Assembly: GCF_023149135.1 (NCBI RefSeq)
Contig: NZ_JAIWJX010000002.1
Coordinates: forward strand, 1,860,001-1,924,000
Length of the DNA: 64,000 nucleotides
Origin: Fictibacillus marinisediminis
GTDB taxonomy: Bacteria; Bacillota; Bacilli; Bacillales; Fictibacillaceae
Reading direction: 5' to 3'
Shown: piece by piece, positions 1-64,000 of the stretch
Numbering within the stretch: position 1 is the first letter of the stretch
Layout of the letters: every line of letters starts with the position of its first letter
The notes under the pieces: generated by a model
Told to the model about the DNA's origin: nothing
Database searches by the model: none
Seen by the model: the letters and a program-made list of their open reading frames with translations, nothing else
Program-made: the position numbers and the translations under genes

Positions 1-1
1 A

Positions 2-211
2 CAAGAATTCCTAACCGTAACTCCCGGGATCAGGCTTAAAGATGATGATAAGAACGATCAGAAGAGAACCGCTGACCCTGCAGGAGCCAAAGAGCTAGGA
101 TCTGATTACATTGTGGTGGGAAGAAGCATTACCGGGTCTCTTGATCCATTGCAAACATACGTTAATATCGAAAAAGAATGGGGGATATTACATGAAACAA
201 CAAATCGCTAA
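2..211 (+). CDS. pyrF: Orotidine 5'-phosphate decarboxylase, C-terminal part
   Basis: Open at the left edge; about 69 C-terminal residues are present. PyrF decarboxylates OMP to UMP, the last step of de novo pyrimidine synthesis. The visible part contains the family's C-terminal phosphate-binding features: TPGIR near the start and later YIVVGRSIT, where the GRxI turn holds the substrate phosphate. It ends [14 protein letters not shown], as in Bacillus PyrF tails. The reading frame runs past the pyrE start and stops 20 bases inside it, the coupling seen in Bacillus pyr operons. The N-terminal catalytic D-K-D region lies outside the window. Identification is firm from the motif and from pyrE following. 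Confidence 0.93.
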
Positions 212-821
212 AGACCTGCTTTCCATTGAAGCCGTTACACTTTCGGTGGAACATCCGTATACTTGGTCATCTGGAATGAAATCTCCTATCTATTGCGACA
301 ACCGCCTGACACTCTCCTATCCAAACGTGCGCAATGGGATCGCTGAAGGATTGAAGAACCTTGTTCTAGAGCATTTTCAGGAAACGAACATGATCGCGGG
401 AACAGCAACAGCCGGGATTCCGCATGCGGCACTGCTTGCAGACCGTCTTGACCTTCCAATGAGCTATGTGAGGAGCAGTGCAAAGTCTCACGGAAAAGGC
501 AAACAGATCGAAGGAAAAGCGGAATCCGGAATGAACGTGGTAGTGGTAGAAGATCTGATTTCAACTGGAGGGAGCGTCATTACTGCCGTTCAGGCACTTA
601 GGGAAGCAGGTTGCAATGTACTTGGAGTTGTTGCAGTCTTTTCTTACGAACTTGCCAAAGGGGCGGACAATCTGGCAGCCAACAACATAAACGTGCAAAC
701 TCTTACCGATTTTAGTACATTAATAGAAACGGCCTCTGTGGAAGGCTATATTTCTAAAGATGATCTCTCGTATTTGCTCTCTTGGAAAGAAAATCCGGAG
801 AACTGGCTTCAAAACGCATAG
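192..821 (+). CDS. pyrE: Orotate phosphoribosyltransferase
   Basis: 209 residues, normal family length. PyrE transfers the phosphoribosyl group of PRPP to orotate, giving OMP in the cytoplasm. The PRPP-binding signature [13 protein letters not shown] lies near residues 115-128, and an upstream [10 protein letters not shown] segment fits the substrate loop. The start is the ATG giving [10 protein letters not shown], just behind a GAATGGGGG ribosome site. A longer in-frame reading from 111 would lie entirely inside pyrF and has no ribosome site. The 20-base overlap with pyrF points to translational coupling at the end of the pyr operon. Confidence 0.97.
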
Positions 822-847
822 CGGGAGAATGGAAGGAGCGCTTCTGA

Positions 848-1513
848 TTGAGGAAGATGAACAGTGAAGAATTCGATGAATTGGTCTCTTTTTTCGATAG
901 CATGGCACGAACCACCTGGCTCGGCGGAATCCATGATACATTAAAGGAGAAAACAGGAACATGGAGAGATAAAAAGGTTCTTGATGTCGGATGTGGAACA
1001 GGAAGACTGCTACTTCGCGGCGCAGATGAAGCCGACAAGCTTACAGGTATTGATCTGTCATCGGAAATGATAAAAGCCAGCACGCAAAATTTCTTCTTTC
1101 ATAACCGCAGCAAGAAGGGGGAGTTTGTGATCGGCGATGCATGTGATCTGCCGTTTGGTGATGAATCATTTGACGTGGCTTTATCAACGTGTGTCCTGTT
1201 TCTCCTTCCTGAACCGGAAGTGGGCATCAAGGAGATGATCCGAGTCCTGAAACCAGGCGGAACGCTGGCTATGCTGAATCCATCAGAAAAAATGAATCAG
1301 ATGGAAGCTTTTCAGTATTGCAAGCAGCATAACATTTCAGGGTTTGAACAAACGGCCATGCTGAAGTGGGCGAATGTTTCAACGAGGAGACATCGATACA
1401 TATCAGATAGCCTGACTTCTCTTCTTATAACAAACGGCCTTGAAGAGGTCACACATCATGAAGTGCTTGATGGATTGGCCATCATCACCATTGCAAAAAA
1501 AATAACCAGGTAG
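848..1513 (+). CDS. Class I SAM-dependent methyltransferase
   Basis: 221 residues. It has a Rossmann-fold SAM site: motif I VLDVGCGTGRLL at about residues 44-55, an acidic motif II region around TGIDLSSEMI, then GDACDLPF and an RVLKPGG post-motif, as in the UbiE/Methyltransf_11 group. The substrate cannot be told from sequence. The start is taken as TTG at 848 because GAAGGAGCG (832-840) sits 7 bases upstream; the ATG at 857 is too close to any ribosome site to be preferred. It follows pyrE by 26 bases and is closed by a strong hairpin terminator, so it may be the last gene of the pyr transcript. No functional link to pyrimidines is evident. Confidence 0.85.
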   Translation: MRKMNSEEFDELVSFFDSMARTTWLGGIHDTLKEKTGTWRDKKVLDVGCGTGRLLLRGADEADKLTGIDLSSEMIKASTQNFFFHNRSKKGEFVIGDACDLPFGDESFDVALSTCVLFLLPEPEVGIKEMIRVLKPGGTLAMLNPSEKMNQMEAFQYCKQHNISGFEQTAMLKWANVSTRRHRYISDSLTSLLITNGLEEVTHHEVLDGLAIITIAKKITR

Positions 1514-1530
1514 CTCCTGGTTATTTTTTT
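1501..1530. terminator. Bidirectional intrinsic terminator
   Basis: Perfect 10-bp stem AATAACCAGG / CCTGGTTATT with a 4-base loop (TAGC or similar register), followed by seven T on the plus strand and preceded by A-rich sequence that gives a U-run on the minus strand. It lies at the 3' ends of the convergent methyltransferase and rqcH genes and can serve both. Confidence 0.9.
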
Positions 1531-3224
1531 AATTTTAGCAGTTGATCTTCATCTGGAGTGACATAAAGGGTTTGCTGCTGGTCGTAGATCACAAATCCCG
1601 GCTTGGCCCCTGATGGCTTTTTAACGTGCCTGATCAGCGTATAATCCACCGGAACGGAGCCTGAATGCCTGGCTTTGCTAAAATAGGCGGCAAGTCCTGC
1701 AGCTTCAAGGAGCGCTGTTTCGCTAACTTCCTCGCTCTTTATGACGACGTGAGAACCTGGAATGTCTTTCGTATGAAGCCACGTTTCATTTTGGCGTGAG
1801 GCTTTAAACGTCAAATAGTCATTCTGTTTATTATTTTTGCCGACAAGGATGGTAATGCCGTCTGTTGATTGATAGGTTTCTAGAACAGGCTTTTCATTCT
1901 TTTTTGCCTTTTGCTGTTTTCGTCTTCTGACATACCCTTGTTCTTCTAATTCTTCCCGGATGCCTGCCACATCTCTCACAGATGCGGATTCCATCTGCTG
2001 GATGAGACTCTCGAAGTAAAGAAGATCTTCTTTCGCTTTTTCCAGCTGCTCTTCAATATAAGCGACCGAGTTTTTAAGTTTAGTGTACCTTTTGAAATAA
2101 GCTTGAGCGTTTTCAGAAGGACCTTTCAGGGGATCAAGCAGAATTTCAAGCTTCGGCTGATCCTCTTCGTAAAAATTCGTAACTTCAATTTTCTTTTGGC
2201 CTTTTTTCACCATATAAAGGTGGGCTGTCAAAAGTTCACCCAGGACTTTAAATCTATCTGCTTTCTCTGTATCTGAAAGAGATGCATTAAGTTTCTTAAT
2301 CTTTTTGGCAATTTTATCATGCTCGTTATGCAGCATTTTTTCCAAATCTGCAGCTTGCTGCTTTACTCTGTCCCGTTCGGCCTTGCCGTAATAGAAGCGG
2401 TCCAGAAGCTCTCCAGCCGAATCGAAATCCCTCTTTCCTCCCTTTAAATGGGAGAGAGCTGTAACCGAAAAGTATTCCTTTCCATCTGAGACAGACATCT
2501 GTGGGGCATATCGGTTGTTCCTGAATTCCTCCATCATGGCGGTGAACGCTTCAGAAAGAGTCTCTTTCGTTGCCAGTCCGGCACGGAACGTTATCTCCCT
2601 GGCAATCTGTGGCGAGATTCCGCTGTAAAGCTGCACGATCTGACGGTCGATCTTACCTTCGTTCCATCTGATTTTTTGTATAAAACCTTCTGCACTTTCT
2701 GTAAGCGGAGAATGTTTTTCCTGAGGCGGAGGAGATAAGTATTTCTGTCCGGGAAGCAAAGTTCTGTATCGGTTCAGTGACGGGGGAATATGCTTGATGC
2801 AGTCTATGATCGTGCCGTTCTTATCTTCTACTAGAATAATATTGCTGTGCCTTCCCATAATTTCTATGATCAGCGTCTTATAGGCGATATCACCGATCTC
2901 ATCTCTGTTTTTTACTTTAATATGAATGATTCTTTCCAGATCAATCTGTTCGATCGATTCGATGACTGCGCCTTCCATATGCTTTCTTAGCAGCATGCAG
3001 AACATGGGTGGGACTGCAGGGTTATCATACGATTTTGCGGTCAGCTGAACTCTGCTGAATGAAGGATTGGCGGATAACAATAGTTTTTGGTTTTTTCCTC
3101 CGGATCTTATCGTAAACAGCAAGTCTGTTTTATCAGGCTGATAGATTTTTGTTATCTTTCCGGATTGCAATGTCTTTTTTATCTCTGAAGCTGTTGCTCT
3201 TGTAACAATTCCATCAAAACTCAT
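1521..3224 (-). CDS. rqcH: RqcH, ribosome-associated quality control factor (NFACT family)
   Basis: 567 residues, family length; older name YloA or FbpA-like fibronectin-binding protein. RqcH binds stalled 50S-peptidyl-tRNA complexes and recruits alanyl-tRNA to add degradable poly-Ala tails. The order is NFACT-N (about 1-190), a basic helical coiled-coil middle (about 270-430) and NFACT-R (about 445-550, with ETWLHTKDIPGSHVV). The start MSFDGIVTR matches the family exactly and has AGAGGTGAAA upstream. Oddity: positions 97-98 read E-R (context IDLERII), where B. subtilis and most relatives have the functionally important D-R pair. The gene is divergent from the P-ATPase gene, as yloA/yloB neighbours usually are but with reversed orientation here. 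Confidence 0.95.
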   Translation of the reverse strand: MSFDGIVTRATASEIKKTLQSGKITKIYQPDKTDLLFTIRSGGKNQKLLLSANPSFSRVQLTAKSYDNPAVPPMFCMLLRKHMEGAVIESIEQIDLERIIHIKVKNRDEIGDIAYKTLIIEIMGRHSNIILVEDKNGTIIDCIKHIPPSLNRYRTLLPGQKYLSPPPQEKHSPLTESAEGFIQKIRWNEGKIDRQIVQLYSGISPQIAREITFRAGLATKETLSEAFTAMMEEFRNNRYAPQMSVSDGKEYFSVTALSHLKGGKRDFDSAGELLDRFYYGKAERDRVKQQAADLEKMLHNEHDKIAKKIKKLNASLSDTEKADRFKVLGELLTAHLYMVKKGQKKIEVTNFYEEDQPKLEILLDPLKGPSENAQAYFKRYTKLKNSVAYIEEQLEKAKEDLLYFESLIQQMESASVRDVAGIREELEEQGYVRRRKQQKAKKNEKPVLETYQSTDGITILVGKNNKQNDYLTFKASRQNETWLHTKDIPGSHVVIKSEEVSETALLEAAGLAAYFSKARHSGSVPVDYTLIRHVKKPSGAKPGFVIYDQQQTLYVTPDEDQLLKLKK

Positions 3225-3251
3225 AGTTTCACCTCTGTTTCTCTCTTCATC

Positions 3252-3260
3252 AGTATAGCA
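3252..3260 (-). promoter_or_regulatory. Candidate extended -10 promoter of rqcH
   Basis: On the minus strand TGCTATACT forms an extended -10 (TGn plus TATACT) 28 bases upstream of the rqcH start. No good -35 is seen at 16-18 bases, which extended -10 promoters tolerate. Assigned by inspection only. Confidence 0.4.
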
Positions 3261-3319
3261 TTATTGAGGACATGCCTGCATATAAATGACTATATACGTT
3301 ATGAGGCAGAGGTGGAGAA

Positions 3320-5986
3320 ATGAATTGGTATCAGCTATCAAAGGAAGATGTTGAACGCCTGACCAACAGTAACCTGCAGACAGGCCTGAGTGATAAGGAA
3401 AGCCAGAAAAAGCTGAAAACAACAGGACATAACCAGCTGCAGGAAGCAAAGAAACCGTCGTCGATTCTCGTTTTTTTCGCACAATTCAAGGATTTCATGG
3501 TGCTCGTTCTTCTAGCCGCCACGTTATTGTCAGGCTTGCTAGGAGAGTATCTTGATGCCATTGCGATTATTCTGATCGTGATCATGAACGGAATATTAGG
3601 ATTTATTCAGGAACGAAAAGCGGAAAAGTCACTGACAGCACTGCGTGAGCTGTCTGCTCCAACTGCGATCGTTATGAGAAACGGCAGCTGGACGGCGATC
3701 TCTGCTAAAGAACTCGTTCCCGGTGATATCGTGAAGCTTTCAGCTGGAGACCGGGTCGGGGCTGATATCCGCATGGTATCTGCTAGAGGCCTTTATATTG
3801 AGGAATCTGCACTGACAGGAGAATCCATTCCTGTTCAAAAAAGGGGAGAGGCACTCCAAGGAAGCGGCTTGCCGCTTGGTGACCAGGCCAACATGGCTTT
3901 TATGGGAACGATGGTGACCAGGGGCAGCGGAACAGGAGTTGTTATCGCGACGGGAATGACGACGGAGATGGGAAAAATCGCCCATCTGATCCAGAATGCT
4001 GATACGCTTGCAACTCCTCTGCAGCTTAAGCTTGAGCAGCTTGGCAAGATCTTAATTGGGATCGCTTTGCTTCTGACTGTCCTTGTAGTTGTTACAGGCG
4101 TTTACAGGGGACATGACTTATACAGCATGGTGCTGGCGGGTGTGTCACTTGCAGTGGCTGCCATACCTGAAGGACTTCCAGCTATTGTAACGATCGCCCT
4201 GGCGCTTGGTGTTCAGAAGATGATTAAGCGGAGAGCCATCGTAAGAAAGCTTCCTTCGGTCGAAACTCTGGGCTGTGCCACTGTCATCTGTTCCGATAAA
4301 ACGGGGACGTTGACGCAGAACAAAATGACGGTCACTCATTTGTGGAGTGAAGGAACGATTTGGAATGTAACAGGAAGCGGATATGATACAGCAGGAGAAT
4401 TTATAAGAAACGGGCAAAAGACGAGAATCGATCAGCATGAGGGGCTGCTTCAGCTTCTTTCATACGGCGCGATCTGCAACAATGCTGAACTTACGGATTC
4501 CGGCAGCATCATGGGTGATCCTACAGAAACCGCATTGCTGATCAGCGCAGCAAAAGCAGGTCTGATGAAAGATAACATTCTCCGTTCGGTTGAAATTTTG
4601 GACGAGGTTCCGTTTGACTCGGCAAGAAAAATGATGAGTGTAATCGTCCGCAACCAAAACAACGAGATGTTTTTAATCACAAAAGGAGCACCAGATGTCC
4701 TTCTGGAAAAAAGTGATTATGTATTGTGGGATGGAAAGCGGCAGCTGTTAAAACAGCAGCATACCGAACAGATTAAAGAGGCGATCCTGGGTCTCGGAAG
4801 CCAGGCACTGAGAACCATAGCCGTTGCCTACAAGCCGCTGCATACAAAAGAAAGAGCTGCCGCAGGACCGTCGGCAGAAAACCATCTGACGTTCATCGGT
4901 CTTCAAGGAATGATAGATCCTCCAAGAGAAGAAGTGAAAGAGAGTATCGACCGATGCCATGAAGCAGGGATTAAAACCGTTATGATTACCGGTGACCATG
5001 TCGTTACCGCAAGTGCCATCGCCAGACAGTTGAACATCCTGCCTCAGGGAGGGAAAGTTATTGATGGTGCGGCTTTATCGGTCATGTCAGATGAAGACCT
5101 GATAAGGGAAGCAGAAAACATCTTTGTTTATGCCAGGGTCTCACCTGAACATAAGCTTAAGATTGTCAAAGCTCTGCAAAAGAGAGGGCATATCGTCGCG
5201 ATGACAGGGGACGGGGTTAACGATGCACCGGCAATAAAGTCTGCCAACATTGGAATCGCGATGGGTATAACGGGAACAGACGTGGCCAAGGAGGCATCCT
5301 CACTCGTTTTAAGTGATGACAATTTTTCAACCATTCGTGCAGCGATCGAGGAAGGAAGAAATATTTACGAAAACATCAGGAAGTTTATCCGATACTTGCT
5401 GGCTTCAAATGTAGGTGAGATCCTCGTTATGCTGTTCGCCATGATCCTGTCGATGCCGATGCCGCTTGTGCCCATCCAGATCTTATGGGTAAACCTCGTA
5501 ACAGACGGTCTGCCGGCAATGGCCCTTGGTATCGATCCTGCGGAAGACAATGTAATGAAACGCTCTCCGAGGAAGCCAAATGAAGGGGTATTCTCAAGAG
5601 GGCTTGGATGGAAGATCGTTTCAAGGGGTTTCATGATTGGAATCGTAACGATTCTCGCTTTCTGGACCGCTCTGCACGAGCACCCAGATCAGCTGATGAA
5701 AGCACAGACTGTCGCCTTTTCAACCCTGGTCATGGCCCAGCTGATCCATGTCTTTGACTGCAGAAGCGAACGGTCAGTTCTGCACCGGAACCCGTTTGGT
5801 AACATGGCGTTAGTCTTGGCTGTTTTGTCTTCTGTTCTGCTTACGCTCGTGGTCATGTACATTACTCCTCTGCAAGCAATTTTTCATACGGTTCCCTTGT
5901 CTGGCCGGGATTGGCTGTTGGTCCTCGGAATGGCTGCGATTCCTACATTTGCCCTTACAGGGTTTCAAGCATTTAAAAAATTATAA
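3320..5986 (+). CDS. yloB: Calcium-transporting P-type ATPase (P-IIA)
   Basis: 888 residues, normal for bacterial SERCA-like pumps. It uses ATP to export Ca2+ across the membrane. It carries the actuator motif TGES (166-169), PEGLP in membrane helix 4 (283-287, part of the calcium site), the phosphorylation motif SDKTGTLTQNKM with the acylated Asp at 326, the hinge MTGDGVNDAPA, and about ten membrane helices. The N-terminal cation-ATPase domain is visible in the first 75 residues. The start follows GCAGAGGTGGAG. It is the yloB orthologue by sequence and neighbours. B. subtilis YloB is linked to calcium handling in spores; whether that holds here is inference. Confidence 0.94.
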   Translation: MNWYQLSKEDVERLTNSNLQTGLSDKESQKKLKTTGHNQLQEAKKPSSILVFFAQFKDFMVLVLLAATLLSGLLGEYLDAIAIILIVIMNGILGFIQERKAEKSLTALRELSAPTAIVMRNGSWTAISAKELVPGDIVKLSAGDRVGADIRMVSARGLYIEESALTGESIPVQKRGEALQGSGLPLGDQANMAFMGTMVTRGSGTGVVIATGMTTEMGKIAHLIQNADTLATPLQLKLEQLGKILIGIALLLTVLVVVTGVYRGHDLYSMVLAGVSLAVAAIPEGLPAIVTIALALGVQKMIKRRAIVRKLPSVETLGCATVICSDKTGTLTQNKMTVTHLWSEGTIWNVTGSGYDTAGEFIRNGQKTRIDQHEGLLQLLSYGAICNNAELTDSGSIMGDPTETALLISAAKAGLMKDNILRSVEILDEVPFDSARKMMSVIVRNQNNEMFLITKGAPDVLLEKSDYVLWDGKRQLLKQQHTEQIKEAILGLGSQALRTIAVAYKPLHTKERAAAGPSAENHLTFIGLQGMIDPPREEVKESIDRCHEAGIKTVMITGDHVVTASAIARQLNILPQGGKVIDGAALSVMSDEDLIREAENIFVYARVSPEHKLKIVKALQKRGHIVAMTGDGVNDAPAIKSANIGIAMGITGTDVAKEASSLVLSDDNFSTIRAAIEEGRNIYENIRKFIRYLLASNVGEILVMLFAMILSMPMPLVPIQILWVNLVTDGLPAMALGIDPAEDNVMKRSPRKPNEGVFSRGLGWKIVSRGFMIGIVTILAFWTALHEHPDQLMKAQTVAFSTLVMAQLIHVFDCRSERSVLHRNPFGNMALVLAVLSSVLLTLVVMYITPLQAIFHTVPLSGRDWLLVLGMAAIPTFALTGFQAFKKL

Positions 5987-5993
5987 AGCAGGG

Positions 5994-6030
5994 GGATAGA
6001 AACAAATCTTCATAGGTTTCTATCCTTTTT
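5994..6030 (+). terminator. Intrinsic terminator after yloB
   Basis: Ten-bp stem GGATAGAAAC / GTTTCTATCC around a 12-base loop, followed by TTTTT. It separates yloB from the remA transcript. Confidence 0.85.
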
Positions 6031-6041
6031 ATTGTTCAGGG

Positions 6042-6070
6042 TTGTACAGACTGTTAAAATTGTTTAGAAT
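6042..6070 (+). promoter_or_regulatory. Candidate SigA promoter for remA-gmk-rpoZ
   Basis: TTGTAC and TAGAAT are separated by 17 bases. It lies just after the yloB terminator and about 140 bases before remA. The leader between promoter and remA contains GGAGGAATATG followed by a three-codon frame (ATG TTA AAA TGA), with no larger gene. Confidence 0.55.
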
Positions 6071-6208
6071 AACGGAGGAATATGTTAAAATGATATAAAT
6101 GTGCTGGGTACGGACATATCCATACATCGAATTAATTTCTACATAATGATTATGATCTTGCTCGTTCTGGCTAGAATAGAACTACCAACGTTAGGAGCGG
6201 TTATATAC

Positions 6209-6466
6209 ATGAAGCTAATCAATATTGGTTATGGAAACATTGTAGCAGCACACCGAATCATTTCCGTCGTAAGTCCGGAATCAGCGCCGATCAAACGCCT
6301 AATAACTATGGCAAGAGACGGAAATATGCTTATTGATGCCACATACGGCAGACGGACGAGGGCGGTCATCATTACGGACAGTGATCACGTTGTACTCTCT
6401 GCTGTTCAGCCTGAAACGGTGGCACAGCGGCTTCTCTCGATTGAAGAGGGAGCGGAAGAAAGTTAA
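6209..6466 (+). CDS. remA: RemA, biofilm matrix transcriptional activator
   Basis: 85 residues (B. subtilis RemA/YlzA 89). RemA is a small oligomeric DNA-binding protein that activates matrix operons such as eps in B. subtilis and responds to osmotic conditions. Sequence INIGYGN near the start, [26 protein letters not shown] and SVQPETVA are all family hallmarks. The start is the ATG behind TTAGGAGCGG; the frame extends upstream to 6101 but that part shows no similarity or ribosome site. It is followed at 12 bases by gmk. The yloC gene that lies directly upstream in B. subtilis is not present here. Confidence 0.95.
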
Positions 6467-6478
6467 GTGGAGGTAAGT

Positions 6479-7093
6479 ATGGATAGAGAACGGGGCATTT
6501 TATTTGTGCTCTCCGGCCCATCCGGTGTCGGAAAAGGTACTGTATGCAAAGCGCTGAGAGCACAAAAGCTGGACATTCAATATTCAGTTTCAGCGACCAC
6601 CCGAAATCCTCGGGTTGGAGAGGTTCATGGGGTAGATTATTTTTTCAAGTCTAAAGAAGAATTTCAGAACATGATTGAAAATAACGAATTGCTCGAATGG
6701 GCAGAATACGTCGGCAACTTCTATGGCACACCGATTGAGTATGTCAATCAGACACTGGATGAAGGCCGCGACGTTATTTTAGAAATTGAGGTTCAGGGAG
6801 CGCTTCAGGTACGAAAGACCTTTCCAGAAGGCGTTTTTATTTTTCTGACCCCGCCTAGTCTTGAAGAACTGCGAAGCCGCATTGTCGGCAGAGGAACTGA
6901 AACGGAAGACTTGATCAATAACCGCATGACAGTAGCCAGGGAAGAAATAGAAATGATGCAGCACTATGATTATTCCGTCGTAAATGATGAGATAAGCCAT
7001 GCCTGCAGCAGGATCCAGTCTATTATCACCTCTGAACACTGCAAGGTGGACCGTGTAACCAATCGTTATAAAAAATTACTGGGAGATGAATAA
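6479..7093 (+). CDS. gmk: Guanylate kinase
   Basis: 204 residues, the usual length. It phosphorylates GMP to GDP with ATP in the cytoplasm and is the target of (p)ppGpp in Bacilli. P-loop [12 protein letters not shown] lies at about residues 10-21; [19 protein letters not shown] is the GMP-binding region. The start is the ATG at 6479, because GTGGAGGT just before it is the ribosome site; the GTG at 6467 belongs to that site and is not a start. It sits in the conserved remA-gmk-rpoZ order. Confidence 0.96.
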
Positions 7094-7095
7094 GC

Positions 7096-7299
7096 ATGCT
7101 GTATCCTTCAATTGATGCCCTTATGGACAAAATAGATTCAAAATATTCACTGGTGACCCTCTCTTCAAAAAGAGCAAGAGAGATTCAGAGAAGCAATAAC
7201 GGAATCGTTGAAAAGCCGGTTTCCCACAAATTTGTCGGAAAAGCTTTGGAAGAGATTTATGCGGGATATTTAACGCCAAAAAAGTCTGACACTGAATGA
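7096..7299 (+). CDS. rpoZ: RNA polymerase omega subunit
   Basis: 67 residues, like B. subtilis RpoZ. Omega binds the beta-prime subunit, helps RNA polymerase assembly and stability. Features are the MLYPSID start and the conserved [14 protein letters not shown] helix with the A-R-R/E-like patch. It begins 2 bases after the gmk stop, so it is translated from the same message, and a strong terminator follows. Confidence 0.95.
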
Positions 7300-7304
7300 T
7301 GATC

Positions 7305-7339
7305 AATAACAACCTATGCTTATAGGTTGTTATTTTTTT
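7305..7339 (+). terminator. Intrinsic terminator after rpoZ
   Basis: Perfect 13-bp stem AATAACAACCTAT / ATAGGTTGTTATT with a 4-base loop and seven T. It ends the remA-gmk-rpoZ transcript. Confidence 0.93.
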
Positions 7340-7411
7340 CAATTTTTGCGGAATATTATATATGTTAATCATAATTATATTATGTAAACAAATAGGCAGG
7401 GGGAGATTTCA

Positions 7412-8617
7412 TTGGATCATTCAATGAAAAAGATTTTGCTTTGTGTAACTGGAGGGATTGCGGCATATAAGGCGGCAACGATTGCAAGCCAGCTGTATCA
7501 GCTGGGGTTTGAGGTAAAGGTAATGATGTCAGAGTCATCACAGAAGTTTATTACTCCGTTGACACTGCAAACCTTATCCCGGAACGAAGTCTACACCAAT
7601 ACGTTCGAAGAACGGAATCCAAACGTTGTTGCCCATATTGACCTTGCGGATTGGGCAGACCTTGCTGTCGTGGCACCGGCTACCGCAAACTGCATCGGAA
7701 AACTGGCAAACGGGATAGCTGATGACATGATTACAACAACTTTACTGGCCACTACAGCACCGATAATGATTGCGCCTGCAATGAATGTCAACATGTATCA
7801 GCATCCTGCTGTTCAAGCAAACATGCAAAAGCTGGCAGACTACGGATACCGGTTCGTGGAACCAGGGGAAGGGCTGCTCGCATGCGGCTATATCGGAAAA
7901 GGGAGACTTGCTGAGCCAGAAGAAATTATTGCCTGTATTAAGGATTTCTCTGCCAAGCAAATGGATTTGCCTCTTGAAGGAAAAAAGGTCCTGATCACAG
8001 CGGGACCAACGAGAGAACAGGTGGACCCTGTGCGTTACTTCACGAATTATTCATCCGGGAAAATGGGTTATGCGATTGCAAGGGCGGCAGCGGGAATGGG
8101 AGCTTCAGTCACCTTGGTCAGCGGACCAACAGCGCTTGAAAAACCAGCAGGCGTCATGTTTATACCGGTAGAATCCACCGATGAAATGTTTCATGCGGTT
8201 ATGAAAGAGTACCCGGAAATGGATCTCGTTATAAAGTCGGCGGCTGTTGCAGATTATACTCCCCGGATTAAATATGGTGAAAAAGTTAAGAAAAAGAATG
8301 AGAGCTGGTCGGTGGAAATGGAGAAAACGACCGATATTCTGTCAGTACTCGGAGAGAAAAAAGAGAGACAAGTCCTCGTGGGATTTGCTGCAGAAACCGG
8401 AAATCTTGAGGGTTATGCACTCGACAAACTGAAGCGCAAAAACCTGGATATGATCGTTGCCAATAACGTCGCTCAAGAAGGGGCCGGCTTCAGTGTTGAT
8501 ACAAACCGAGTGGTGATTTATAAAAAGGACGGTTCAGCAAAGGAATATCCTCTGCTGTCAAAAGATAAAGTCGCTCAGGAAGTTTTGGCGCAGGCTATGG
8601 AACTGATGCCTCTATGA
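7412..8617 (+). CDS. coaBC: Bifunctional phosphopantothenoylcysteine decarboxylase / phosphopantothenate-cysteine ligase
   Basis: 401 residues. It makes 4'-phosphopantetheine for coenzyme A in two steps. The N-terminal flavin-dependent decarboxylase (CoaC, about 1-190) shows VTGGIAAYKA, the APAMNVNMY segment and the substrate-clamp Cys in LLACGYIGKGRLAEP. The CTP-dependent ligase (CoaB, about 190-400) shows ITAGPTREQVDPVRYFTN and SSGKMGYAIA. The start is TTG at 7412, spaced correctly from AGGGGGAGA; the ATG at 7424 is 18 bases from it. It overlaps priA by ATGA. Confidence 0.95.
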   Translation: MDHSMKKILLCVTGGIAAYKAATIASQLYQLGFEVKVMMSESSQKFITPLTLQTLSRNEVYTNTFEERNPNVVAHIDLADWADLAVVAPATANCIGKLANGIADDMITTTLLATTAPIMIAPAMNVNMYQHPAVQANMQKLADYGYRFVEPGEGLLACGYIGKGRLAEPEEIIACIKDFSAKQMDLPLEGKKVLITAGPTREQVDPVRYFTNYSSGKMGYAIARAAAGMGASVTLVSGPTALEKPAGVMFIPVESTDEMFHAVMKEYPEMDLVIKSAAVADYTPRIKYGEKVKKKNESWSVEMEKTTDILSVLGEKKERQVLVGFAAETGNLEGYALDKLKRKNLDMIVANNVAQEGAGFSVDTNRVVIYKKDGSAKEYPLLSKDKVAQEVLAQAMELMPL

Positions 8618-11031
8618 TCGCAAAAGTTATCGTGGATGTGCCGGCCAGCAATGTAAACCGCACCTTCGATTATCTTGTACCTGAAGAACTGAAAGATACA
8701 GTTAAACCCGGTATGAGGGTAGCCGTGCCTTTTGGACCAAGAAAACTTCAAGGCTTTGTCATCGAGCTTGGCGAGGAGACTTCTGTTCAAAAATTAAAGA
8801 AGATCATTGAACTTCTGGATCCGGTCCCAGTTTTGACTGAAGAACTCCTGAAACTCGGCAAGTGGGTATCGGATCAGACACTCTGTTTCTTAATCACAGC
8901 TTATCAGGCTATGATTCCAGCTGCTTTAAAAGCCTCCTACCAGAAGGAATTCCGGCTGGTTGACGGAGTCGGCCTCGCTGACTTGCCGGACGGAGCTAGA
9001 GAGTGGTTTAAACACCGGGAATACATCCCGATGGAAGATCTGCTGAAAATGTCACCGACACCGCTTGCCCTCTTCCAAAAACTTGTTCAAAAGAATTCCC
9101 TGGAAGTGATCTACAGGATGTCAGACAAAATAACGAAGAAAAAAATAAAGATCGTGCAGAGACGGGGAACAGAAGAGGAGAGACTTCAGCATATCGAATC
9201 ACTTTCCAAACAGGCGGTTAAGCAAAAAGAGATTCTATCATTTCTTCATGAGTCTGAAAGCCCTGTAGTATTAAAAGATCTTCTAGAGATGTTCGACACG
9301 ACAAGATCAACAGTCCAAGCCTTGGAGAGCAAAGGTTTTATAGAGATAGCGGAGAAGGAGATCTACCGTGATCCGTATGGTGGCCGTGAATTTAAAAGAA
9401 CGCAGCCCCTGCTCTTAACATCTCAGCAGGAACAAAGCATTCAGCCTGTTTTGGCTGCTCTCGAGGAGAAGAGGCATGAAACTATTCTGCTTCATGGCGT
9501 TACAGGAAGCGGTAAAACAGAAATCTATCTGCAGAGTATTGACAGGGCAATTCAAATGGGGCAGGAAGCCATAGTTTTAGTGCCTGAGATATCTCTGACA
9601 CCGCAGATGGTAAACCGTTTTAAAGGGCGGTTCGGTTCAAGGGTTGCTGTTTTGCATAGTGCTCTGTCCGCCGGAGAAAAATATGATGAGTGGCGAAAAA
9701 TTCAGCGTAAAGAGGTATCTGTTGTGGTAGGTGCAAGGTCGGCCGTTTTCGCTCCGTTTGAAAATCTGGGCCTGATCATCATCGATGAAGAGCATGAATC
9801 AAGCTATAAACAAGAGGAAAATCCCCGTTATCATGCGCGGGATGTTGCTGTGCAGCGGGGAGAGCATCATCAGTGCCCGGTAATTCTAGGAAGCGCCACA
9901 CCGTCACTTGAATCTTATGCCAGAGCCCAAAAAGGGGTCTACACGCTCTGTGAATTAAGCGACAGAGTGAACAAGAGGGAGCTTCCCTCTGTATCGGTAG
10001 TGGATATGAGGGAGGAGCTCAGGGCAGGAAACCGCTCGATGTTTTCCGGTGAGTTATTTGATAAAATCAATGACCGCCTAAAACGCGGAGAACAATCTGT
10101 ATTGTTTCTCAACCGCAGAGGCTACTCATCGTTTATTCTTTGCAGAGACTGCGGATATGTCGGAGAATGCCCGCATTGTGATATTTCTCTTACGTACCAT
10201 AAAAAACAGCATCTGCTCAAATGCCATTATTGCGGCCATCAGGAACCGATGCCTTCCCAATGTCCAATGTGTGAAAGTCAGTATATCCGTTTTTTTGGCA
10301 CAGGGACACAAAAGGTGGAGGAGGAGCTCGCCAAGCTGCTGCCTCACGCAAGAGTGATCAGGATGGATGTGGATACGACCGGGCGAAAAGGGAGCCATGA
10401 AAAGCTCCTCAATCAGTTTGGTGAAGGAAAAGCAGACATATTGCTCGGCACGCAGATGATCGCGAAGGGGCTTGATTTCCCAAAAGTGACACTGGTGGGG
10501 GTGCTTGCTGCGGATACGATGCTGCACCTTCCCGATTTCAGAGCCTCTGAAAAAACCTTTCAGCTCCTCACCCAGGTCAGCGGAAGAGCAGGGCGGCACG
10601 AGCTTTCGGGAGAAGTGGTCGTACAGACATACACCGTCGGCCATTACAGCATAGATCTGGCATCAGGACATGATTATCATTCGTTCTATGAAACGGAAAT
10701 GCAGATCAGACGGGAGCACAAATATCCTCCGTATTACTATTTGACGCTCATTTCGTTTTCGCACACTGAGCTATTGAAGGCTGTAGATGCCAGTGAAAAA
10801 TCGGCATCCTATCTTCAGCAGAAAGTGTCTCCGGGAACAATCATCCTGGGTCCGGTCGTCTCGCCGATTGCCCGTATTAAAGATAGATATCGATATCAGG
10901 TAATGATAAAATACAAAAATGAACCTCGGCTTAGTGACTTGATCTCAGAGCTATTGCAGCATTTTCAGCATGAAATGGATGGGAACGGCCTGCAGATTTC
11001 AGTCGATATGAACGCGCAAAATATTATGTAA
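8614..11031 (+). CDS. priA: Primosomal protein N', replication restart helicase
   Basis: 805 residues, as in Bacilli. PriA recognises abandoned forks and reloads the replicative helicase. Seen: an N-terminal fork-binding domain, Walker A GVTGSGKTEIY at about 295, Walker B IIDEEHESSYKQ, and a zinc-binding insert with paired cysteines (CRDCGYVGECPHC, CHYCG, CPMC) at about 510-555. The helicase C core includes GTQMIAKGLDFP. Its ATG overlaps the coaBC stop codon, and def follows 24 bases later. Confidence 0.97.
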   Translation: MIAKVIVDVPASNVNRTFDYLVPEELKDTVKPGMRVAVPFGPRKLQGFVIELGEETSVQKLKKIIELLDPVPVLTEELLKLGKWVSDQTLCFLITAYQAMIPAALKASYQKEFRLVDGVGLADLPDGAREWFKHREYIPMEDLLKMSPTPLALFQKLVQKNSLEVIYRMSDKITKKKIKIVQRRGTEEERLQHIESLSKQAVKQKEILSFLHESESPVVLKDLLEMFDTTRSTVQALESKGFIEIAEKEIYRDPYGGREFKRTQPLLLTSQQEQSIQPVLAALEEKRHETILLHGVTGSGKTEIYLQSIDRAIQMGQEAIVLVPEISLTPQMVNRFKGRFGSRVAVLHSALSAGEKYDEWRKIQRKEVSVVVGARSAVFAPFENLGLIIIDEEHESSYKQEENPRYHARDVAVQRGEHHQCPVILGSATPSLESYARAQKGVYTLCELSDRVNKRELPSVSVVDMREELRAGNRSMFSGELFDKINDRLKRGEQSVLFLNRRGYSSFILCRDCGYVGECPHCDISLTYHKKQHLLKCHYCGHQEPMPSQCPMCESQYIRFFGTGTQKVEEELAKLLPHARVIRMDVDTTGRKGSHEKLLNQFGEGKADILLGTQMIAKGLDFPKVTLVGVLAADTMLHLPDFRASEKTFQLLTQVSGRAGRHELSGEVVVQTYTVGHYSIDLASGHDYHSFYETEMQIRREHKYPPYYYLTLISFSHTELLKAVDASEKSASYLQQKVSPGTIILGPVVSPIARIKDRYRYQVMIKYKNEPRLSDLISELLQHFQHEMDGNGLQISVDMNAQNIM

Positions 11032-11055
11032 GCCTATAGATGGGAGAGAATGAGG

Positions 11056-11529
11056 ATGGGAGTTAGGGAGATTGTAGTTTATCCTGACGAAATTTTAGAA
11101 AAGAAATGTGAAAAAGTGACAGAATTCAACCAGAAGCTGAGCCAGCTGATCGATGATATGTTTGAAACGATGTATGAAGCGGAAGGAGTAGGGCTTGCAG
11201 CTCCTCAGATTGGGATCGGCAAACAGATTGCTGTAGTTGATGTCGGAGATGAAACAGGTAAAATTGAACTGGTCAACCCGGTCATTGAAAAAATGGAAAG
11301 CGAACAGGACGGTCCAGAAGGGTGCCTTAGCTTCCCAGGTATATTTGGAGATGTTAAACGCGCACAAAAAGTCAGTGTAACTGCACAGGACAGGCATGGA
11401 AGAACGTTCACGATTACTGCAGAAGACTTTCTTGCCCGCGCCCTTCAGCATGAGATCGACCACCTGAACGGAATTCTATTTACCTCTAAGGTCAGTTCGT
11501 ATTATGAACCGGGAGAGTTTGAAAGGTAG
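11056..11529 (+). CDS. def: Peptide deformylase
   Basis: 157 residues, type 1 length. It removes the formyl group from nascent N-formyl-methionine, using one bound metal. All three motifs are present: GVGLAAPQIG, EGCLSFP (metal-ligand Cys) and QHEIDHLNG (two His ligands and catalytic Glu). The ATG at 11056 is preferred since GGGAG is 9 bases upstream and MGVREIVVYP aligns with B. subtilis DefA; an ATG 6 bases earlier is possible. It pairs functionally with fmt, which follows. Confidence 0.95.
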   Translation: MGVREIVVYPDEILEKKCEKVTEFNQKLSQLIDDMFETMYEAEGVGLAAPQIGIGKQIAVVDVGDETGKIELVNPVIEKMESEQDGPEGCLSFPGIFGDVKRAQKVSVTAQDRHGRTFTITAEDFLARALQHEIDHLNGILFTSKVSSYYEPGEFER

Positions 11530-11538
11530 GAGTTACAA

Positions 11539-12474
11539 ATGAAAATAGTATTTATGGGAACGCCTGATTTTTCTGTGCCAGTGCTGCGCAGACTCGTTAA
11601 CGACGGCTATGAAGTCGCAGCCGTCGTCACGCAGCCGGACAAGCCGCAAGGGAGGAAAAAGGAAATTAAGCCAACGCCGGTGAAAGCAGAAGCCGAATTG
11701 CACGGCATTCCTGTCTTGCAGCCTGTAAAACTAAAGAATGAGTTTCAGGAAATTTTAGATCTGCAGCCGGATTTGATCGTAACTGCGGCATACGGACAAA
11801 TTTTGCCTTCAGAAATATTAGAAGCACCGGAATATGGCTGTATTAATGTTCATGCTTCACTATTGCCGGAATACCGAGGCGGAGCGCCGATCCATCAGAG
11901 TATCATTGACGGGAAGAAAGAAACGGGCGTAACGATCATGTACATGGTAGATAAGCTCGATGCCGGCGACATTCTGACACAGGTAGTGGTCCCAATAGGT
12001 GAAGAAGACCATGTCGACAGCATGTTCAGTAAACTCAGCATTGCAGGAGCAGAACTCTTATCCAGTACAATACCTGACCTGATCGAGGGGAAATTAAGCC
12101 CGATAAAGCAAGATGATGATAAAGTTACCTATGCCTATAATATCTCTAGGGAAAAAGAGAAGATCGACTGGACAATGAGCGGTGAAGCCATCTATAACCA
12201 GATAAGAGGACTTCATCCTTGGCCGGTTGCATTTTCCACATTGAATGGCCAGACGTTAAAAATATGGTGGGGTAAAAAGGTCCCTGTTCCATCGGATGCA
12301 GTGCCTGGGACTGTTCTTGAAACAAGCAAAGAGGGATTGACTGTGAAGACCGGAGATTCTACGGGAATATTGATCACCGATCTGCAGCCGGCCGGAAAAA
12401 AACGCATGGCAGCTTCACAATTTTTACAAGGAGCCAAACTGGAACCGGGTACAATGCTGGGTGAAGAACTGTGA
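11539..12474 (+). CDS. fmt: Methionyl-tRNA formyltransferase
   Basis: 311 residues. It formylates initiator Met-tRNA with 10-formyltetrahydrofolate. The N-terminal hydrolase fold begins [14 protein letters not shown] and has the signature [14 protein letters not shown] (catalytic Asn-His-Asp set with NVHAS and the later LDAGD). The C-terminal tRNA-binding barrel covers about 205-311. The ribosome site is GTAGGAGTTACAA. It overlaps the rsmB GTG start. Confidence 0.97.
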
Positions 12475-13844
12475 AACAAAACGTGAGAAATACTGCAGTT
12501 GAAGTTTTATTGAAAATTGAACAAAATCAGGCCTATAGCAATCTTTTGCTGAATCAGTCCATACAGAAGGCCAATCTTAGCCAAAAGGATGTCGGATTGC
12601 TGACGGAGCTTGTATACGGGACTGTCCAGAGGAAAAACACTCTTGATTATCTGCTGGGTCCTTTTGTCTCAAAAGGGTTGAAAAAGCTTGAAAAATGGGT
12701 GCTTGTCCTGCTGAGGATGTCCCTCTACCAAATGGTCTATCTCGATAAGATTCCGGATCATGCCATCATTAATGAAGCGGTAGAAATTGCTAAGAAACGA
12801 GGGCACAAAGGGATCTCCGGCATGGTAAACGGCGTGCTGAGAAGAATTCAGAGGGAAGGAACGGCTGATCTTTCCGAAGTGACACATGATGAGGAAAGAC
12901 TCGCTCTTCAATACAGCATGCCTGAGTGGCTGGTCCAGCGATGGATCACTCAGTATGGCCTGGATAATGCTGAAAAGATGTGCGCGGCTAACATGGAGCC
13001 TGCCCCCGTTACGGGCCGTGTCAACAGCATGAGATCCAGCAGGGAGAAAGTGCTGCAATCGCTGCATGATGAAGGCATAGAGGGGAGCAACGGCGGCCTT
13101 TCGCCCGATGCGATTAAATTAAAAAAAGGGAGCCTTTCACATTCTTCTTCATTTAAGGAAGGATATGTTACAATACAAGACGAAAGCTCCATGCTCGTTG
13201 CAAGGGCGCTTAATCCATCATCAAACGAAAAAATCCTGGATGCCTGTGCAGCTCCTGGAGGAAAAACGACCCATATTGCCGAACTGTTAAATAATACGGG
13301 AGAGGTAACGGCCCTGGATCTTCACCCTCATAAGGTGAAATTGATACAGGAGCAGGCGGAGCGCCTAGGCCTTACCAATATTAAAACGGAAGCTCTTGAC
13401 AGCCGCAAGGCCGGGGAAAAGTTTTCTGTGTCATCGTTTGACAGGATTCTGGTAGATGCACCGTGCAGCGGTTTCGGAGTGATACGAAAAAAACCCGACA
13501 TCAAATGGTCGAAAAAAGAAGAGGATATCCATCGCATAGCCGAGATTCAGATGCAGATCCTCGATAAAGTGGCCGAACTGTTAAAACCCGGCGGTACTTT
13601 GCTGTACAGTACATGTACCGTCGATAAAGAGGAAAATGATGAAATTGCAGATGCTTTCTTAAAGCATCATTCAGATTTTGAATGGGACAAGTCTTTTAAC
13701 GAACGGCTTCCTGAACCCTTACAGCCGTACCTTAAACCTGCTGAAGCACAGGTACAGATTCTTCCTCATTATTTTAACAGCGATGGTTTTTACCTTGCAT
13801 GCTTTAAGAAAAAGACTACAACTGGTGGTGAAACCCAATGTTAA
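12471..13844 (+). CDS. rsmB: 16S rRNA m5C967 methyltransferase RsmB
   Basis: 457 residues. It methylates C967 of 16S rRNA (E. coli numbering). The N-terminal NusB-like RNA-binding domain (about 1-140) is followed by a Rossmann methyltransferase with [33 protein letters not shown] and the catalytic-cysteine motif [11 protein letters not shown]. The start is GTG at 12471, overlapping the fmt stop; the fmt-rsmB-rlmN order is standard. The gene's end overlaps the rlmN start by 7 bases. Confidence 0.96.
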
Positions 13845-14923
13845 AACCGTTAAGTGAAAAACAGCAGAACCCGGCAATTATGCCTTCTATTTTTTCGCTT
13901 GAGCTGACAGATCTGGAAGATTGGCTTTCTGATATAAAAGAACCTAAGTTCCGTGCTTCCCAGGTTTATGATTGGCTTTACGAAAAAAGAATTACGAGTT
14001 ATGAAGAAATGTCGAACCTTCCTAAAGGGCTTCGCGATAAGATGCAAGAAACCTTTCATATTCAGCCGATGAAAGAATTAGCACGTCAGGAATCTTCTGA
14101 TGGTACGATAAAATTTTTGTTTGAACTCCAGGACGGTTATTCTATCGAAACAGTTCTGATGCGCCATGAATATGGAAACAGTGTGTGTGTGACAACACAG
14201 GTAGGCTGCCGTCTCGGCTGTACATTCTGTGCGTCAACGCTCGGGGGCTTAAAGAGAAATCTGCATGCCGGCGAGATTGTAGCTCAAGTTCTACAAGTGC
14301 AGCGTGCGCTCGATGCCACTGAAGAAAGAGTAAGCTCAATTGTCATCATGGGAATTGGTGAACCTTTCGATAACTACGAAGGTCTGATCAAGTTCCTAAA
14401 AGTAGTAAACCATGACAAAGGGCTGAATATCGGTGCAAGGCATATTACTGTTTCCACAAGCGGTATCGTGCCTTACATCTACAAATTTGCTGATGAAGGG
14501 ATGCAGATCAACTTTGCGGTATCCCTTCATGCTCCGAATACTGAAATCAGAAGCAAGCTCATGCCGGTCAACCGCATGTATCCAATGGAAGAACTGATGG
14601 AATCCATTCGTTATTACATCAAGAAGACCGGTCGCCGGATTTCATTTGAATATGGTCTTTTCGGCGGTGTGAATGATCAGGTTGAACATGCTGAAGAACT
14701 TGCAGATCTGATTAAAAACGTAAAATGCCATGTAAACCTGATTCCTGTCAACTATGTACCGGAACGTGATTATGTCCGGACACCTAAGAAGCAGATCTTC
14801 AAATTTTTAGATACGCTAAAAAAACGGGGTATCAATGCTACCTTACGCAGGGAGCAGGGACATGATATTGACGCAGCCTGCGGGCAGTTAAGAGCGAAGG
14901 AGCGTCAGGAAGAGACGAGGTGA
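13838..14923 (+). CDS. rlmN: Dual-specificity RNA methyltransferase RlmN (radical SAM)
   Basis: 361 residues. RlmN makes m2A2503 in 23S rRNA and m2A37 in some tRNAs by a radical SAM mechanism. The 4Fe-4S motif is C-x3-C-x2-C in [12 protein letters not shown] (about residue 118). The methyl-carrying cysteine lies in the C-terminal DAACGQLR, and [10 protein letters not shown] is the conserved SAM region. The start MLKPLSEKQ overlaps rsmB, with GGTGG upstream. Confidence 0.96.
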
Positions 14924-14929
14924 CGTAAA

Positions 14930-15694
14930 TTGCAGTATGCCTTTAAAACAGATACTGGTAGAGTTCGTCAGCATAATGAAGACAGCGGGGGAGTGTTCAC
15001 AAAAGGTGAACACTTTCTTGCCCTTATTGCGGATGGCATGGGGGGACATAAAGCCGGAGATGTTGCCAGTTCCAAAACAATTCAGTCATTTGAGGAAGCC
15101 TGGAACGCTTCTTCGGAAGAAATTTCAGAGACTCCTGTAAAGGCTGAAGAATGGCTTTTAGAAACGGTAACACAGACCAATTTGGATCTGCATCAGTATG
15201 CAAATAAGAATATTGACTGCAGCGGGATGGGGACAACGCTTGTCGGAGCCCTTTGCACACCTTCCTATTTAACTATTTTACATATTGGTGACAGCCGCGT
15301 TTATTATTTCTCTGAAAAAAAGCTGATTCAAAAGACCGAAGACCATACCCTCGTTAATGAGCTGGTGCGGTCAGGGCAGCTATCGGAAATAGAAGCGGAA
15401 AATCACCCTAGAAAGAATGTGATTTTGCGGGCCCTTGGAACGGATGACCATATTGATGTGGATATTCAAACGATTTCCTGGGGCGAGGGAGATATCGTTT
15501 TGTTATGTTCAGACGGCCTCTCTAACAAAGTAACCCGCGAAACGATGGAAAACATACTGAATGATGACAACCTCTCGTTGGAAGATAAAGCTGATCGACT
15601 TGTGAACCTTGCAAATGAGGCCGGAGGAGAGGATAATATCACGATTGGACTCGTCCATTATACGCCCCAGACACCGGAAAAGGGAGTAAGTTAA
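14930..15694 (+). CDS. prpC: PP2C-type protein phosphatase PrpC
   Basis: 254 residues, the family length. It is a Mn-dependent Ser/Thr phosphatase that reverses the PrkC kinase encoded next. PP2C motifs: RQHNEDS, ADGMGGHKAGD, HIGDSRVY, CSDGLSN and GGEDNITI, which supply the metal-binding aspartates. The start is TTG at 14930, with GAGGTGA (14917-14923) as ribosome site overlapping the rlmN stop. It abuts prkC with no gap, so the pair is co-translated. Confidence 0.96.
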   Translation: MQYAFKTDTGRVRQHNEDSGGVFTKGEHFLALIADGMGGHKAGDVASSKTIQSFEEAWNASSEEISETPVKAEEWLLETVTQTNLDLHQYANKNIDCSGMGTTLVGALCTPSYLTILHIGDSRVYYFSEKKLIQKTEDHTLVNELVRSGQLSEIEAENHPRKNVILRALGTDDHIDVDIQTISWGEGDIVLLCSDGLSNKVTRETMENILNDDNLSLEDKADRLVNLANEAGGEDNITIGLVHYTPQTPEKGVS

Positions 15695-17689
15695 ATGATT
15701 GGCAAGCGTATAAGCGGCCGCTATAAGTTGCTTGAAGTCATCGGTGATGGCGGAATGGCAATCGTATACCGTGCCAAGGACTTAATCCTTGACCGGGATG
15801 TTGCGGTTAAAATACTTCGATCAGAGTTTTCAGACGACGAGGAGTTCATCAAACGATTCAGAAGAGAGGCTGAAGCGGCAACAAGTCTCGCCCATCCTCA
15901 CATCGTAAGCATATTTGATGTGGGAGAGGAAAATAACGTGTACTTCATAGTCATGGAGTATGTAAAAGGGAAAACATTAAAACAATACATCAGGGATCAT
16001 GGCCGCCTGTCTGTTGAAGAATCCATACAGATTATCAGGCAGATTGCCTCAGGAATGGTTGCAGCTCATGAGCATGGGATCATACACAGAGATATCAAGC
16101 CCCATAATATCTTAATTGATGAGAATGGATTGGCAAAAGTTACAGACTTTGGGATCGCTCTCGCCATCACATCCGCAACGATTACCCATACAAACTCAGT
16201 GCTTGGATCGGTCCATTACTTCTCTCCGGAACAGGCGCGAGGAGGAGTGGCCAATGCAAAATCGGACATCTATTCCCTAGGTGTTGTGCTGTTTGAAATG
16301 CTGACAGGCAGGGTTCCCTTTACAGGGGAATCACCGGTATCCGTAGCACTCAAGCATCTTCAGGAGGAAGTTCCCGAGCCAAGGAAAATCAATCCGGAAA
16401 TTCCACAGAGTGTTGAAAATATTATTCTTAAAGCACTGACAAAAAATCCGGTGTACCGGTATGACAGTGCTCTTGAAATGATGGACGACCTGGACACGGC
16501 TCTCTCTCCTCACCGTCTGCATGAGCAGCGGTGGAGCAATTTTGATGATGCGGCAGATGCTACACGGGTCATGCCTCCGGTATCCATGAACAAAGCAGTC
16601 GAAAAGCCGGTTGCAATATCAAAAGATACCACAAAGCCTCCGCCAAAAAAGAAGAAAAAAAGTTGGTGGCTTGTACTGCTGATTTTACTGCTTTTGCTCG
16701 CAGGTGCTGGAGCGGCTGCCTTTGTGGTCATGCCTGGTTGGTTTAAAGTGAAAGATGTTTCTGTTCCCAATGTTATCCATAAAGATTACGAATACGGGTT
16801 TGAACGGCTCGCAAAACTCGGTTTTAACGTCGAACGGAAAGAGCGCTACGATGAAGATGTGGAACAGGGGAAAATTATAAAACAGGATCCTGATCCCCAT
16901 TCTATGGTTAAAGAAGGCAGCACGGTTACACTTTTTGTTTCTAAAGGCTTTAAGAAAGTGGACATGCTGGATCTTACCGGAATGAGTGAAGATGCTGCAC
17001 GAGACCTCTTAAACGAAAGAGGCTACGATAGCAAGAACATTGAGACCATACCGGTGGAATCAGAGGAAACGCCTGAGGGTGAGGTCGTCTCACAGAGCCC
17101 GGATAAAGGGGAAAAAGTCAATCCGAGCGAAATACAGGTGATTCTTCGTGTCAGTACTGGCCCGCCTTCGATTCAGCTTGAGAACTTATCAAATTCCTCG
17201 AAAGAAGATGTTGAGAAATACATCTCGCAGGAAGGGCTTAATGTCAACTTTACAAAAGAGTACTCTGATACCGTAGAAGAAGGAAAGGTCATCTCGCAAA
17301 AACCTTCACCTTATACGAATGTCAAAAAAGGTTCTACGGTTGATGTCGTTATTTCAAAAGGCAAAAAACCAGAACCGAAGCCCAAACCAAAGCCTGATGT
17401 TCAGGAAGACATCACATTTAATAATAAAATAACAGTTGAAGTTTCAAAGGGTGATGAGAATAAACAGTTCCAGGTCAGAATTGTTTACAGCGATGCCAAA
17501 GAGGAAAATGCTGTTTTCGTAGAAGAAGAAATTTCCCAGACGAAAGAGTATATGGTGCCTTTGACCGTCTCGCCGGACCATGATGCTTCCTATACCGTTT
17601 ATTTAAATGGGAAAGAGCAGGCATCAAAAACATTTAATTATCAAGATGCGAAGGAAGGTAAATTCAAAGGAGCGAACAATGGACAATAA
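15695..17689 (+). CDS. prkC: Membrane Ser/Thr kinase PrkC with PASTA domains
   Basis: 664 residues. PrkC senses muropeptides and cell-wall state and phosphorylates cytoplasmic targets (EF-Tu, RsgA and others in B. subtilis). The kinase domain (about 10-270) has GDGGMAIVY, the catalytic HRDIKPHNIL near 130 and the DFG region VTDFGIA. A lysine-rich segment leads into one membrane helix at about 323-345. Outside are three PASTA repeats (about 352-417, 418-487, 488-555) and a Lys/Pro linker with a C-terminal Ig-like tail. It directly follows its phosphatase prpC and overlaps rsgA by 11 bases. Confidence 0.96.
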   Translation: MIGKRISGRYKLLEVIGDGGMAIVYRAKDLILDRDVAVKILRSEFSDDEEFIKRFRREAEAATSLAHPHIVSIFDVGEENNVYFIVMEYVKGKTLKQYIRDHGRLSVEESIQIIRQIASGMVAAHEHGIIHRDIKPHNILIDENGLAKVTDFGIALAITSATITHTNSVLGSVHYFSPEQARGGVANAKSDIYSLGVVLFEMLTGRVPFTGESPVSVALKHLQEEVPEPRKINPEIPQSVENIILKALTKNPVYRYDSALEMMDDLDTALSPHRLHEQRWSNFDDAADATRVMPPVSMNKAVEKPVAISKDTTKPPPKKKKKSWWLVLLILLLLLAGAGAAAFVVMPGWFKVKDVSVPNVIHKDYEYGFERLAKLGFNVERKERYDEDVEQGKIIKQDPDPHSMVKEGSTVTLFVSKGFKKVDMLDLTGMSEDAARDLLNERGYDSKNIETIPVESEETPEGEVVSQSPDKGEKVNPSEIQVILRVSTGPPSIQLENLSNSSKEDVEKYISQEGLNVNFTKEYSDTVEEGKVISQKPSPYTNVKKGSTVDVVISKGKKPEPKPKPKPDVQEDITFNNKITVEVSKGDENKQFQVRIVYSDAKEENAVFVEEEISQTKEYMVPLTVSPDHDASYTVYLNGKEQASKTFNYQDAKEGKFKGANNGQ

Positions 17690-18572
17690 GACTGAAGGCA
17701 GAATTATTAAATCAGTCGCAGGATTCTATTATGTACAATACAATGACAAAGTCTTTCAATGCAGAGGCCGTGGCAATTTCCGTAAAAAGAAAATTACGCC
17801 TGTGGTCGGAGATTGGGTCGTATTTGAATCCTCCAACCCGACAGACGGATACATTATGGATGTTAAGGAAAGAAAGAACGAGTTAAACCGGCCGCCAATT
17901 TCAAATGTTGACCAGGCAATTCTCGTTTTCTCTGCCGTCCGGCCGGAATTTTCAAGTTCACTGCTGGACCGTTTTCTTGTTCATATCGAAGACAATGGCA
18001 TTCAGCCGGTGATCTGCTTTACGAAGATGGATTTGATTGAAAGTGCAGAGTATCAGAAGGAAATCGAAAATTACATCGCTGCTTATAAGAAGCTCGGATA
18101 TGAGGTCATTCCAACCTCTGCGATGTCGCTGGCCGGTATGGAAGACATCAAACCGATATTTAAAGGAAAAACGAGCGTCTTCGCAGGACAGTCCGGGGTA
18201 GGGAAGTCGTCTCTCTTGAATGCGCTGATGCCTGAACTCATGCTGGAGACGAATGACATATCAGATCATCTTGGACGCGGAAAGCATACAACGAGGCATG
18301 TTGAACTCCTTCCTTTTGAAGGGGGCTTGATCGCAGACACTCCTGGATTCAGCTCATTGGACTTTGTAGAAATTGAAACCGAAGAGCTCTCCTACAACTT
18401 CCCTGAGATGAAACAGAGGGTATCACAATGCAAGTTTCGCGGCTGCACTCACAGCTCTGAACCGAAATGCGCAGTAAAAAAAGCAGTGGAAGAGGGAGAG
18501 ATCCCATCGTTCCGCTATGATCATTATCTTGAATTTTTGCAGGAAATCAAGGATCAAAAACGGAGGTACTAA
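17679..18572 (+). CDS. rsgA: Ribosome small-subunit GTPase RsgA
   Basis: 297 residues. RsgA is a circularly permuted GTPase that acts late in 30S maturation. Order: OB fold (about 1-65), G4 CFTKMD, G5 PTSAMS, then P-loop [12 protein letters not shown] and G3 DTPGF, then a zinc motif C-x4-C-x-H-x5-C ([14 protein letters not shown]). The start is the ATG giving MDNKTEGR, behind AAAGGAGCG inside the prkC end. Known in B. subtilis as CpgA and as a PrkC substrate; the gene order supports that link. Confidence 0.97.
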
Positions 18573-18573
18573 C

Positions 18574-19221
18574 ATGATAAAAGTTGCGCCTTCCATTCTT
18601 TCCGCAGACTTTTCAAAGCTCGGTGAAGAAATTAAGGCAGTGGAAGAAAACGGTGCTGATTATATCCATATCGATGTGATGGATGGGCATTTTGTGCCGA
18701 ATATTACGATGGGGCCTTTAGTCGTTAAAGCCATCAGGCCGCTCACTGAACTGACATTTGATGTACATTTAATGATTGAAAACCCTGACCGGTATATCCC
18801 GGAGTTTGCAAAAGCAGGTGCTGATATCATTACTGTTCATGTTGAAGCATGTCCGCACCTTCATCGGACCATTCAATTAATTAAAGAGCAGGGAAAAAAG
18901 GCAGGGGTCGTATTAAATCCTGCTACTCCTGTTGAAACCATTCAGCATATTTTGGCTGATATAGACCTTGTGCTCATCATGTCTGTAAATCCAGGCTTTG
19001 GTGGACAATCCTTCATACACACTGTGCTTCCTAAGATTGAAGTATTATCTGCGAGGATCAAGGAGCAGGGCTTGAACGTTGAAATTGAGGTAGACGGCGG
19101 CGTGAACGCAGAGACTGCCCGTCTTTGTGAGAAAGCTGGAGCTACCGTATTAGTAGCGGGATCAGCCATTTATGGGCAAAAAGACATAAAGGGTGCAATC
19201 CGTACCATTCGTGGTGTATAA
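18574..19221 (+). CDS. rpe: Ribulose-phosphate 3-epimerase
   Basis: 215 residues. It interconverts ribulose 5-phosphate and xylulose 5-phosphate in the pentose phosphate pathway; a metal-dependent TIM barrel. Motifs: [49 protein letters not shown] and EVDGGVN with the catalytic acids. The start follows CGGAGGT by 6 bases and sits one base after rsgA. In B. subtilis thiN follows directly; here a riboswitch and thiT intervene. Confidence 0.97.
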
Positions 19222-19249
19222 TATATAATAAGTATAATTGAAAAAAGTA

Positions 19250-19342
19250 ACCACAGGGGGAGTCCCAAACAGGGGCTGAGAGGGGAGTACACTCCCGACC
19301 CTTTGAACCTGAAGCAGGATCATGCCTGCGTAGGAATGTGGA
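19250..19342 (+). promoter_or_regulatory. TPP (THI-box) riboswitch
   Basis: The thi-box signature is clear: GGGGAGTCC, then GGGCTGAGAGG, then CCCTTTGAACCTGA and GCAGGATCATGCCTGCGTAGG. Closing helix P1 is CCACA (19251-19255) with TGTGG (19337-19341). TPP binding is known to fold this element so that a downstream terminator forms. It controls thiT-thiN. Confidence 0.96.
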
Positions 19343-19360
19343 GTCGCAGTTGTTAACGAT

Positions 19361-19395
19361 AAGCAACCGTCATTCACATGCCGGTTGCTTTTTTC
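19361..19395 (+). terminator. Riboswitch-controlled terminator
   Basis: Stem AAGCAACCG / CGGTTGCTT followed by a T-rich run, 19 bases after the riboswitch P1 and 32 bases before the thiT start. Its location between aptamer and gene marks a transcription-attenuation switch that stops thiT-thiN transcription when TPP is plentiful. Confidence 0.88.
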
Positions 19396-19426
19396 TTTTT
19401 ATTAAAGATGTTTGGGGGAGATTGAT

Positions 19427-19999
19427 TTGAGTAAAAAAATTATGTTTTTGACTGAAGTGGCGATGATGTCAGCGTTGGCCATCATACTTAGTTTTGTTCA
19501 ATTTAAAGGGCTTTGGGCAAATGGAGGCTCAGTTTCATTGGAGATGCTGCCAATCTTTTTAATGGCATTCCGCCGAGGGGTCCCTGGTGGAGTATTAACT
19601 GGTCTGATTGTCGGGATGGTAAAGATCCTGGTTGATGGAACCGCAGGATACAATCCCGCAGGTTTGATCCTGGATTACCCTCTCGCGTTCCTATTGGCTG
19701 GATTTGCCGGGGTGTTTAAAGTCAGTTCGGAAAGCCAATCTAAAAGGAGGATCTCAGCGATTGTGGCAGGCATCGCCTTCGGAAGCCTGCTCCGTTTGGC
19801 CTCCCATGTTGTATCAGGAGTCATATTCTTTGCATCATACGCCCCAAAAGGCATGAACCCTGTGCTGTACTCCATTGTGTATAATGCTTCATACATGATC
19901 CCGGTTGCTTTGATCACTGCAGCTGCTTTTATTTTCTTGACAAAAACAGCACCGCGGCTGCTGCATAGGACCGATCCAAGAGTTGTTAACGCGGCATGA
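19427..19999 (+). CDS. thiT: ECF thiamine transporter S component ThiT
   Basis: 190 residues (YuaJ family about 190). It is the substrate-binding membrane subunit that captures thiamine and works with the shared EcfAA'T module encoded elsewhere. About six hydrophobic helices are visible. The region LYSIVYNASYMIP near the C-terminus resembles the thiamine-binding part of ThiT. The start is TTG at 19427, 6 bases after GGGGGAG; a TTG at 19412 overlaps that ribosome site and is rejected. A TPP riboswitch precedes it and thiN overlaps its stop, supporting the thiamine role. Confidence 0.92.
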   Translation: MSKKIMFLTEVAMMSALAIILSFVQFKGLWANGGSVSLEMLPIFLMAFRRGVPGGVLTGLIVGMVKILVDGTAGYNPAGLILDYPLAFLLAGFAGVFKVSSESQSKRRISAIVAGIAFGSLLRLASHVVSGVIFFASYAPKGMNPVLYSIVYNASYMIPVALITAAAFIFLTKTAPRLLHRTDPRVVNAA

Positions 20000-20637
20000 A
20001 AATTATCATTTTAGCAGGAGGTCCGGAAGAAAGGCAGCCGGACCTCTCTTTATTTGCCGGCGAAAAGGCAGTCTGGGCAGGTGTTGACCGCGGCGTATTC
20101 TACTTGTTGAAAAAAGGAATCATACCCGGCTGTGTATTTGGAGATTTCGATTCTGTGAACAGCAGTGAGCGTGAATGGATGGCTTCATTTAACCTTCCTT
20201 CTTTTGAGTATGACAGTGAAAAGGATAAAACTGATCTAGAGCTGGCCCTTGAATGGGCACTGGGGCAAAAACCGGAACAGATCCTGCTGCTGGGTGTTAC
20301 GGGCGGGCGCCTGGATCATGAACTGGCCAATATCCAATTGCTCCTTCATGGACTCGAAGCCGGAATTAACATTGAAATATGGGACAGGCAGAATAAGATT
20401 GCCTTATCAGCACCAGGACCGCATATCATACAACAAGAGCCTGAGTTCTCTTATGTCTCTTTCCTTCCATTTAACGGGCCTGTTACCGGCCTGACTCTGA
20501 CAGGGTTCAAATATCCGCTTCAGGATCAATACTTGCCGATGGGTTCTACTCTCTGCATTTCCAATGAGCTTGTAAATAAAAGTGGTACTTATTCATTCTC
20601 GGGCGGCATATTAATGTTGGTAAAGAGCCATGATTAA
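19996..20637 (+). CDS. thiN: Thiamine pyrophosphokinase
   Basis: 213 residues. It converts thiamine and ATP to TPP. Motifs: ILAGGPEE at the start, GDFDSVN (metal-binding), DKTDLELALEWAL and GVTGGRLDHELANIQLL, all family signatures. The ATG overlaps the thiT stop as ATGA, so uptake and activation of thiamine are co-expressed under one TPP riboswitch. That closes a direct feedback loop: its product is the riboswitch ligand. Confidence 0.95.
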   Translation: MKIIILAGGPEERQPDLSLFAGEKAVWAGVDRGVFYLLKKGIIPGCVFGDFDSVNSSEREWMASFNLPSFEYDSEKDKTDLELALEWALGQKPEQILLLGVTGGRLDHELANIQLLLHGLEAGINIEIWDRQNKIALSAPGPHIIQQEPEFSYVSFLPFNGPVTGLTLTGFKYPLQDQYLPMGSTLCISNELVNKSGTYSFSGGILMLVKSHD

Positions 20638-20735
20638 TATTTTATGCGTCGGGCCGCATGGTACTATTTTTATAAAAGCGAATATATTTATTAGGGAATG
20701 TCTTATTTTTTCAAAGGGCCTGGAGGAGGGGTATG

Positions 20736-20816
20736 ATGAAATTTTACACCATTAAACTGCCTAGGTTTTTAGGAGGATTTGTACGTGCGGTTTTAGGTTC
20801 ATTTAAAAAAGGATAA
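20736..20816 (+). CDS. spoVM: Stage V sporulation protein SpoVM
   Basis: 26 residues. It begins MKFYTIKLPRFLGG and ends GSFKKG, differing from B. subtilis SpoVM at only a few positions and keeping Pro9. SpoVM is an amphipathic helix that marks the convex forespore membrane, recruits SpoIVA and inhibits FtsH. GGAGGAGGGG is upstream; an adjacent ATG at 20733 would add one Met. Position between thiN and rpmB matches B. subtilis. Confidence 0.96.
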   Translation: MKFYTIKLPRFLGGFVRAVLGSFKKG

Positions 20817-20828
20817 TCACTTCCATCC

Positions 20829-20867
20829 AAAAGAAAAAAGCACCCATCAAGGGTGCTTTTTTCTTTT
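20829..20867 (+). terminator. Intrinsic terminator after spoVM
   Basis: Perfect 17-bp stem: an A-rich arm ending AAAGCACCC pairs with GGGTGCTTTTTTCTTTT across the 5-base loop ATCAA. The U-tract is part of the long stem. Confidence 0.9.
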
Positions 20868-20883
20868 CAAGAAGTGTTGTCCC

Positions 20884-20926
20884 GTTCCAGCGCTTGTCGG
20901 ACCTTGCAGCCCGCTTGCGCTTTTCC
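20884..20926. repeat. Short remnant of an intergenic repeat
   Basis: The 43-base segment has TTCCAGCGCTTGTCGG at one end and CGCTTGCGCTTTTCC at the other. The first end resembles TTCCAGTGCTTTTCG at 30859-30873 in the tandem array before acpP, so the two may be one repeat family. It sits between two convergent terminators and has no coding signal. Confidence 0.45.
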
Positions 20927-20930
20927 AAAT

Positions 20931-20957
20931 AAAAAACAACGGGGATGCCGTTGTTTT
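20931..20957 (-). terminator. Intrinsic terminator of rpmB
   Basis: Read on the minus strand: AAAACAACGG / CCGTTGTTTT stem with a 5-base loop, then a U-run. It lies 9 bases beyond the rpmB stop. Confidence 0.85.
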
Positions 20958-20965
20958 AAGAGCGA

Positions 20966-21154
20966 TTAAACGCGTTCAACTTTTCCGGATTTAAGGGCAC
21001 GTGCAGAAACATAAACACGTTTAGGCTTCCCGTCAACCAAGATGCGGACTTTTTGAACGTTTACTCCCCAGCTCTTTTTAGATTTGTTCAATGCGTGGGA
21101 ACGCTTGTTTCCTGTTTTAGGTCCTTTACCAGTAACGTAACATTTGCGTGACAT
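20966..21154 (-). CDS. rpmB: 50S ribosomal protein L28
   Basis: 62 residues, as in Bacilli. Sequence starts [16 protein letters not shown] and includes [10 protein letters not shown], family hallmarks. The start is set by AAAGGAGGT seven bases upstream; a longer reading to 21190 runs across the ribosome site. The first-motif cysteine C5 lacks the partner cysteines of zinc-binding L28 types, as in the non-zinc Bacillus form. It is transcribed against spoVM and divergently from yloU. Confidence 0.96.
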
Positions 21155-21216
21155 AATTGTACCTCCTTTATAACAGTAAAACTGTATCATATCAGTCGTA
21201 TGTTAAATACTAACCT

Positions 21217-21245
21217 ATAGTAGCATGACCACTTAAGAAAAGCAA
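21217..21245 (-). promoter_or_regulatory. Candidate SigA promoter of rpmB
   Basis: On the minus strand TTGCTT and TACTAT are separated by 17 bases, about 65 bases before the rpmB start. Confidence 0.5.
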
Positions 21246-21277
21246 CAAATGATTTTTCGTATTTCAAGTAAAAAGGC

Positions 21278-21340
21278 TTGACATGGCTTTGTGACTATTG
21301 TCAAATGGAGTTGTCCTTTCATAAAACTTAATTTTATAGT
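21278..21340 (+). promoter_or_regulatory. Candidate SigA promoters of yloU-fakA
   Basis: Two overlapping possibilities: a perfect TTGACA (21278-21283) with a weak TCAAAT at 17 bases, and TTGTCC (21311-21316) with TATAGT at 18 bases. Either would give a short leader to yloU. Sequence cannot decide between them. Confidence 0.5.
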
Positions 21341-21385
21341 AAAATGAGGTTTAGCCATAATTGATTGATTAAAGGGGGATTCATC

Positions 21386-21748
21386 ATGTCCATCGAAATG
21401 AAGAATAAATACGGCCAGATTGACATTTCTACGGAAGTGATCGCTACTATTGCTGGCGGCGCTGCTATTGATTGCTACGGTATTGTAGGCATGGCTTCCA
21501 GGAAGCAGTTAAAGGATGGTATTACCGAACTTTTAGGACGTGACAACTTCTCCCGGGGGATTGTGGTTCGGCAAGAAGAAGATGAAGTACATATTGATAT
21601 GTATATTATTGTAAGCTACGGAACAAAGATTTCTGAAGTAGCCCATAATGTACAGACAAAAGTGAAATATACCCTCGATCAAATGCTGGGTCTCTCTGTA
21701 GATTCTGTTAACATTTTTGTTCAGGGTGTCAGGGTGACAACCCCTTAG
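21386..21748 (+). CDS. yloU: Asp23/Gls24 family envelope stress protein YloU
   Basis: 120 residues. An Asp23-domain protein (DUF322): IDISTEVIATIAGGAA then CYGIVGMASR, and a C-terminal VNIFVQGVRV. Members are membrane-associated and linked to cell-envelope homeostasis; the exact function is unclear. It starts after GGGGGAT and is followed 15 bases later by fakA, the usual pairing in Firmicutes, which suggests a link to membrane fatty acids. Confidence 0.9.
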   Translation: MSIEMKNKYGQIDISTEVIATIAGGAAIDCYGIVGMASRKQLKDGITELLGRDNFSRGIVVRQEEDEVHIDMYIIVSYGTKISEVAHNVQTKVKYTLDQMLGLSVDSVNIFVQGVRVTTP

Positions 21749-21763
21749 TTAGGAGGAAAGTTC

Positions 21764-23440
21764 GTGTCTTTAACAGTTTTAGACGGTAAAAAGTTTGCGG
21801 CTATGGTTGCATTGGGAGCCGCAAACTTATCAAAAAACGCAGCAATGGTAGATGCACTTAATGTTTTTCCTGTGCCGGACGGGGATACAGGAACCAACAT
21901 GAACCTTACGATTACTTCTGGTGCAAAAGAAGTTCAAAACAACATAATTCCCGATATCAGTAAAGTCGCGAGCTCTTTTTCCCGAGGCTTGCTCATGGGG
22001 GCAAGAGGCAACTCCGGGGTTATATTATCCCAGCTTTTCCGTGGTTTTTCAAAATCAATCGAAGGAAAAGAAACCATTACTTCGGCTGACTTTGCAAGAG
22101 CATTTGAGAACGGAGTAGAAACAGCCTATAAGGCTGTGATGAAGCCCATCGAGGGAACCATTCTTACGGTGGCTAAAGATGCGGCAAAACGTGCTGTTAA
22201 GGCGGCTAAAAAAAGTGATGATATCCTTTTCGTCATGTACGAAGTTGTAACGGAAGCCAAAGCTTCCCTAGACAGAACTCCTGACTTGCTTCCGGTTTTG
22301 AAAGAAGTAGGCGTTGTTGATTCAGGCGGGCAAGGGCTTCTGACGGTTTATGAAGGCTTTCTGTCCGCACTGGAAGGAAAGGACCTTCCTGAAATTTCTC
22401 CGCAAGGGCCTTCTATGAAGGAAATGGTTAATGCCGAGCACCATAAAGCACAGCTTCATATGAAAACCGAAGATATCCATTTCGGATACTGTACAGAGTT
22501 TATGGTGAAATTCGAACCTGAGAAATTAAAGAAGGCGCCTTTCATTGAGGAAGCATTCCGTAATGAATTAAACGAGCATGGCGATTCTTTGCTTGTTGTT
22601 GCCGATGATGATCTTGTAAAAGTTCATATTCATACGGAACAGCCGGGCAACATGCTTACCCTTGCTCAGAAACATGGAAGTCTGATCAACATTAAAATTG
22701 AAAACATGCGTGAGCAGCATACTGCGATTTTGGAATCTGAGACACATGTGCCCGTTAAGATGCCTGAATCTAAACAAGAGAAAAAAGCATATGGCATCGT
22801 TACCGTAGCGATGGGGAGCGGCATTAAAGAATTGTTCACTTCACTCGGTGCCGGTTACGTTATTGAAGGCGGACAAACGATGAACCCTAGTACCGAAGAT
22901 ATCGTCAAAGCCATTGAAGAAGTGAATGCCGAAAAAGTAATCGTGCTTCCGAACAACGGAAACATTGTTATGGCTGCAGAGCAGGCAGCATCCATCGTCG
23001 ACCAGGATGTAATCGTCGTCCGCTCTAAAAACGTTCCTCAGGGAATGGCGGCTCTGCTTGTGTTTAACCCTTCAGCAGAATTGGAAGAAAATCATAAGAA
23101 GATGACAGACGCGCTTTCAAGCGTAAAATCCGGACAGCTTACATTTGCTGTAAGAGATACTTCCATTGATGGCGTCGAGATTTCAAAAGGCGATTTCATG
23201 GGGATCTTGAACGGCAAGATCGTAGCTTCCATGCCGGATAAAGATGAAGCGGTTCAGGAGCTTGTAAAGGAAATGATTGATGAGGATTCTGAAATCATCA
23301 CCCTGATTTCCGGTGAAGATGCATCGGATGAAGATACGGAACGTTTAGTTCAGTTTATCGAGGAATCTTTCCCTTCTATAGAAGTGGAAGTCCATGAGGG
23401 CAGCCAGCCGCTTTATCCTTTTATTATCTCAGTTGAGTAG
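21764..23440 (+). CDS. fakA: Fatty acid kinase subunit FakA (YloV, DAK2 domain)
   Basis: 558 residues. FakA phosphorylates fatty acids presented by FakB (DegV) proteins for PlsX/PlsY. The N-terminal DAK2 ATP-binding domain (about 8-200) carries PVPDGDTGTNMNLT and GARGNSGVILSQL. The middle and C-terminal parts match FakA, with GYCTEFMVKF and VLPNNGNIVMAAEQA. The start is GTG at 21764, after TAGGAGGAAAG. No FakB gene is in the window, but plsX is 4 kb away. Confidence 0.93.
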   Translation: MSLTVLDGKKFAAMVALGAANLSKNAAMVDALNVFPVPDGDTGTNMNLTITSGAKEVQNNIIPDISKVASSFSRGLLMGARGNSGVILSQLFRGFSKSIEGKETITSADFARAFENGVETAYKAVMKPIEGTILTVAKDAAKRAVKAAKKSDDILFVMYEVVTEAKASLDRTPDLLPVLKEVGVVDSGGQGLLTVYEGFLSALEGKDLPEISPQGPSMKEMVNAEHHKAQLHMKTEDIHFGYCTEFMVKFEPEKLKKAPFIEEAFRNELNEHGDSLLVVADDDLVKVHIHTEQPGNMLTLAQKHGSLINIKIENMREQHTAILESETHVPVKMPESKQEKKAYGIVTVAMGSGIKELFTSLGAGYVIEGGQTMNPSTEDIVKAIEEVNAEKVIVLPNNGNIVMAAEQAASIVDQDVIVVRSKNVPQGMAALLVFNPSAELEENHKKMTDALSSVKSGQLTFAVRDTSIDGVEISKGDFMGILNGKIVASMPDKDEAVQELVKEMIDEDSEIITLISGEDASDEDTERLVQFIEESFPSIEVEVHEGSQPLYPFIISVE

Positions 23441-23448
23441 GTAAAATG

Positions 23449-23499
23449 TTCTCTCCATTATTGTTGAGTTATGATACAGTAATGGAGGGAATATTTTTT
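23449..23499 (+). terminator. Probable terminator after fakA
   Basis: Twelve-bp stem TTCTCTCCATTA / TAATGGAGGGAA with one G-U pair, a 19-base loop and a following T-run (TATTTTTT). It separates fakA from the serine dehydratase genes. Confidence 0.7.
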
Positions 23500-23531
23500 A
23501 TGTCAGCTATATTTTTATCGGAGGGACATGA

Positions 23532-24194
23532 ATGAAATACAAAAGTGTTTTTGATATAATCGGGCCAGTCATGATTGGGCCATCAAGCTCCCATACAGCA
23601 GGAGCTGCACGAATCGGGAGGGTCGCCCGCCACCTGTTTGGCAGGAAGCCAGAATATGCCCATATTTCTTTTTATGGTTCGTTTGCAAAAACGTACCGCG
23701 GACACGGGACTGATGTGGCGATCGTTGGAGGAATCCTTGATTTTGATACTTTTGATACTAGGATTGTGGATGCGCTTTCATTGGCGGAAGAGCAAGGTAT
23801 TGAGATAAAGATGACCGAGGAAGATGCACTGACCGATCATCCCAATACCGCAAAGATCATTCTTGGTGACCAGAATGGAAAAATTGAACTGGTTGGGATA
23901 TCGATCGGCGGAGGGAAAATAGAGATAGTTGAGCTAAACGGTTTTGAACTGAAGCTGAGCGGAAACCACCCTGCAATACTGATTGTTCATAACGACAGAT
24001 ACGGAGCCATCGCAGGAGTTGCAAATATTCTCGCCAAGCATCAGATCAATATCGGCCACATGCGGGTTTCACGGAAAGAAAAAGGACAAGAAGCTCTCAT
24101 GATCATTGAAGTAGACCAAAATATAGACCCGGTACTCATCGAGGAGATTGAATCACTGCCAATTGTACAGCAAGTGGTAAAAATTAATGAGTAA
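23532..24194 (+). CDS. sdaAB: L-serine dehydratase, iron-sulfur dependent, beta subunit
   Basis: 220 residues. With SdaAA it deaminates L-serine to pyruvate and ammonia. The SDH-beta domain begins with FDIIGPVMIGPSSSHTAGA; a C-terminal ACT domain starts near residue 145 (ILIVHNDRYGAIAGVANILA), which probably senses serine. CGGAGGG is the ribosome site. An overlapping ATG at 23528 is out of frame. Confidence 0.95.
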   Translation: MKYKSVFDIIGPVMIGPSSSHTAGAARIGRVARHLFGRKPEYAHISFYGSFAKTYRGHGTDVAIVGGILDFDTFDTRIVDALSLAEEQGIEIKMTEEDALTDHPNTAKIILGDQNGKIELVGISIGGGKIEIVELNGFELKLSGNHPAILIVHNDRYGAIAGVANILAKHQINIGHMRVSRKEKGQEALMIIEVDQNIDPVLIEEIESLPIVQQVVKINE

Positions 24195-24215
24195 CCTTGA
24201 AAGGGAGAAGTAAGT

Positions 24216-25103
24216 ATGTTTCGTAATGTTGCCGAACTAGTGGAACTTGCCGAGGCAAAAGAATGCAAGATTTCAGATATCATGATTGAGCAGGAAATGG
24301 AGTTTACTGGCCGGACGAAAGATGAAATCATCAGCCAGATGGACAGAAACTTAAAGGTAATGGAAGAAGCTGTTGAACGAGGAATAACGGAAGATGTTAA
24401 ATCTCATTCCGGATTGACTGGCGGGGATGCCATCCTCCTTCAGAATTATTTAAAAAGCGGGAAAAGCCTTTCAGGTGAATTCATGCTGGATGCGGTCAGT
24501 AAAGCTATCGCAACCAATGAAGTCAACGCGGCGATGGGAACCATCTGTGCTACCCCTACAGCAGGCTCAGCAGGCGTGGTTCCTGGAACGCTCTTTGCCT
24601 TGAAAGATAAATTAAATCCGACAAGAGAGCAGATGGTCGCCTTTTTATTTGCTTCTGGAGCTTTCGGATTTGTAGTCGCCAACAATGCTTCTATTTCAGG
24701 TGCTGCCGGGGGCTGTCAGGCAGAAGTCGGATCAGCGACCGGTATGGCAGCAGCGGCCATTGTTGAGCTAGCTGGCGGGACACCTTCACAGTCCGCAGAA
24801 GCGATGGCTATCGCTCTGAAGAACATGCTCGGGCTCGTTTGTGATCCTGTTGCAGGCCTTGTAGAAGTACCTTGTGTAAAGCGGAACGCCATGGGAGCAA
24901 GCAATGCAATTGTTGCTGCTGATATGGCGCTCGCAGGAATCAAGAGCAGGATTCCGTGCGATGAAGTCATCGATGCGATGTACAAGATCGGGCAATCAAT
25001 GCCGACAGCACTGAAAGAAACAGCGCAAGGAGGTTTGGCGGCTACACCAACTGCCCGGGAGCTTGAAGCGAAAATATTTGGAATAGCCCTGGAAAAAAAA
25101 TGA
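24216..25103 (+). CDS. sdaAA: L-serine dehydratase, iron-sulfur dependent, alpha subunit
   Basis: 295 residues. Catalytic subunit with the oxygen-sensitive 4Fe-4S cluster. Seen: SHSGLTGGDA (substrate region), the cysteines in GTICATPTAGSAGV and in CDPVAGLVEVPCVKRNA. It lies 21 bases after sdaAB with GAAAGGGAGAAG upstream and overlaps recG by ATGA, as in B. subtilis. Confidence 0.95.
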   Translation: MFRNVAELVELAEAKECKISDIMIEQEMEFTGRTKDEIISQMDRNLKVMEEAVERGITEDVKSHSGLTGGDAILLQNYLKSGKSLSGEFMLDAVSKAIATNEVNAAMGTICATPTAGSAGVVPGTLFALKDKLNPTREQMVAFLFASGAFGFVVANNASISGAAGGCQAEVGSATGMAAAAIVELAGGTPSQSAEAMAIALKNMLGLVCDPVAGLVEVPCVKRNAMGASNAIVAADMALAGIKSRIPCDEVIDAMYKIGQSMPTALKETAQGGLAATPTARELEAKIFGIALEKK

Positions 25104-27142
25104 AGCTTAACGAATTAAAAGTGACAGAGATCAATGGGATCGGTGAGAGCAAATCAGAAGAACTGAAAGAGCTTGGGGTTGTCTCAGTGATGGATCTGCT
25201 TGAATATTTGCCGTTCCGCTATGACAATCATCAGCTGAAAGATCTGGCCGATGTAAAACATGAAGAGAGGGCAACAATCGAAGGGAAGGTTCACAGTGAA
25301 CCTTCTCTCCGTTATTTTCCAAGAAAAAAATCAAAACTCAGCATCAGGGTGCTGATCGGACGTTATTTAATTACTGCTGTCTTTTTTAATCAGCCGTATT
25401 TAAAAAAGCAGCTTACACCCGGACAAACGGTTACCCTCACAGGGAAATGGGATGCTCATAAAATGACCCTGACCGTCAATGACATTAAATTTGGGCTGCA
25501 GCCGCAAGATGAAAGCATCGATCCCATCTATCCGGTCAAGGGAGAGATGAGCGTTAAGCAAGTAAGGAGGCTGATCAAACTCGCCTTCAACCAATATGGT
25601 GAGGAGGTTGAGGAAGTGCTTCCGAAGGAGAGTTTGGAGTCCTATAAGCTCTGGCCGAGAAAACAAGCCCTATACAGCCTGCACTTTCCGAAGAGTTTTG
25701 AACATTTAAAACAGGCGCGCCGCCGGATGGTATATGAGGAATTCCTGCTTTTTCAGCTTAAGATGCAAATGTTTAAAAAGATCAACCGGGAACAGTCTGC
25801 CGGAGAAAAACTGCATTTCAGCATGGATGATGTCAACAGGTTTGTTACTTCCTTACCGTTCCCGCTGACGAATGCCCAGCAGCGGGTCACTCATGAAATT
25901 TTAAAAGACATGTCCTCTCCCCACAGGATGAATCGCCTTCTTCAGGGAGATGTCGGATCTGGCAAAACAGTCGTTGCAGCCATCGCCCTATTTGCAGCTG
26001 TTTCCTCAGGAAGCCAAGGAGCTTTGATGGTACCGACAGAAATATTGGCGGAACAGCACTACCATTCGCTTCTCCAACTGCTTGAACCTCATCAGATTAA
26101 AGTGGAATTACTGACAAGTTCTGTGAAAGGGAAAAGACGGGCAGATATTTTAGCAAAGCTTGCAGAGGGAGAAGTGAATGTGTTAATTGGTACACACGCA
26201 CTCATTCAGGATGAGGTTGTATTTCATCAATTAGGCCTTGTCATAACTGATGAACAGCACCGTTTCGGCGTCAAACAGCGCCGGGTGCTGCGAGAAAAAG
26301 GACAAAGTCCGGATGTTCTGTTCATGACAGCAACCCCCATTCCGCGGACGCTTGCAATCTCCGTGTTTGGAGACATGGATGTTTCTGTCATCGACGAAAT
26401 GCCAGCCGGCAGAAAAGCTATCGAAACCTATTGGGCTAAACATAACATGCTTGACCGTGTCCTCGGTTTTGTACAGAAAGAGCTTGATCAAGGGAGACAG
26501 GCCTATGTGATCTGTCCGCTTATTGAGGAGTCAGACAAGCTGGATGTACAGAATGCGATTGATGTGCATGCACAGCTGCAGCACTATTTTCATCAATACA
26601 GGGTCGGCTTAATGCATGGAAGGCTCCATTCCTCTGAAAAAGAGGAAGTGATGAGAGAATTTACTGAGAATAAGTGCCATGTTCTGGTATCTACGACCGT
26701 AGTGGAAGTAGGAGTAAACGTACCGAACGCCACGATGATGGTGATCTACGATGCGGAAAGGTTTGGCCTGTCACAGCTTCATCAGCTCAGGGGCCGCGTT
26801 GGCCGTGGAAGTGATCAGTCGTATTGTATATTAATCGCTGACCCGAAATCAGAAGAGGGAAAAGAAAGAATGAGGATCATGACTGAAACCTCTGATGGTT
26901 TTGTTCTGTCAGAAAAAGATCTTGAACTTAGAGGCCCTGGGGACTTCTTCGGCAGCAAACAGAGCGGGGTTCCAGATTTTAAGATCGCAGATATCGTGCA
27001 TGACTACCGTGTGCTCGAGGTGGCGAGGAACGATGCTTCCCGGCTCGTCAATTCAGAAGCGCTTTTTCATGAAGAGGCCTACGCTCCGCTTAGAAGCTTC
27101 TTGGAAAAGGAAGGCGTGTTAACATCGGAACGCCTTGACTGA
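25100..27142 (+). CDS. recG: ATP-dependent DNA helicase RecG
   Basis: 680 residues. RecG remodels stalled forks and Holliday junctions. An N-terminal helix-hairpin/wedge OB domain (about 1-230) is followed by Walker A LLQGDVGSGKTVVA, DEQH box VITDEQHRFGVKQR, and motifs TATPIPRTLA and QLRGRVGRGSDQSYC. Its start overlaps the sdaAA stop. Confidence 0.96.
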   Translation: MKLNELKVTEINGIGESKSEELKELGVVSVMDLLEYLPFRYDNHQLKDLADVKHEERATIEGKVHSEPSLRYFPRKKSKLSIRVLIGRYLITAVFFNQPYLKKQLTPGQTVTLTGKWDAHKMTLTVNDIKFGLQPQDESIDPIYPVKGEMSVKQVRRLIKLAFNQYGEEVEEVLPKESLESYKLWPRKQALYSLHFPKSFEHLKQARRRMVYEEFLLFQLKMQMFKKINREQSAGEKLHFSMDDVNRFVTSLPFPLTNAQQRVTHEILKDMSSPHRMNRLLQGDVGSGKTVVAAIALFAAVSSGSQGALMVPTEILAEQHYHSLLQLLEPHQIKVELLTSSVKGKRRADILAKLAEGEVNVLIGTHALIQDEVVFHQLGLVITDEQHRFGVKQRRVLREKGQSPDVLFMTATPIPRTLAISVFGDMDVSVIDEMPAGRKAIETYWAKHNMLDRVLGFVQKELDQGRQAYVICPLIEESDKLDVQNAIDVHAQLQHYFHQYRVGLMHGRLHSSEKEEVMREFTENKCHVLVSTTVVEVGVNVPNATMMVIYDAERFGLSQLHQLRGRVGRGSDQSYCILIADPKSEEGKERMRIMTETSDGFVLSEKDLELRGPGDFFGSKQSGVPDFKIADIVHDYRVLEVARNDASRLVNSEALFHEEAYAPLRSFLEKEGVLTSERLD

Positions 27143-27175
27143 TGAGGGTTCTGCTTCCGACGAATAGGTCCTTTC

Positions 27176-27204
27176 TTGAAATGATATAGCTGCTATTATA
27201 TACT
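27176..27204 (+). promoter_or_regulatory. SigA promoter of fapR-plsX-fabD-fabG
   Basis: TTGAAA and TATACT are separated by 17 bases. The predicted start of transcription, about 27211, lies inside the FapR operator. Confidence 0.75.
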
Positions 27205-27208
27205 ACTG

Positions 27209-27225
27209 TTAGTACCAGCTCTTAA
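27209..27225 (+). promoter_or_regulatory. FapR operator
   Basis: TTAGTACCAGCTCTTAA matches the known 17-bp FapR consensus, TTAGTACCTGATACTAA, at 13 positions, with the left half-site perfect. Located across the likely +1, so FapR binding would block initiation until malonyl-CoA releases it. Confidence 0.8.
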
Positions 27226-27288
27226 AAAGCGAAAAACCGTGCATCCATAGAGGCTGATGCTTAAATGGCATATCTGGATGGTGTATAC

Positions 27289-27867
27289 ATGAAAAGAACG
27301 AAAAAAGAACGACAGGCTTTGCTGAAAGCTACGATTGAAAGGACGCCGTTTATTACGGATGAAGAACTGGCGGATAAATTCACTGTCAGTGTCCAGACCA
27401 TACGGCTTGACCGTCTTGAACTTTCGATCCCGGAACTGAGGGAACGGATCAAAAACGTTGCACAGCAGCAGCTGGATACCGTTAAAGCCCTTCCGCTCGA
27501 GGAAGTAATCGGCGAAATTATTGATCTCCAGCTGGACGAAGCAGCGATATCCATATTGGACATAAAGAGTGAACATGTATTTTCCCGGACAAAAATAGCA
27601 AGGGGGCATCATCTGTTTGCGCAGGCAAACTCACTTGCCGTAGCCATTATAAACGATGAGCTGGCCCTTACTTCAAAGGCAAAGATCCGTTTTACCCGGC
27701 AAGTAAAAGAAGGGGAGCGAGTTGTTGCCAAGGCAAGGGTGAGCAGCATTGAAGACTACCGGACGACCGTGGAAGTTACGAGCTATGTAGATAAAGAGGC
27801 TGTTTTTTCCGGGGAGTTCATCATGTTCCGTTCAACTGGAGAAGGAAGGGAAGGGAGTACGACATGA
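27289..27867 (+). CDS. fapR: FapR, malonyl-CoA responsive fatty acid repressor
   Basis: 192 residues (B. subtilis 188). It represses fatty acid and phospholipid genes and is released by malonyl-CoA. The N-terminal helix-turn-helix has [21 protein letters not shown]; a linker helix and the hot-dog effector domain follow with [20 protein letters not shown] and [17 protein letters not shown]. The start MKRTKKERQ aligns with the family; an ATG at 27265 would add eight unrelated residues. Autoregulated through the operator just upstream; overlaps plsX. Confidence 0.95.
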
Positions 27868-28874
27868 GAATTGCCATCGATGCGATGGGAGGCGACAATG
27901 CTCCGGAAGCTCAGGTTAAAGGAGCTTTAAAAGCACTTTCTGCCTTTGATGATCTTACAGTGATTTTAATTGGAGATGAAAAGAAAATCTCTCCTTATCT
28001 GACTTCTGAAAAAAACATAGAAGTCATCCACACGGAAGAAAAAATAACGAGCGATGATGAACCTGTACGTGCAGTGCGGAAGAAAAAGAATGCTTCCATG
28101 GTTCTCGCCGCTAAAGAGGTAAAAGAGGGGCGGGCGGATGCCTGTATCTCAGCAGGGAATACTGGAGCACTTATGGCTTCTGGTCTGTTTAATGTTGGGA
28201 GGATCAGCGGTATTGACCGTCCGGCTCTATCTCCGACGCTTCCGACAGTAGACGGGAAGGGATTTTTGCTCCTGGATGTAGGCGCCAATATGGATGCAAA
28301 ACCTGAGCATCTGCTGCAATACGCTATCATGGGAAGTACATATGCAGAGCAAGTAAGGGGAACGAGTTCTCCGAGAGTCGGTCTTTTGAATGTCGGCACG
28401 GAGGATGAAAAAGGGAATGCCCTAAGCAAAGCGGCCTTTCAGCTGCTGAAAGAAGCTCCCGTGAACTTTATCGGTAACGTTGAAGCAAGGGACCTCCTGA
28501 ACGGAGCGGCTGATGTTGTCGTCTGCGATGGGTTTTCCGGAAACGTAGTGCTGAAAACGATAGAAGGTACCGCACTGACGATGTTTTCCATGCTTAAGCA
28601 GGAGCTTACAGCGACTGCTGTCAGCAAGATTGCAGCAGGGATTTTAAAACCTCGGCTTAAAGGCCTGAAGAACAAGCTGGACTATTCAGAGTATGGCGGA
28701 GCTGGATTGTTTGGGCTTGCTGCACCGGTAGTAAAAGCCCATGGGTCTTCCGATGAGAATGCGATTTATAATGCGGTAAGACAAACGAGAACGATGGTTG
28801 AAAAAAATGTTGTTCAAATCATTGCTGAAAAGATGAAAGAACTTGAAAAAGAAGAACAAAAGGGGGAAGAATAA
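27864..28874 (+). CDS. plsX: Phosphate acyltransferase PlsX
   Basis: 336 residues. PlsX makes acyl-phosphate from acyl-ACP (and the reverse), feeding PlsY at the membrane. Motifs: [49 protein letters not shown] and [12 protein letters not shown]. Overlaps fapR by 4 bases and fabD by 1 base, so the set is one transcript. The C-terminus is Lys/Glu rich. Confidence 0.96.
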
Positions 28875-29812
28875 TGGGTAAAATTGCTTTTCTTTTTCCG
28901 GGACAGGGCTCCCAAAGCGTTGGAATGGCGCAAGAACTGGCACAAAATTTCGTAGAAGCCCGAACTATCTTTGATACCGCAGATGAAAAGCTCGGTATTT
29001 CTTTGTCTTCTATCATTTTTGAAGGGCCTGAAGAAGTCTTAAAACGTACAGAAAACACACAGCCGGCCCTGCTGACTGCAAGTATTGCTGTTTTGGAAGT
29101 ATTTAAGAAATATGGGATCCAAGCTGACTATGCAGCCGGGCACAGTCTTGGGGAATATTCAGCTCTTGTGGCAGCTGGCAGTCTGTCGTTTGAAGATGCT
29201 GTATACGCGGTCAGACAGCGTGGCCTTTTTATGGAAGAAGCCGTGCCGACTGGAGTCGGTGCGATGTCTGCCATCCTGGGAATGAAACAGGAGGAACTTG
29301 AAGCCATTACAGAAAAGGTTACTGAGAACGGGCATGCTGTTCAGGTCGCTAATCTTAACTGTCCGGGGCAGATTGTTATTTCTGGTACTGCTCAGGGAGT
29401 TGCAGACGCGTCAAGGCTTGCGAAAGAAAACGGTGCAAAAGTGATCCCGCTGCAAGTGAGCGGACCTTTCCATTCTTCCTTAATGGAGCCGGCAGCTGAG
29501 AAAATGCAAGATGTTCTTGACTCGATTACGATTCAGGATGCAGAAATTCCGGTCCTTGCGAACGTCTCTGCCAAACAGGTAACAGATGCAGAGGAAATAA
29601 AAGAAAAGCTCGTCAAGCAAATCTACTCTCCGGTCAGATGGGAAGAGACCATTAATGAACTAATGGCTTTAGGTGTAGATACCTTTATCGAAATCGGACC
29701 AGGTAAAGTGCTGTCAGGCCTCGTGAAGAAAGTGAATCGCCGGGCAAATGTCATCGCCATCAGTGATGAAGCAACCATAAATGCAGCAGCGGAAAAGCTG
29801 AAGGGAGAGTAA
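28874..29812 (+). CDS. fabD: Malonyl-CoA:ACP transacylase
   Basis: 312 residues. It loads malonate onto acyl carrier protein. Starts [19 protein letters not shown]; active-site Ser in [15 protein letters not shown] near residue 90; catalytic His in [10 protein letters not shown]. One-base overlap with the plsX stop. Confidence 0.96.
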
Positions 29813-29817
29813 AACTG

Positions 29818-30558
29818 ATGTTAAAAGGAAAAACAGCTATTGTTACAGGCGCATCCAGGGGAATCGGAAGGGCCATCGCGTTGGAACTGGCAAAAAACGG
29901 CGCTAAAGTGGCCGTAAACTATGCAGGCAGTGAAGCGAAGGCGCAGGAAGTCGTAGATGAGATACGATCAATGGGCCAGGACGCTATCGCTGTGCAAGCA
30001 AATGTGGCAGATAGTGAATCGGTATCAGCTATGGTTAAAACAGTTATTGAAGAGTTTGGTGCTCTTGACATTCTAGTGAATAACGCAGGTATCACGAGAG
30101 ACAACCTGATCATGAGAATGAAAGAGGACGAGTGGGACGCTGTCCTTGACACCAACTTAAAAGGTGTATTCCTCTGCACAAAAGCCGTAACCCGCCAGAT
30201 GATGAAGCAGAGAAAGGGGAGAATCATTAATATCTCCTCCATTGTCGGTGTATCCGGAAATCCTGGCCAGGCCAATTATGTTGCAGCGAAAGCAGGTGTT
30301 ATCGGACTGACAAAATCGACGGCTAAAGAATTAGCCAGCAGAAATATTACGGTGAACGCAGTGGCTCCAGGATTCATTGATACGGATATGACACACGTTC
30401 TTGAAGAAAATGTAAAAGGTGAGATGCTGAAGGCAATACCGCTTGCCCGTTTTGGGAGCACGGAAGACATTTCCTCCCTCGTCACGTTCCTAGCAAGCGA
30501 CAGCAGTTCCTATATTACTGGACAGACGATCCACGTCGACGGCGGAATGGTGATGTAA
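29818..30558 (+). CDS. fabG: 3-oxoacyl-[ACP] reductase
   Basis: 246 residues, a classical short-chain dehydrogenase. It uses NADPH to reduce 3-oxoacyl-ACP. Cofactor motif [21 protein letters not shown], catalytic Ser in NISSIVG and Y-x3-K in NYVAAKAGV. Follows fabD by 5 bases. Unlike B. subtilis, acpP is 528 bases further on, after a terminator and repeats. Confidence 0.96.
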
Positions 30559-30566
30559 GAATAGCG

Positions 30567-30602
30567 AAAACTGGGAAGCCTAAGAGGAGCTTCTCAGTTT
30601 TT
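30567..30602 (+). terminator. Intrinsic terminator after fabG
   Basis: Thirteen-bp stem AAAACTGGGAAGC / GCTTCTCAGTTTT with one G-U pair and a short loop, ending in five T. It closes the fapR-plsX-fabD-fabG transcript. Confidence 0.8.
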
Positions 30603-30623
30603 ATGGATTCCGCTTTAGCAGCG

Positions 30624-31036
30624 GTCGTCTCTGATCGAGGCGTTTCAGCATTTCTAAGGATCCAGCTTCAACGACCAATGTCTCTGACACTTCGCATTCC
30701 CACCTCAACACAAAGACCGTGTTGCTGTGTGTATGCTCCATCGCCTTTCGACATTAAACGGTCGTTTCAGCTTTTCTAAGGATCCAGCTTCAACGCCTAG
30801 AGACTCGAGTCACTTCACTCTCCCACTCCAACACAAAGACCGTGTTGAAGTTCTAGAGTTCCAGTGCTTTTCGTCTCTGATCGAGGCGTTTCAGCATTTC
30901 TATGGATCCAGCTTTAGTGGCCAGAGACTCGAATGCTTCAGTCTCCCACTCCAACACAAAGTACGTGTTGCTGTGTGAGACTTCCACCATTTTTCGTCTC
31001 TAAACGGGCCACTTCAGCTTTTCTGGCTTTTCTATC
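30624..31036. repeat. Tandem array of a 123-bp intergenic repeat (about 3.3 copies)
   Basis: The marker GGATCC recurs at 30658, 30780 and 30904, and AACACAAAG at 30707, 30830 and 30953, giving a period of 122-124 bases. Each unit has a TCGTCTCTGATCGAGGCG-like head, TTTCAGCATTTCTAAGGATCC, and a hairpin CAACAC-loop-GTGTTG (CAACACAAAGACCGTGTTG). A fourth copy is cut off near 31036. The 83-codon frame inside it (30727-30978) is repeat sequence without ribosome site and is not a gene. Confidence 0.85.
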
Positions 31037-31086
31037 TTTTTTTTTCTTATGAAATGGTATATATTATTGAAAGGAGGTGAATACAC

Positions 31087-31323
31087 ATGGCAGACGTATT
31101 AGAAAGAGTTTCAAAGATTATCGTAGATCGTCTTGGTGTAGACGCTGCTGAGGTTAAAACCGAAGCTTCTTTTAAAGAAGATCTAGGTGCTGATTCCTTG
31201 GATGTTGTTGAATTAGTTATGGAACTTGAGGACGAGTTTGATTTGGAAATTTCCGACGAAGATGCTGAAAAAATTACAACGGTTGGTGACGTTGTTAATT
31301 ACATAAACAGCAACAACAACTAA
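31087..31323 (+). CDS. acpP: Acyl carrier protein
   Basis: 78 residues, acidic. It carries growing acyl chains on a phosphopantetheine arm attached to Ser in [10 protein letters not shown] (near residue 37). AAAGGAGGTGA is a very strong ribosome site, as expected for an abundant protein. TGGTATATA at 31055-31063 may be an extended -10 for its own short-leader promoter; no FapR-like site is seen here. Confidence 0.97.
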
Positions 31324-31336
31324 TTTTATGCTGAAC

Positions 31337-31366
31337 AAAGTCCCGTAACAGATGGTGCGGGACTTT
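31337..31366 (+). terminator. Hairpin between acpP and rnc, possible weak terminator
   Basis: Perfect 9-bp stem AAAGTCCCG / CGGGACTTT with a 12-base loop. Only three T follow before AAA, so termination would be weak and some readthrough into rnc is expected. It could equally be a processing site. Confidence 0.5.
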
Positions 31367-31423
31367 AAACCTGTTGGCAGAAGAATAAAGCCGATACCCT
31401 CTAAGTGTTTGCAGGAGGCAATG

Positions 31424-32209
31424 ATGAAAGGTTCAAAGAAACAGACATCAAATTTAAAGAAACATTCAAGGCAAAGATTTAAGCATCAGGCAAGAAAACA
31501 GATGGATGAAAAGGTACGCAAACAAAAGGTAGCTCCCTTACAGGAACGAATTGATCTCTTCTTTGACAATGAAAAATTACTGGTTCAGGCATTTACCCAT
31601 TCATCATATGTGAATGAGCATCGGGGACGTCCTTACGAAGACAACGAACGGCTTGAATTTTTAGGGGATGCAGTTCTTGAATTGACAATTTCTCAATTTC
31701 TTTACTCAAAGTTTTCGACTATGAGCGAAGGAGAGTTAACAAAATTAAGAGCAGCCATTGTCTGTGAGCCATCTCTCGTCATTTTGGCCAACGAGCTTCA
31801 TTTTGGGGATTATGTTTTGCTGGGCAAAGGCGAAGAAAACACCGGTGGACGCACACGGCCGGCATTGCTCGCAGATGTGTTTGAAGCCTTTATCGGTGCA
31901 CTGTACCTTGATAAAGGAATCGAAGCCGTTAAAGGATTTCTGGAAGTGAATGTTTTTCCCCGAATTAATGAAGGTGCTTTTTCTCATGTGATGGATTTTA
32001 AGAGCCAGCTTCAGGAATATGTTCAGCGAGAAGGTCTTGGAACGATTGATTATAAAATCATTCAGGAAAAAGGGCCGGCGCATAACCGGGAATTCGTATC
32101 TGAGGTAAAGTTAAATGAAGATACGTTCGGAGTCGGTTTTGGACGTTCTAAAAAAGAAGCGGAGCAGCATGCTGCACAGGAAGCGCTCGAGAAGATAATG
32201 AAACATTAA
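31424..32209 (+). CDS. rnc: Ribonuclease III
   Basis: 261 residues. It cleaves double-stranded RNA in rRNA and mRNA processing. The catalytic signature [16 protein letters not shown], with E and D metal ligands, lies near residue 80; a second acidic block is [21 protein letters not shown]-terminal dsRNA-binding domain (about 185-258) includes GPAHNREF and [13 protein letters not shown]. The start ATG at 31424 is 5 bases after AGGAGG. The N-terminal 30 residues are very basic, longer than in B. subtilis. Confidence 0.95.
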
Positions 32210-32239
32210 AAAAACACCCTGCGAAAAGGGTGTTTTTCT
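32209..32239. terminator. Bidirectional terminator between rnc and the DUF1128 gene
   Basis: Stem AAAAACACCCT / AGGGTGTTTTT with a 6-base loop, flanked by A-run and T-run so that both strands have a U-tract. It serves the convergent neighbours. Confidence 0.9.
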
Positions 32240-32258
32240 TATGATTATGTATGAACGC

Positions 32259-32483
32259 TTACTTCTTTTTTAGGGAACCGAGCTCGGAGACGATGCCTTC
32301 CATATCTCTTACACTGAATCCAGGCATTTTCATTACCATATCATAAAGTTCTTTTATGTCATCATATTGGTCAACGGTGTAATCATCACCCTGGATCAGA
32401 CCTGAGTTTACAAGCTGGAGCTTTTTTTTCAAGCCTTCTATCATAAACTCTATGTTCTCCTGGCTGGGAGTGGATAAGTTCAT
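32259..32483 (-). CDS. DUF1128 family protein
   Basis: 74 residues. ENIEFMIEGLKKKLQLVNSG at the start, DIKELYDMVMKM and a C-terminal MEGIVSELGSLKKK match the DUF1128 (YfkK-like) family of short helical Bacillales proteins. Function unknown. An AAAGGGTG-type ribosome site lies upstream on the minus strand. In B. subtilis nothing lies between rnc and smc, so its place here is a local insertion or relocation. Confidence 0.8.
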   Translation of the reverse strand: MNLSTPSQENIEFMIEGLKKKLQLVNSGLIQGDDYTVDQYDDIKELYDMVMKMPGFSVRDMEGIVSELGSLKKK

Positions 32484-32552
32484 AGTAGCACCCTTTCTAT
32501 CCTCTTTCTTTCACAATTGTAGCATAAAAGAATCTGTTTGTAAGTTGATCTA

Positions 32553-32561
32553 TGGTAAAAT
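32553..32561 (+). promoter_or_regulatory. Candidate extended -10 promoter of smc
   Basis: TGG plus TAAAAT forms an extended -10 about 33 bases before smc; the hexamer CTGTTT at 16 bases could act as a poor -35. Confidence 0.45.
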
Positions 32562-32593
32562 AAATTAGTTAAGAATACATAAGGGGGATTAAG

Positions 32594-35500
32594 ATGTTCC
32601 TCAAACGATTAGATGTAGTAGGTTTTAAGTCTTTTGCGGATCGAATCAATATTGAATTTGTGCCGGGTGTGACTGCGGTCGTAGGGCCGAACGGCAGCGG
32701 TAAAAGCAACATTTCGGATGCCGTCCGCTGGGTGCTTGGTGAGCAATCGGCCAAATCGCTCCGCGGTTCAAAGATGGAGGATATCATCTTCGCTGGAAGC
32801 GATAACCGCAAGCCGCTGAACGTGGCTGAAGTAACGCTAACGCTTGATAATGAAGATCAGCATATACCGCTTGAATATAATGAGATCAGTGTCACCCGCA
32901 GAGTGTACCGTTCGGGCGACAGTGAATATTTGTTGAATAAACAGCAGTGCCGCCTGAAAGACATCGTGGATCTGTTCATGGATTCCGGTCTTGGCCGTGA
33001 AGCGTATTCGATTATCGGTCAAGGGAAGATTGAAGAGATCTTGAGCAGTAAGGCGGAAGACAGAAGAAAGATCTTTGAAGAGGCAGCCGGGGTCCTGAAA
33101 TACAAAACCCGTAAACAAAAAGCAGAGCAAAAATTGCAGGAAACTCAGGAAAACCTGAACCGGGTGGAAGATATACTATATGAACTAGAAGGACAAGTTG
33201 AGCCTTTAAAAATACAGGCTTCCATCGCCAAGGATTTTCTTGAGAAAAAAGAAGAGCTTCAGCAGATCGAAGTGGCTTTGACGGTTTTTGAAATTGAAGA
33301 ACTGCATGAAAAATGGGAAAAACAATCTACACTCGTAGAAGAACTCAAAAATAAAGATTTCGCACTCTCATCGAAAGTGAAAAATGAAGAAGCATCACTC
33401 GAACGCGCCAGAGCCGACATACAGGCATTGGACGAATCCATAGACGAACTGCAGCAGTCGCTTCTCGTCGCGAGCGAAGAGCTTGAAAAGCTTGAAGGAA
33501 AACGTGAAGTCTTAAAAGAACGAAAGAAAAACTATCATCAAAATAAAGAGTCTCTCAAACAACAGATTCAGACACTGAAGAAAAAAAGCGAGGAGCTCCA
33601 GGCTGCTTCTACAGAAGGTACCAAGATTTTTGGCGAACAGAAAAAGGAACTACGTTCACTCCGCAGCCAGCTGAAGGAAGAGGAGAACCGTCTTTCCATC
33701 ATCGAGCTCGATCTTGAAGCAGAGCTGGAACGTATAAAAAGTGACTACTTCGAGAACTTGAACAGCCAGGCTTCCATTAAGAATGAAATTCGTTATTTAT
33801 CAGATCAGCAGAACCAGCAGCAGTTCAAGTCGAGCAGGCTGGATCAAGAACACGAGAAATATGTAGCTGAACGTGAAAGAGTCACCTCAGATAAAAAAGA
33901 TTTGCTCGTGAAGGCTAAGGAAGCCGAGGAGAATATTCAGTCTCACTTAAAGCAGTATGCCGGATTAAAACAGCAGCTTGAACAAAAAGAAAAAGAGAAC
34001 GAAGAAAAGCAAAGCAAGCTGTATCAAGCCTATCAGTTTATTCAGCAGTTCAAATCAAAAAAAGAATGGCTTGAATCCATGCAGGATGAGTACCAGGGGT
34101 TTATGCAGGGTGTAAAAGAAGTCCTTAAAGCCAAAGGAACCGTACTGCAGGGCATTGAAGGTGCAATCGCTGAACTCATCAGCGTACCGGCTGACATCGA
34201 GACAGCCATCGAAACGGCTCTCGGGGGATCCATGCAGCACGTTGTTACCCAAAGTGAAAAGGATGCCGTTGCCGCTATCGCTTTTTTAAAGAAAAAAAAA
34301 TTCGGGAGAGCTACGTTCCTCCCTCTATCTGTCATTAAGGGACGTTTTATCTCACCGTCTGACATCAGTTTGGTCGCTTCGCACTCTGCATATGTCGGAG
34401 TGGCTTCTCAGCTCGTAACTGGAGACAGCAAATACGAGACGATCATCGCCAACCTGCTTGGCAACATCGTGATCGCTAAAACTATCGAGGGAGCGAACGA
34501 GATCGCCAAAATCCTCCGTTACAGGTATCGAATTGTTACCCTTGAAGGAGATGTAGTCAGTGCTGGCGGTTCCATGACGGGAGGAAGCGTCAAACAAAAG
34601 AATTCCTCGCTCCTTGGAAGACAGCGGGAACTGGACACGGTCACTGGAAAACTGGAGAAAATGGAACAGCAGACAGCTGTAATCGAAGAGCAGGTAAAGG
34701 ACTCAAAAACAGCGATTACAGAGCTGAGATCCCAGCTCGAATCCTTCCGTGAAGAAGGAGAGAACAGCAGGCTTAAGGAGCAATCTGTAAAAAGCAGACT
34801 GCGCGAAATTGAAATCGAAGAGAAAAACCTGAATGACCGCCTCTCTCTGTATGACCGGGAGAAGAATAGTTATCATTCGGAACAAAGCACGATCACTGAA
34901 AGGATTAAAGAACTTCAGATTTCATTGGAGAGAAATGTGAAAGACGCGAAATCGCTCGAGGATCAGATCGAACAGCTTGATGCCCGTAAGAAAGATCAGC
35001 AAACCTCGAAAGAAGAGATACAGCAGTCAGCCACCGCTTTAAAAATCAAGATTGCAGAAAAAGACCAGCAAACGGCGAACCAGGAAGAGAAACTGGAGAG
35101 AATCCAGATGGAGCTCCGAGAAGTGAACGATCAGCTTAAAGAGACTGAACAGGATTTTTGGATGCTGGAAGAAGAAATGAACAGCAATTCTTCAGGTGAA
35201 GAAGTACTTGATGGACACATCGGCAAAAAACGGCAAGACAAGAATTCTGTACTTCAGCTCATCTCGCAGCGCAGACAGGAAAGACTCACGGTGTACCAGC
35301 AAGTGGAAGACCGGGACCGTGAACTGAAAGAATCAAAACGTATTCTTAAACAATTGAACGATGCCCTCCGTACAGAAGAGGTGAGCATCAACAGACTCGA
35401 TGTTGAGCTCGACAACCGTCTCACCCATCTGCGGGAAGAATACGAGCTTTCCTTTGAAGGTGCGAAGGGACAATTCCAGCTGACCATGGAGGCAGCTGAG

Positions 35501-36163
35501 GCGAGGAAGAAAGTCAAATTGATCAAACTCGCGATAGAAGAACTCGGCCTGGTGAACCTTGGTGCCATCGAAGAGTATGAACGCGTATCGCAGCGTTTTG
35601 ATTTCCTGACAGAACAAAGAGCGGATCTCGTAGAAGCAAAACAGACACTGCATGGAGTCATCGATGAGATGGACGAAGAAATGAAGAAGAGGTTCGAGGA
35701 GACGTTCACAAATATCCGCTCACATTTCGGCCAGATTTTCAAAGAGCTGTTTGGCGGAGGAAGGGCAGATTTATCTTTAACCAATCCAGAAAACCTGCTG
35801 ACAACCGGCGTGGATATCCTTGCTCAGCCTCCAGGTAAAAAGCTGCAGCATCTTGCCCTATTGTCCGGCGGAGAGCGGGCGCTGACCGCTATTGCCCTGC
35901 TGTTTGCCATATTGAAAGTCCGTCCTGTTCCTTTCTGCATCCTTGATGAGGTGGAAGCCGCACTTGATGATGCCAATGTCAGCCGCTATGCGAGCTATTT
36001 GCGAACGTTCAGCAAAGAAACTCAGTTTATCGTCGTTACCCACCGAAAAGGAACAATGGAGGAAGCGGACGTGCTTTACGGCGTTACGATGCAGGAATCC
36101 GGGGTCTCCAAACTTGTTTCCGTCAAGCTGGAGGAATCAAGGGATCTCGTCGGGGCAAAGTAA
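32594..36163 (+). CDS. smc: Chromosome segregation SMC ATPase
   Basis: 1189 residues. With ScpA and ScpB it forms bacterial condensin. N-terminal Walker A VVGPNGSGKSNISDAVRW (about 30-45), a long coiled coil (about 170-500), a hinge (about 500-680, with GIEGAIAELISVP and GGSMTGGSVK), a second coiled coil, and the C-terminal head with signature LLSGGERALTAIALLFAI and Walker B FCILDEVEAALDD (about 1115). Complete. RBS AAGGGGGATTAAG. Confidence 0.97.
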   Translation: MFLKRLDVVGFKSFADRINIEFVPGVTAVVGPNGSGKSNISDAVRWVLGEQSAKSLRGSKMEDIIFAGSDNRKPLNVAEVTLTLDNEDQHIPLEYNEISVTRRVYRSGDSEYLLNKQQCRLKDIVDLFMDSGLGREAYSIIGQGKIEEILSSKAEDRRKIFEEAAGVLKYKTRKQKAEQKLQETQENLNRVEDILYELEGQVEPLKIQASIAKDFLEKKEELQQIEVALTVFEIEELHEKWEKQSTLVEELKNKDFALSSKVKNEEASLERARADIQALDESIDELQQSLLVASEELEKLEGKREVLKERKKNYHQNKESLKQQIQTLKKKSEELQAASTEGTKIFGEQKKELRSLRSQLKEEENRLSIIELDLEAELERIKSDYFENLNSQASIKNEIRYLSDQQNQQQFKSSRLDQEHEKYVAERERVTSDKKDLLVKAKEAEENIQSHLKQYAGLKQQLEQKEKENEEKQSKLYQAYQFIQQFKSKKEWLESMQDEYQGFMQGVKEVLKAKGTVLQGIEGAIAELISVPADIETAIETALGGSMQHVVTQSEKDAVAAIAFLKKKKFGRATFLPLSVIKGRFISPSDISLVASHSAYVGVASQLVTGDSKYETIIANLLGNIVIAKTIEGANEIAKILRYRYRIVTLEGDVVSAGGSMTGGSVKQKNSSLLGRQRELDTVTGKLEKMEQQTAVIEEQVKDSKTAITELRSQLESFREEGENSRLKEQSVKSRLREIEIEEKNLNDRLSLYDREKNSYHSEQSTITERIKELQISLERNVKDAKSLEDQIEQLDARKKDQQTSKEEIQQSATALKIKIAEKDQQTANQEEKLERIQMELREVNDQLKETEQDFWMLEEEMNSNSSGEEVLDGHIGKKRQDKNSVLQLISQRRQERLTVYQQVEDRDRELKESKRILKQLNDALRTEEVSINRLDVELDNRLTHLREEYELSFEGAKGQFQLTMEAAEARKKVKLIKLAIEELGLVNLGAIEEYERVSQRFDFLTEQRADLVEAKQTLHGVIDEMDEEMKKRFEETFTNIRSHFGQIFKELFGGGRADLSLTNPENLLTTGVDILAQPPGKKLQHLALLSGGERALTAIALLFAILKVRPVPFCILDEVEAALDDANVSRYASYLRTFSKETQFIVVTHRKGTMEEADVLYGVTMQESGVSKLVSVKLEESRDLVGAK

Positions 36164-36194
36164 TGTATCATGTATGAATTTGAAGGAGGAACCT

Positions 36195-37181
36195 ATGAGC
36201 TTCTTAAAACGAATAAAAGACAAATTCACTTCTCAAACAGACTCTGTATCTGAAAAATTCAAAAGCGGACTGGAGAAGACGCGAACTTCTTTTTCCACAA
36301 AAGTCAATGACCTCGTTAAGCGGTACAGAAAAGTTGATGAAGATTTTTTCGAGGAACTGGAAGAAATTTTGATCAGTGCCGATGTAGGGGTCCATACGGT
36401 TATGGATCTCATTGACAAATTAAAGGACATCGCGCGTACGAGAAACATCCAGGAAACAGAAGAACTGAAATCCGCGATCTCAGAAACACTCGCTGGAATG
36501 CTCCATAAAGGAGAACAGGACGGCTCACTGAACCTTCAAACAGAAGGCATGACGGTCATCCTTTTTGTCGGTGTAAACGGCGTAGGGAAAACGACGACGA
36601 TCGGAAAACTTGCTCATCAGTTGAAACAACAAGGGAAAACCGTGATGCTTGCTGCCGGGGACACATTCCGCGCAGGAGCGATCGAGCAGCTTGAAGTCTG
36701 GGGGCAGCGTGCAGGCGTGGATGTTATCAAACATCAGGAGGGATCCGATCCTGCAGCCGTTATTTTTGACAGCGTAAAAGCAGCCAAATCCAGAAATGTG
36801 GATGTTCTGCTGTGCGATACTGCAGGAAGGCTGCAGAACAAAGTTAATTTAATGAATGAGCTTGAAAAAGTGAAACGCGTTATCGAACGGGAAGTGCCGG
36901 GAGCACCGCATGAGGTATTGCTTGTCGTTGATGCGACGACTGGACAGAACGCGATGAGCCAGGCGAAGATATTCAGCCAGTCCACAAATGTTTCAGGTCT
37001 TGTACTTACTAAGCTCGATGGTACAGCCAAGGGCGGAATTGTCCTCGGCATCCGTAACGAACTTGATATCCCTGTGAAATTTGTCGGACTGGGTGAAAAA
37101 ATCGACGACCTGCAGGCTTTTGATCCTGATCAGTTTGTCTACGGACTCTTTTCTGGATTAGAGGAAGAAAAAGCGGAGTAA
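36195..37181 (+). CDS. ftsY: Signal recognition particle receptor FtsY
   Basis: 328 residues. It is the membrane-bound GTPase that docks SRP-ribosome complexes. A short N-terminal amphipathic region (MSFLKRIKDKF), an NG domain with P-loop GVNGVGKTTTIGKLAH, DTAGRLQNKVNLM and TKLDGTAKGG. The start follows AAGGAGGAACCT; the frame upstream to 35943 lies inside smc. Followed by a terminator. Confidence 0.97.
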   Translation: MSFLKRIKDKFTSQTDSVSEKFKSGLEKTRTSFSTKVNDLVKRYRKVDEDFFEELEEILISADVGVHTVMDLIDKLKDIARTRNIQETEELKSAISETLAGMLHKGEQDGSLNLQTEGMTVILFVGVNGVGKTTTIGKLAHQLKQQGKTVMLAAGDTFRAGAIEQLEVWGQRAGVDVIKHQEGSDPAAVIFDSVKAAKSRNVDVLLCDTAGRLQNKVNLMNELEKVKRVIEREVPGAPHEVLLVVDATTGQNAMSQAKIFSQSTNVSGLVLTKLDGTAKGGIVLGIRNELDIPVKFVGLGEKIDDLQAFDPDQFVYGLFSGLEEEKAE

Positions 37182-37196
37182 TCCGCTTTTTCTTTT
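37168..37196 (+). terminator. Intrinsic terminator after ftsY
   Basis: Ten-bp stem AAAAAGCGGA / TCCGCTTTTT with a 4-base loop, overlapping the ftsY stop codon and followed by CTTTT. Confidence 0.9.
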
Positions 37197-37224
37197 GGCT
37201 GTTTTCGTAACCCTTGTTGATTTT

Positions 37225-37444
37225 GGAAGTGGCTGAATTCCGTTTCAGGCTGCTCGCTTTCCGCGGGGCGGGCGGTGAGCCTTACCGGCGCCAGTGCCTA
37301 GTTTCTCGGCGCAGGCGCCTGTGGGTCTCACCTGTCCCGCTGCACCCGCAGGACAAGGAAAGGAAGGCTTCGGCAGCGTTATATCGCATGAAGAGAATGT
37401 GAAATTCATTTTCGAGGAGTCTCGCACCTTTCACTCCAACCAAC
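37225..37444. repeat. GC-rich structured intergenic element
   Basis: A 220-base non-coding insert that is much richer in GC than its surroundings. Core 37250-37360 has GCTTTCCGCGGGGCGGGCGG, then GTGAGCC and later GGTCTCAC as facing arms, with nested GGCGCC-type repeats and CCTGTCCCGCTGCACCCGCA. It ends CACTCCAACC. I recognise this style from dispersed intergenic repeats in Bacillaceae, from memory only. Overlapping frames on both strands (37214-37402, 37245-37427) lack ribosome sites and are not genes. Confidence 0.6.
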
Positions 37445-37560
37445 TTATCAATGAAGGCTTTATATAAAAAATGTTCTCAAAGCAACACTCTTTTAGAAAA
37501 GAACCTTCTTTTTTATTTGGAAGTGCTTACCTGGATTTTTGAGATTGACAAGAAAAAATC

Positions 37561-37589
37561 TTGACATTGTTTCTTCGACAGTGTACTAT
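37561..37589 (+). promoter_or_regulatory. SigA promoter of ylxM-ffh
   Basis: Perfect TTGACA and TACTAT at 17 bases (TATAAT also occurs three bases later), about 40 bases before ylxM. Confidence 0.7.
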
Positions 37590-37630
37590 AATTTAACGTA
37601 AAGGCTTTTCACTTAACAAGGGGTGTTGGA

Positions 37631-37954
37631 ATGCTGGATAAGACGACGAGAATTAATTATCTTTATGACTTTTATCAGTCCTTGCTGACACCGAAGCAAA
37701 AGAATTACATGGCTTTTTATTATCTGGATGACTTTTCCCTTGGAGAAATCGCTGAACAATATAATGTAAGCCGCCAGGCCGTTTATGATAATATAAAACG
37801 GACCGAGGCGATGCTTGAAGAATACGAGGAAAAACTCGGTTTATTTGCGAAATTTCAGGAACGCGATCAGTTACTTTCCAGATTAAAAGAACTGCTCGGA
37901 AATTCGTCTGATAAAGTTCTTGAGATCATTGATCGCCTTGAAAACATGGAATAG
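37631..37954 (+). CDS. ylxM: YlxM, helix-turn-helix SRP-associated protein
   Basis: 107 residues, family length. It has a sigma-region-4-like helix-turn-helix: [27 protein letters not shown]. YlxM/P13 proteins are co-encoded with ffh throughout Firmicutes and in streptococci modulate SRP GTPase activity; whether it binds DNA is unclear. Fourteen bases separate it from ffh. Confidence 0.92.
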
Positions 37955-37968
37955 GAGGCGACAATACG

Positions 37969-39311
37969 ATGGCATTTGAAGGATTAGCCGACCGGCTTCA
38001 AAACACCTTGCAGAAAATCCGGGGCAAGGGTAAGGTAACAGAAGCGGATGTAAAAGAAATGATGCGTGAAGTCAGGCTTGCACTATTGGAAGCCGATGTT
38101 AACTTCCGGGTAGTAAAAAATTTTATCAAGCGAGTGACAGAACGTTCCATAGGTCAGGAAGTGCTGAAGAGCCTTACTCCAGGCCAGCAGGTTGTTAAAG
38201 TCGTTCACGAAGAGCTTACTGCTCTATTGGGCGGAGAACAAAGCAAGATCGCTGTCAACAACCGGCCGCCAACCGTCATTATGATGGTCGGGCTGCAAGG
38301 GGCAGGTAAAACGACGACAACCGGGAAGCTTGCAAATCATCTTCGCAAGAAGCATAACCGCAATCCTCTCCTGGTGGCTGCCGATATTTATCGTCCTGCA
38401 GCGATTCAGCAGATCGAAACACTTGGCAAACAGCTGAGTCTTCCTGTTTTCTCAATGGGGACAAAGTGAGCCCGGTTGAGATCACGAAACAGGCACTGGC
38501 TAAGGCAAAGGAAGAGCATCATGATTATGTTCTCATCGATACGGCAGGACGCCTTCACATTGATGAAGAACTGATGGATGAGCTTCAAAAGGTCAAAGAA
38601 CTGGCAAATCCCAATGAAATTTTCCTTGTGGTTGATGCCATGACCGGGCAAGACGCCGTTAATGTTGCCGAGAGCTTTAATGAGCAGCTTGGATTAACGG
38701 GTGTCGTACTGACCAAGCTTGATGGAGATACTCGCGGCGGTGCTGCACTTTCCATTAAAGCAGTGACAGATCTCCCGATTAAGTTTGTCGGTATGGGAGA
38801 GAAGATGGATGCGCTAGAACCGTTCCATCCAGACAGAATGTCCTCCAGGATTCTTGGAATGGGTGATGTGCTGACACTTATTGAAAAAGCACAGACGAAC
38901 GTTGACGAAGAAAAGGCAAAAGAACTGCAAAAGAAGATGCGGGACATGTCTTTTACTTTCGATGATTTCCTTGATCAGATGGGGCAGGTCAGAAACCTCG
39001 GCCCTCTTGATGAGCTGCTTAGCATGATGCCGGGCGCGAACAAGATGAAGGGCTTGAAAAATGTCTCCATAGATGAGAAACAGATTGGCCATGTCGAAGC
39101 TATCATTCGATCGATGACCAAACTCGAAAGAGAACAGCCGGAGATCATCAACGCTTCAAGAAGAAAAAGGATTGCGAAAGGGAGCGGACGGACCGTACAG
39201 GAAGTAAACCGCCTCATCAAGCAGTTCGACGATATGAAGAAGATGATGAAACAAATGTCCGGTATGATGAAGGGCAAGAAAAAAGGCGGAATGAAATTTC
39301 CGTTTATGTAA
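37969..39311 (+). CDS. ffh: Signal recognition particle GTPase Ffh, interrupted by a -1 frame change
   Basis: Two frames together give the complete SRP54 protein (about 447 residues, B. subtilis 446). Frame one, 37969-38469 (166 residues), holds the N domain and P-loop GLQGAGKTTTTGKLANHL and stops after FSMGTK. Frame two, from 38466, continues VSPVEITKQAL with DTAGRLHIDEELMDE, TKLDGDTRGGAALS, and the Met-rich M domain ending KKKGGMKFPFM. Moving back one base at AAAG (38463-38466) joins the two without gain or loss of residues compared with B. subtilis. Ffh is normally essential, so a one-base sequencing deletion is the likeliest cause; recoding or true mutation remain possible. Confidence 0.9.
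38463..38469 (+). other. Frame-change site in ffh
   Basis: Bases AAAGTGA: in the zero frame AAG is followed directly by TGA; after a one-base slip to AAA the next codon is GTG and the conserved sequence resumes. A GGGG run lies 5-8 bases upstream. Confidence 0.85.
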
Positions 39312-39329
39312 AATGGATGAATTTTCTGG

Positions 39330-39358
39330 TTTACAAAGCTGGGAATTTATTATATTAT
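39330..39358 (+). promoter_or_regulatory. Candidate SigA promoter of rpsP
   Basis: TTTACA and TATTAT at 17 bases, 41 bases before the rpsP start. Confidence 0.55.
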
Positions 39359-39398
39359 ATTGATTTGTGTGAACAATTTTCGGAGGTGTATTTTTACA

Positions 39399-39671
39399 AT
39401 GGCAGTAAAAATTCGTTTAAAACGCATGGGGCAAAAGAAAGCTCCATTTTATCGGGTAGTAGTAGCAGATTCTCGCGCACCGCGTGATGGTCGCTTTATC
39501 GAAGAGATTGGTACTTACAATCCAGTTGTTAATCCTGCAGAAGTTAAAATCAACGAAGAGCAGGCTCTTAAATGGATGCTTGACGGCGCGAAGCCTTCAG
39601 ACACTGTACGTAACCTTTTCTCTAACGCAGGAATCATGGAAAAGTTTCATAACGCTAAACTACAAAAATAA
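39399..39671 (+). CDS. rpsP: 30S ribosomal protein S16
   Basis: 90 residues. Starts [32 protein letters not shown], shown here only in part as the family signature [18 protein letters not shown]. It binds 16S rRNA early in 30S assembly. CGGAGGTG is the ribosome site; the frame upstream to 39360 contains that site and is not translated. Confidence 0.96.
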
Positions 39672-39682
39672 TGGGTGATGAT

Positions 39683-39913
39683 ATGATGACAGAGTTAATC
39701 GAGACGATTGTTAAGGCTCTTGTTGATCATCCAGAAGAAGTCAGCGTAAAAGAGGTAGCTGACGGCGAAAAGCTTGTTTATCAATTAACCGTGCACAGCT
39801 CAGATATGGGCAAGGTGATCGGCAAACAAGGCCGGGTGGCGAAAGCGATCCGTACTGTTGTCAATGCTGCTGGAACAAGCCAGAACAAACGTATTTCACT
39901 AGAAATCGTATAG
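39683..39913 (+). CDS. khpA: KH-domain RNA-binding protein KhpA
   Basis: 76 residues. A single KH domain with GKVIGKQGRVAKAIRTVV, the GxxG RNA-binding loop being GKQG. In Gram-positives KhpA pairs with KhpB (Jag/EloR) to bind RNA and affect cell elongation. Start chosen at the first of two adjacent ATGs behind GGGTGAT; the next ATG, 39686, is equally possible, and 39671 lacks a ribosome site. In B. subtilis ylqD follows; here a terminator follows instead. Confidence 0.9.
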   Translation: MMTELIETIVKALVDHPEEVSVKEVADGEKLVYQLTVHSSDMGKVIGKQGRVAKAIRTVVNAAGTSQNKRISLEIV

Positions 39914-39954
39914 CCGGATTTGAATTCGGCGGCAAAGTTACTTCTTTAAGCTTG

Positions 39955-39986
39955 AAAAGGGATGAGGGCAGCCTCAGCCCTTTTTT
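39955..39986 (+). terminator. Intrinsic terminator after khpA
   Basis: AAAAGGG-TGAGG / CCTCA-CCCTTTT stem with a single internal mismatch and loop GCAG, then six T. It divides rpsP-khpA from rimM-trmD. Confidence 0.85.
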
Positions 39987-40013
39987 GCACTTTTAAATGA
40001 TTTTTGATTATAG
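39985..40013 (+). promoter_or_regulatory. Weak candidate promoter of rimM-trmD
   Basis: TTGCAC and TTATAG at 17 bases, directly after the khpA terminator and 57 bases before rimM. Confidence 0.4.
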
Positions 40014-40069
40014 ATTCTAATCATTCAGCCCACACTGAATATAAGAAACGGGCACAAGGGTGGATACAT

Positions 40070-40588
40070 ATGTCGAAATGGTTAAACGTAGGAAAAATCG
40101 TTAATACACATGGTATACGGGGGGAAGTTCGGGTGATCTCCCGCACGGATTTTCCTGAAGAACGATATAAAATAGGAAACACACTTTATGTGGATTTCGG
40201 AGACGGGAGCAGCCTGGTACCGGTTGTCATAGCCGCACACAGGGTCCACAAACAGTTCGACCTTTTGCAGTTTGAAGAACATCCGAACATTAACGACGTT
40301 GAAAAGTATAAAGGACATCTCCTGAAAACGCCTGCGGACGATTCCGTTGAACTTGATGAGGGGGAATTCTTCTATCATGATATCATCGGATGCACGGTGA
40401 TGACCGAAGAAGGCGAAGAACTTGGAAAGGTAAAAGAAATTCTCTCTCCGGGAGCAAATGACGTATGGGTCGTGAAACGGAAAAACTTCGGGCCTGATAT
40501 CCTGGTTCCTTACATTCCTCCAGTTGTAAAAAAGGTTGATATCGAAAATAAACAAATCACGATTCATATGATGGATGGTCTGATTTAA
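40070..40588 (+). CDS. rimM: Ribosome maturation factor RimM
   Basis: 172 residues (B. subtilis 174). It helps assemble the 30S head around S19. N-terminal barrel [16 protein letters not shown] and a C-terminal PRC barrel with [19 protein letters not shown] and LVPYIPPVV. Start is the ATG giving MSKWLNVG, after AAGGGTGGA; trmD begins one base after the stop region. Confidence 0.95.
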
Positions 40589-40589
40589 C

Positions 40590-41327
40590 ATGAAGATTGA
40601 TGTCTTATCGCTGTTTCCTGAGATGTTTACCGGTGTATTCGGTTCATCTATCCTCAAAAAGTCACAGGAAAAGGGTCTCGTCCAGTATCATGTGACCGAT
40701 TTTAGAGAGTATACAGAAAACAAACACCGGCGTGTTGATGATTACCCCTATGGCGGCGGAGCAGGCATGGTCCTGACACCCCAGCCTCTGTTTGACGCTG
40801 TAGAAGCCTTGAAGCGGGAGAATGAGACTCAGCAGCCGAGGGTCATCCTTCTCTGTCCGCAGGGGGAGCGCTACAGCCAGCGAAAAGCGGAGGAGCTTTC
40901 CAAAGAATCGCACTTGATTTTTGTCTGCGGACACTATGAAGGATATGATGAACGCATCCGGGAAAATTTAGTGACAGATGAGATCTCGATCGGCGATTTT
41001 GTTCTCACTGGCGGTGAACTTGGCGCGATGGTCGTTATCGATAGTGTGACGAGGCTTCTCCCTGGTGCTCTCGGCAATGAAGAGTCACCGGTAAAGGACT
41101 CGTTCAGCAGCGGAATGCTCGAGCATCCCCAATATACGAGACCCGCAGATTTCAGGGGGATGAAGGTGCCAGAGGTCTTATTGTCAGGGAATCATAAAAA
41201 CATTGAAGAATGGCGTGTTAAAGAGTCGTTAAGACGCACGTGGAGAAGAAGGCCTGATCTGTTAGAAGGAATGGACTTAACCCCTCAAGAGAAAAAATGG
41301 CTTGAAGAGGTTAAAAAAGAGGACTAA
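40590..41327 (+). CDS. trmD: tRNA (guanine37-N1)-methyltransferase TrmD
   Basis: 245 residues. It makes m1G37 in tRNAs to keep the reading frame; essential in many bacteria. Trefoil-knot SPOUT fold: [37 protein letters not shown] and the knot [21 protein letters not shown]. Ends with the C-terminal helical tRNA-binding domain. Confidence 0.96.
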
Positions 41328-41342
41328 ATTTTATGGAACTAC

Positions 41343-41371
41343 TTGCCTCTGTCTCTCTCCTATGGTAAGAT
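41343..41371 (+). promoter_or_regulatory. SigA promoter of rplS
   Basis: TTGCCT and TAAGAT at 17 bases with TGG directly before the -10 (extended -10). Confidence 0.7.
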
Positions 41372-41377
41372 AAATCT

Positions 41378-41450
41378 CGTGGCTTAGGCCAGTATTAAGG
41401 TGTTCCGCTGCTGAAGAAAACGAGGCAAGAACATCTGTCGGAAGGAGGCA
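41378..41450 (+). promoter_or_regulatory. Probable ribosomal protein L19 leader
   Basis: The 5' leader between the rplS promoter and start codon is structured. GGTGTTC (41399-41405) pairs with GAACATC (41429-41435, one G-U). A competing pair is TTCCG (41403-41407) with CGGAA (41439-41443) next to the Shine-Dalgarno sequence. L19 leaders with autoregulatory role are known in low-GC Gram-positives (Rfam L19_leader); assignment is by location and shape. Confidence 0.5.
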
Positions 41451-41456
41451 ATAACT

Positions 41457-41801
41457 ATGCAACAGATTATTGCAGAGCTTGCTAAAGAGCAACTAAAATC
41501 GGATCTTCCTAAGTTCCGTTCTGGTGATACTGTTCGTGTACACGTTAAAGTTGTCGAGGGAACTCGCGAACGTATTCAGCTTTTCGAAGGCGTTGTAATC
41601 AAAAAGCGCGGAACTGGAATCAGCGAAACATTCACTGTTCGTAAGATTTCTTACGGTGTTGGTGTAGAGCGTGTATTCCCTTTACATTCACCTAAAATCG
41701 CGAACCTTGAAGTCGTTCGACGCGGTAAAGTTCGTCGTGCTAAGCTTTACTACTTGCGTGCACTTCGCGGTAAAGCAGCGCGTATTAAAGAGATTCGCTA
41801 A
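41457..41801 (+). CDS. rplS: 50S ribosomal protein L19
   Basis: 114 residues. It lies at the interface of the subunits. Starts [18 protein letters not shown] and has [27 protein letters not shown] and [27 protein letters not shown] is the ribosome site. Follows trmD as usual but with its own promoter. Confidence 0.97.
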
Positions 41802-41809
41802 TTACACAC

Positions 41810-41842
41810 AAAAGGAGCTTGACTCATCTCAAGCTCCTTTTT
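41810..41842 (+). terminator. Intrinsic terminator after rplS
   Basis: Stem AAAGGAGCTTGA / TCAAGCTCCTTT with a short loop and TTTTT end. Confidence 0.92.
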
Positions 41843-41892
41843 ACATATTTAAAATAATGTGAAAAAAATTAAGTTGAATGTGAGGCTGAAGT

Positions 41893-42432
41893 ATGGCACG
41901 TCAGAAAAAAGAATCTTGGGAATGGTTAAAAGCATTGGCAGTGGCCTTGATTCTCGCCGGAGCAATTCGTTACTTTTTATTCGCTCCGATCGTGGTTGAT
42001 GGCGAGTCCATGATGCCTACCTTGCACAACAGGGATCGGCTTGTTGTTAATAAAATGGATAAACCGGAACGATTTGATATCGTCGTGTTCAAGGCGACAG
42101 AAACGAAGGATTACATTAAACGGGTCATTGGCCTTCCGGGTGACAAGATTGAATACAAGAACGATACTCTGTATGTAAACGGCAAACCCCTAAAGGAAAA
42201 ATATTTGGATCCGTATAAGAAACAGACGAAAGATGGAAACTTAACCTATGATTTCACTTTGTATGAAGTGACAGGAAAACAGACTGTTCCCAAGGGGAAA
42301 GTTTTTGTGCTTGGAGATAACAGAAGGCACAGCAGTGACAGCCGGAATATCGGCACTGTAGACATGGATGATATTATCGGCAAAGCCAGCGTGAAATTCT
42401 GGCCGATTAATGATATAGGTGTAGTAAAGTAG
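41893..42432 (+). CDS. lepB: Type I signal peptidase
   Basis: 179 residues. It cleaves signal peptides at the outer face of the membrane. One N-terminal membrane helix (about 13-32), the Ser nucleophile in [10 protein letters not shown] (about residue 42), the general-base Lys in [11 protein letters not shown] and [12 protein letters not shown]. Size and single helix fit the Bacillus SipS/SipT group. B. subtilis has no sip gene at this place, but other Bacillaceae do as far as I recall. Ribosome site is weak (GAGGCTGAAG). Confidence 0.93.
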
Positions 42433-42440
42433 GTGAAGGA

Positions 42441-43301
42441 ATGACCATCCAATGGTTTCCTGGCCATATGGCAAAAGCCAGGCGAGAAATTACAGAAAAA
42501 CTTAAACTGATCGATGTTGTTTTTGAATTGGTAGATGCAAGAGTGCCCCTTGCCTCCCGCAATCCGATGATTGACGAGATTACAGCCGGAAAGCCGCGGC
42601 TGCTTCTTTTAAACAAAGCGGATATGGCGGATCCGGAGGTTACAAAACTTTGGTCGGACTATTTCGAGCAGAAAGGCCTCCCTGTTCTTGTGATTAATTC
42701 TAAAACGGGCCAGGGCATTAATCGTATAGAGACAAAAGCAAAAGAACTGGTCAAAGAAAAATTCGATAAGATGAGAGCCAAAGGCATCGTTAAGCCAAGA
42801 GCTGTCCGGGCGTTGATCCTTGGAATTCCCAATGTTGGAAAATCCACGCTCATCAACCGGATGGCAGGAAAAAACATTGCGGTTACTGGTGATAAACCGG
42901 GTGTCACAAAAAAACAGCAATGGATTAAAGTGGGTACAGCACTGGAATTGCTTGATACACCAGGTATTCTTTGGCCGAAATTTGAAGATCCATCCATTGG
43001 GCTGAAGCTGGCTGTAACAGGAGCCATCAAAGAAACGCTTCTTGATTTTTCGGAGATTGTTCTGTTTGCGCTTAAGTATTTTAAGGTTCACTACCCTGCC
43101 CGGCTGCAGGATCGATACAATCTTGAGTCAATTCCAGAAGACCCGATCGTCCTTTTTGATGAGATTGGAAAAAAACGCGGTTGTTTGATGAGCGGCGGCT
43201 ATATCGATTATGAGAAGACAGCAGAAATCGTGCTGCGCGACATCCGTTCTGAAAAATTAGGCAGATTGTCGTATGAAAGACCAAAAGATTTTATCCAGTA
43301 G
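42441..43301 (+). CDS. rbgA: Ribosome biogenesis GTPase RbgA (YlqF)
   Basis: 286 residues. Needed for the last steps of 50S maturation (L16 entry). Circular permutation: G4 LLNKADM precedes P-loop [17 protein letters not shown] and G3 [13 protein letters not shown]; the G2-like TKKQQWIK lies between. A C-terminal ANTAR-like RNA-binding region follows. N-terminal [15 protein letters not shown] matches the family. Confidence 0.96.
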
Positions 43302-43396
43302 GCACGCACAAGCGTGCCTATTTTCTTTATAATATACCAGAACTGCTAAATGATTAATTCATGATGGCCGATATACATAGAAAGCGAAGGTTGACG

Positions 43397-44176
43397 ATGA
43401 AACTTACGATCAAGGAAATTGAAGAAAGAATCCATAGACTTAAAGAAGAAAAAAATGAGCTTGATGCTTTTATAGATGAACTTCAGAGTGATGAACGTTC
43501 TGGAGTTAAGAAAATCATTTTGAGACATGAAAAAGCACTGGAATCTGCCCGGCTGCTCAAGGTTCATTATGAACAGATGATGGTGTTCGAGAAGGAGTGG
43601 ACCAGTAAAGGAAAGCATGTAATCGCAGGGGTTGATGAAGTGGGGAGAGGCCCTCTTGCAGGCCCTGTGATTGCAGCTGCAGCCATTTTAAAACCTGGCA
43701 CATACATACCAGGATTGAATGATTCAAAAAAGCTCAGTGAATCGCGGCGTGAAGAATTATTTGAAGAAATCATGAAAAACGCGGTTTCGATCGGCATCGG
43801 TCTGGTGACCGCACATGAAATTGATGAAATTAATATCTATCAAGCTTCCAAGAAAGCGATGGTAAAAGCAGTCGGAGCTCTGAAGGAGCAGCCTGATCAT
43901 CTGCTGATTGATGCGATGGAACTTCCGCTTGCTGTTACCCAGTCCAAAATCATTAAAGGGGACGCAAAAAGTGTATCTATTGCGGCCGCATCCATCATTG
44001 CAAAGGTGACTAGAGACCGGTATATGAAGAAGCTGCATAGGAACCACCCTCAATATCAATTTAATAAAAACATGGGCTATGGCACGAAGGAGCACCTTGA
44101 AGCATTGGAAAGATTCGGTCCTGTTGAGGAACACCGCCGATCCTTTTCCCCTGTACAGCAAGGTTCACTGCTTTAA
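43397..44176 (+). CDS. rnhB: Ribonuclease HII
   Basis: 259 residues. It removes RNA, including single ribonucleotides, from DNA duplexes. Signature HVIAGVDEVGRGPLAGPVIAAA carries D and E of the DEDD set; others are in LNDSKKLSESRREELFEE and LLIDAMELPL. The N-terminal 75-residue helical region is the type seen in Bacillus. Start ATG at 43397 follows GAAGGTTGA; an upstream ATG pair at 43361 has no ribosome site. Confidence 0.95.
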   Translation: MKLTIKEIEERIHRLKEEKNELDAFIDELQSDERSGVKKIILRHEKALESARLLKVHYEQMMVFEKEWTSKGKHVIAGVDEVGRGPLAGPVIAAAAILKPGTYIPGLNDSKKLSESRREELFEEIMKNAVSIGIGLVTAHEIDEINIYQASKKAMVKAVGALKEQPDHLLIDAMELPLAVTQSKIIKGDAKSVSIAAASIIAKVTRDRYMKKLHRNHPQYQFNKNMGYGTKEHLEALERFGPVEEHRRSFSPVQQGSLL

Positions 44177-44195
44177 GCTTAAGGAGGAGCAGTTT

Positions 44196-45746
44196 ATGAG
44201 AGTAGAAAACGGGGAGCTCCTTTCCCTGCTTGGAACCTTCAAAAACAGATCAGCATTGGTGCAAGGACAGCTGACGGCAGCAAAAATATTGGAAATATTT
44301 CCAGGGAACGTGGCGAAATTGTCTCTGCAGGGGGAGGTTAGGACAGCTCTGCTGGAAACCGCCCTTCAAGCAGGAGAAAGCTATTGGTTTGAAGTCAGTC
44401 AAACCGAACCCCTGGCGTTAAAGAAACTGGAAGCCATAAAAGTCGGTAAAAAGAATTCTGCAGAATTTGTGGCAGCACAGCTTGGATTTCCTAAAGATCC
44501 TGCAGCAAGGATGGCAGCTCAGTTTTTGCTGACTTCCAAACTGCCTGCTGCAAAAGAACAGCTGGCAACAGTTGCGGATTTGTTTCGAATTTCACAGAAC
44601 AATGAACCGAAAACAGCAGAAATTCTTCAACAGATGATGAAGCGAGATATTCCATTGACAGAAGGTGCGTTCAGGGTCATGGAAGCTTATGAAAAAACAG
44701 GCCCGCTGCGGACAGAGCTGTTGAGGCTCCTGAATACGATCGATAATCACGAACCTGCCGGACTGTTAAACGAGCTGAAGCAAGCGTTAAACGGTGTATT
44801 AAAAGGTTCTGTGGCTTTATCACTGGAAGAGCCGGCAGCAGCGATTCTTAATGCCTTAGTAAGCGATGAACAGCCAAAAATAGCCGGGCAGCTAGAATAT
44901 ATATTAAAAAAAGCCGGATGGCTGGATCCTGCCACGACATTGAAAGAAATCAAAGCCGGCATCATGTCAAAAGGAAACGGAACAGCAGCCAACCTTGAGA
45001 TGGAGAAATTTTTCTCAAAGCAGGGTGTAAGCCGGGAACAAGCGATGACTCAGCTTTTGAAGCTTTTGCCTGATCTTCCTGAAGAAGATCGTGCTTTCGT
45101 TCAATCCTTACTTTTATCCGACCACAGCAAAGATAGGCTGCCGGCAGCCATTAAGAAGCAGGTTGACCATCTTGGCCTGTTTCATGAAGCAAGGTTGCAA
45201 TCCTTACAGTCTCAGGAAGAAGCAGTGAACAAAAGTGTAAAGTCACTCCTTCTTCAAGTGCTTGAGAGTAACGAGACGATGACAGCAGCGTTCAAAACAC
45301 AGGCTGAAAAGGTCCTGCATAAGATAACCGGGCTTCAGCTGACCATGCTCCAAAGCCAGGAGAACGTTCAACAAGTCCTGCTTCAGATTCCGATGATGCT
45401 CGGCATACAGGCCGCTGACCTTACCGTGAGATGGGAAGGGAAAACAACAGAAACTGGTGAAATCGACAGTGATTTTTGCCGAATCCTCTTTATTTTACAG
45501 CTTGAAAAAATGAAAGAAACAACAATAGGAGTAACGATTCAGAACCGCATTCTCTCCCTGCAGATATGGAACGGCCAGGAGAATGCCAACAAGATACCTC
45601 AGGACCGTATCGAGATGCTTCGGGAGTCTCTCAAACAAATCGATTACCACTTATCAGGGGTTATGATGATGGGCGGAGGACAGAAGCGGCCAGCACTGGC
45701 TAAAAGAGCTCCTGAGCCTATGAATGGAGTTGATCTGCGAATATGA
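44196..45746 (+). CDS. ylqG: YlqG-like protein, resembles flagellar hook-length control proteins
   Basis: 516 residues, similar in size and position to B. subtilis YlqG. The first 90 residues (VENGELLSLLGTF to GESYWFEVSQTEPLALKKLE) form a beta-rich region like those of FliK-type secreted rulers. The middle is helical, low in Cys and Trp, and the C-terminal region (about 430-500: LTVRWEGKTTETGEIDSDFC, then TTIGVTIQNRILSLQIW) looks like the FliK C-terminal domain. Function unknown. AAGGAGGAGCAG sets the start; its stop overlaps the ylqH start. Confidence 0.75.
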   Translation: MRVENGELLSLLGTFKNRSALVQGQLTAAKILEIFPGNVAKLSLQGEVRTALLETALQAGESYWFEVSQTEPLALKKLEAIKVGKKNSAEFVAAQLGFPKDPAARMAAQFLLTSKLPAAKEQLATVADLFRISQNNEPKTAEILQQMMKRDIPLTEGAFRVMEAYEKTGPLRTELLRLLNTIDNHEPAGLLNELKQALNGVLKGSVALSLEEPAAAILNALVSDEQPKIAGQLEYILKKAGWLDPATTLKEIKAGIMSKGNGTAANLEMEKFFSKQGVSREQAMTQLLKLLPDLPEEDRAFVQSLLLSDHSKDRLPAAIKKQVDHLGLFHEARLQSLQSQEEAVNKSVKSLLLQVLESNETMTAAFKTQAEKVLHKITGLQLTMLQSQENVQQVLLQIPMMLGIQAADLTVRWEGKTTETGEIDSDFCRILFILQLEKMKETTIGVTIQNRILSLQIWNGQENANKIPQDRIEMLRESLKQIDYHLSGVMMMGGGQKRPALAKRAPEPMNGVDLRI

Positions 45747-46012
45747 ATAATGAGAAAACACTTCCTCGTGCCGCTGCCCTTTCCTATCATGAGAATATGG
45801 CAGCGCCTAAGCTGACAGCAAAAGGAACGGGAAAAACGGCAGAAAAAATTTTATCGTTGGCCCAGGAATACAATATTCCCATCCAGAAGGATCCCTCCCT
45901 TGTGGCACTCCTCTCACAGCTGGAGATCAATGAAAAAATCCCGCAAGAACTCTACGAAGTGGTCGCAGAAGTATTTGCGTTCATCTACCAAGTGGATCAG
46001 GGACAGCGTTGA
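45743..46012 (+). CDS. ylqH: YlqH, stand-alone FlhB C-terminal-like protein
   Basis: 89 residues. It matches the cytoplasmic domain of FlhB/YscU export switches (AAALSYHENMAAPKLTAKG, AEKILSLAQEYNIPIQKDP, LSQLEINEKIPQELYEVVAEVFAFIY). The membrane part and the self-cleaving NPTH motif of FlhB are absent. Its start overlaps the FliK-like ylqG, suggesting a working pair that recalls the FliK-FlhB substrate switch, but the role is not known. Confidence 0.88.
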   Translation: MNNEKTLPRAAALSYHENMAAPKLTAKGTGKTAEKILSLAQEYNIPIQKDPSLVALLSQLEINEKIPQELYEVVAEVFAFIYQVDQGQR

Positions 46013-46019
46013 CAGGAGA

Positions 46020-46048
46020 CGATATTTTTAATGTGATTGGGCATCTTA
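46020..46048 (+). promoter_or_regulatory. Candidate forespore (SigG/SigF) promoter
   Basis: CGATA and CATCTTA at 17 bases; the -10 fits CATnnTA and the -35 differs from GnATA at one base. It lies 22 bases before the SASP-like gene, matching the expected timing of such genes. Confidence 0.5.
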
Positions 46049-46070
46049 TACTCAAAAGGAGGCGTCCATC

Positions 46071-46253
46071 ATGCCAAGAAGAAAGCTGCTTGTTCCTGGT
46101 GTCGACTCGATGCTCAATCAGTACAGGGAAGAGATCGGCGAGGAATTCGGGATCTACCGTCCCGCTGCAGAACGGGATTTTACGGAAAAAAAGGCAGACA
46201 GAAAAAAAGAAAAATCGAACGGCAGGAAAGAAATAAAAAGCAGGGGTAAATAA
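46071..46253 (+). CDS. Short alpha/beta-type SASP-like protein
   Basis: 60 residues. The first half (KLLVPGVDSMLNQYREEIGEEFGI) follows the N-terminal block of alpha/beta small acid-soluble spore proteins, including the EI-x-x-EFG stretch cut by the germination protease. The second conserved block (GGEITKRLV type) is missing; instead the tail is rich in Lys, Arg and Glu. Strong ribosome site AAAAGGAGGCG. Two other frames on the same strand are shadows. It may bind DNA in spores or be a derived form; not tested by sequence. A terminator overlaps the stop codon. Confidence 0.7.
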   Translation: MPRRKLLVPGVDSMLNQYREEIGEEFGIYRPAAERDFTEKKADRKKEKSNGRKEIKSRGK

Positions 46254-46268
46254 CCTGCTTTTTGTTTT
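46235..46268 (+). terminator. Intrinsic terminator after the SASP-like gene
   Basis: Ten-bp stem AAAAAGCAGG / CCTGCTTTTT with a 9-base loop, then GTTTT. Confidence 0.88.
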
Positions 46269-46384
46269 GCATTTAGAAGCAGTAAGAGGCGATGCATCCC
46301 CTATTTTATTACATATTGTGTAACTTTTAATATGAAAAAATGTCGAAATTAGGTGAATGCGTTTGCAATAATTCTGTAGAATGG

Positions 46385-46413
46385 TAGACAGTTCGGCTTC
46401 TATTATATAAAAT
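46385..46413 (+). promoter_or_regulatory. SigA promoter of sucCD
   Basis: TAGACA and TAAAAT at 17 bases, 43 bases before sucC. Confidence 0.6.
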
Positions 46414-46455
46414 GGTATCGGTAGTTTAGTTTTGAACATGATAGGAGGATGGAGA

Positions 46456-47616
46456 ATGAATATCCACGAGTATCAAGGTAAAGAGGTACTAAGAAAGTAC
46501 GGTGTGGCTGTTCCTAACGGTAAAGTAGCGTATTCCGTAGAAGAAGCAGTTGAAGCTGCAAAAGAATTAGGAAGCGCTGTTACTGTTGTTAAAGCTCAAA
46601 TCCATGCTGGCGGACGAGGAAAAGCCGGCGGTGTTAAAGTGGCTAAAAACCTTGATGAAGTTCGTACATATGCGGATGAAATTTTGGGGAAAGTGCTTGT
46701 CACTCATCAAACAGGCCCTGAAGGCAAAGAAGTTAAGCGTTTGCTTATCGAAGAAGGCTGCGACATCAAGAAAGAATATTACATCGGCCTTGTGCTTGAC
46801 CGCGCAACATCAAGCGTTGTCATGATGGGATCTGAAGAAGGCGGTACTGAAATTGAAGAGGTGGCTGAAAAGACGCCTGAGAAAATCTTCAAAGAAGTCA
46901 TCGACCCAGCGATCGGGCTTCAAGCATTCCAGGCTCGCCGCTTAGCATTCAACATCAACATCCCGAAAGAGCTTGTGAACAAAGCGGCAAAGTTCATGAT
47001 GGGACTTTATAAAGCTTTCGTTGAAAAAGACTGCTCTATCGCAGAAATCAACCCGCTTGTAGTAACAGGTGACGGCAACGTAATGGCACTTGATGCGAAG
47101 TTAAACTTCGATTCAAATGCGCTTTACCGCCAAAAGGATATTCTTGAGTACCGCGATCTTGAAGAAGAAGATGCAAAAGAGATCGAAGCTTCCAAATATG
47201 ACTTGAGCTACATCTCCCTTGATGGAAATATCGGATGTATGGTTAATGGCGCTGGTCTTGCTATGGCAACGATGGACATCATCAAACACTACAGCGGAGA
47301 CCCTGCCAACTTCCTTGATGTAGGCGGCGGTGCAACTGCTGAAAAAGTAACAGAAGCATTTAAAATTATCCTTTCTGATGAAAAAGTTAAAGGGATTTTC
47401 GTTAACATTTTCGGCGGAATTATGAAATGTGACGTTATCGCAAACGGAGTAGTTGAAGCTACAAAACAAGTAGGGTTAAACCTGCCGCTGGTTGTCCGTT
47501 TAGAAGGTACGAACGTAGAGCTTGGCAAGAAAATCCTTAATGAATCTGGATTGAACATTACTTCTGCAGATTCCATGGCAGACGGTGCTGAGAAAATCGT
47601 TTCTTTAGTAAAATAA
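46456..47616 (+). CDS. sucC: Succinyl-CoA synthetase beta subunit
   Basis: 386 residues. With SucD it makes succinate, ATP (or GTP) and CoA from succinyl-CoA in the citric acid cycle. ATP-grasp region [17 protein letters not shown] and [16 protein letters not shown]; CoA-ligase C-terminal domain with [13 protein letters not shown] and [28 protein letters not shown] precedes the start; the longer frame from 46432 spans it. Confidence 0.97.
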
Positions 47617-47652
47617 ATTCCCCGAAATAAGGTAGAAGGGTGGAGAAAATAG

Positions 47653-48567
47653 ATGAGTATTTTTATCAATAAAGACACAAAGGTCATCGTGCAAGGGATT
47701 ACAGGATCTGTAGGCCTGTTCCACACACAGCAGATGCTTGAATATGGCACGAAAATTGTCGGCGGTGTTACACCGGGTAAAGGCGGTACGGAAGTAGAAG
47801 GCCTTCCTGTTTTCAATACAGTTGAAGAGGCAGTTAGAGCAACAGGTGCTACAGCTTCTGTCATTTATGTTCCGCCTGCATTTGCCGCTGATTCCATCGT
47901 GGAAGCAGTTGACGCAGAACTTGATCTTGCTATCTGTATTACAGAAGGAATTCCTGTTATGGACATGGTTAACGTAAAACGTTACATGGAAGGCAAGAAA
48001 ACTCGTCTTGTCGGTCCTAACTGCCCGGGTGTTATCACTCCAGATGAGTGCAAGATCGGTATCATGCCTGGATACATTCATACAAAAGGGCACGTTGGGG
48101 TTGTATCCCGTTCCGGAACATTGACTTATGAAGCGGTTCACCAGCTTACACAGCGAGGAATCGGCCAATCTACAGCAGTAGGAATCGGCGGAGACCCGGT
48201 TAATGGAACAGATTTCATTGATGTGCTAAAAGCATTTAATGAAGACGAAGATACTTATGCTGTCATCATGATCGGTGAAATCGGCGGAACAGCTGAAGAA
48301 GAAGCTGCTGAATGGGTAAAAGCCAACATGAAAAAACCTGTTGTCGGTTTCATCGGCGGACAAACAGCGCCTCCAGGAAAACGTATGGGCCATGCCGGTG
48401 CGATCATTTCCGGCGGTAAAGGTACTGCTGCCGAAAAAATCAAAACCATGCAGGAATGCGGAATTAAAGTCGCTGAAACTCCTTCAGTTATGGGAGAAAC
48501 ACTTGTTTCTGCACTTAAGGAAAAAGGGCTTCTTGACCGCTGCACAACTCATAAAGCGAATGTATAA
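47653..48567 (+). CDS. sucD: Succinyl-CoA synthetase alpha subunit
   Basis: 304 residues. It binds CoA ([17 protein letters not shown]) and carries the phosphorylated His in [18 protein letters not shown]. The segment [18 protein letters not shown] is typical. GAAGGGTGGAG is the ribosome site. Co-transcribed with sucC and ended by a terminator. Confidence 0.97.
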
Positions 48568-48571
48568 GCAT

Positions 48572-48599
48572 AAAGCTCCCGTTTTTGGGAGCTTTTTTT
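48572..48599 (+). terminator. Intrinsic terminator after sucD
   Basis: Stem AAAGCTCCC / GGGAGCTTT with a 6-base loop and seven T. Confidence 0.92.
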
Positions 48600-48629
48600 A
48601 AAAAAATTTTGGTTTTATTGGAGGAGACT

Positions 48630-49505
48630 ATGGACAGAGAACGGTTAATTCTTCTTCATCATTGCCGCGGAGCAGGGTGGAAAGCCATCCAGTCATTCTT
48701 AGCATTCGACCCGGAGTTAAAAGCTGTTTTTCAATTGAGCAAGAAAGAGCTTATAGAACGGTTCCGTATGAGTCATCAGAGCAGTAATGATTTTTTAGAA
48801 GATATCCGGAAGCTGTCTTACCGCTCCATTGAACAAACATACCGAAAGCATAATATAAAAATACATACATATTTTGATAGTCATTACCCGCTTCCTCTCC
48901 GCCATATTTTTGATTCGCCCTGGGTGTTGTACAGCAAAGGGAACACAGAGGCGCTGTCAGCTCCTCTCGCTATTAGTGTAGTAGGAACCAGGAATCCCAC
49001 CGAGGGCGGATTAAAAAGCCTGAATAAAGTGCTTATGCCCCTGCTGGAAAAAGGATGGGTAACGGTAAGCGGGCTTGCTGCAGGAATCGATACCCATGCC
49101 CATGAATTGACTTTAACGCAGTCAGGCAGTACGATTGCAGTACTCGGGTCAGGAATCGGCCATATTTACCCCAAGGCCAACACAGACTTGGCACAACGGA
49201 TAACAAGAAAAGGACTTCTCTTATCTGAGTATCCGTATGATTTGCCGCCAAGAAAATGGCAGTTTCCACAAAGGAACAGAATCATCAGCGGATTAACCCG
49301 TGGGACTCTCGTTGTGGAGGCGCGGGAAAGAAGCGGTTCTCTCATTACAGCAGATCAAGCTATGGAACAGGGAAGGGAAGTATTTGCTGTTCCAGGTTCC
49401 ATATTGGATGAATGTGCGGCAGGCACTAACCGCCTGATACAGCAGGGAGCCAAGCTTGTAATGGAAGCTGAGGATATTTTAAGTGAATTAAGTTTGATAT
49501 ATTAG
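48630..49505 (+). CDS. dprA: DNA processing protein DprA
   Basis: 291 residues (B. subtilis 297). DprA loads RecA on incoming single-stranded DNA in transformation. Rossmann-like fold with VVGTRNPTEGG, SGLAAGIDTHAHELTL, AVLGSGIGHIYPKAN, PRKWQFPQRNRIISGL and ARERSGSLITADQA. The start follows TTGGAGGAGAC; frame upstream to 48585 overlaps the sucD terminator. Presence does not prove competence. Confidence 0.94.
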   Translation: MDRERLILLHHCRGAGWKAIQSFLAFDPELKAVFQLSKKELIERFRMSHQSSNDFLEDIRKLSYRSIEQTYRKHNIKIHTYFDSHYPLPLRHIFDSPWVLYSKGNTEALSAPLAISVVGTRNPTEGGLKSLNKVLMPLLEKGWVTVSGLAAGIDTHAHELTLTQSGSTIAVLGSGIGHIYPKANTDLAQRITRKGLLLSEYPYDLPPRKWQFPQRNRIISGLTRGTLVVEARERSGSLITADQAMEQGREVFAVPGSILDECAAGTNRLIQQGAKLVMEAEDILSELSLIY

Positions 49506-49568
49506 GTCAGAATGAAGTATTAGTCCCTGTTATTTCTCTTTATTTGAATGGCAATAATTGAAAACCGT

Positions 49569-49597
49569 TTGACAAATGATGAGAGTCTATTTAATAA
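49569..49597 (+). promoter_or_regulatory. SigA promoter of topA
   Basis: Perfect TTGACA with TAATAA at 17 bases (AATAAT at 18), 44 bases before the topA start. Confidence 0.65.
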
Positions 49598-49640
49598 TAG
49601 GGAAGATTTGATTAAACCCTTAAAGGGGGATGCACTGAAA

Positions 49641-51716
49641 ATGGAAGAGTATTTAGTAATCGTTGAATCTCCCGCCAAAGCAAAAACGATAAAGAAGTAT
49701 TTGGGAAGCAAATATATCGTTAAGGCGTCCATGGGCCATGTTAGAGATCTGCCCCGAAGCCAAATGGGAGTAGAAATTAGTGAGAATTATAATCCAAAAT
49801 ATATAACGATCAGGGGAAAAGGTCCTGTTTTAAAAGAGTTGAAGACAGCGGCCAAAAAAGTAAAAAAGATTTTTCTCGCATCTGACCCCGACAGAGAAGG
49901 CGAAGCGATCGCCTGGCATCTTGCCCACAGCCTGGATATTGATCTGGATTCTGAATGCCGGGTTGTTTTTAATGAGATTACAAAGAATGCTATTAAAGAC
50001 TCGTTTAAACGCCCAAGAAAGATAAACATGGATCTCGTTGATGCCCAGCAGGCTCGCCGTATACTCGACCGCCTTGTAGGCTATAAGATCAGCCCTTTAT
50101 TATGGAAGAAAGTGAAAAAAGGCCTCAGTGCCGGACGGGTACAGACCGTAGCTCTTCGTTTGATCGTGGAGAGAGAAAAAGAGATCAAGGCATTTATTCC
50201 TGAAGAATACTGGAAGATTAAAGCCGCTTTCTCCTATGGCAAAGAAGAATTTGAAGCCAATTTTTATGGAATCAACGGCAAGAAGAAAGAGTTATCGAAT
50301 GAAGAGGAAGTCAAGGAAGTTTTAAGCAAGATCAAAGGAAATACCTTTTCAATCGCTTCGGTTCAGAAGAAGGAGAGAAAACGTAATCCCGCGCCGCCAT
50401 TCATCACTTCTTCCCTTCAGCAGGAAGCTGCAAGAAAACTGAACTTCAGAGCGAAGAAAACGATGATGCTTGCACAGCAGCTGTATGAAGGAATCGACCT
50501 CGGAAAAGAAGGCACGGTCGGTCTAATCACGTATATGAGAACGGATTCCACCCGGATCTCAGATCTCGCAAAAGAGGAAGCGAAAACTTTCATTACAGAA
50601 GAATATGGTCTGGAGTATGTTAACCAGGGAAATCGCTCAGAGAAAAAACAAGGCAAAAATACACAGGATGCCCATGAAGCGATCAGACCATCTTCTGCTT
50701 CCAAACATCCTAAAGAATTAAAAGAGTATTTGAGCCGTGACCAGCTCCGGTTATACCGATTAATTTGGGAGCGTTTTATTGCCAGCCAGATGTCTTCAGC
50801 AGTTTTGGACACCATGACTGTTGATCTCGAGAATCAGGGAGTAATTTTCCGTGCCAATGGATCAAAAGTAAAATTTCCTGGTTTCATGAAGGTATATATT
50901 GAAGGAAACGATGACGGCAAGAAAGATGAAGACCGTTTACTGCCGAATCTTGAAGAAGGCAAGACGGCCCAAAAGCAGGAAATCGAACCGACTCAGCATT
51001 TTACACAGCCGCCTCCAAGGTACAGTGAGGCCAGGCTCGTCAGAACAATGGAAGAGCTGGGCATAGGACGCCCATCAACGTATGCCCCGACATTGGATAC
51101 GATCCAAAAGCGAGGCTACGTTATGCTCGATGACAAGAAGTTTCAGCCGACCGAGCTGGGAGAAGTCGTTCTTGAACTGACACTTGAATTCTTTTCAGAA
51201 GTGTTTAACGTAGAATTCACTGCTCAGATGGAAACGGATCTCGATGAAATCGAAGACGGCGAGAAGCATTGGAACGAAGTTATCGATGAGTTTTATAAAA
51301 GCTTTGAAAAACAGCTGGTTGTCGCAGAAGAGGAAATGAAGGAAGTCGAGATCAAAGACGAACCTGCCGGTGAGAACTGTGAATTGTGCGGGCACGAAAT
51401 GGTCTTTAAGATGGGGCGATATGGAAAGTTTATGGCCTGTTCCAATTTTCCGGAATGCCGGAACACAAAACCAATTGTAAAAGACACGGGTGTTGAGTGC
51501 CCTGAATGCCATGAAGGAACAATCGTCGAACGTAAGAGCAAAAAGCGGAGAATCTTTTACGGCTGCAGCAGGTATCCAGAGTGTGAATTTGTTTCATGGG
51601 ATAAACCTGTCGGCCGAACATGCCCGAAATGCAGTAAAATTCTTGTTGAAAAGAAGACGAAAAAAGGAAAAGTTGTGCAGTGTATCTCTTGTGATTACAC
51701 TGAGGAGCAAGGTTAA
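49641..51716 (+). CDS. topA: DNA topoisomerase I
   Basis: 691 residues, equal to B. subtilis TopA. It relaxes negative supercoils. TOPRIM domain [18 protein letters not shown] with [13 protein letters not shown]; catalytic Tyr near residue 298 in [12 protein letters not shown]; three C-terminal C4 zinc motifs (CELCG...CRN region, CPECHE...CSRYPEC, CPKCSK...CISC). Start is the ATG after AAGGGGGATG; upstream in-frame sequence to 49548 contains the promoter and is not coding. Confidence 0.97.
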
Positions 51717-51734
51717 AGGGGAGTTTTTCACAGA

Positions 51735-53039
51735 ATGAACGATTTTGTAAATGTAATCGGCGCCGGACTAGCGGGAAGTGAAGCAGCCTGGCAGATCGCC
51801 AAAAGAGGAATTAAAGTCCACTTATATGAGATGAGGCCAAAGAAACAGACGCCTGCTCACCATACAGATAAGTTTGCAGAGCTTGTCTGCAGCAACTCTC
51901 TTCGCTCCAATACATTGACCAATGCGGTTGGAGTGCTGAAAGAAGAGATGAGAAAGCTGGATTCGGTGATCATTGCTTCAGCGGATGATTGTTCGGTGCC
52001 GGCGGGAGGGGCGCTTGCCGTCGACCGCCACGAATTTGCTGCGATGGTTACAGATCGGGTAAAGAACCATCCTAACGTTACGGTTTTTGAAGAGGAAGTA
52101 ACGTCAATTCCTGAAGGGCCGACTGTGATCGCGACAGGCCCGCTCACATCAAAGGAACTATCAGAGTCATTAAGAACACTGACATCCGAGGATTATTTGT
52201 ATTTTTATGATGCGGCAGCCCCGATCATCGATGTTGAGAGCATCGATATGGACAAAGTCTATTTAAAATCCCGCTATGATAAAGGTGAGGCTGCCTATTT
52301 AAACTGTCCGATGACCGAAGAGGAATTTGACCGTTTCTATGAAGCGTTGATCTCTGCTGAAACGGTGCCTTTAAAAGAGTTTGAAAAGGAGATTTTCTTC
52401 GAAGGCTGCATGCCGATCGAAGTCATGGGCTCCAGAGGCAAGAAAACGATGCTGTTCGGGCCGCTTAAGCCAGTAGGGCTTGAGGATCCAAAAACCGGCA
52501 AACAGCCATATGCAGTCGTTCAGCTAAGACAGGATAACAGCGCAGGAACACTCTATAATATAGTAGGTTTTCAAACGCATCTGAAATGGGGGCCGCAGAA
52601 AGAAGTCATTCAGCTGATTCCCGGGCTTGAAAAAGCGGAGATCGTCCGGTATGGTGTGATGCACAGAAACACATTTATCAACTCCCCGAAACTTTTAGAG
52701 AAGACCTATCAGTTTAAAGACAGAAAGGATCTTTTTTTCGCAGGCCAGATGACGGGTGTTGAAGGCTATGTGGAAAGCGCAGCATCGGGGCTGATCGCCG
52801 GAATCAATGCGGCAAGGCTTATGGAAGATAAAGCGCTTCTGGAGTTCCCTCAGGAAACAGCAATCGGCAGCATGGCCCATTACATTACGACGGCCAATGC
52901 GAAGAACTTCCAGCCGATGAATGCGAACTTCGGGTTGCTTCCTCCTCTTGAAACCCGTATTAGAAACAAGAAAGAGCGTTATGAAGCATTAGCTGATCGA
53001 GCGCTGGAAACAATTCAGAATTTTATAACAAAATTGTGA
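51735..53039 (+). CDS. trmFO: Folate/FAD-dependent tRNA m5U54 methyltransferase TrmFO
   Basis: 434 residues. It forms ribothymidine at position 54 of tRNA using methylene-tetrahydrofolate. FAD motif [20 protein letters not shown] near the start, [16 protein letters not shown], and [23 protein letters not shown]. Formerly Gid. Directly after topA, as in B. subtilis. Confidence 0.96.
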
Positions 53040-53053
53040 ACTTACTTGTCATT

Positions 53054-53085
53054 GCCCCTAATCTGTGATACGATTTAGGGGCTTT
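53054..53085 (+). terminator. Weak hairpin terminator after trmFO
   Basis: GCCCCTAA pairs with TTAGGGGC across a 13-base loop; only three T follow, so it may be leaky and let transcription into xerC. Confidence 0.5.
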
Positions 53086-53099
53086 GTGAGGTGTGATAA

Positions 53100-54002
53100 G
53101 TGGATTTAAATGACCGCTATTTGAAGATGTTTATCGAGTATTTGCAAATAGAAAAAAATAGTTCACATCATACAACGGAAAATTACGAAAAAGCGATCTT
53201 ACACTTCAAGACGTTTATGAAACAGCAAGCAATCGAAGGATTCGCTGCTGTTTCTTATCTTTTGGTGAGACATTATTTGACATGGCTTCACGAGCAGTCC
53301 TATTCCAGAAGGACGGTCGCCAAAAAAATTTCGTCTCTCCGAAGCTTTTATCGTTTTCTTAACCGGGAAAAGATTGTTGAACATAATCCGTTTGCTGCCG
53401 CATCTCTGCCCAAAAAAGGCCAGAGCATTCCCCATTTTATCTATGAGGAAGAACTGGCACAGCTTTTTCATGTCAGTGACCTGTCTGATCCGCTGGGTCA
53501 GAGAAATCAGGCCATCTTGGAGCTTCTTTACGGGACAGGGATCAGGGTGAGTGAATGCTGCAAGATCCAGCTCGATGACATCGATTTTTACATAGAAACG
53601 GTGCTCATTAAAGGAAAAGGTAAAAAAGAAAGGTATGTGCCTCTAGGCAGCTATGCGATAGAAGCATTGACTCGTTATATTGAAGATGGAAGAAAACAGC
53701 TTGCAGAGAAAGCCGGCCAGCCTGTAAAAACACTGTTCCTTAACTATAAAGGAGGTTCTCTTTCTGCACGTTCCGTCAGAAATGTATTAAACAGCATGAT
53801 TCAGCAGACGACGTTAACCGTACATATCAGCCCTCACGTCCTGCGCCACACGTTTGCGACCCATTTATTAAACGAAGGCGCTGATCTGAGGGCCGTGCAG
53901 GAATTGCTCGGACACTCTCATCTTTCGTCTACACAGATCTATACTCATGTCACAAAAGAACATTTGAAAAAAATTTATAATAACGCTCATCCTCGTGCAT
54001 AA
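53100..54002 (+). CDS. xerC: Tyrosine recombinase XerC (CodV)
   Basis: 300 residues. With XerD it resolves chromosome dimers at dif. An N-terminal SAM-like core-binding domain (about 1-90) and a catalytic domain with Arg in LLYGTGIRVSE, Lys in IKGKGKKERYV, HVLRHTFATHLL, GHSHLSSTQ and the Tyr of TQIYTHV. GTG start after GTGAGGTGTGAT. First gene of the xerC-hslVU-codY set. Confidence 0.95.
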   Translation: MDLNDRYLKMFIEYLQIEKNSSHHTTENYEKAILHFKTFMKQQAIEGFAAVSYLLVRHYLTWLHEQSYSRRTVAKKISSLRSFYRFLNREKIVEHNPFAAASLPKKGQSIPHFIYEEELAQLFHVSDLSDPLGQRNQAILELLYGTGIRVSECCKIQLDDIDFYIETVLIKGKGKKERYVPLGSYAIEALTRYIEDGRKQLAEKAGQPVKTLFLNYKGGSLSARSVRNVLNSMIQQTTLTVHISPHVLRHTFATHLLNEGADLRAVQELLGHSHLSSTQIYTHVTKEHLKKIYNNAHPRA

Positions 54003-54026
54003 ATGAAAGTAAGGAGGGATTTTTTA

Positions 54027-54569
54027 ATGACCCATACATTCCATGCAACGACTATTTTTGCCGTTCACCATAATGGACAGTTTGCAATGTCAGGCGATGG
54101 CCAGGTTACCTTTGGCAATGCCGTAGTCATGAAGCATTCTGCCAAGAAGGTTAGAAGACTCTTCGGTGGAAAAGTACTCGCCGGATTTGCAGGTTCAGTT
54201 GCGGATGCTTTTACGCTGTATGAAAAATTCGAAGCCAAACTGGAGGAATACAGTGGCAACCTCGCACGCGCCAGTGTCGAACTCGCTAAAGAATGGCGTA
54301 CTGACCAGGTGCTGAGGAAGCTTGAAGCCATGCTGATCGTCATGAACAAAGAAAGTCTCCTGCTCATTTCTGGAACCGGGGAGGTCATCGAACCGGATGA
54401 TGGCATTCTTTCGATCGGATCCGGAGGCAATTATGCGCTTGCTGCTGGAAGGGCTCTGAAAAGAAATGCTCCTCATCTGTCAGCTGCCGAAATCGCAAGA
54501 GCGGCTTTGGAAATTGCCGGTGAAATCTGTGTTTATACAAACGACCAAATTATTTTGGAAGAGCTGTAG
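54027..54569 (+). CDS. hslV: ATP-dependent protease peptidase subunit HslV (ClpQ)
   Basis: 180 residues. It forms the two-ring peptidase chamber of the HslUV protease. [26 protein letters not shown] and [22 protein letters not shown] identify it. The start is the ATG 9 bases after AAGGAGGG; an earlier ATG at 54003 overlaps that site. Oddity: after Met the chain begins Thr-His-Thr-Phe-His, six residues before the ATT that aligns with the E. coli catalytic Thr. B. subtilis ClpQ has a five-residue extension that starts with Ser, its reported nucleophile. Confidence 0.95.
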
Positions 54570-54585
54570 AAGGAGCGTGGGAAGA

Positions 54586-55983
54586 GTGAACACACATTTA
54601 ACTCCAAGGCAGATCGTTGAGAAGCTTGATCAGTATATCATCGGCCAAAAAGATGCGAAAAAAGCGGTAGCTGTTGCATTAAGGAACAGGTACCGAAGAG
54701 GATTACTCGATGAAAAGCTTAGAGACGAGATCTCTCCTAAAAACATTCTGATGATCGGGCCGACCGGTGTCGGAAAAACCGAGATTGCAAGAAGGCTGGC
54801 GAAGCTCGTGAACGCCCCTTTTATTAAAGTGGAAGCTACCAAGTTTACTGAAGTAGGTTATGTCGGCCGGGACGTTGAATCCATGGTCCGGGACCTTGTG
54901 GAGACATCGATCCGTCTTGTTAAGGAACAAAAAATGCATGATGTAAAAGATAAAGCGGAAGAGAACGCCAATAAACGGCTTGTTGAACTATTGGTTCCTG
55001 GAAAACAAAAAGAATCATCCTATAAAAATCCGCTCGAAATGTTTTTTGGTTCGAACAACAGCAATAATGCACAAGCTCCTAGCGACAAAGAAGATGATGC
55101 ATCAATCAGCCAGCAGCGCAGGCAGATGGCCCATAAACTCGCTCTTGGAGAGCTTGAGAACCATCTTGTAACCGTTGAAGTGGAAGAACAGAACCATTCC
55201 ATGATGGATATGTTTCAAGGCGCAGGACTTGACCAGCTCGGCATTAACATGCAAGATATGCTTGGAGGCATCGTCCCCAAGAAAAAGAAAAAACGCAAAC
55301 TGGCGGTCTCCGAGGCCAGAAAAGTGCTCACCCAGGATGAAGCTGCCAAGCTGATCGACATGGATGAAGTCACAAGTGATGCGGTTTACAAAACCGAACA
55401 AACAGGTATTATATTTATTGATGAGATTGATAAGATCGCAGGTAAGAACCAAAACAGCGCAGATGTTTCCCGAGAAGGTGTACAGCGTGATATCTTGCCG
55501 ATCGTTGAAGGATCTACCGTCATGACAAAATACGGATCCATCAAGACAGATCATATTCTGTTCATCTCAGCAGGTGCGTTTCATATGGCTAAACCCTCAG
55601 ATCTCATACCTGAGCTGCAGGGCCGTTTTCCAATCAGGGTAGAACTTGAAAAGCTGTCTGTCGAGGATTTTACCCGGATCTTAATAGAGCCGGATAATGC
55701 TCTTTTAAAACAATACAAAGCATTGCTTGCAACAGAAGGTATAAATCTTGAATTTTCTGACGAAGCTATTTCTAAGATTGCAGGTATTGCTTTCCAAGTG
55801 AATCAGGAAACCGACAATATTGGTGCTAGAAGACTTCATACCATCCTGGAGCGATTGCTAGAAGATCTGTCCTTTGAAGCACCTGATGTAACAATGAATG
55901 CCATAAAGATCACACCAGAGTACGTAGAAGAAAAACTTGCGACAATCGCAAAGAATAAGGATTTAAGCCAGTATATCCTGTAG
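54586..55983 (+). CDS. hslU: HslU ATPase (ClpY)
   Basis: 465 residues (B. subtilis 467). Unfoldase ring that feeds HslV. Starts with [19 protein letters not shown]; Walker [16 protein letters not shown] near 60; Walker [12 protein letters not shown]; an inserted I domain (about 115-245); sensor region [14 protein letters not shown] start at 54586 behind AAGGAGCGTGGG. The C-terminal end ...DLSQYIL provides the HslV-docking tail. Confidence 0.96.
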
Positions 55984-55996
55984 GAGGAAATGAAAA

Positions 55997-56776
55997 ATGA
56001 ATTTATTAGAAAAAACAAGAAAGCTGAATGCGATGCTGCAACAATCCGGAGGAAAGCCAGTCAATTTTAAAGAAATGGCGGAAACTCTCAGGGATGTTAT
56101 CGAAGCCAATGTTTTTGTTGTCAGCAGAAGAGGAAAGCTTCTTGGTATTTCTTTGAAACAAGAAATTGAAAATGAGAGAATGAAAAAAATGCTCGAGGAA
56201 CGACAATTTCCTTCCGAGTACACAAAAGGTTTGTTTAATGTTACAGAAACATCATCTAACTTGGACATCGCAAGTGAATATACGGCTTTTCCGGTAGAGA
56301 ACAAAGAACTCTTCTCTTCTGGATTAACGACCATTGTTCCCATTATCGGTGGAGCAGAGCGTCTTGGAACGCTGATTCTTTCCCGCCTTTCCAATTCTTT
56401 CAATGACGATGATCTGTTGCTTGCTGAATATGGAGCCACTGTTGTTGGAATGGAAATTCTGCATGAAAAAGCAGAAGAGATTGAAGAAGAAGCTAGAAAT
56501 AAGGCTGTCGTTCAAATGGCGATCAGTTCACTTTCATATAGTGAACTAGAAGCAATTGAGCACATTTTCGAAGAGCTTGAAGGAAACGAAGGCTTGCTAG
56601 TCGCAAGTAAGATCGCTGACCGTGTTGGGATTACCCGCTCTGTTATCGTAAATGCTCTTCGTAAACTCGAGAGTGCTGGTGTTATCGAATCCCGTTCACT
56701 CGGTATGAAAGGCACATACATTAAAGTGCTTAACGATAAATTTTTACTCGAATTATCAAAACTTAAAACAAGCTGA
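55997..56776 (+). CDS. codY: Global transcriptional repressor CodY
   Basis: 259 residues, identical in length to B. subtilis CodY. It senses branched-chain amino acids and GTP and represses stationary-phase, transport and (in B. subtilis) fla/che genes. The N-terminal GAF domain is about 1-155; the C-terminal winged helix has [47 protein letters not shown] is upstream. It lies just before the flagellar operon, as in relatives. Confidence 0.98.
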
Positions 56777-56797
56777 AGATTATGTCATACACAAGGG

Positions 56798-56828
56798 GCC
56801 CATTCTGCTAAAGCAGAATGGGCTTTTT
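56798..56828 (+). terminator. Intrinsic terminator after codY
   Basis: Eleven-bp stem GCCCATTCTGC / GCAGAATGGGC with a 4-base loop and five T. Confidence 0.93.
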
Positions 56829-56986
56829 GTATTGGGTGAAATTGTCGAACCATGCAAAGATCACAAGACATTTCAGAACCAATAAATCCTTGTGTATCAA
56901 CCTTCTAGTAAGAACTTAGTAGGAATAAAGACCTGGACATAAAGTAGTTCTTTTTATCGAAAAAAGTCACTTTGGTAAAAAATACA

Positions 56987-57015
56987 TAGACACTTTTGGT
57001 TTTATGCCTTAAAAT
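56987..57015 (+). promoter_or_regulatory. SigA-type promoter of the flagellar (fla/che) operon
   Basis: TAGACA and TAAAAT at 17 bases, 66 bases before flgB. The 300-base codY-flgB gap holds no gene; it is AT-rich and contains three copies of an ACTTTTGGT-like motif (56968, 56991, 57029), one overlapping the -35/spacer. No clear CodY box was seen by eye. Confidence 0.65.
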
Positions 57016-57080
57016 ATGGAATATCGGTAACTTTTGGTACTCTTTTTAAAATTTAGTAGTAAAAAAGAGGGGATATAGTA

Positions 57081-57461
57081 ATGTTTTCAAGTCCTATTTT
57101 TCAAATGCTCGAAAGAGGCTTAGATGCCACAGCGTTAAAACAAAAAACAATCACTGACAATCTGGCAAATATCAATACGCCAAACTACAAAGCAAAGAAG
57201 GTAGAGTTTCAAACTGTGCTGGATGGAAGTTTAACAGCTTACCGCACGAGCAGCAGGCATGTTCCATTCAGTACGTCTGGAGGCCAAAGCATGGCCTTGA
57301 TAAGGGACAGCAGTACAATGATGAACAACAACGGGAACAATGTGGATTTAGATAAAGAGATGGCCGATCTGGCGAAGAACCAGATCTTGAACCAGGCCCT
57401 GGTTCAAAGGCTGAACGGAAAATTCAATTCACTGCAAATGGTTATTAAAGGGGGCAAGTAA
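57081..57461 (+). CDS. flgB: Flagellar basal-body rod protein FlgB
   Basis: 126 residues. Proximal rod subunit exported by the flagellar type III system. The N-terminal rod signature KQKTITDNLANINTPNYKAKKV and C-terminal DKEMADLAKNQILNQALVQRLN are present. First gene of the operon, with AAGAGGGGATATAG upstream. Confidence 0.96.
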   Translation: MFSSPIFQMLERGLDATALKQKTITDNLANINTPNYKAKKVEFQTVLDGSLTAYRTSSRHVPFSTSGGQSMALIRDSSTMMNNNGNNVDLDKEMADLAKNQILNQALVQRLNGKFNSLQMVIKGGK

Positions 57462-57464
57462 TAG

Positions 57465-57920
57465 ATGGGTATGTTCGATGCATTAAACAATTCCGCTTCA
57501 GCTCTAACAGCACAGCGCCTGAAAATGGATGTAGTGTCCTCCAACATTGCAAACGCAGATTCAACGAGAGGAAAACTGGTTAATGGAAAGTGGGAGCCTT
57601 ACCGGAGGAAAATGGTCGTCACAGAACCGAATGGATCTTCATTCAACACGATGTTTCAAACAGCCGTTGACAGCCGCTCAGGAGGTACAGGTGGAGGAGT
57701 AAAGGTTGATGGAATAGTAGATGATCAAACACCATTTAAAATGGTTTATCAGCCTGATCATCCGGATGCGGATAAGAACGGTTATATAAAACTTCCTAAT
57801 GTGGATCCTTTAAAAGAAATGGTAGATCTAGTGAGTTCTACCCGGTCATATGAAGCCAACGTGACGGCATTGAATGCAGCCAAGGGAATGTATTTAAAAG
57901 CTTTGGAAATAGGCAGATAA
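57465..57920 (+). CDS. flgC: Flagellar basal-body rod protein FlgC
   Basis: 151 residues. Rod subunit. N-terminal LNNSASALTAQRLKMDVVSSNIANADST and C-terminal VDLVSSTRSYEANVTALNAAK are standard rod signatures (quoted here in part). Starts 3 bases after flgB. Confidence 0.96.
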   Translation: MGMFDALNNSASALTAQRLKMDVVSSNIANADSTRGKLVNGKWEPYRRKMVVTEPNGSSFNTMFQTAVDSRSGGTGGGVKVDGIVDDQTPFKMVYQPDHPDADKNGYIKLPNVDPLKEMVDLVSSTRSYEANVTALNAAKGMYLKALEIGR

Positions 57921-57937
57921 AAGGATAGGAGATACAT

Positions 57938-58240
57938 ATGAATACTATCAATGTTACATCAGCAGCAGGCCTGGTAAAGAATGCGTATTCCGCCGGAAAG
58001 CAAACTCCTGCAGACGCTCAGAAATCATTCGCGGGCATGCTGAACCACATGCTCCATAAAGTCAATGACTCACAGACGGCATCCAACACTGCTACTGAAA
58101 ATCTGGTAATCGGCAAGACTACCGATCTTCATCAAGTCATGATTGCTGCGGAGAAAGCCAGCTTAACCTTGCAAACAACATTGGAAATCAGGAATAAGGT
58201 CATAGAGGCTTATCAAGAGGTAATGCGTACACAAATGTAG
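57938..58240 (+). CDS. fliE: Flagellar hook-basal body protein FliE
   Basis: 100 residues. Links the MS ring to the rod. C-terminal LHQVMIAAEKASLTLQTTLEIRNKVIEAYQEVMRTQM is typical (VMIAAEKASLTLQ, AYQEVMRTQ). Followed by a 116-base gap before fliF that is A-rich and shows no gene. Confidence 0.95.
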   Translation: MNTINVTSAAGLVKNAYSAGKQTPADAQKSFAGMLNHMLHKVNDSQTASNTATENLVIGKTTDLHQVMIAAEKASLTLQTTLEIRNKVIEAYQEVMRTQM

Positions 58241-58356
58241 CATTCAATAAATTTTTCGGATAGTCAGGCTAGTTTTATAGGGGTAGGAAGAAAAAACTTT
58301 TTTAAAATAAAAAAAGAAGAGAATTTCCTTGAGGAGATTGTTAATCGGGGGAAACG

Positions 58357-59946
58357 ATGATTGAAAAACTGAAGAGCACTATGAACAGAATCTATGTGAA
58401 TTTTAAAGAGCGCCCTAAAAAGCAAAAGATCATTTTGATCAGTTCCATCGCATTTGTTATTATAGCAGCCGCATTTCTGTTTACGTTTATAGCAAAACCG
58501 AAGCTAGTCCCGTTATATTCTGACCTATCTCCCCAGGAAGCCGGTCAAATTAAAGAAAGCCTTGATTCAAAAGGAATCACATCCGAGCTTTCTAATGGAG
58601 GCAAGGTCATCTCTGTTCCTCAAGGTGTAGTTGACCAGCTGAAAGTCGAACTTGCTTCAGAGGGCATACCGAAAAGTGGAAGCATTGATTACTCTTACTT
58701 CGGAGAGAACAAAGGGTTCGGGATGACGGACAATGAGTTCAGCGTTTTAGAAAAAGAAGCAACACAGACAGAGATCGAAAAGTTGATCAAAAGCATAAAT
58801 GGTGTAGAAGAAGCCAGTGTGATGATCACAACACCGGATAAGAGCATCTGGGTGAATGACCAGAAAGATACCTCTTCAGCGTCAGTCGTTTTAACACTGA
58901 AGCCAGGGTATAAACTTGATCAAAGCCAAGTTAAATCACTGTACCATCTGGTTTCTAAAAGCGTTCCGAATCTGCCGGTCGAGAATATCGTCATATCCGA
59001 TCAATATTCCAATACCTTTTCGCTTGACCAGACAAACTCGAATTCCGATATGACGGCATACGAAGAACAGCGCCAGATCAAGCAGGATATCGAACGTGAT
59101 CTGCAAACGAGGGTGCAGCAGATGCTCGGTACGATCATGGGACCGGATAAAGTTGTGGCCACCGTTACAGCTGATATTGATTTTACAAAAGAAAAAAGAG
59201 AAGAAAAACTCGTTGAGCCTGTCGATAAGGACAAGATGGAAGGCATAAAGCTGAGTGCTGAAAAAGTCAAAGAAACGTTCACAGGGAACGGAACGGTTCC
59301 TGGAGGGGTCGACAACACAGGCCAGAGCGATGTGCCAACCTATCAGGGCGGAGCGAACGGATCCAACGGCGATTATGAAAAAGAAGAAGACAGAATCAAC
59401 TACGAGGTTAACCGGATAAAAAGACAGATCGTTAAAAGTCCTTACGAGATTAAAGATCTGGGCATTCAGGTTATGGTAGAGCCGCCTAAGCCAAACGATC
59501 CAACTTCACTGCAGCAAGGAACACTGAATGACATCCAGCAGATGCTTGGAAATATTGTCAGGACCAGCATCTCAAAAGATACAGCCGCAAACCTGTCGCA
59601 GCAGCAGGTCAACCAAAAGATATTTGTTTCAGCCAAACCGTTTAATGGCAAGCAGCGGACGGCGGCATCGGCTAACTCAGCTATTCCGGTTTGGATCTAC
59701 ATTGCTGGCGGAATTCTGCTGGTCGTTATCATTCTTCTCTTAATCCTTCTTCTCAGGAAAAGGAGGCAGGAAGAAGAGCCGGTATCAGAAGATGTCGTGT
59801 TCGAGCAAGAGTTCTTTAATATACCAGATGTGAACATGGACCGGGAATCTGAGGGAACAGTCCGAAAAGAACAACTTGAAAAAATGGCAAAGGAAAAGCC
59901 TGAAGAGTTTGCCAAGCTGCTCCGCACGTGGCTATCCGAAGAATAG
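58357..59946 (+). CDS. fliF: Flagellar MS-ring protein FliF
   Basis: 529 residues. It forms the membrane ring that seats the rotor. One N-terminal membrane helix (about 25-46) and one near 447-468 bracket the periplasmic ring-building domains (LVPLYSDLSPQEAGQIKESL, EKLIKSINGVEEASVMI). The C-terminal cytoplasmic tail binds FliG. Ribosome site CGGGGGAAACG. Confidence 0.96.
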   Translation: MIEKLKSTMNRIYVNFKERPKKQKIILISSIAFVIIAAAFLFTFIAKPKLVPLYSDLSPQEAGQIKESLDSKGITSELSNGGKVISVPQGVVDQLKVELASEGIPKSGSIDYSYFGENKGFGMTDNEFSVLEKEATQTEIEKLIKSINGVEEASVMITTPDKSIWVNDQKDTSSASVVLTLKPGYKLDQSQVKSLYHLVSKSVPNLPVENIVISDQYSNTFSLDQTNSNSDMTAYEEQRQIKQDIERDLQTRVQQMLGTIMGPDKVVATVTADIDFTKEKREEKLVEPVDKDKMEGIKLSAEKVKETFTGNGTVPGGVDNTGQSDVPTYQGGANGSNGDYEKEEDRINYEVNRIKRQIVKSPYEIKDLGIQVMVEPPKPNDPTSLQQGTLNDIQQMLGNIVRTSISKDTAANLSQQQVNQKIFVSAKPFNGKQRTAASANSAIPVWIYIAGGILLVVIILLLILLLRKRRQEEEPVSEDVVFEQEFFNIPDVNMDRESEGTVRKEQLEKMAKEKPEEFAKLLRTWLSEE

Positions 59947-59956
59947 GAGGCTAGTT

Positions 59957-60970
59957 ATGGCAAAAGCTGCCAAGGAATTGAATGGAAAAGAAAAAGCTGC
60001 CATGCTGATGATTTCTATGGGACCCGATGTGGCAGCCCAGGTATACAAGCACTTAAATGAAGATGAGATCGAGCGCCTGACGCTACACATCTCACAAATT
60101 AGAAAAGTAGATTCAGAAGTGAAAGAGAACATTATTGAACAATTTCATCAGATCGCACTTGCACAGGATTATATCTCTCAGGGGGGGATCGGTTACGCTA
60201 AAACTGTCCTGGAAAAGGCTGTAGGCCGGTCGGAAGCGATGGATATCATCAACAGGCTTACATCCACCCTCCAAGTGCGGCCGTTTGATTTTGCAAGAAA
60301 AGCAGATCCTGGACAGATTCTTAATTTCATACAGAATGAACATCCACAGACTATTGCTTTGATCCTGTCCTATCTGGATTCATCTCAGGCTGGACAGATT
60401 CTTTCAGAACTTCCTCAGGAGCTGCAGGGGGATATCGCGAGAAGGATCGCCATTATGGACCGCACCTCTCCAGAGATCATTAACGAAGTAGAGCAGATCC
60501 TTGAACGAAAACTCTCTGCTACCGTAAGCCAGGACTTCACGCAGGCTGGCGGTGTGGAATCTGTTGTGGATGTTCTGAATGGAGTAGACCGGGCGACGGA
60601 AAAAACGATTCTTGATGCGCTTGAGATTCAAGACCCGGAGCTTGCAGAAGAAATCAAGAAGAGAATGTTTGTATTTGAAGATATTGTCATCCTTGATAAC
60701 CGTGCCATCCAGCGCGTGATCAGAGAAGTGCAGAACGAAGATATGCTTCTTGCACTTAAAGCAGCAAGTGAAGAAGTGAAAGAAATTTTGTTCCAAAACA
60801 TGTCCCAGCGTATGGCGGAGAATTTCAAAGAAGAGATGGAATTTATGGGACCAGTCAGGCTGCGTGATGTAGAAGAAGCTCAATCCGGAATTGTCGGAAT
60901 CATTCGGAAACTGGAGGATGCAGGAGAAGTCGTGATCGCAAGAGGCGGAGGAGATGACATTATTGTCTAG
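59957..60970 (+). CDS. fliG: Flagellar motor switch protein FliG
   Basis: 337 residues (B. subtilis 338). Couples stator to rotor. N-terminal LNGKEKAAMLMISMGPDVAAQV, middle EHPQT motif (NEHPQTIALILSYL) and C-terminal charged torque helix region DPELAEEIKKRMFVFEDIV with conserved charges. Start set by ATAGGAGGCTAGTT. Overlaps fliH by 17 bases. Confidence 0.97.
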   Translation: MAKAAKELNGKEKAAMLMISMGPDVAAQVYKHLNEDEIERLTLHISQIRKVDSEVKENIIEQFHQIALAQDYISQGGIGYAKTVLEKAVGRSEAMDIINRLTSTLQVRPFDFARKADPGQILNFIQNEHPQTIALILSYLDSSQAGQILSELPQELQGDIARRIAIMDRTSPEIINEVEQILERKLSATVSQDFTQAGGVESVVDVLNGVDRATEKTILDALEIQDPELAEEIKKRMFVFEDIVILDNRAIQRVIREVQNEDMLLALKAASEEVKEILFQNMSQRMAENFKEEMEFMGPVRLRDVEEAQSGIVGIIRKLEDAGEVVIARGGGDDIIV

Positions 60971-61745
60971 GATCATTAAATCTTCTTTAGCAGAGACCCA
61001 GGATTTGAATCGTACAATCGGAATCAAAAAAATACAGCAAAAAATAATGGTACAGGAACATCTTACGCCTGAATCCAGGATGGAGATCTCCAAGCAGAAA
61101 GCGCAGAACATTTTGGAGGAAGCGGAACGCAGCTATGAAGAGATGACCGCAAGAATGGCAAAGGAACGAAGTGAACATGAAGCTTTCCTGGAAAACAGCA
61201 AAAAAGAATGGAACGGACAGGTCATCATTGAGCGCGATGAAGCTAGAAAAGAAGGCTTTCATGAGGGGTATGAGGCAGGTTTGATAGAAGGACGAACAAG
61301 TTATGAGAGTTTACTGGATCATGCGAGGGAAACGGTAGAGCGCTCAAAGCAGGATTATCAGCAGCGAGTTGAGTCTGCTGAACCTGTTATTATCGAACTT
61401 GCAGCAAAGATGGCCAGAAAACTTGTTGGTGAACTTTTGAAAGAAAATAAAGAAGCATGGACCGTGGTCTTAAAGGGTCTCATAAAAGAAGTCAGAGATT
61501 ATCCTGAAGTGAAATTATATGTCCATCCGTACTGGTATGAAACGACACTGAACGCCAAACAGGAAATACAAAACGTTTTGATGCACACATCCGTCTTGTA
61601 TATCTATCCGGATGAAAAACTCAGCGAAAACGGCTGCGTGGTTGAATTTCCGTTTGGCAGAATTGAGGGCGGCATGGACAGCCAGCTCAATGAATTGAAA
61701 GAAAAGCTGATAGAAACAATAGGTGATCAAAACGATGAACACTGA
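60954..61745 (+). CDS. fliH: Flagellar assembly protein FliH
   Basis: 263 residues. Regulates the FliI ATPase. Long helical N-terminal region rich in Glu, Lys and Gln with GxxxG-like GFHEGYEAGLIEG; C-terminal domain resembles V-ATPase E subunit (VELL-like ELAAKMARKLVGELLKEN). The ATG at 60954 abuts GGAGGAG; an in-frame TTG at 60963 has better ribosome-site spacing, so the true start may be 9 bases later. Confidence 0.9.
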   Translation: MTLLSRIIKSSLAETQDLNRTIGIKKIQQKIMVQEHLTPESRMEISKQKAQNILEEAERSYEEMTARMAKERSEHEAFLENSKKEWNGQVIIERDEARKEGFHEGYEAGLIEGRTSYESLLDHARETVERSKQDYQQRVESAEPVIIELAAKMARKLVGELLKENKEAWTVVLKGLIKEVRDYPEVKLYVHPYWYETTLNAKQEIQNVLMHTSVLYIYPDEKLSENGCVVEFPFGRIEGGMDSQLNELKEKLIETIGDQNDEH

Positions 61746-63048
61746 TGACCTTCTGGAAAGCATTGATCAGATCGACACCTACAAGCGCTTTGGAAAGGTT
61801 ACGAGAGTGGTAGGTTTAATGATTGAATCCCGTGGTCCGAAAGCTTCAATTGGGGATATGTGTTATATCCATACGGGCAGCAGCCATCAGAAGATAAAAG
61901 CGGAAGTCGTCGGGTTTAATGAAGAAAATGTACTTCTCATGCCGTTTACGGCACTAAAATCCATATCAGTAGGCAGCCTCGTAGAAGCGACGAGGCGCCC
62001 GGTTCAGATTAAAGCAGGCCACGCATTGATCGGACAGGTGCTTGACGGATTAGGGAACCCATTGGACGGAAGTACAATGCTGAAAGGGTTAAGCAGTTTC
62101 CCTTCTGAGAATGACCCGCCAAACCCGATGAGAAGGCCGAGGATAAAGGAAAGCATCGAACTTGGGGTGCGTTCCATCGACAGTCTCCTCACGGTTGGCA
62201 AAGGCCAGCGGGTCGGAATCTTTGCTGGAAGCGGGGTCGGAAAGTCAACCTTGATGGGGATGATCGCTAGAAACTCTACTGCCGATCTAAATGTTATCGC
62301 CCTTATCGGGGAACGTGGGCGAGAGGTTATGGATTTTATCGAAAAAGATCTTGGAGAAGAGGGACTCAGGAAATCAGTGGTTGTCGTCGCCACCTCTGAT
62401 CAGCCTGCGCTGATGAGAATTAAAGGTGCACTGACCGCCACGGCCATTGCGGAATACTTCAGAAGCCTTGGAAAAGATGTCATGCTGATGATGGATTCGG
62501 TCACCCGTTTTGCCATGGCTCAGAGGGAAATTGGGCTTGCTGTCGGTGAGCCGCCAACAACGAAAGGATATACACCATCGGTATTCGCAATGCTGCCGAA
62601 GCTTTTAGAGCGTTCCGGTACGGATGTCCAGGGATCCATTACAGCTTTTTATACAGTGCTTGTAGATGGAGATGATCTGAATGAACCGATATCTGACACT
62701 GTCAGAGGGATACTTGACGGTCACCTCGTACTGGACAGGAACCTGGCTAATAAAGGCCAGTTTCCTGCGGTAAACTTGCTGAAAAGTATCAGCAGGGTAA
62801 TGAGTGATATTGTAGACAGCGACCATCGGATAGCGGCCAGCCGGTTTCGCGAACTTCTTGCCTCCTACACGGATGCGGAGGATCTGATCACCATCGGAGC
62901 CTATAAAAGAGGATCATCAGAAAAAATAGACAAAGCCATTGAAGCTTACCCTAAAATCCTGTCTTTCTTAAAGCAGGAAGTTGATGAAAAGGCTTCATAC
63001 TATGACTCGATTTATCGCTTGCTGAGTGAGTTTGGAGGAGAACAGTAA
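61735..63048 (+). CDS. fliI: Flagellum-specific ATPase FliI
   Basis: 437 residues. ATPase that powers or aids export of flagellar parts; related to F1 beta. P-loop IFAGSGVGKSTLMGMIARN near 160, ALIGERGREVMDFI, MLMMDSVTRFAMAQREIGLA. ATG at 61735 with AGGTGAT upstream; a GTG at 61723 is possible. Overlaps fliH by 11 bases. Confidence 0.96.
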   Translation: MNTDDLLESIDQIDTYKRFGKVTRVVGLMIESRGPKASIGDMCYIHTGSSHQKIKAEVVGFNEENVLLMPFTALKSISVGSLVEATRRPVQIKAGHALIGQVLDGLGNPLDGSTMLKGLSSFPSENDPPNPMRRPRIKESIELGVRSIDSLLTVGKGQRVGIFAGSGVGKSTLMGMIARNSTADLNVIALIGERGREVMDFIEKDLGEEGLRKSVVVVATSDQPALMRIKGALTATAIAEYFRSLGKDVMLMMDSVTRFAMAQREIGLAVGEPPTTKGYTPSVFAMLPKLLERSGTDVQGSITAFYTVLVDGDDLNEPISDTVRGILDGHLVLDRNLANKGQFPAVNLLKSISRVMSDIVDSDHRIAASRFRELLASYTDAEDLITIGAYKRGSSEKIDKAIEAYPKILSFLKQEVDEKASYYDSIYRLLSEFGGEQ

Positions 63049-63049
63049 C

Positions 63050-63487
63050 ATGGCATTTCAGTTTAAGATGGAAAAAATCTTGGCTCTAAAAACGAAAGAA
63101 AAAGAAGCTGTAGAGTCTGAGTACGGCGAGAGCGTAAGAATGTTTGAGAGCTTGGCGAAATCACTCTATGATCTTCTCAGGAAAAAAGAGGAGATAGAAC
63201 AGCATTCGGATGAACAGTTCAGGACGAGGGTGGTCATCAATGAGCTTCAACAGACACAGCGTTTCCTGCTTTCTCTGACTCAAAAGATCAGCATGGTTCA
63301 ATCACAGGTGCAGAAGGCCCGTGAGATCATGAATATAACACAGCAAGAACTGGTTGAAAAAACCATCGAAGTAAAGAAATATGAAAAACTGAAGGAAAAA
63401 CAACATGCTGATTACCAGAGGTTCGTGACTGGAATAGAAAATCAGCAAAATGATGAGTTTTCCATTCTGCGCTACATTAACCAATGA
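63050..63487 (+). CDS. fliJ: Flagellar export chaperone FliJ
   Basis: 145 residues (B. subtilis 147), all helical. FQFKMEKILALKTKEKEAVE at the start and a long coiled coil fit FliJ, which works with FliI and recycles chaperones. GGAGGAGAACAGTAAC upstream; starts right after the fliI stop. Confidence 0.92.
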   Translation: MAFQFKMEKILALKTKEKEAVESEYGESVRMFESLAKSLYDLLRKKEEIEQHSDEQFRTRVVINELQQTQRFLLSLTQKISMVQSQVQKAREIMNITQQELVEKTIEVKKYEKLKEKQHADYQRFVTGIENQQNDEFSILRYINQ

Positions 63488-63502
63488 AATTAGGTGAACT
63501 CG

Positions 63503-64000
63503 TTGGAAAGAAAAGAAAAAACAAACCGGTTCTCCTGGATCCTGCTCGTCATCGTAGTGCCCGCGATATTTGTTATCGTCATCCTGGCACTGATTCTCTT
63601 GTTCATGGGTGTAAATATCGGTGATAAAGCGAAAGAGATCGGCAGCGGCATCCCTGTTGTGTCATCTCTCATCGATAAAGGTGACAGCTCCGTAAACCCA
63701 GCTGATCTGAACGCACAATCGGAGGCGTACTGGAAAAAGAAGGTGAGCGACCGCGACCGAATGATCAAGCTTCTGCAGCGAGATGTTGATAAGAAAGAAA
63801 CCGAGGCAGAGGGCCTGAAATCAGATCTTGCTGCCGCACAAAAGCAATCGGAATCAGGAATTGCACAAAGTTCGAGCGAGACACAGAACACAAGCAATAC
63901 AGGGGCAGGTTCTGCACAGCAGAATCCGGATAAAAAGAAAATAGCGGCATGGTATAACACGATGTCACCAAAAAATTCAGCTGATATCCTCTCTAAAATG
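63503..64000 (+). CDS. ylxF: MotE-like protein YlxF, 5' part
   Basis: Open at the right edge; 166 residues visible. A short cytoplasmic start (ERKEKTNR), one membrane helix at about 14-36 (ILLVIVVPAIFVIVILALIL), a helical region with Asp/Lys/Glu, a Ser/Gln-rich linker, and the start of an MgtE-N-like domain (AAWYNTMSPKNSADILSKM). This is the order in YlxF/MotE. TTG at 63503 is 5 bases after AGGTGA; GTG at 63494 is an alternative. Expected before fliK in the operon. Confidence 0.82.
   Translation, partial: MERKEKTNRFSWILLVIVVPAIFVIVILALILLFMGVNIGDKAKEIGSGIPVVSSLIDKGDSSVNPADLNAQSEAYWKKKVSDRDRMIKLLQRDVDKKETEAEGLKSDLAAAQKQSESGIAQSSSETQNTSNTGAGSAQQNPDKKKIAAWYNTMSPKNSADILSKM

Follow-up and report, generated by a model that had tools for sequence, protein, structure and literature searches.

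The split ffh gene in an assembled Fictibacillus marinisediminis genome is very probably an indel error in the sequence

Results

The ffh locus

In the window, the whole 64,000-nucleotide stretch of Fictibacillus marinisediminis DNA analyzed here, the gene for Ffh (SRP54), the GTPase of the signal recognition particle (SRP), lies on the plus strand in two overlapping pieces. The first frame (37969..38469) opens with an ATG at 37969 and continues for 166 codons, ending in FSMGTK before a TGA stop at 38467-38469. The second (38466..39311) is one frame over and runs from a GTG at 38466 to a stop ending at 39311, encoding 281 amino acids. Pfam assigns to the 5′ piece the N domain (SRP54_N) and the opening portion of the GTPase domain (SRP54 model, positions 1-63 of 196), and to the 3′ piece positions 67-196 of the same model followed by the signal-peptide-binding domain (SRP_SPB). 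The N, G, and M domains of Ffh are therefore all present and in order, spread over two pieces, and the cut falls inside the GTPase domain (PF00448). Both pieces match the ffh family model TIGR00959 (5′ piece, 4e-65, 220.3 bits; 3′ piece, 1.8e-120, 402.7 bits). Because each is partial, neither reaches the family cut-off of 473.2 bits, and the locus holds no single continuous frame above it.

Just upstream, an open frame at 37631..37954 (plus strand) encodes a homologue of YlxM (NF045758, 116.2 bits, cut-off 80); ylxM usually neighbors ffh. Further upstream on the plus strand, an SRP-type GTPase domain at 36552..37151 has no stop inside and sits within the open reading frame 35943-37181, which we take to be ftsY. 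The locus resembles the Ffh/SRP54 family (TIGR00959; PF02881, PF00448, PF02978) in its three Pfam domains, their order, and the ylxM gene just upstream; unlike the family, the assembled frame is broken within PF00448. A family search of the genome found no second ffh; besides the two ffh pieces it matched the GTPase gene taken as ftsY and a further SRP-type GTPase at 1936027, presumably FlhF. The SRP RNA of the genome is full length (218.5 bits).

A whole Ffh on record and the reading frame in relatives

The nearest named proteins to Ffh belong to Fictibacillus species (among the best 120 listed of about 8000 scored). A further match, P0001, is an unbroken Ffh of 447 amino acids. The 5′ piece is identical to residues 1-166 of P0001 at 164 of 166 positions, with mismatches at residue 51 and at residue 165, which lies at the junction, and the 3′ piece is identical to residues 167-447 at all 281 positions when the GTG is read as valine (280 of 281 if the start is read as methionine). 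Together the two pieces share 445 of 447 residues with a nearly identical whole copy of the protein that is recorded elsewhere. A sequence-only reading of this DNA had proposed that ffh is split here by a frame change; the open reading frames, the Pfam domains, and the match of the two pieces to residues 1-166 and 167-447 of one 447-residue protein bear this out.

P0001 is recorded on six contigs, the longest of 4,516,968 bases, which exceeds every contig of the window's genome (4,565,559 bases in four contigs, the largest 4,354,756), and it is not encoded letter for letter by the window. Its source may be a different strain or a separate assembly of this one. The window's own assembly is scored as 100% complete and 1.75% contaminated and is thus not grossly poor.

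The second difference from P0001, at residue 51, lies away from the break. The codon (window 38119-38121) sits in an A/T-rich stretch and reads as N, vs D or E in all 118 full-length relatives; either a further sequence error or a genuine substitution may lie behind it.

Relatives carry whole copies of ffh. In 58 of 59 relative genomes the aligned part of ffh has a length that preserves the frame, and the flanks of the break site lie in one frame in each of the 29 relative loci read (L006-L034). Of the named loci, 78 of 79 have their best matches to both pieces in a single frame, a count that leaves out one of the 80 (L112, cut by a contig end) and includes one that holds only residues 61-165 of the first piece (L099). 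The single exception among the 59 genomes, G041 (L031), has its break near residue 62 (local 1686), and in Paenibacillus pini JCM 16418 (L073), the exception among the 79 loci, ffh is broken near residue 124 (local 2376); the latter, too, is another site than the one seen here. These breaks are perhaps further sequence errors. Falling at differing residues in differing assemblies, they look like scattered accidents and not like a conserved device.

Compared with the same bases in two sister species (G005 and G003), the window's sequence is one base shorter. The alignment gap falls at the end of a G tract (38457..38460, plus strand), just upstream of an A tract (AAA, 38463-38465). The sequence-only reading had blamed a single A missing from the A tract through a sequencing or assembly error. 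Error as the cause is supported by the whole P0001, by the frames of the relatives, and by the survey of broken genes described below; the A tract as the site does not stand, since the gap aligns to the G tract.

Frame breaks elsewhere in the assembly

Scans of the window's genome against one other genome separated the two poorly. One counted 8 vs 7 split pairs, and another frame-changing gaps in 30 of 169 vs 35 of 172 genes; a third, against G005, gave 13 vs 10 split pairs, with 10 vs 4 labelled internal. These unpolarized counts, on which overlong start calls reaching into leaders and compensated gaps weigh, show little or no excess in the window's genome, and their cases were judged by alignment only in part. 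A cluster of three adjacent broken genes that the scans suggested near G000:C2:1,827,600-1,831,100 reduced to one, murB: alignments inspected by eye showed that at the first gene a third species agrees with the window's genome, and that the second case lies in a leader before the ribosome-binding site.

Since the two-genome scans gave no clear answer, we polarized the test and relied on that instead. The comparison took a 600-kb stretch of the window's contig together with its 600-kb counterparts in G005 and G003; the probes for each genome were genes whose agreement between the other two extended over 90% of their length. Start artefacts included, the window's genome had 7 flagged frame breaks among the 280 genes found from 288 probes, G005 had 0 among 277 (from 299 probes), and G003 had 1 among 289 (from 372), a difference with a Fisher P of 0.0024 (7/280 vs 1/566). 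Alignments inspected by eye attributed one of the seven cases, before a gene we read as rpsO, and the lone G003 case, before a gene we read as rimP, to leaders included by overlong start calls. With these removed by eye, the outcome being already known, the counts are 6 of 280, 0 of 277, and 0 of 289; six events are a small count, and Fisher P is 0.0013, or 0.0039 with ffh also left out. The window's assembly thus carries an excess of similar breaks over its sister genomes.

The six broken genes encode asparagine synthase, a DegV-family protein, pyruvate carboxylase, MurB, Ffh, and a 629-residue protein without an NCBIfam match at 1e-20. All six breaks lie in or beside short single-base runs; relative to both sisters, the window's genome lacks one base at five of them and has two extra bases at the sixth. 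Apart from ffh, they fall on the window's contig (G000:C2) near 1614831, 1672360, 1786570, 1830533, and 2130367, all outside the window. Within it, ffh is the sole frame-split gene among the 48 probe genes, itself included, so that the earlier impression that every other gene in the window is intact held as far as it was tested.

The sharpest control is murB. By family search, the murB near G000:C2 1830533 is the only copy in the genome and lies in two pieces in two frames; set against it, two whole 302-residue MurB records match the second piece at 99.0 and 99.5% and the first at 96.1%. In the pyruvate carboxylase gene near G000:C2 1786570, the frame changes some 50 residues short of the C terminus. 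The finding that a MurB record and P0001 are each placed on a contig of 4,516,968 bases suggests one other assembly in which ffh and murB are both whole.

Origin of the split

With the sum of this evidence, we consider it very probable that the split of ffh is an indel error in the assembled sequence and not biology, and that the bacterium carries one whole ffh and makes a normal SRP GTPase of 447 amino acids. At a short single-base run the assembled sequence is one base shorter than in relatives, a shortfall that shifts the latter two thirds of the gene into a different frame. We infer that the length changed in the record and not in the chromosome, with a read or consensus error as the cause. 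According to a study of long-read assemblies, errors in such assemblies are mostly short indels associated with homopolymers (PMC12007338). The breaks seen here are like the gene-fragmenting indels described there in being short length differences in or beside single-base runs and in affecting several conserved genes of one assembly.

A true frameshift mutation in the sequenced isolate, either in a cell that survives without full-length SRP or in a mixed culture, is improbable. Ffh is essential in B. subtilis. The full-length SRP RNA and the open gene read as ftsY argue against the loss, and the mutation would have to be accompanied, in the same isolate, by breaks in the only murB and in pyruvate carboxylase; a bypass of SRP would leave the murB break unexplained. 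An assembly with leftover indels is a much likelier explanation than a cell in which ffh, murB, and pyruvate carboxylase are all broken. In favor of a mutation, the protein also departs at residue 51 from a position that is otherwise D or E, and loss of SRP is described as survivable in Streptococcus mutans and, through suppressors, in E. coli (PMC8299109). A study of Clostridioides difficile, another Firmicute, scored both ffh and ftsY as essential (PMC12548448), and the excerpts of three further papers (PMC8881573, PMC6827917, PMC3814617) yielded no direct test of ffh essentiality.

Programmed -1 frameshifting, in which tRNA-Lys would move back by one base on A-AAG ahead of the TGA, restoring full-length Ffh, is more doubtful still. 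Slippage of one tRNA is a mechanism of frameshifting that the base order at the break, A AAG TGA, would permit, and the product would have 447 amino acids with residue 165 changed. Residue 165, though, is D in 116 of 118 full-length relatives, and the zero frame contains, by eye, no slippery heptamer X XXY YYZ, the motif of two-tRNA frameshifting. The RNA downstream of the break folds at chance level (z 0.18 over 95 nucleotides, 103 of 200 shuffles as good or better, in a fold without pseudoknots), and of the 108 relative loci containing both pieces, not one is broken at this position. One search of the open-licence literature returned no paper that combines ffh, programmed frameshifting, and the signal recognition particle. 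We hold equally little by a combination of the two, in which the isolate truly has a broken ffh and its sole source of Ffh is an infrequent -1 slip of tRNA-Lys at A-AAG ahead of the UGA, with very low SRP as the result.

Least credible of all is a naturally split SRP54 whose two parts would be separate proteins, translated by coupling where the stop and the GTG overlap as GTGA. Such an overlap is cheap: of 1270 single-base deletions made in silico in a sister ffh, 538 lead to this kind of stop, many sharing one stop. The split also divides the GTPase domain. Among the matches listed (the best 120 of 8000 scored, about 91-290 amino acids), the closest protein to the first piece is 88% identical and no near-identical short piece appears, although absence from such a list is weak evidence. 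Neither programmed frameshifting nor a naturally split Ffh found any support.

An indel error in the assembly, the explanation we prefer, makes this locus a caution and not a discovery: in a genome scored as 100% complete, around 2% of the tested conserved genes are broken (6 of 280). Six breaks per 301,746 tested bases, roughly scaled to 85% of the genome, would amount to some 77 broken genes. At such a rate, a gene that appears missing or split in this genome needs a check against sister species before it is given a biological reading.

Two further features were recorded along the way. A biotin-carboxylase-like match at G000:C2:1810414-1811754 (L213) has one TAA inside. The window also contains a TPP riboswitch at 19246-19353 (74.9 bits), an ordinary element.
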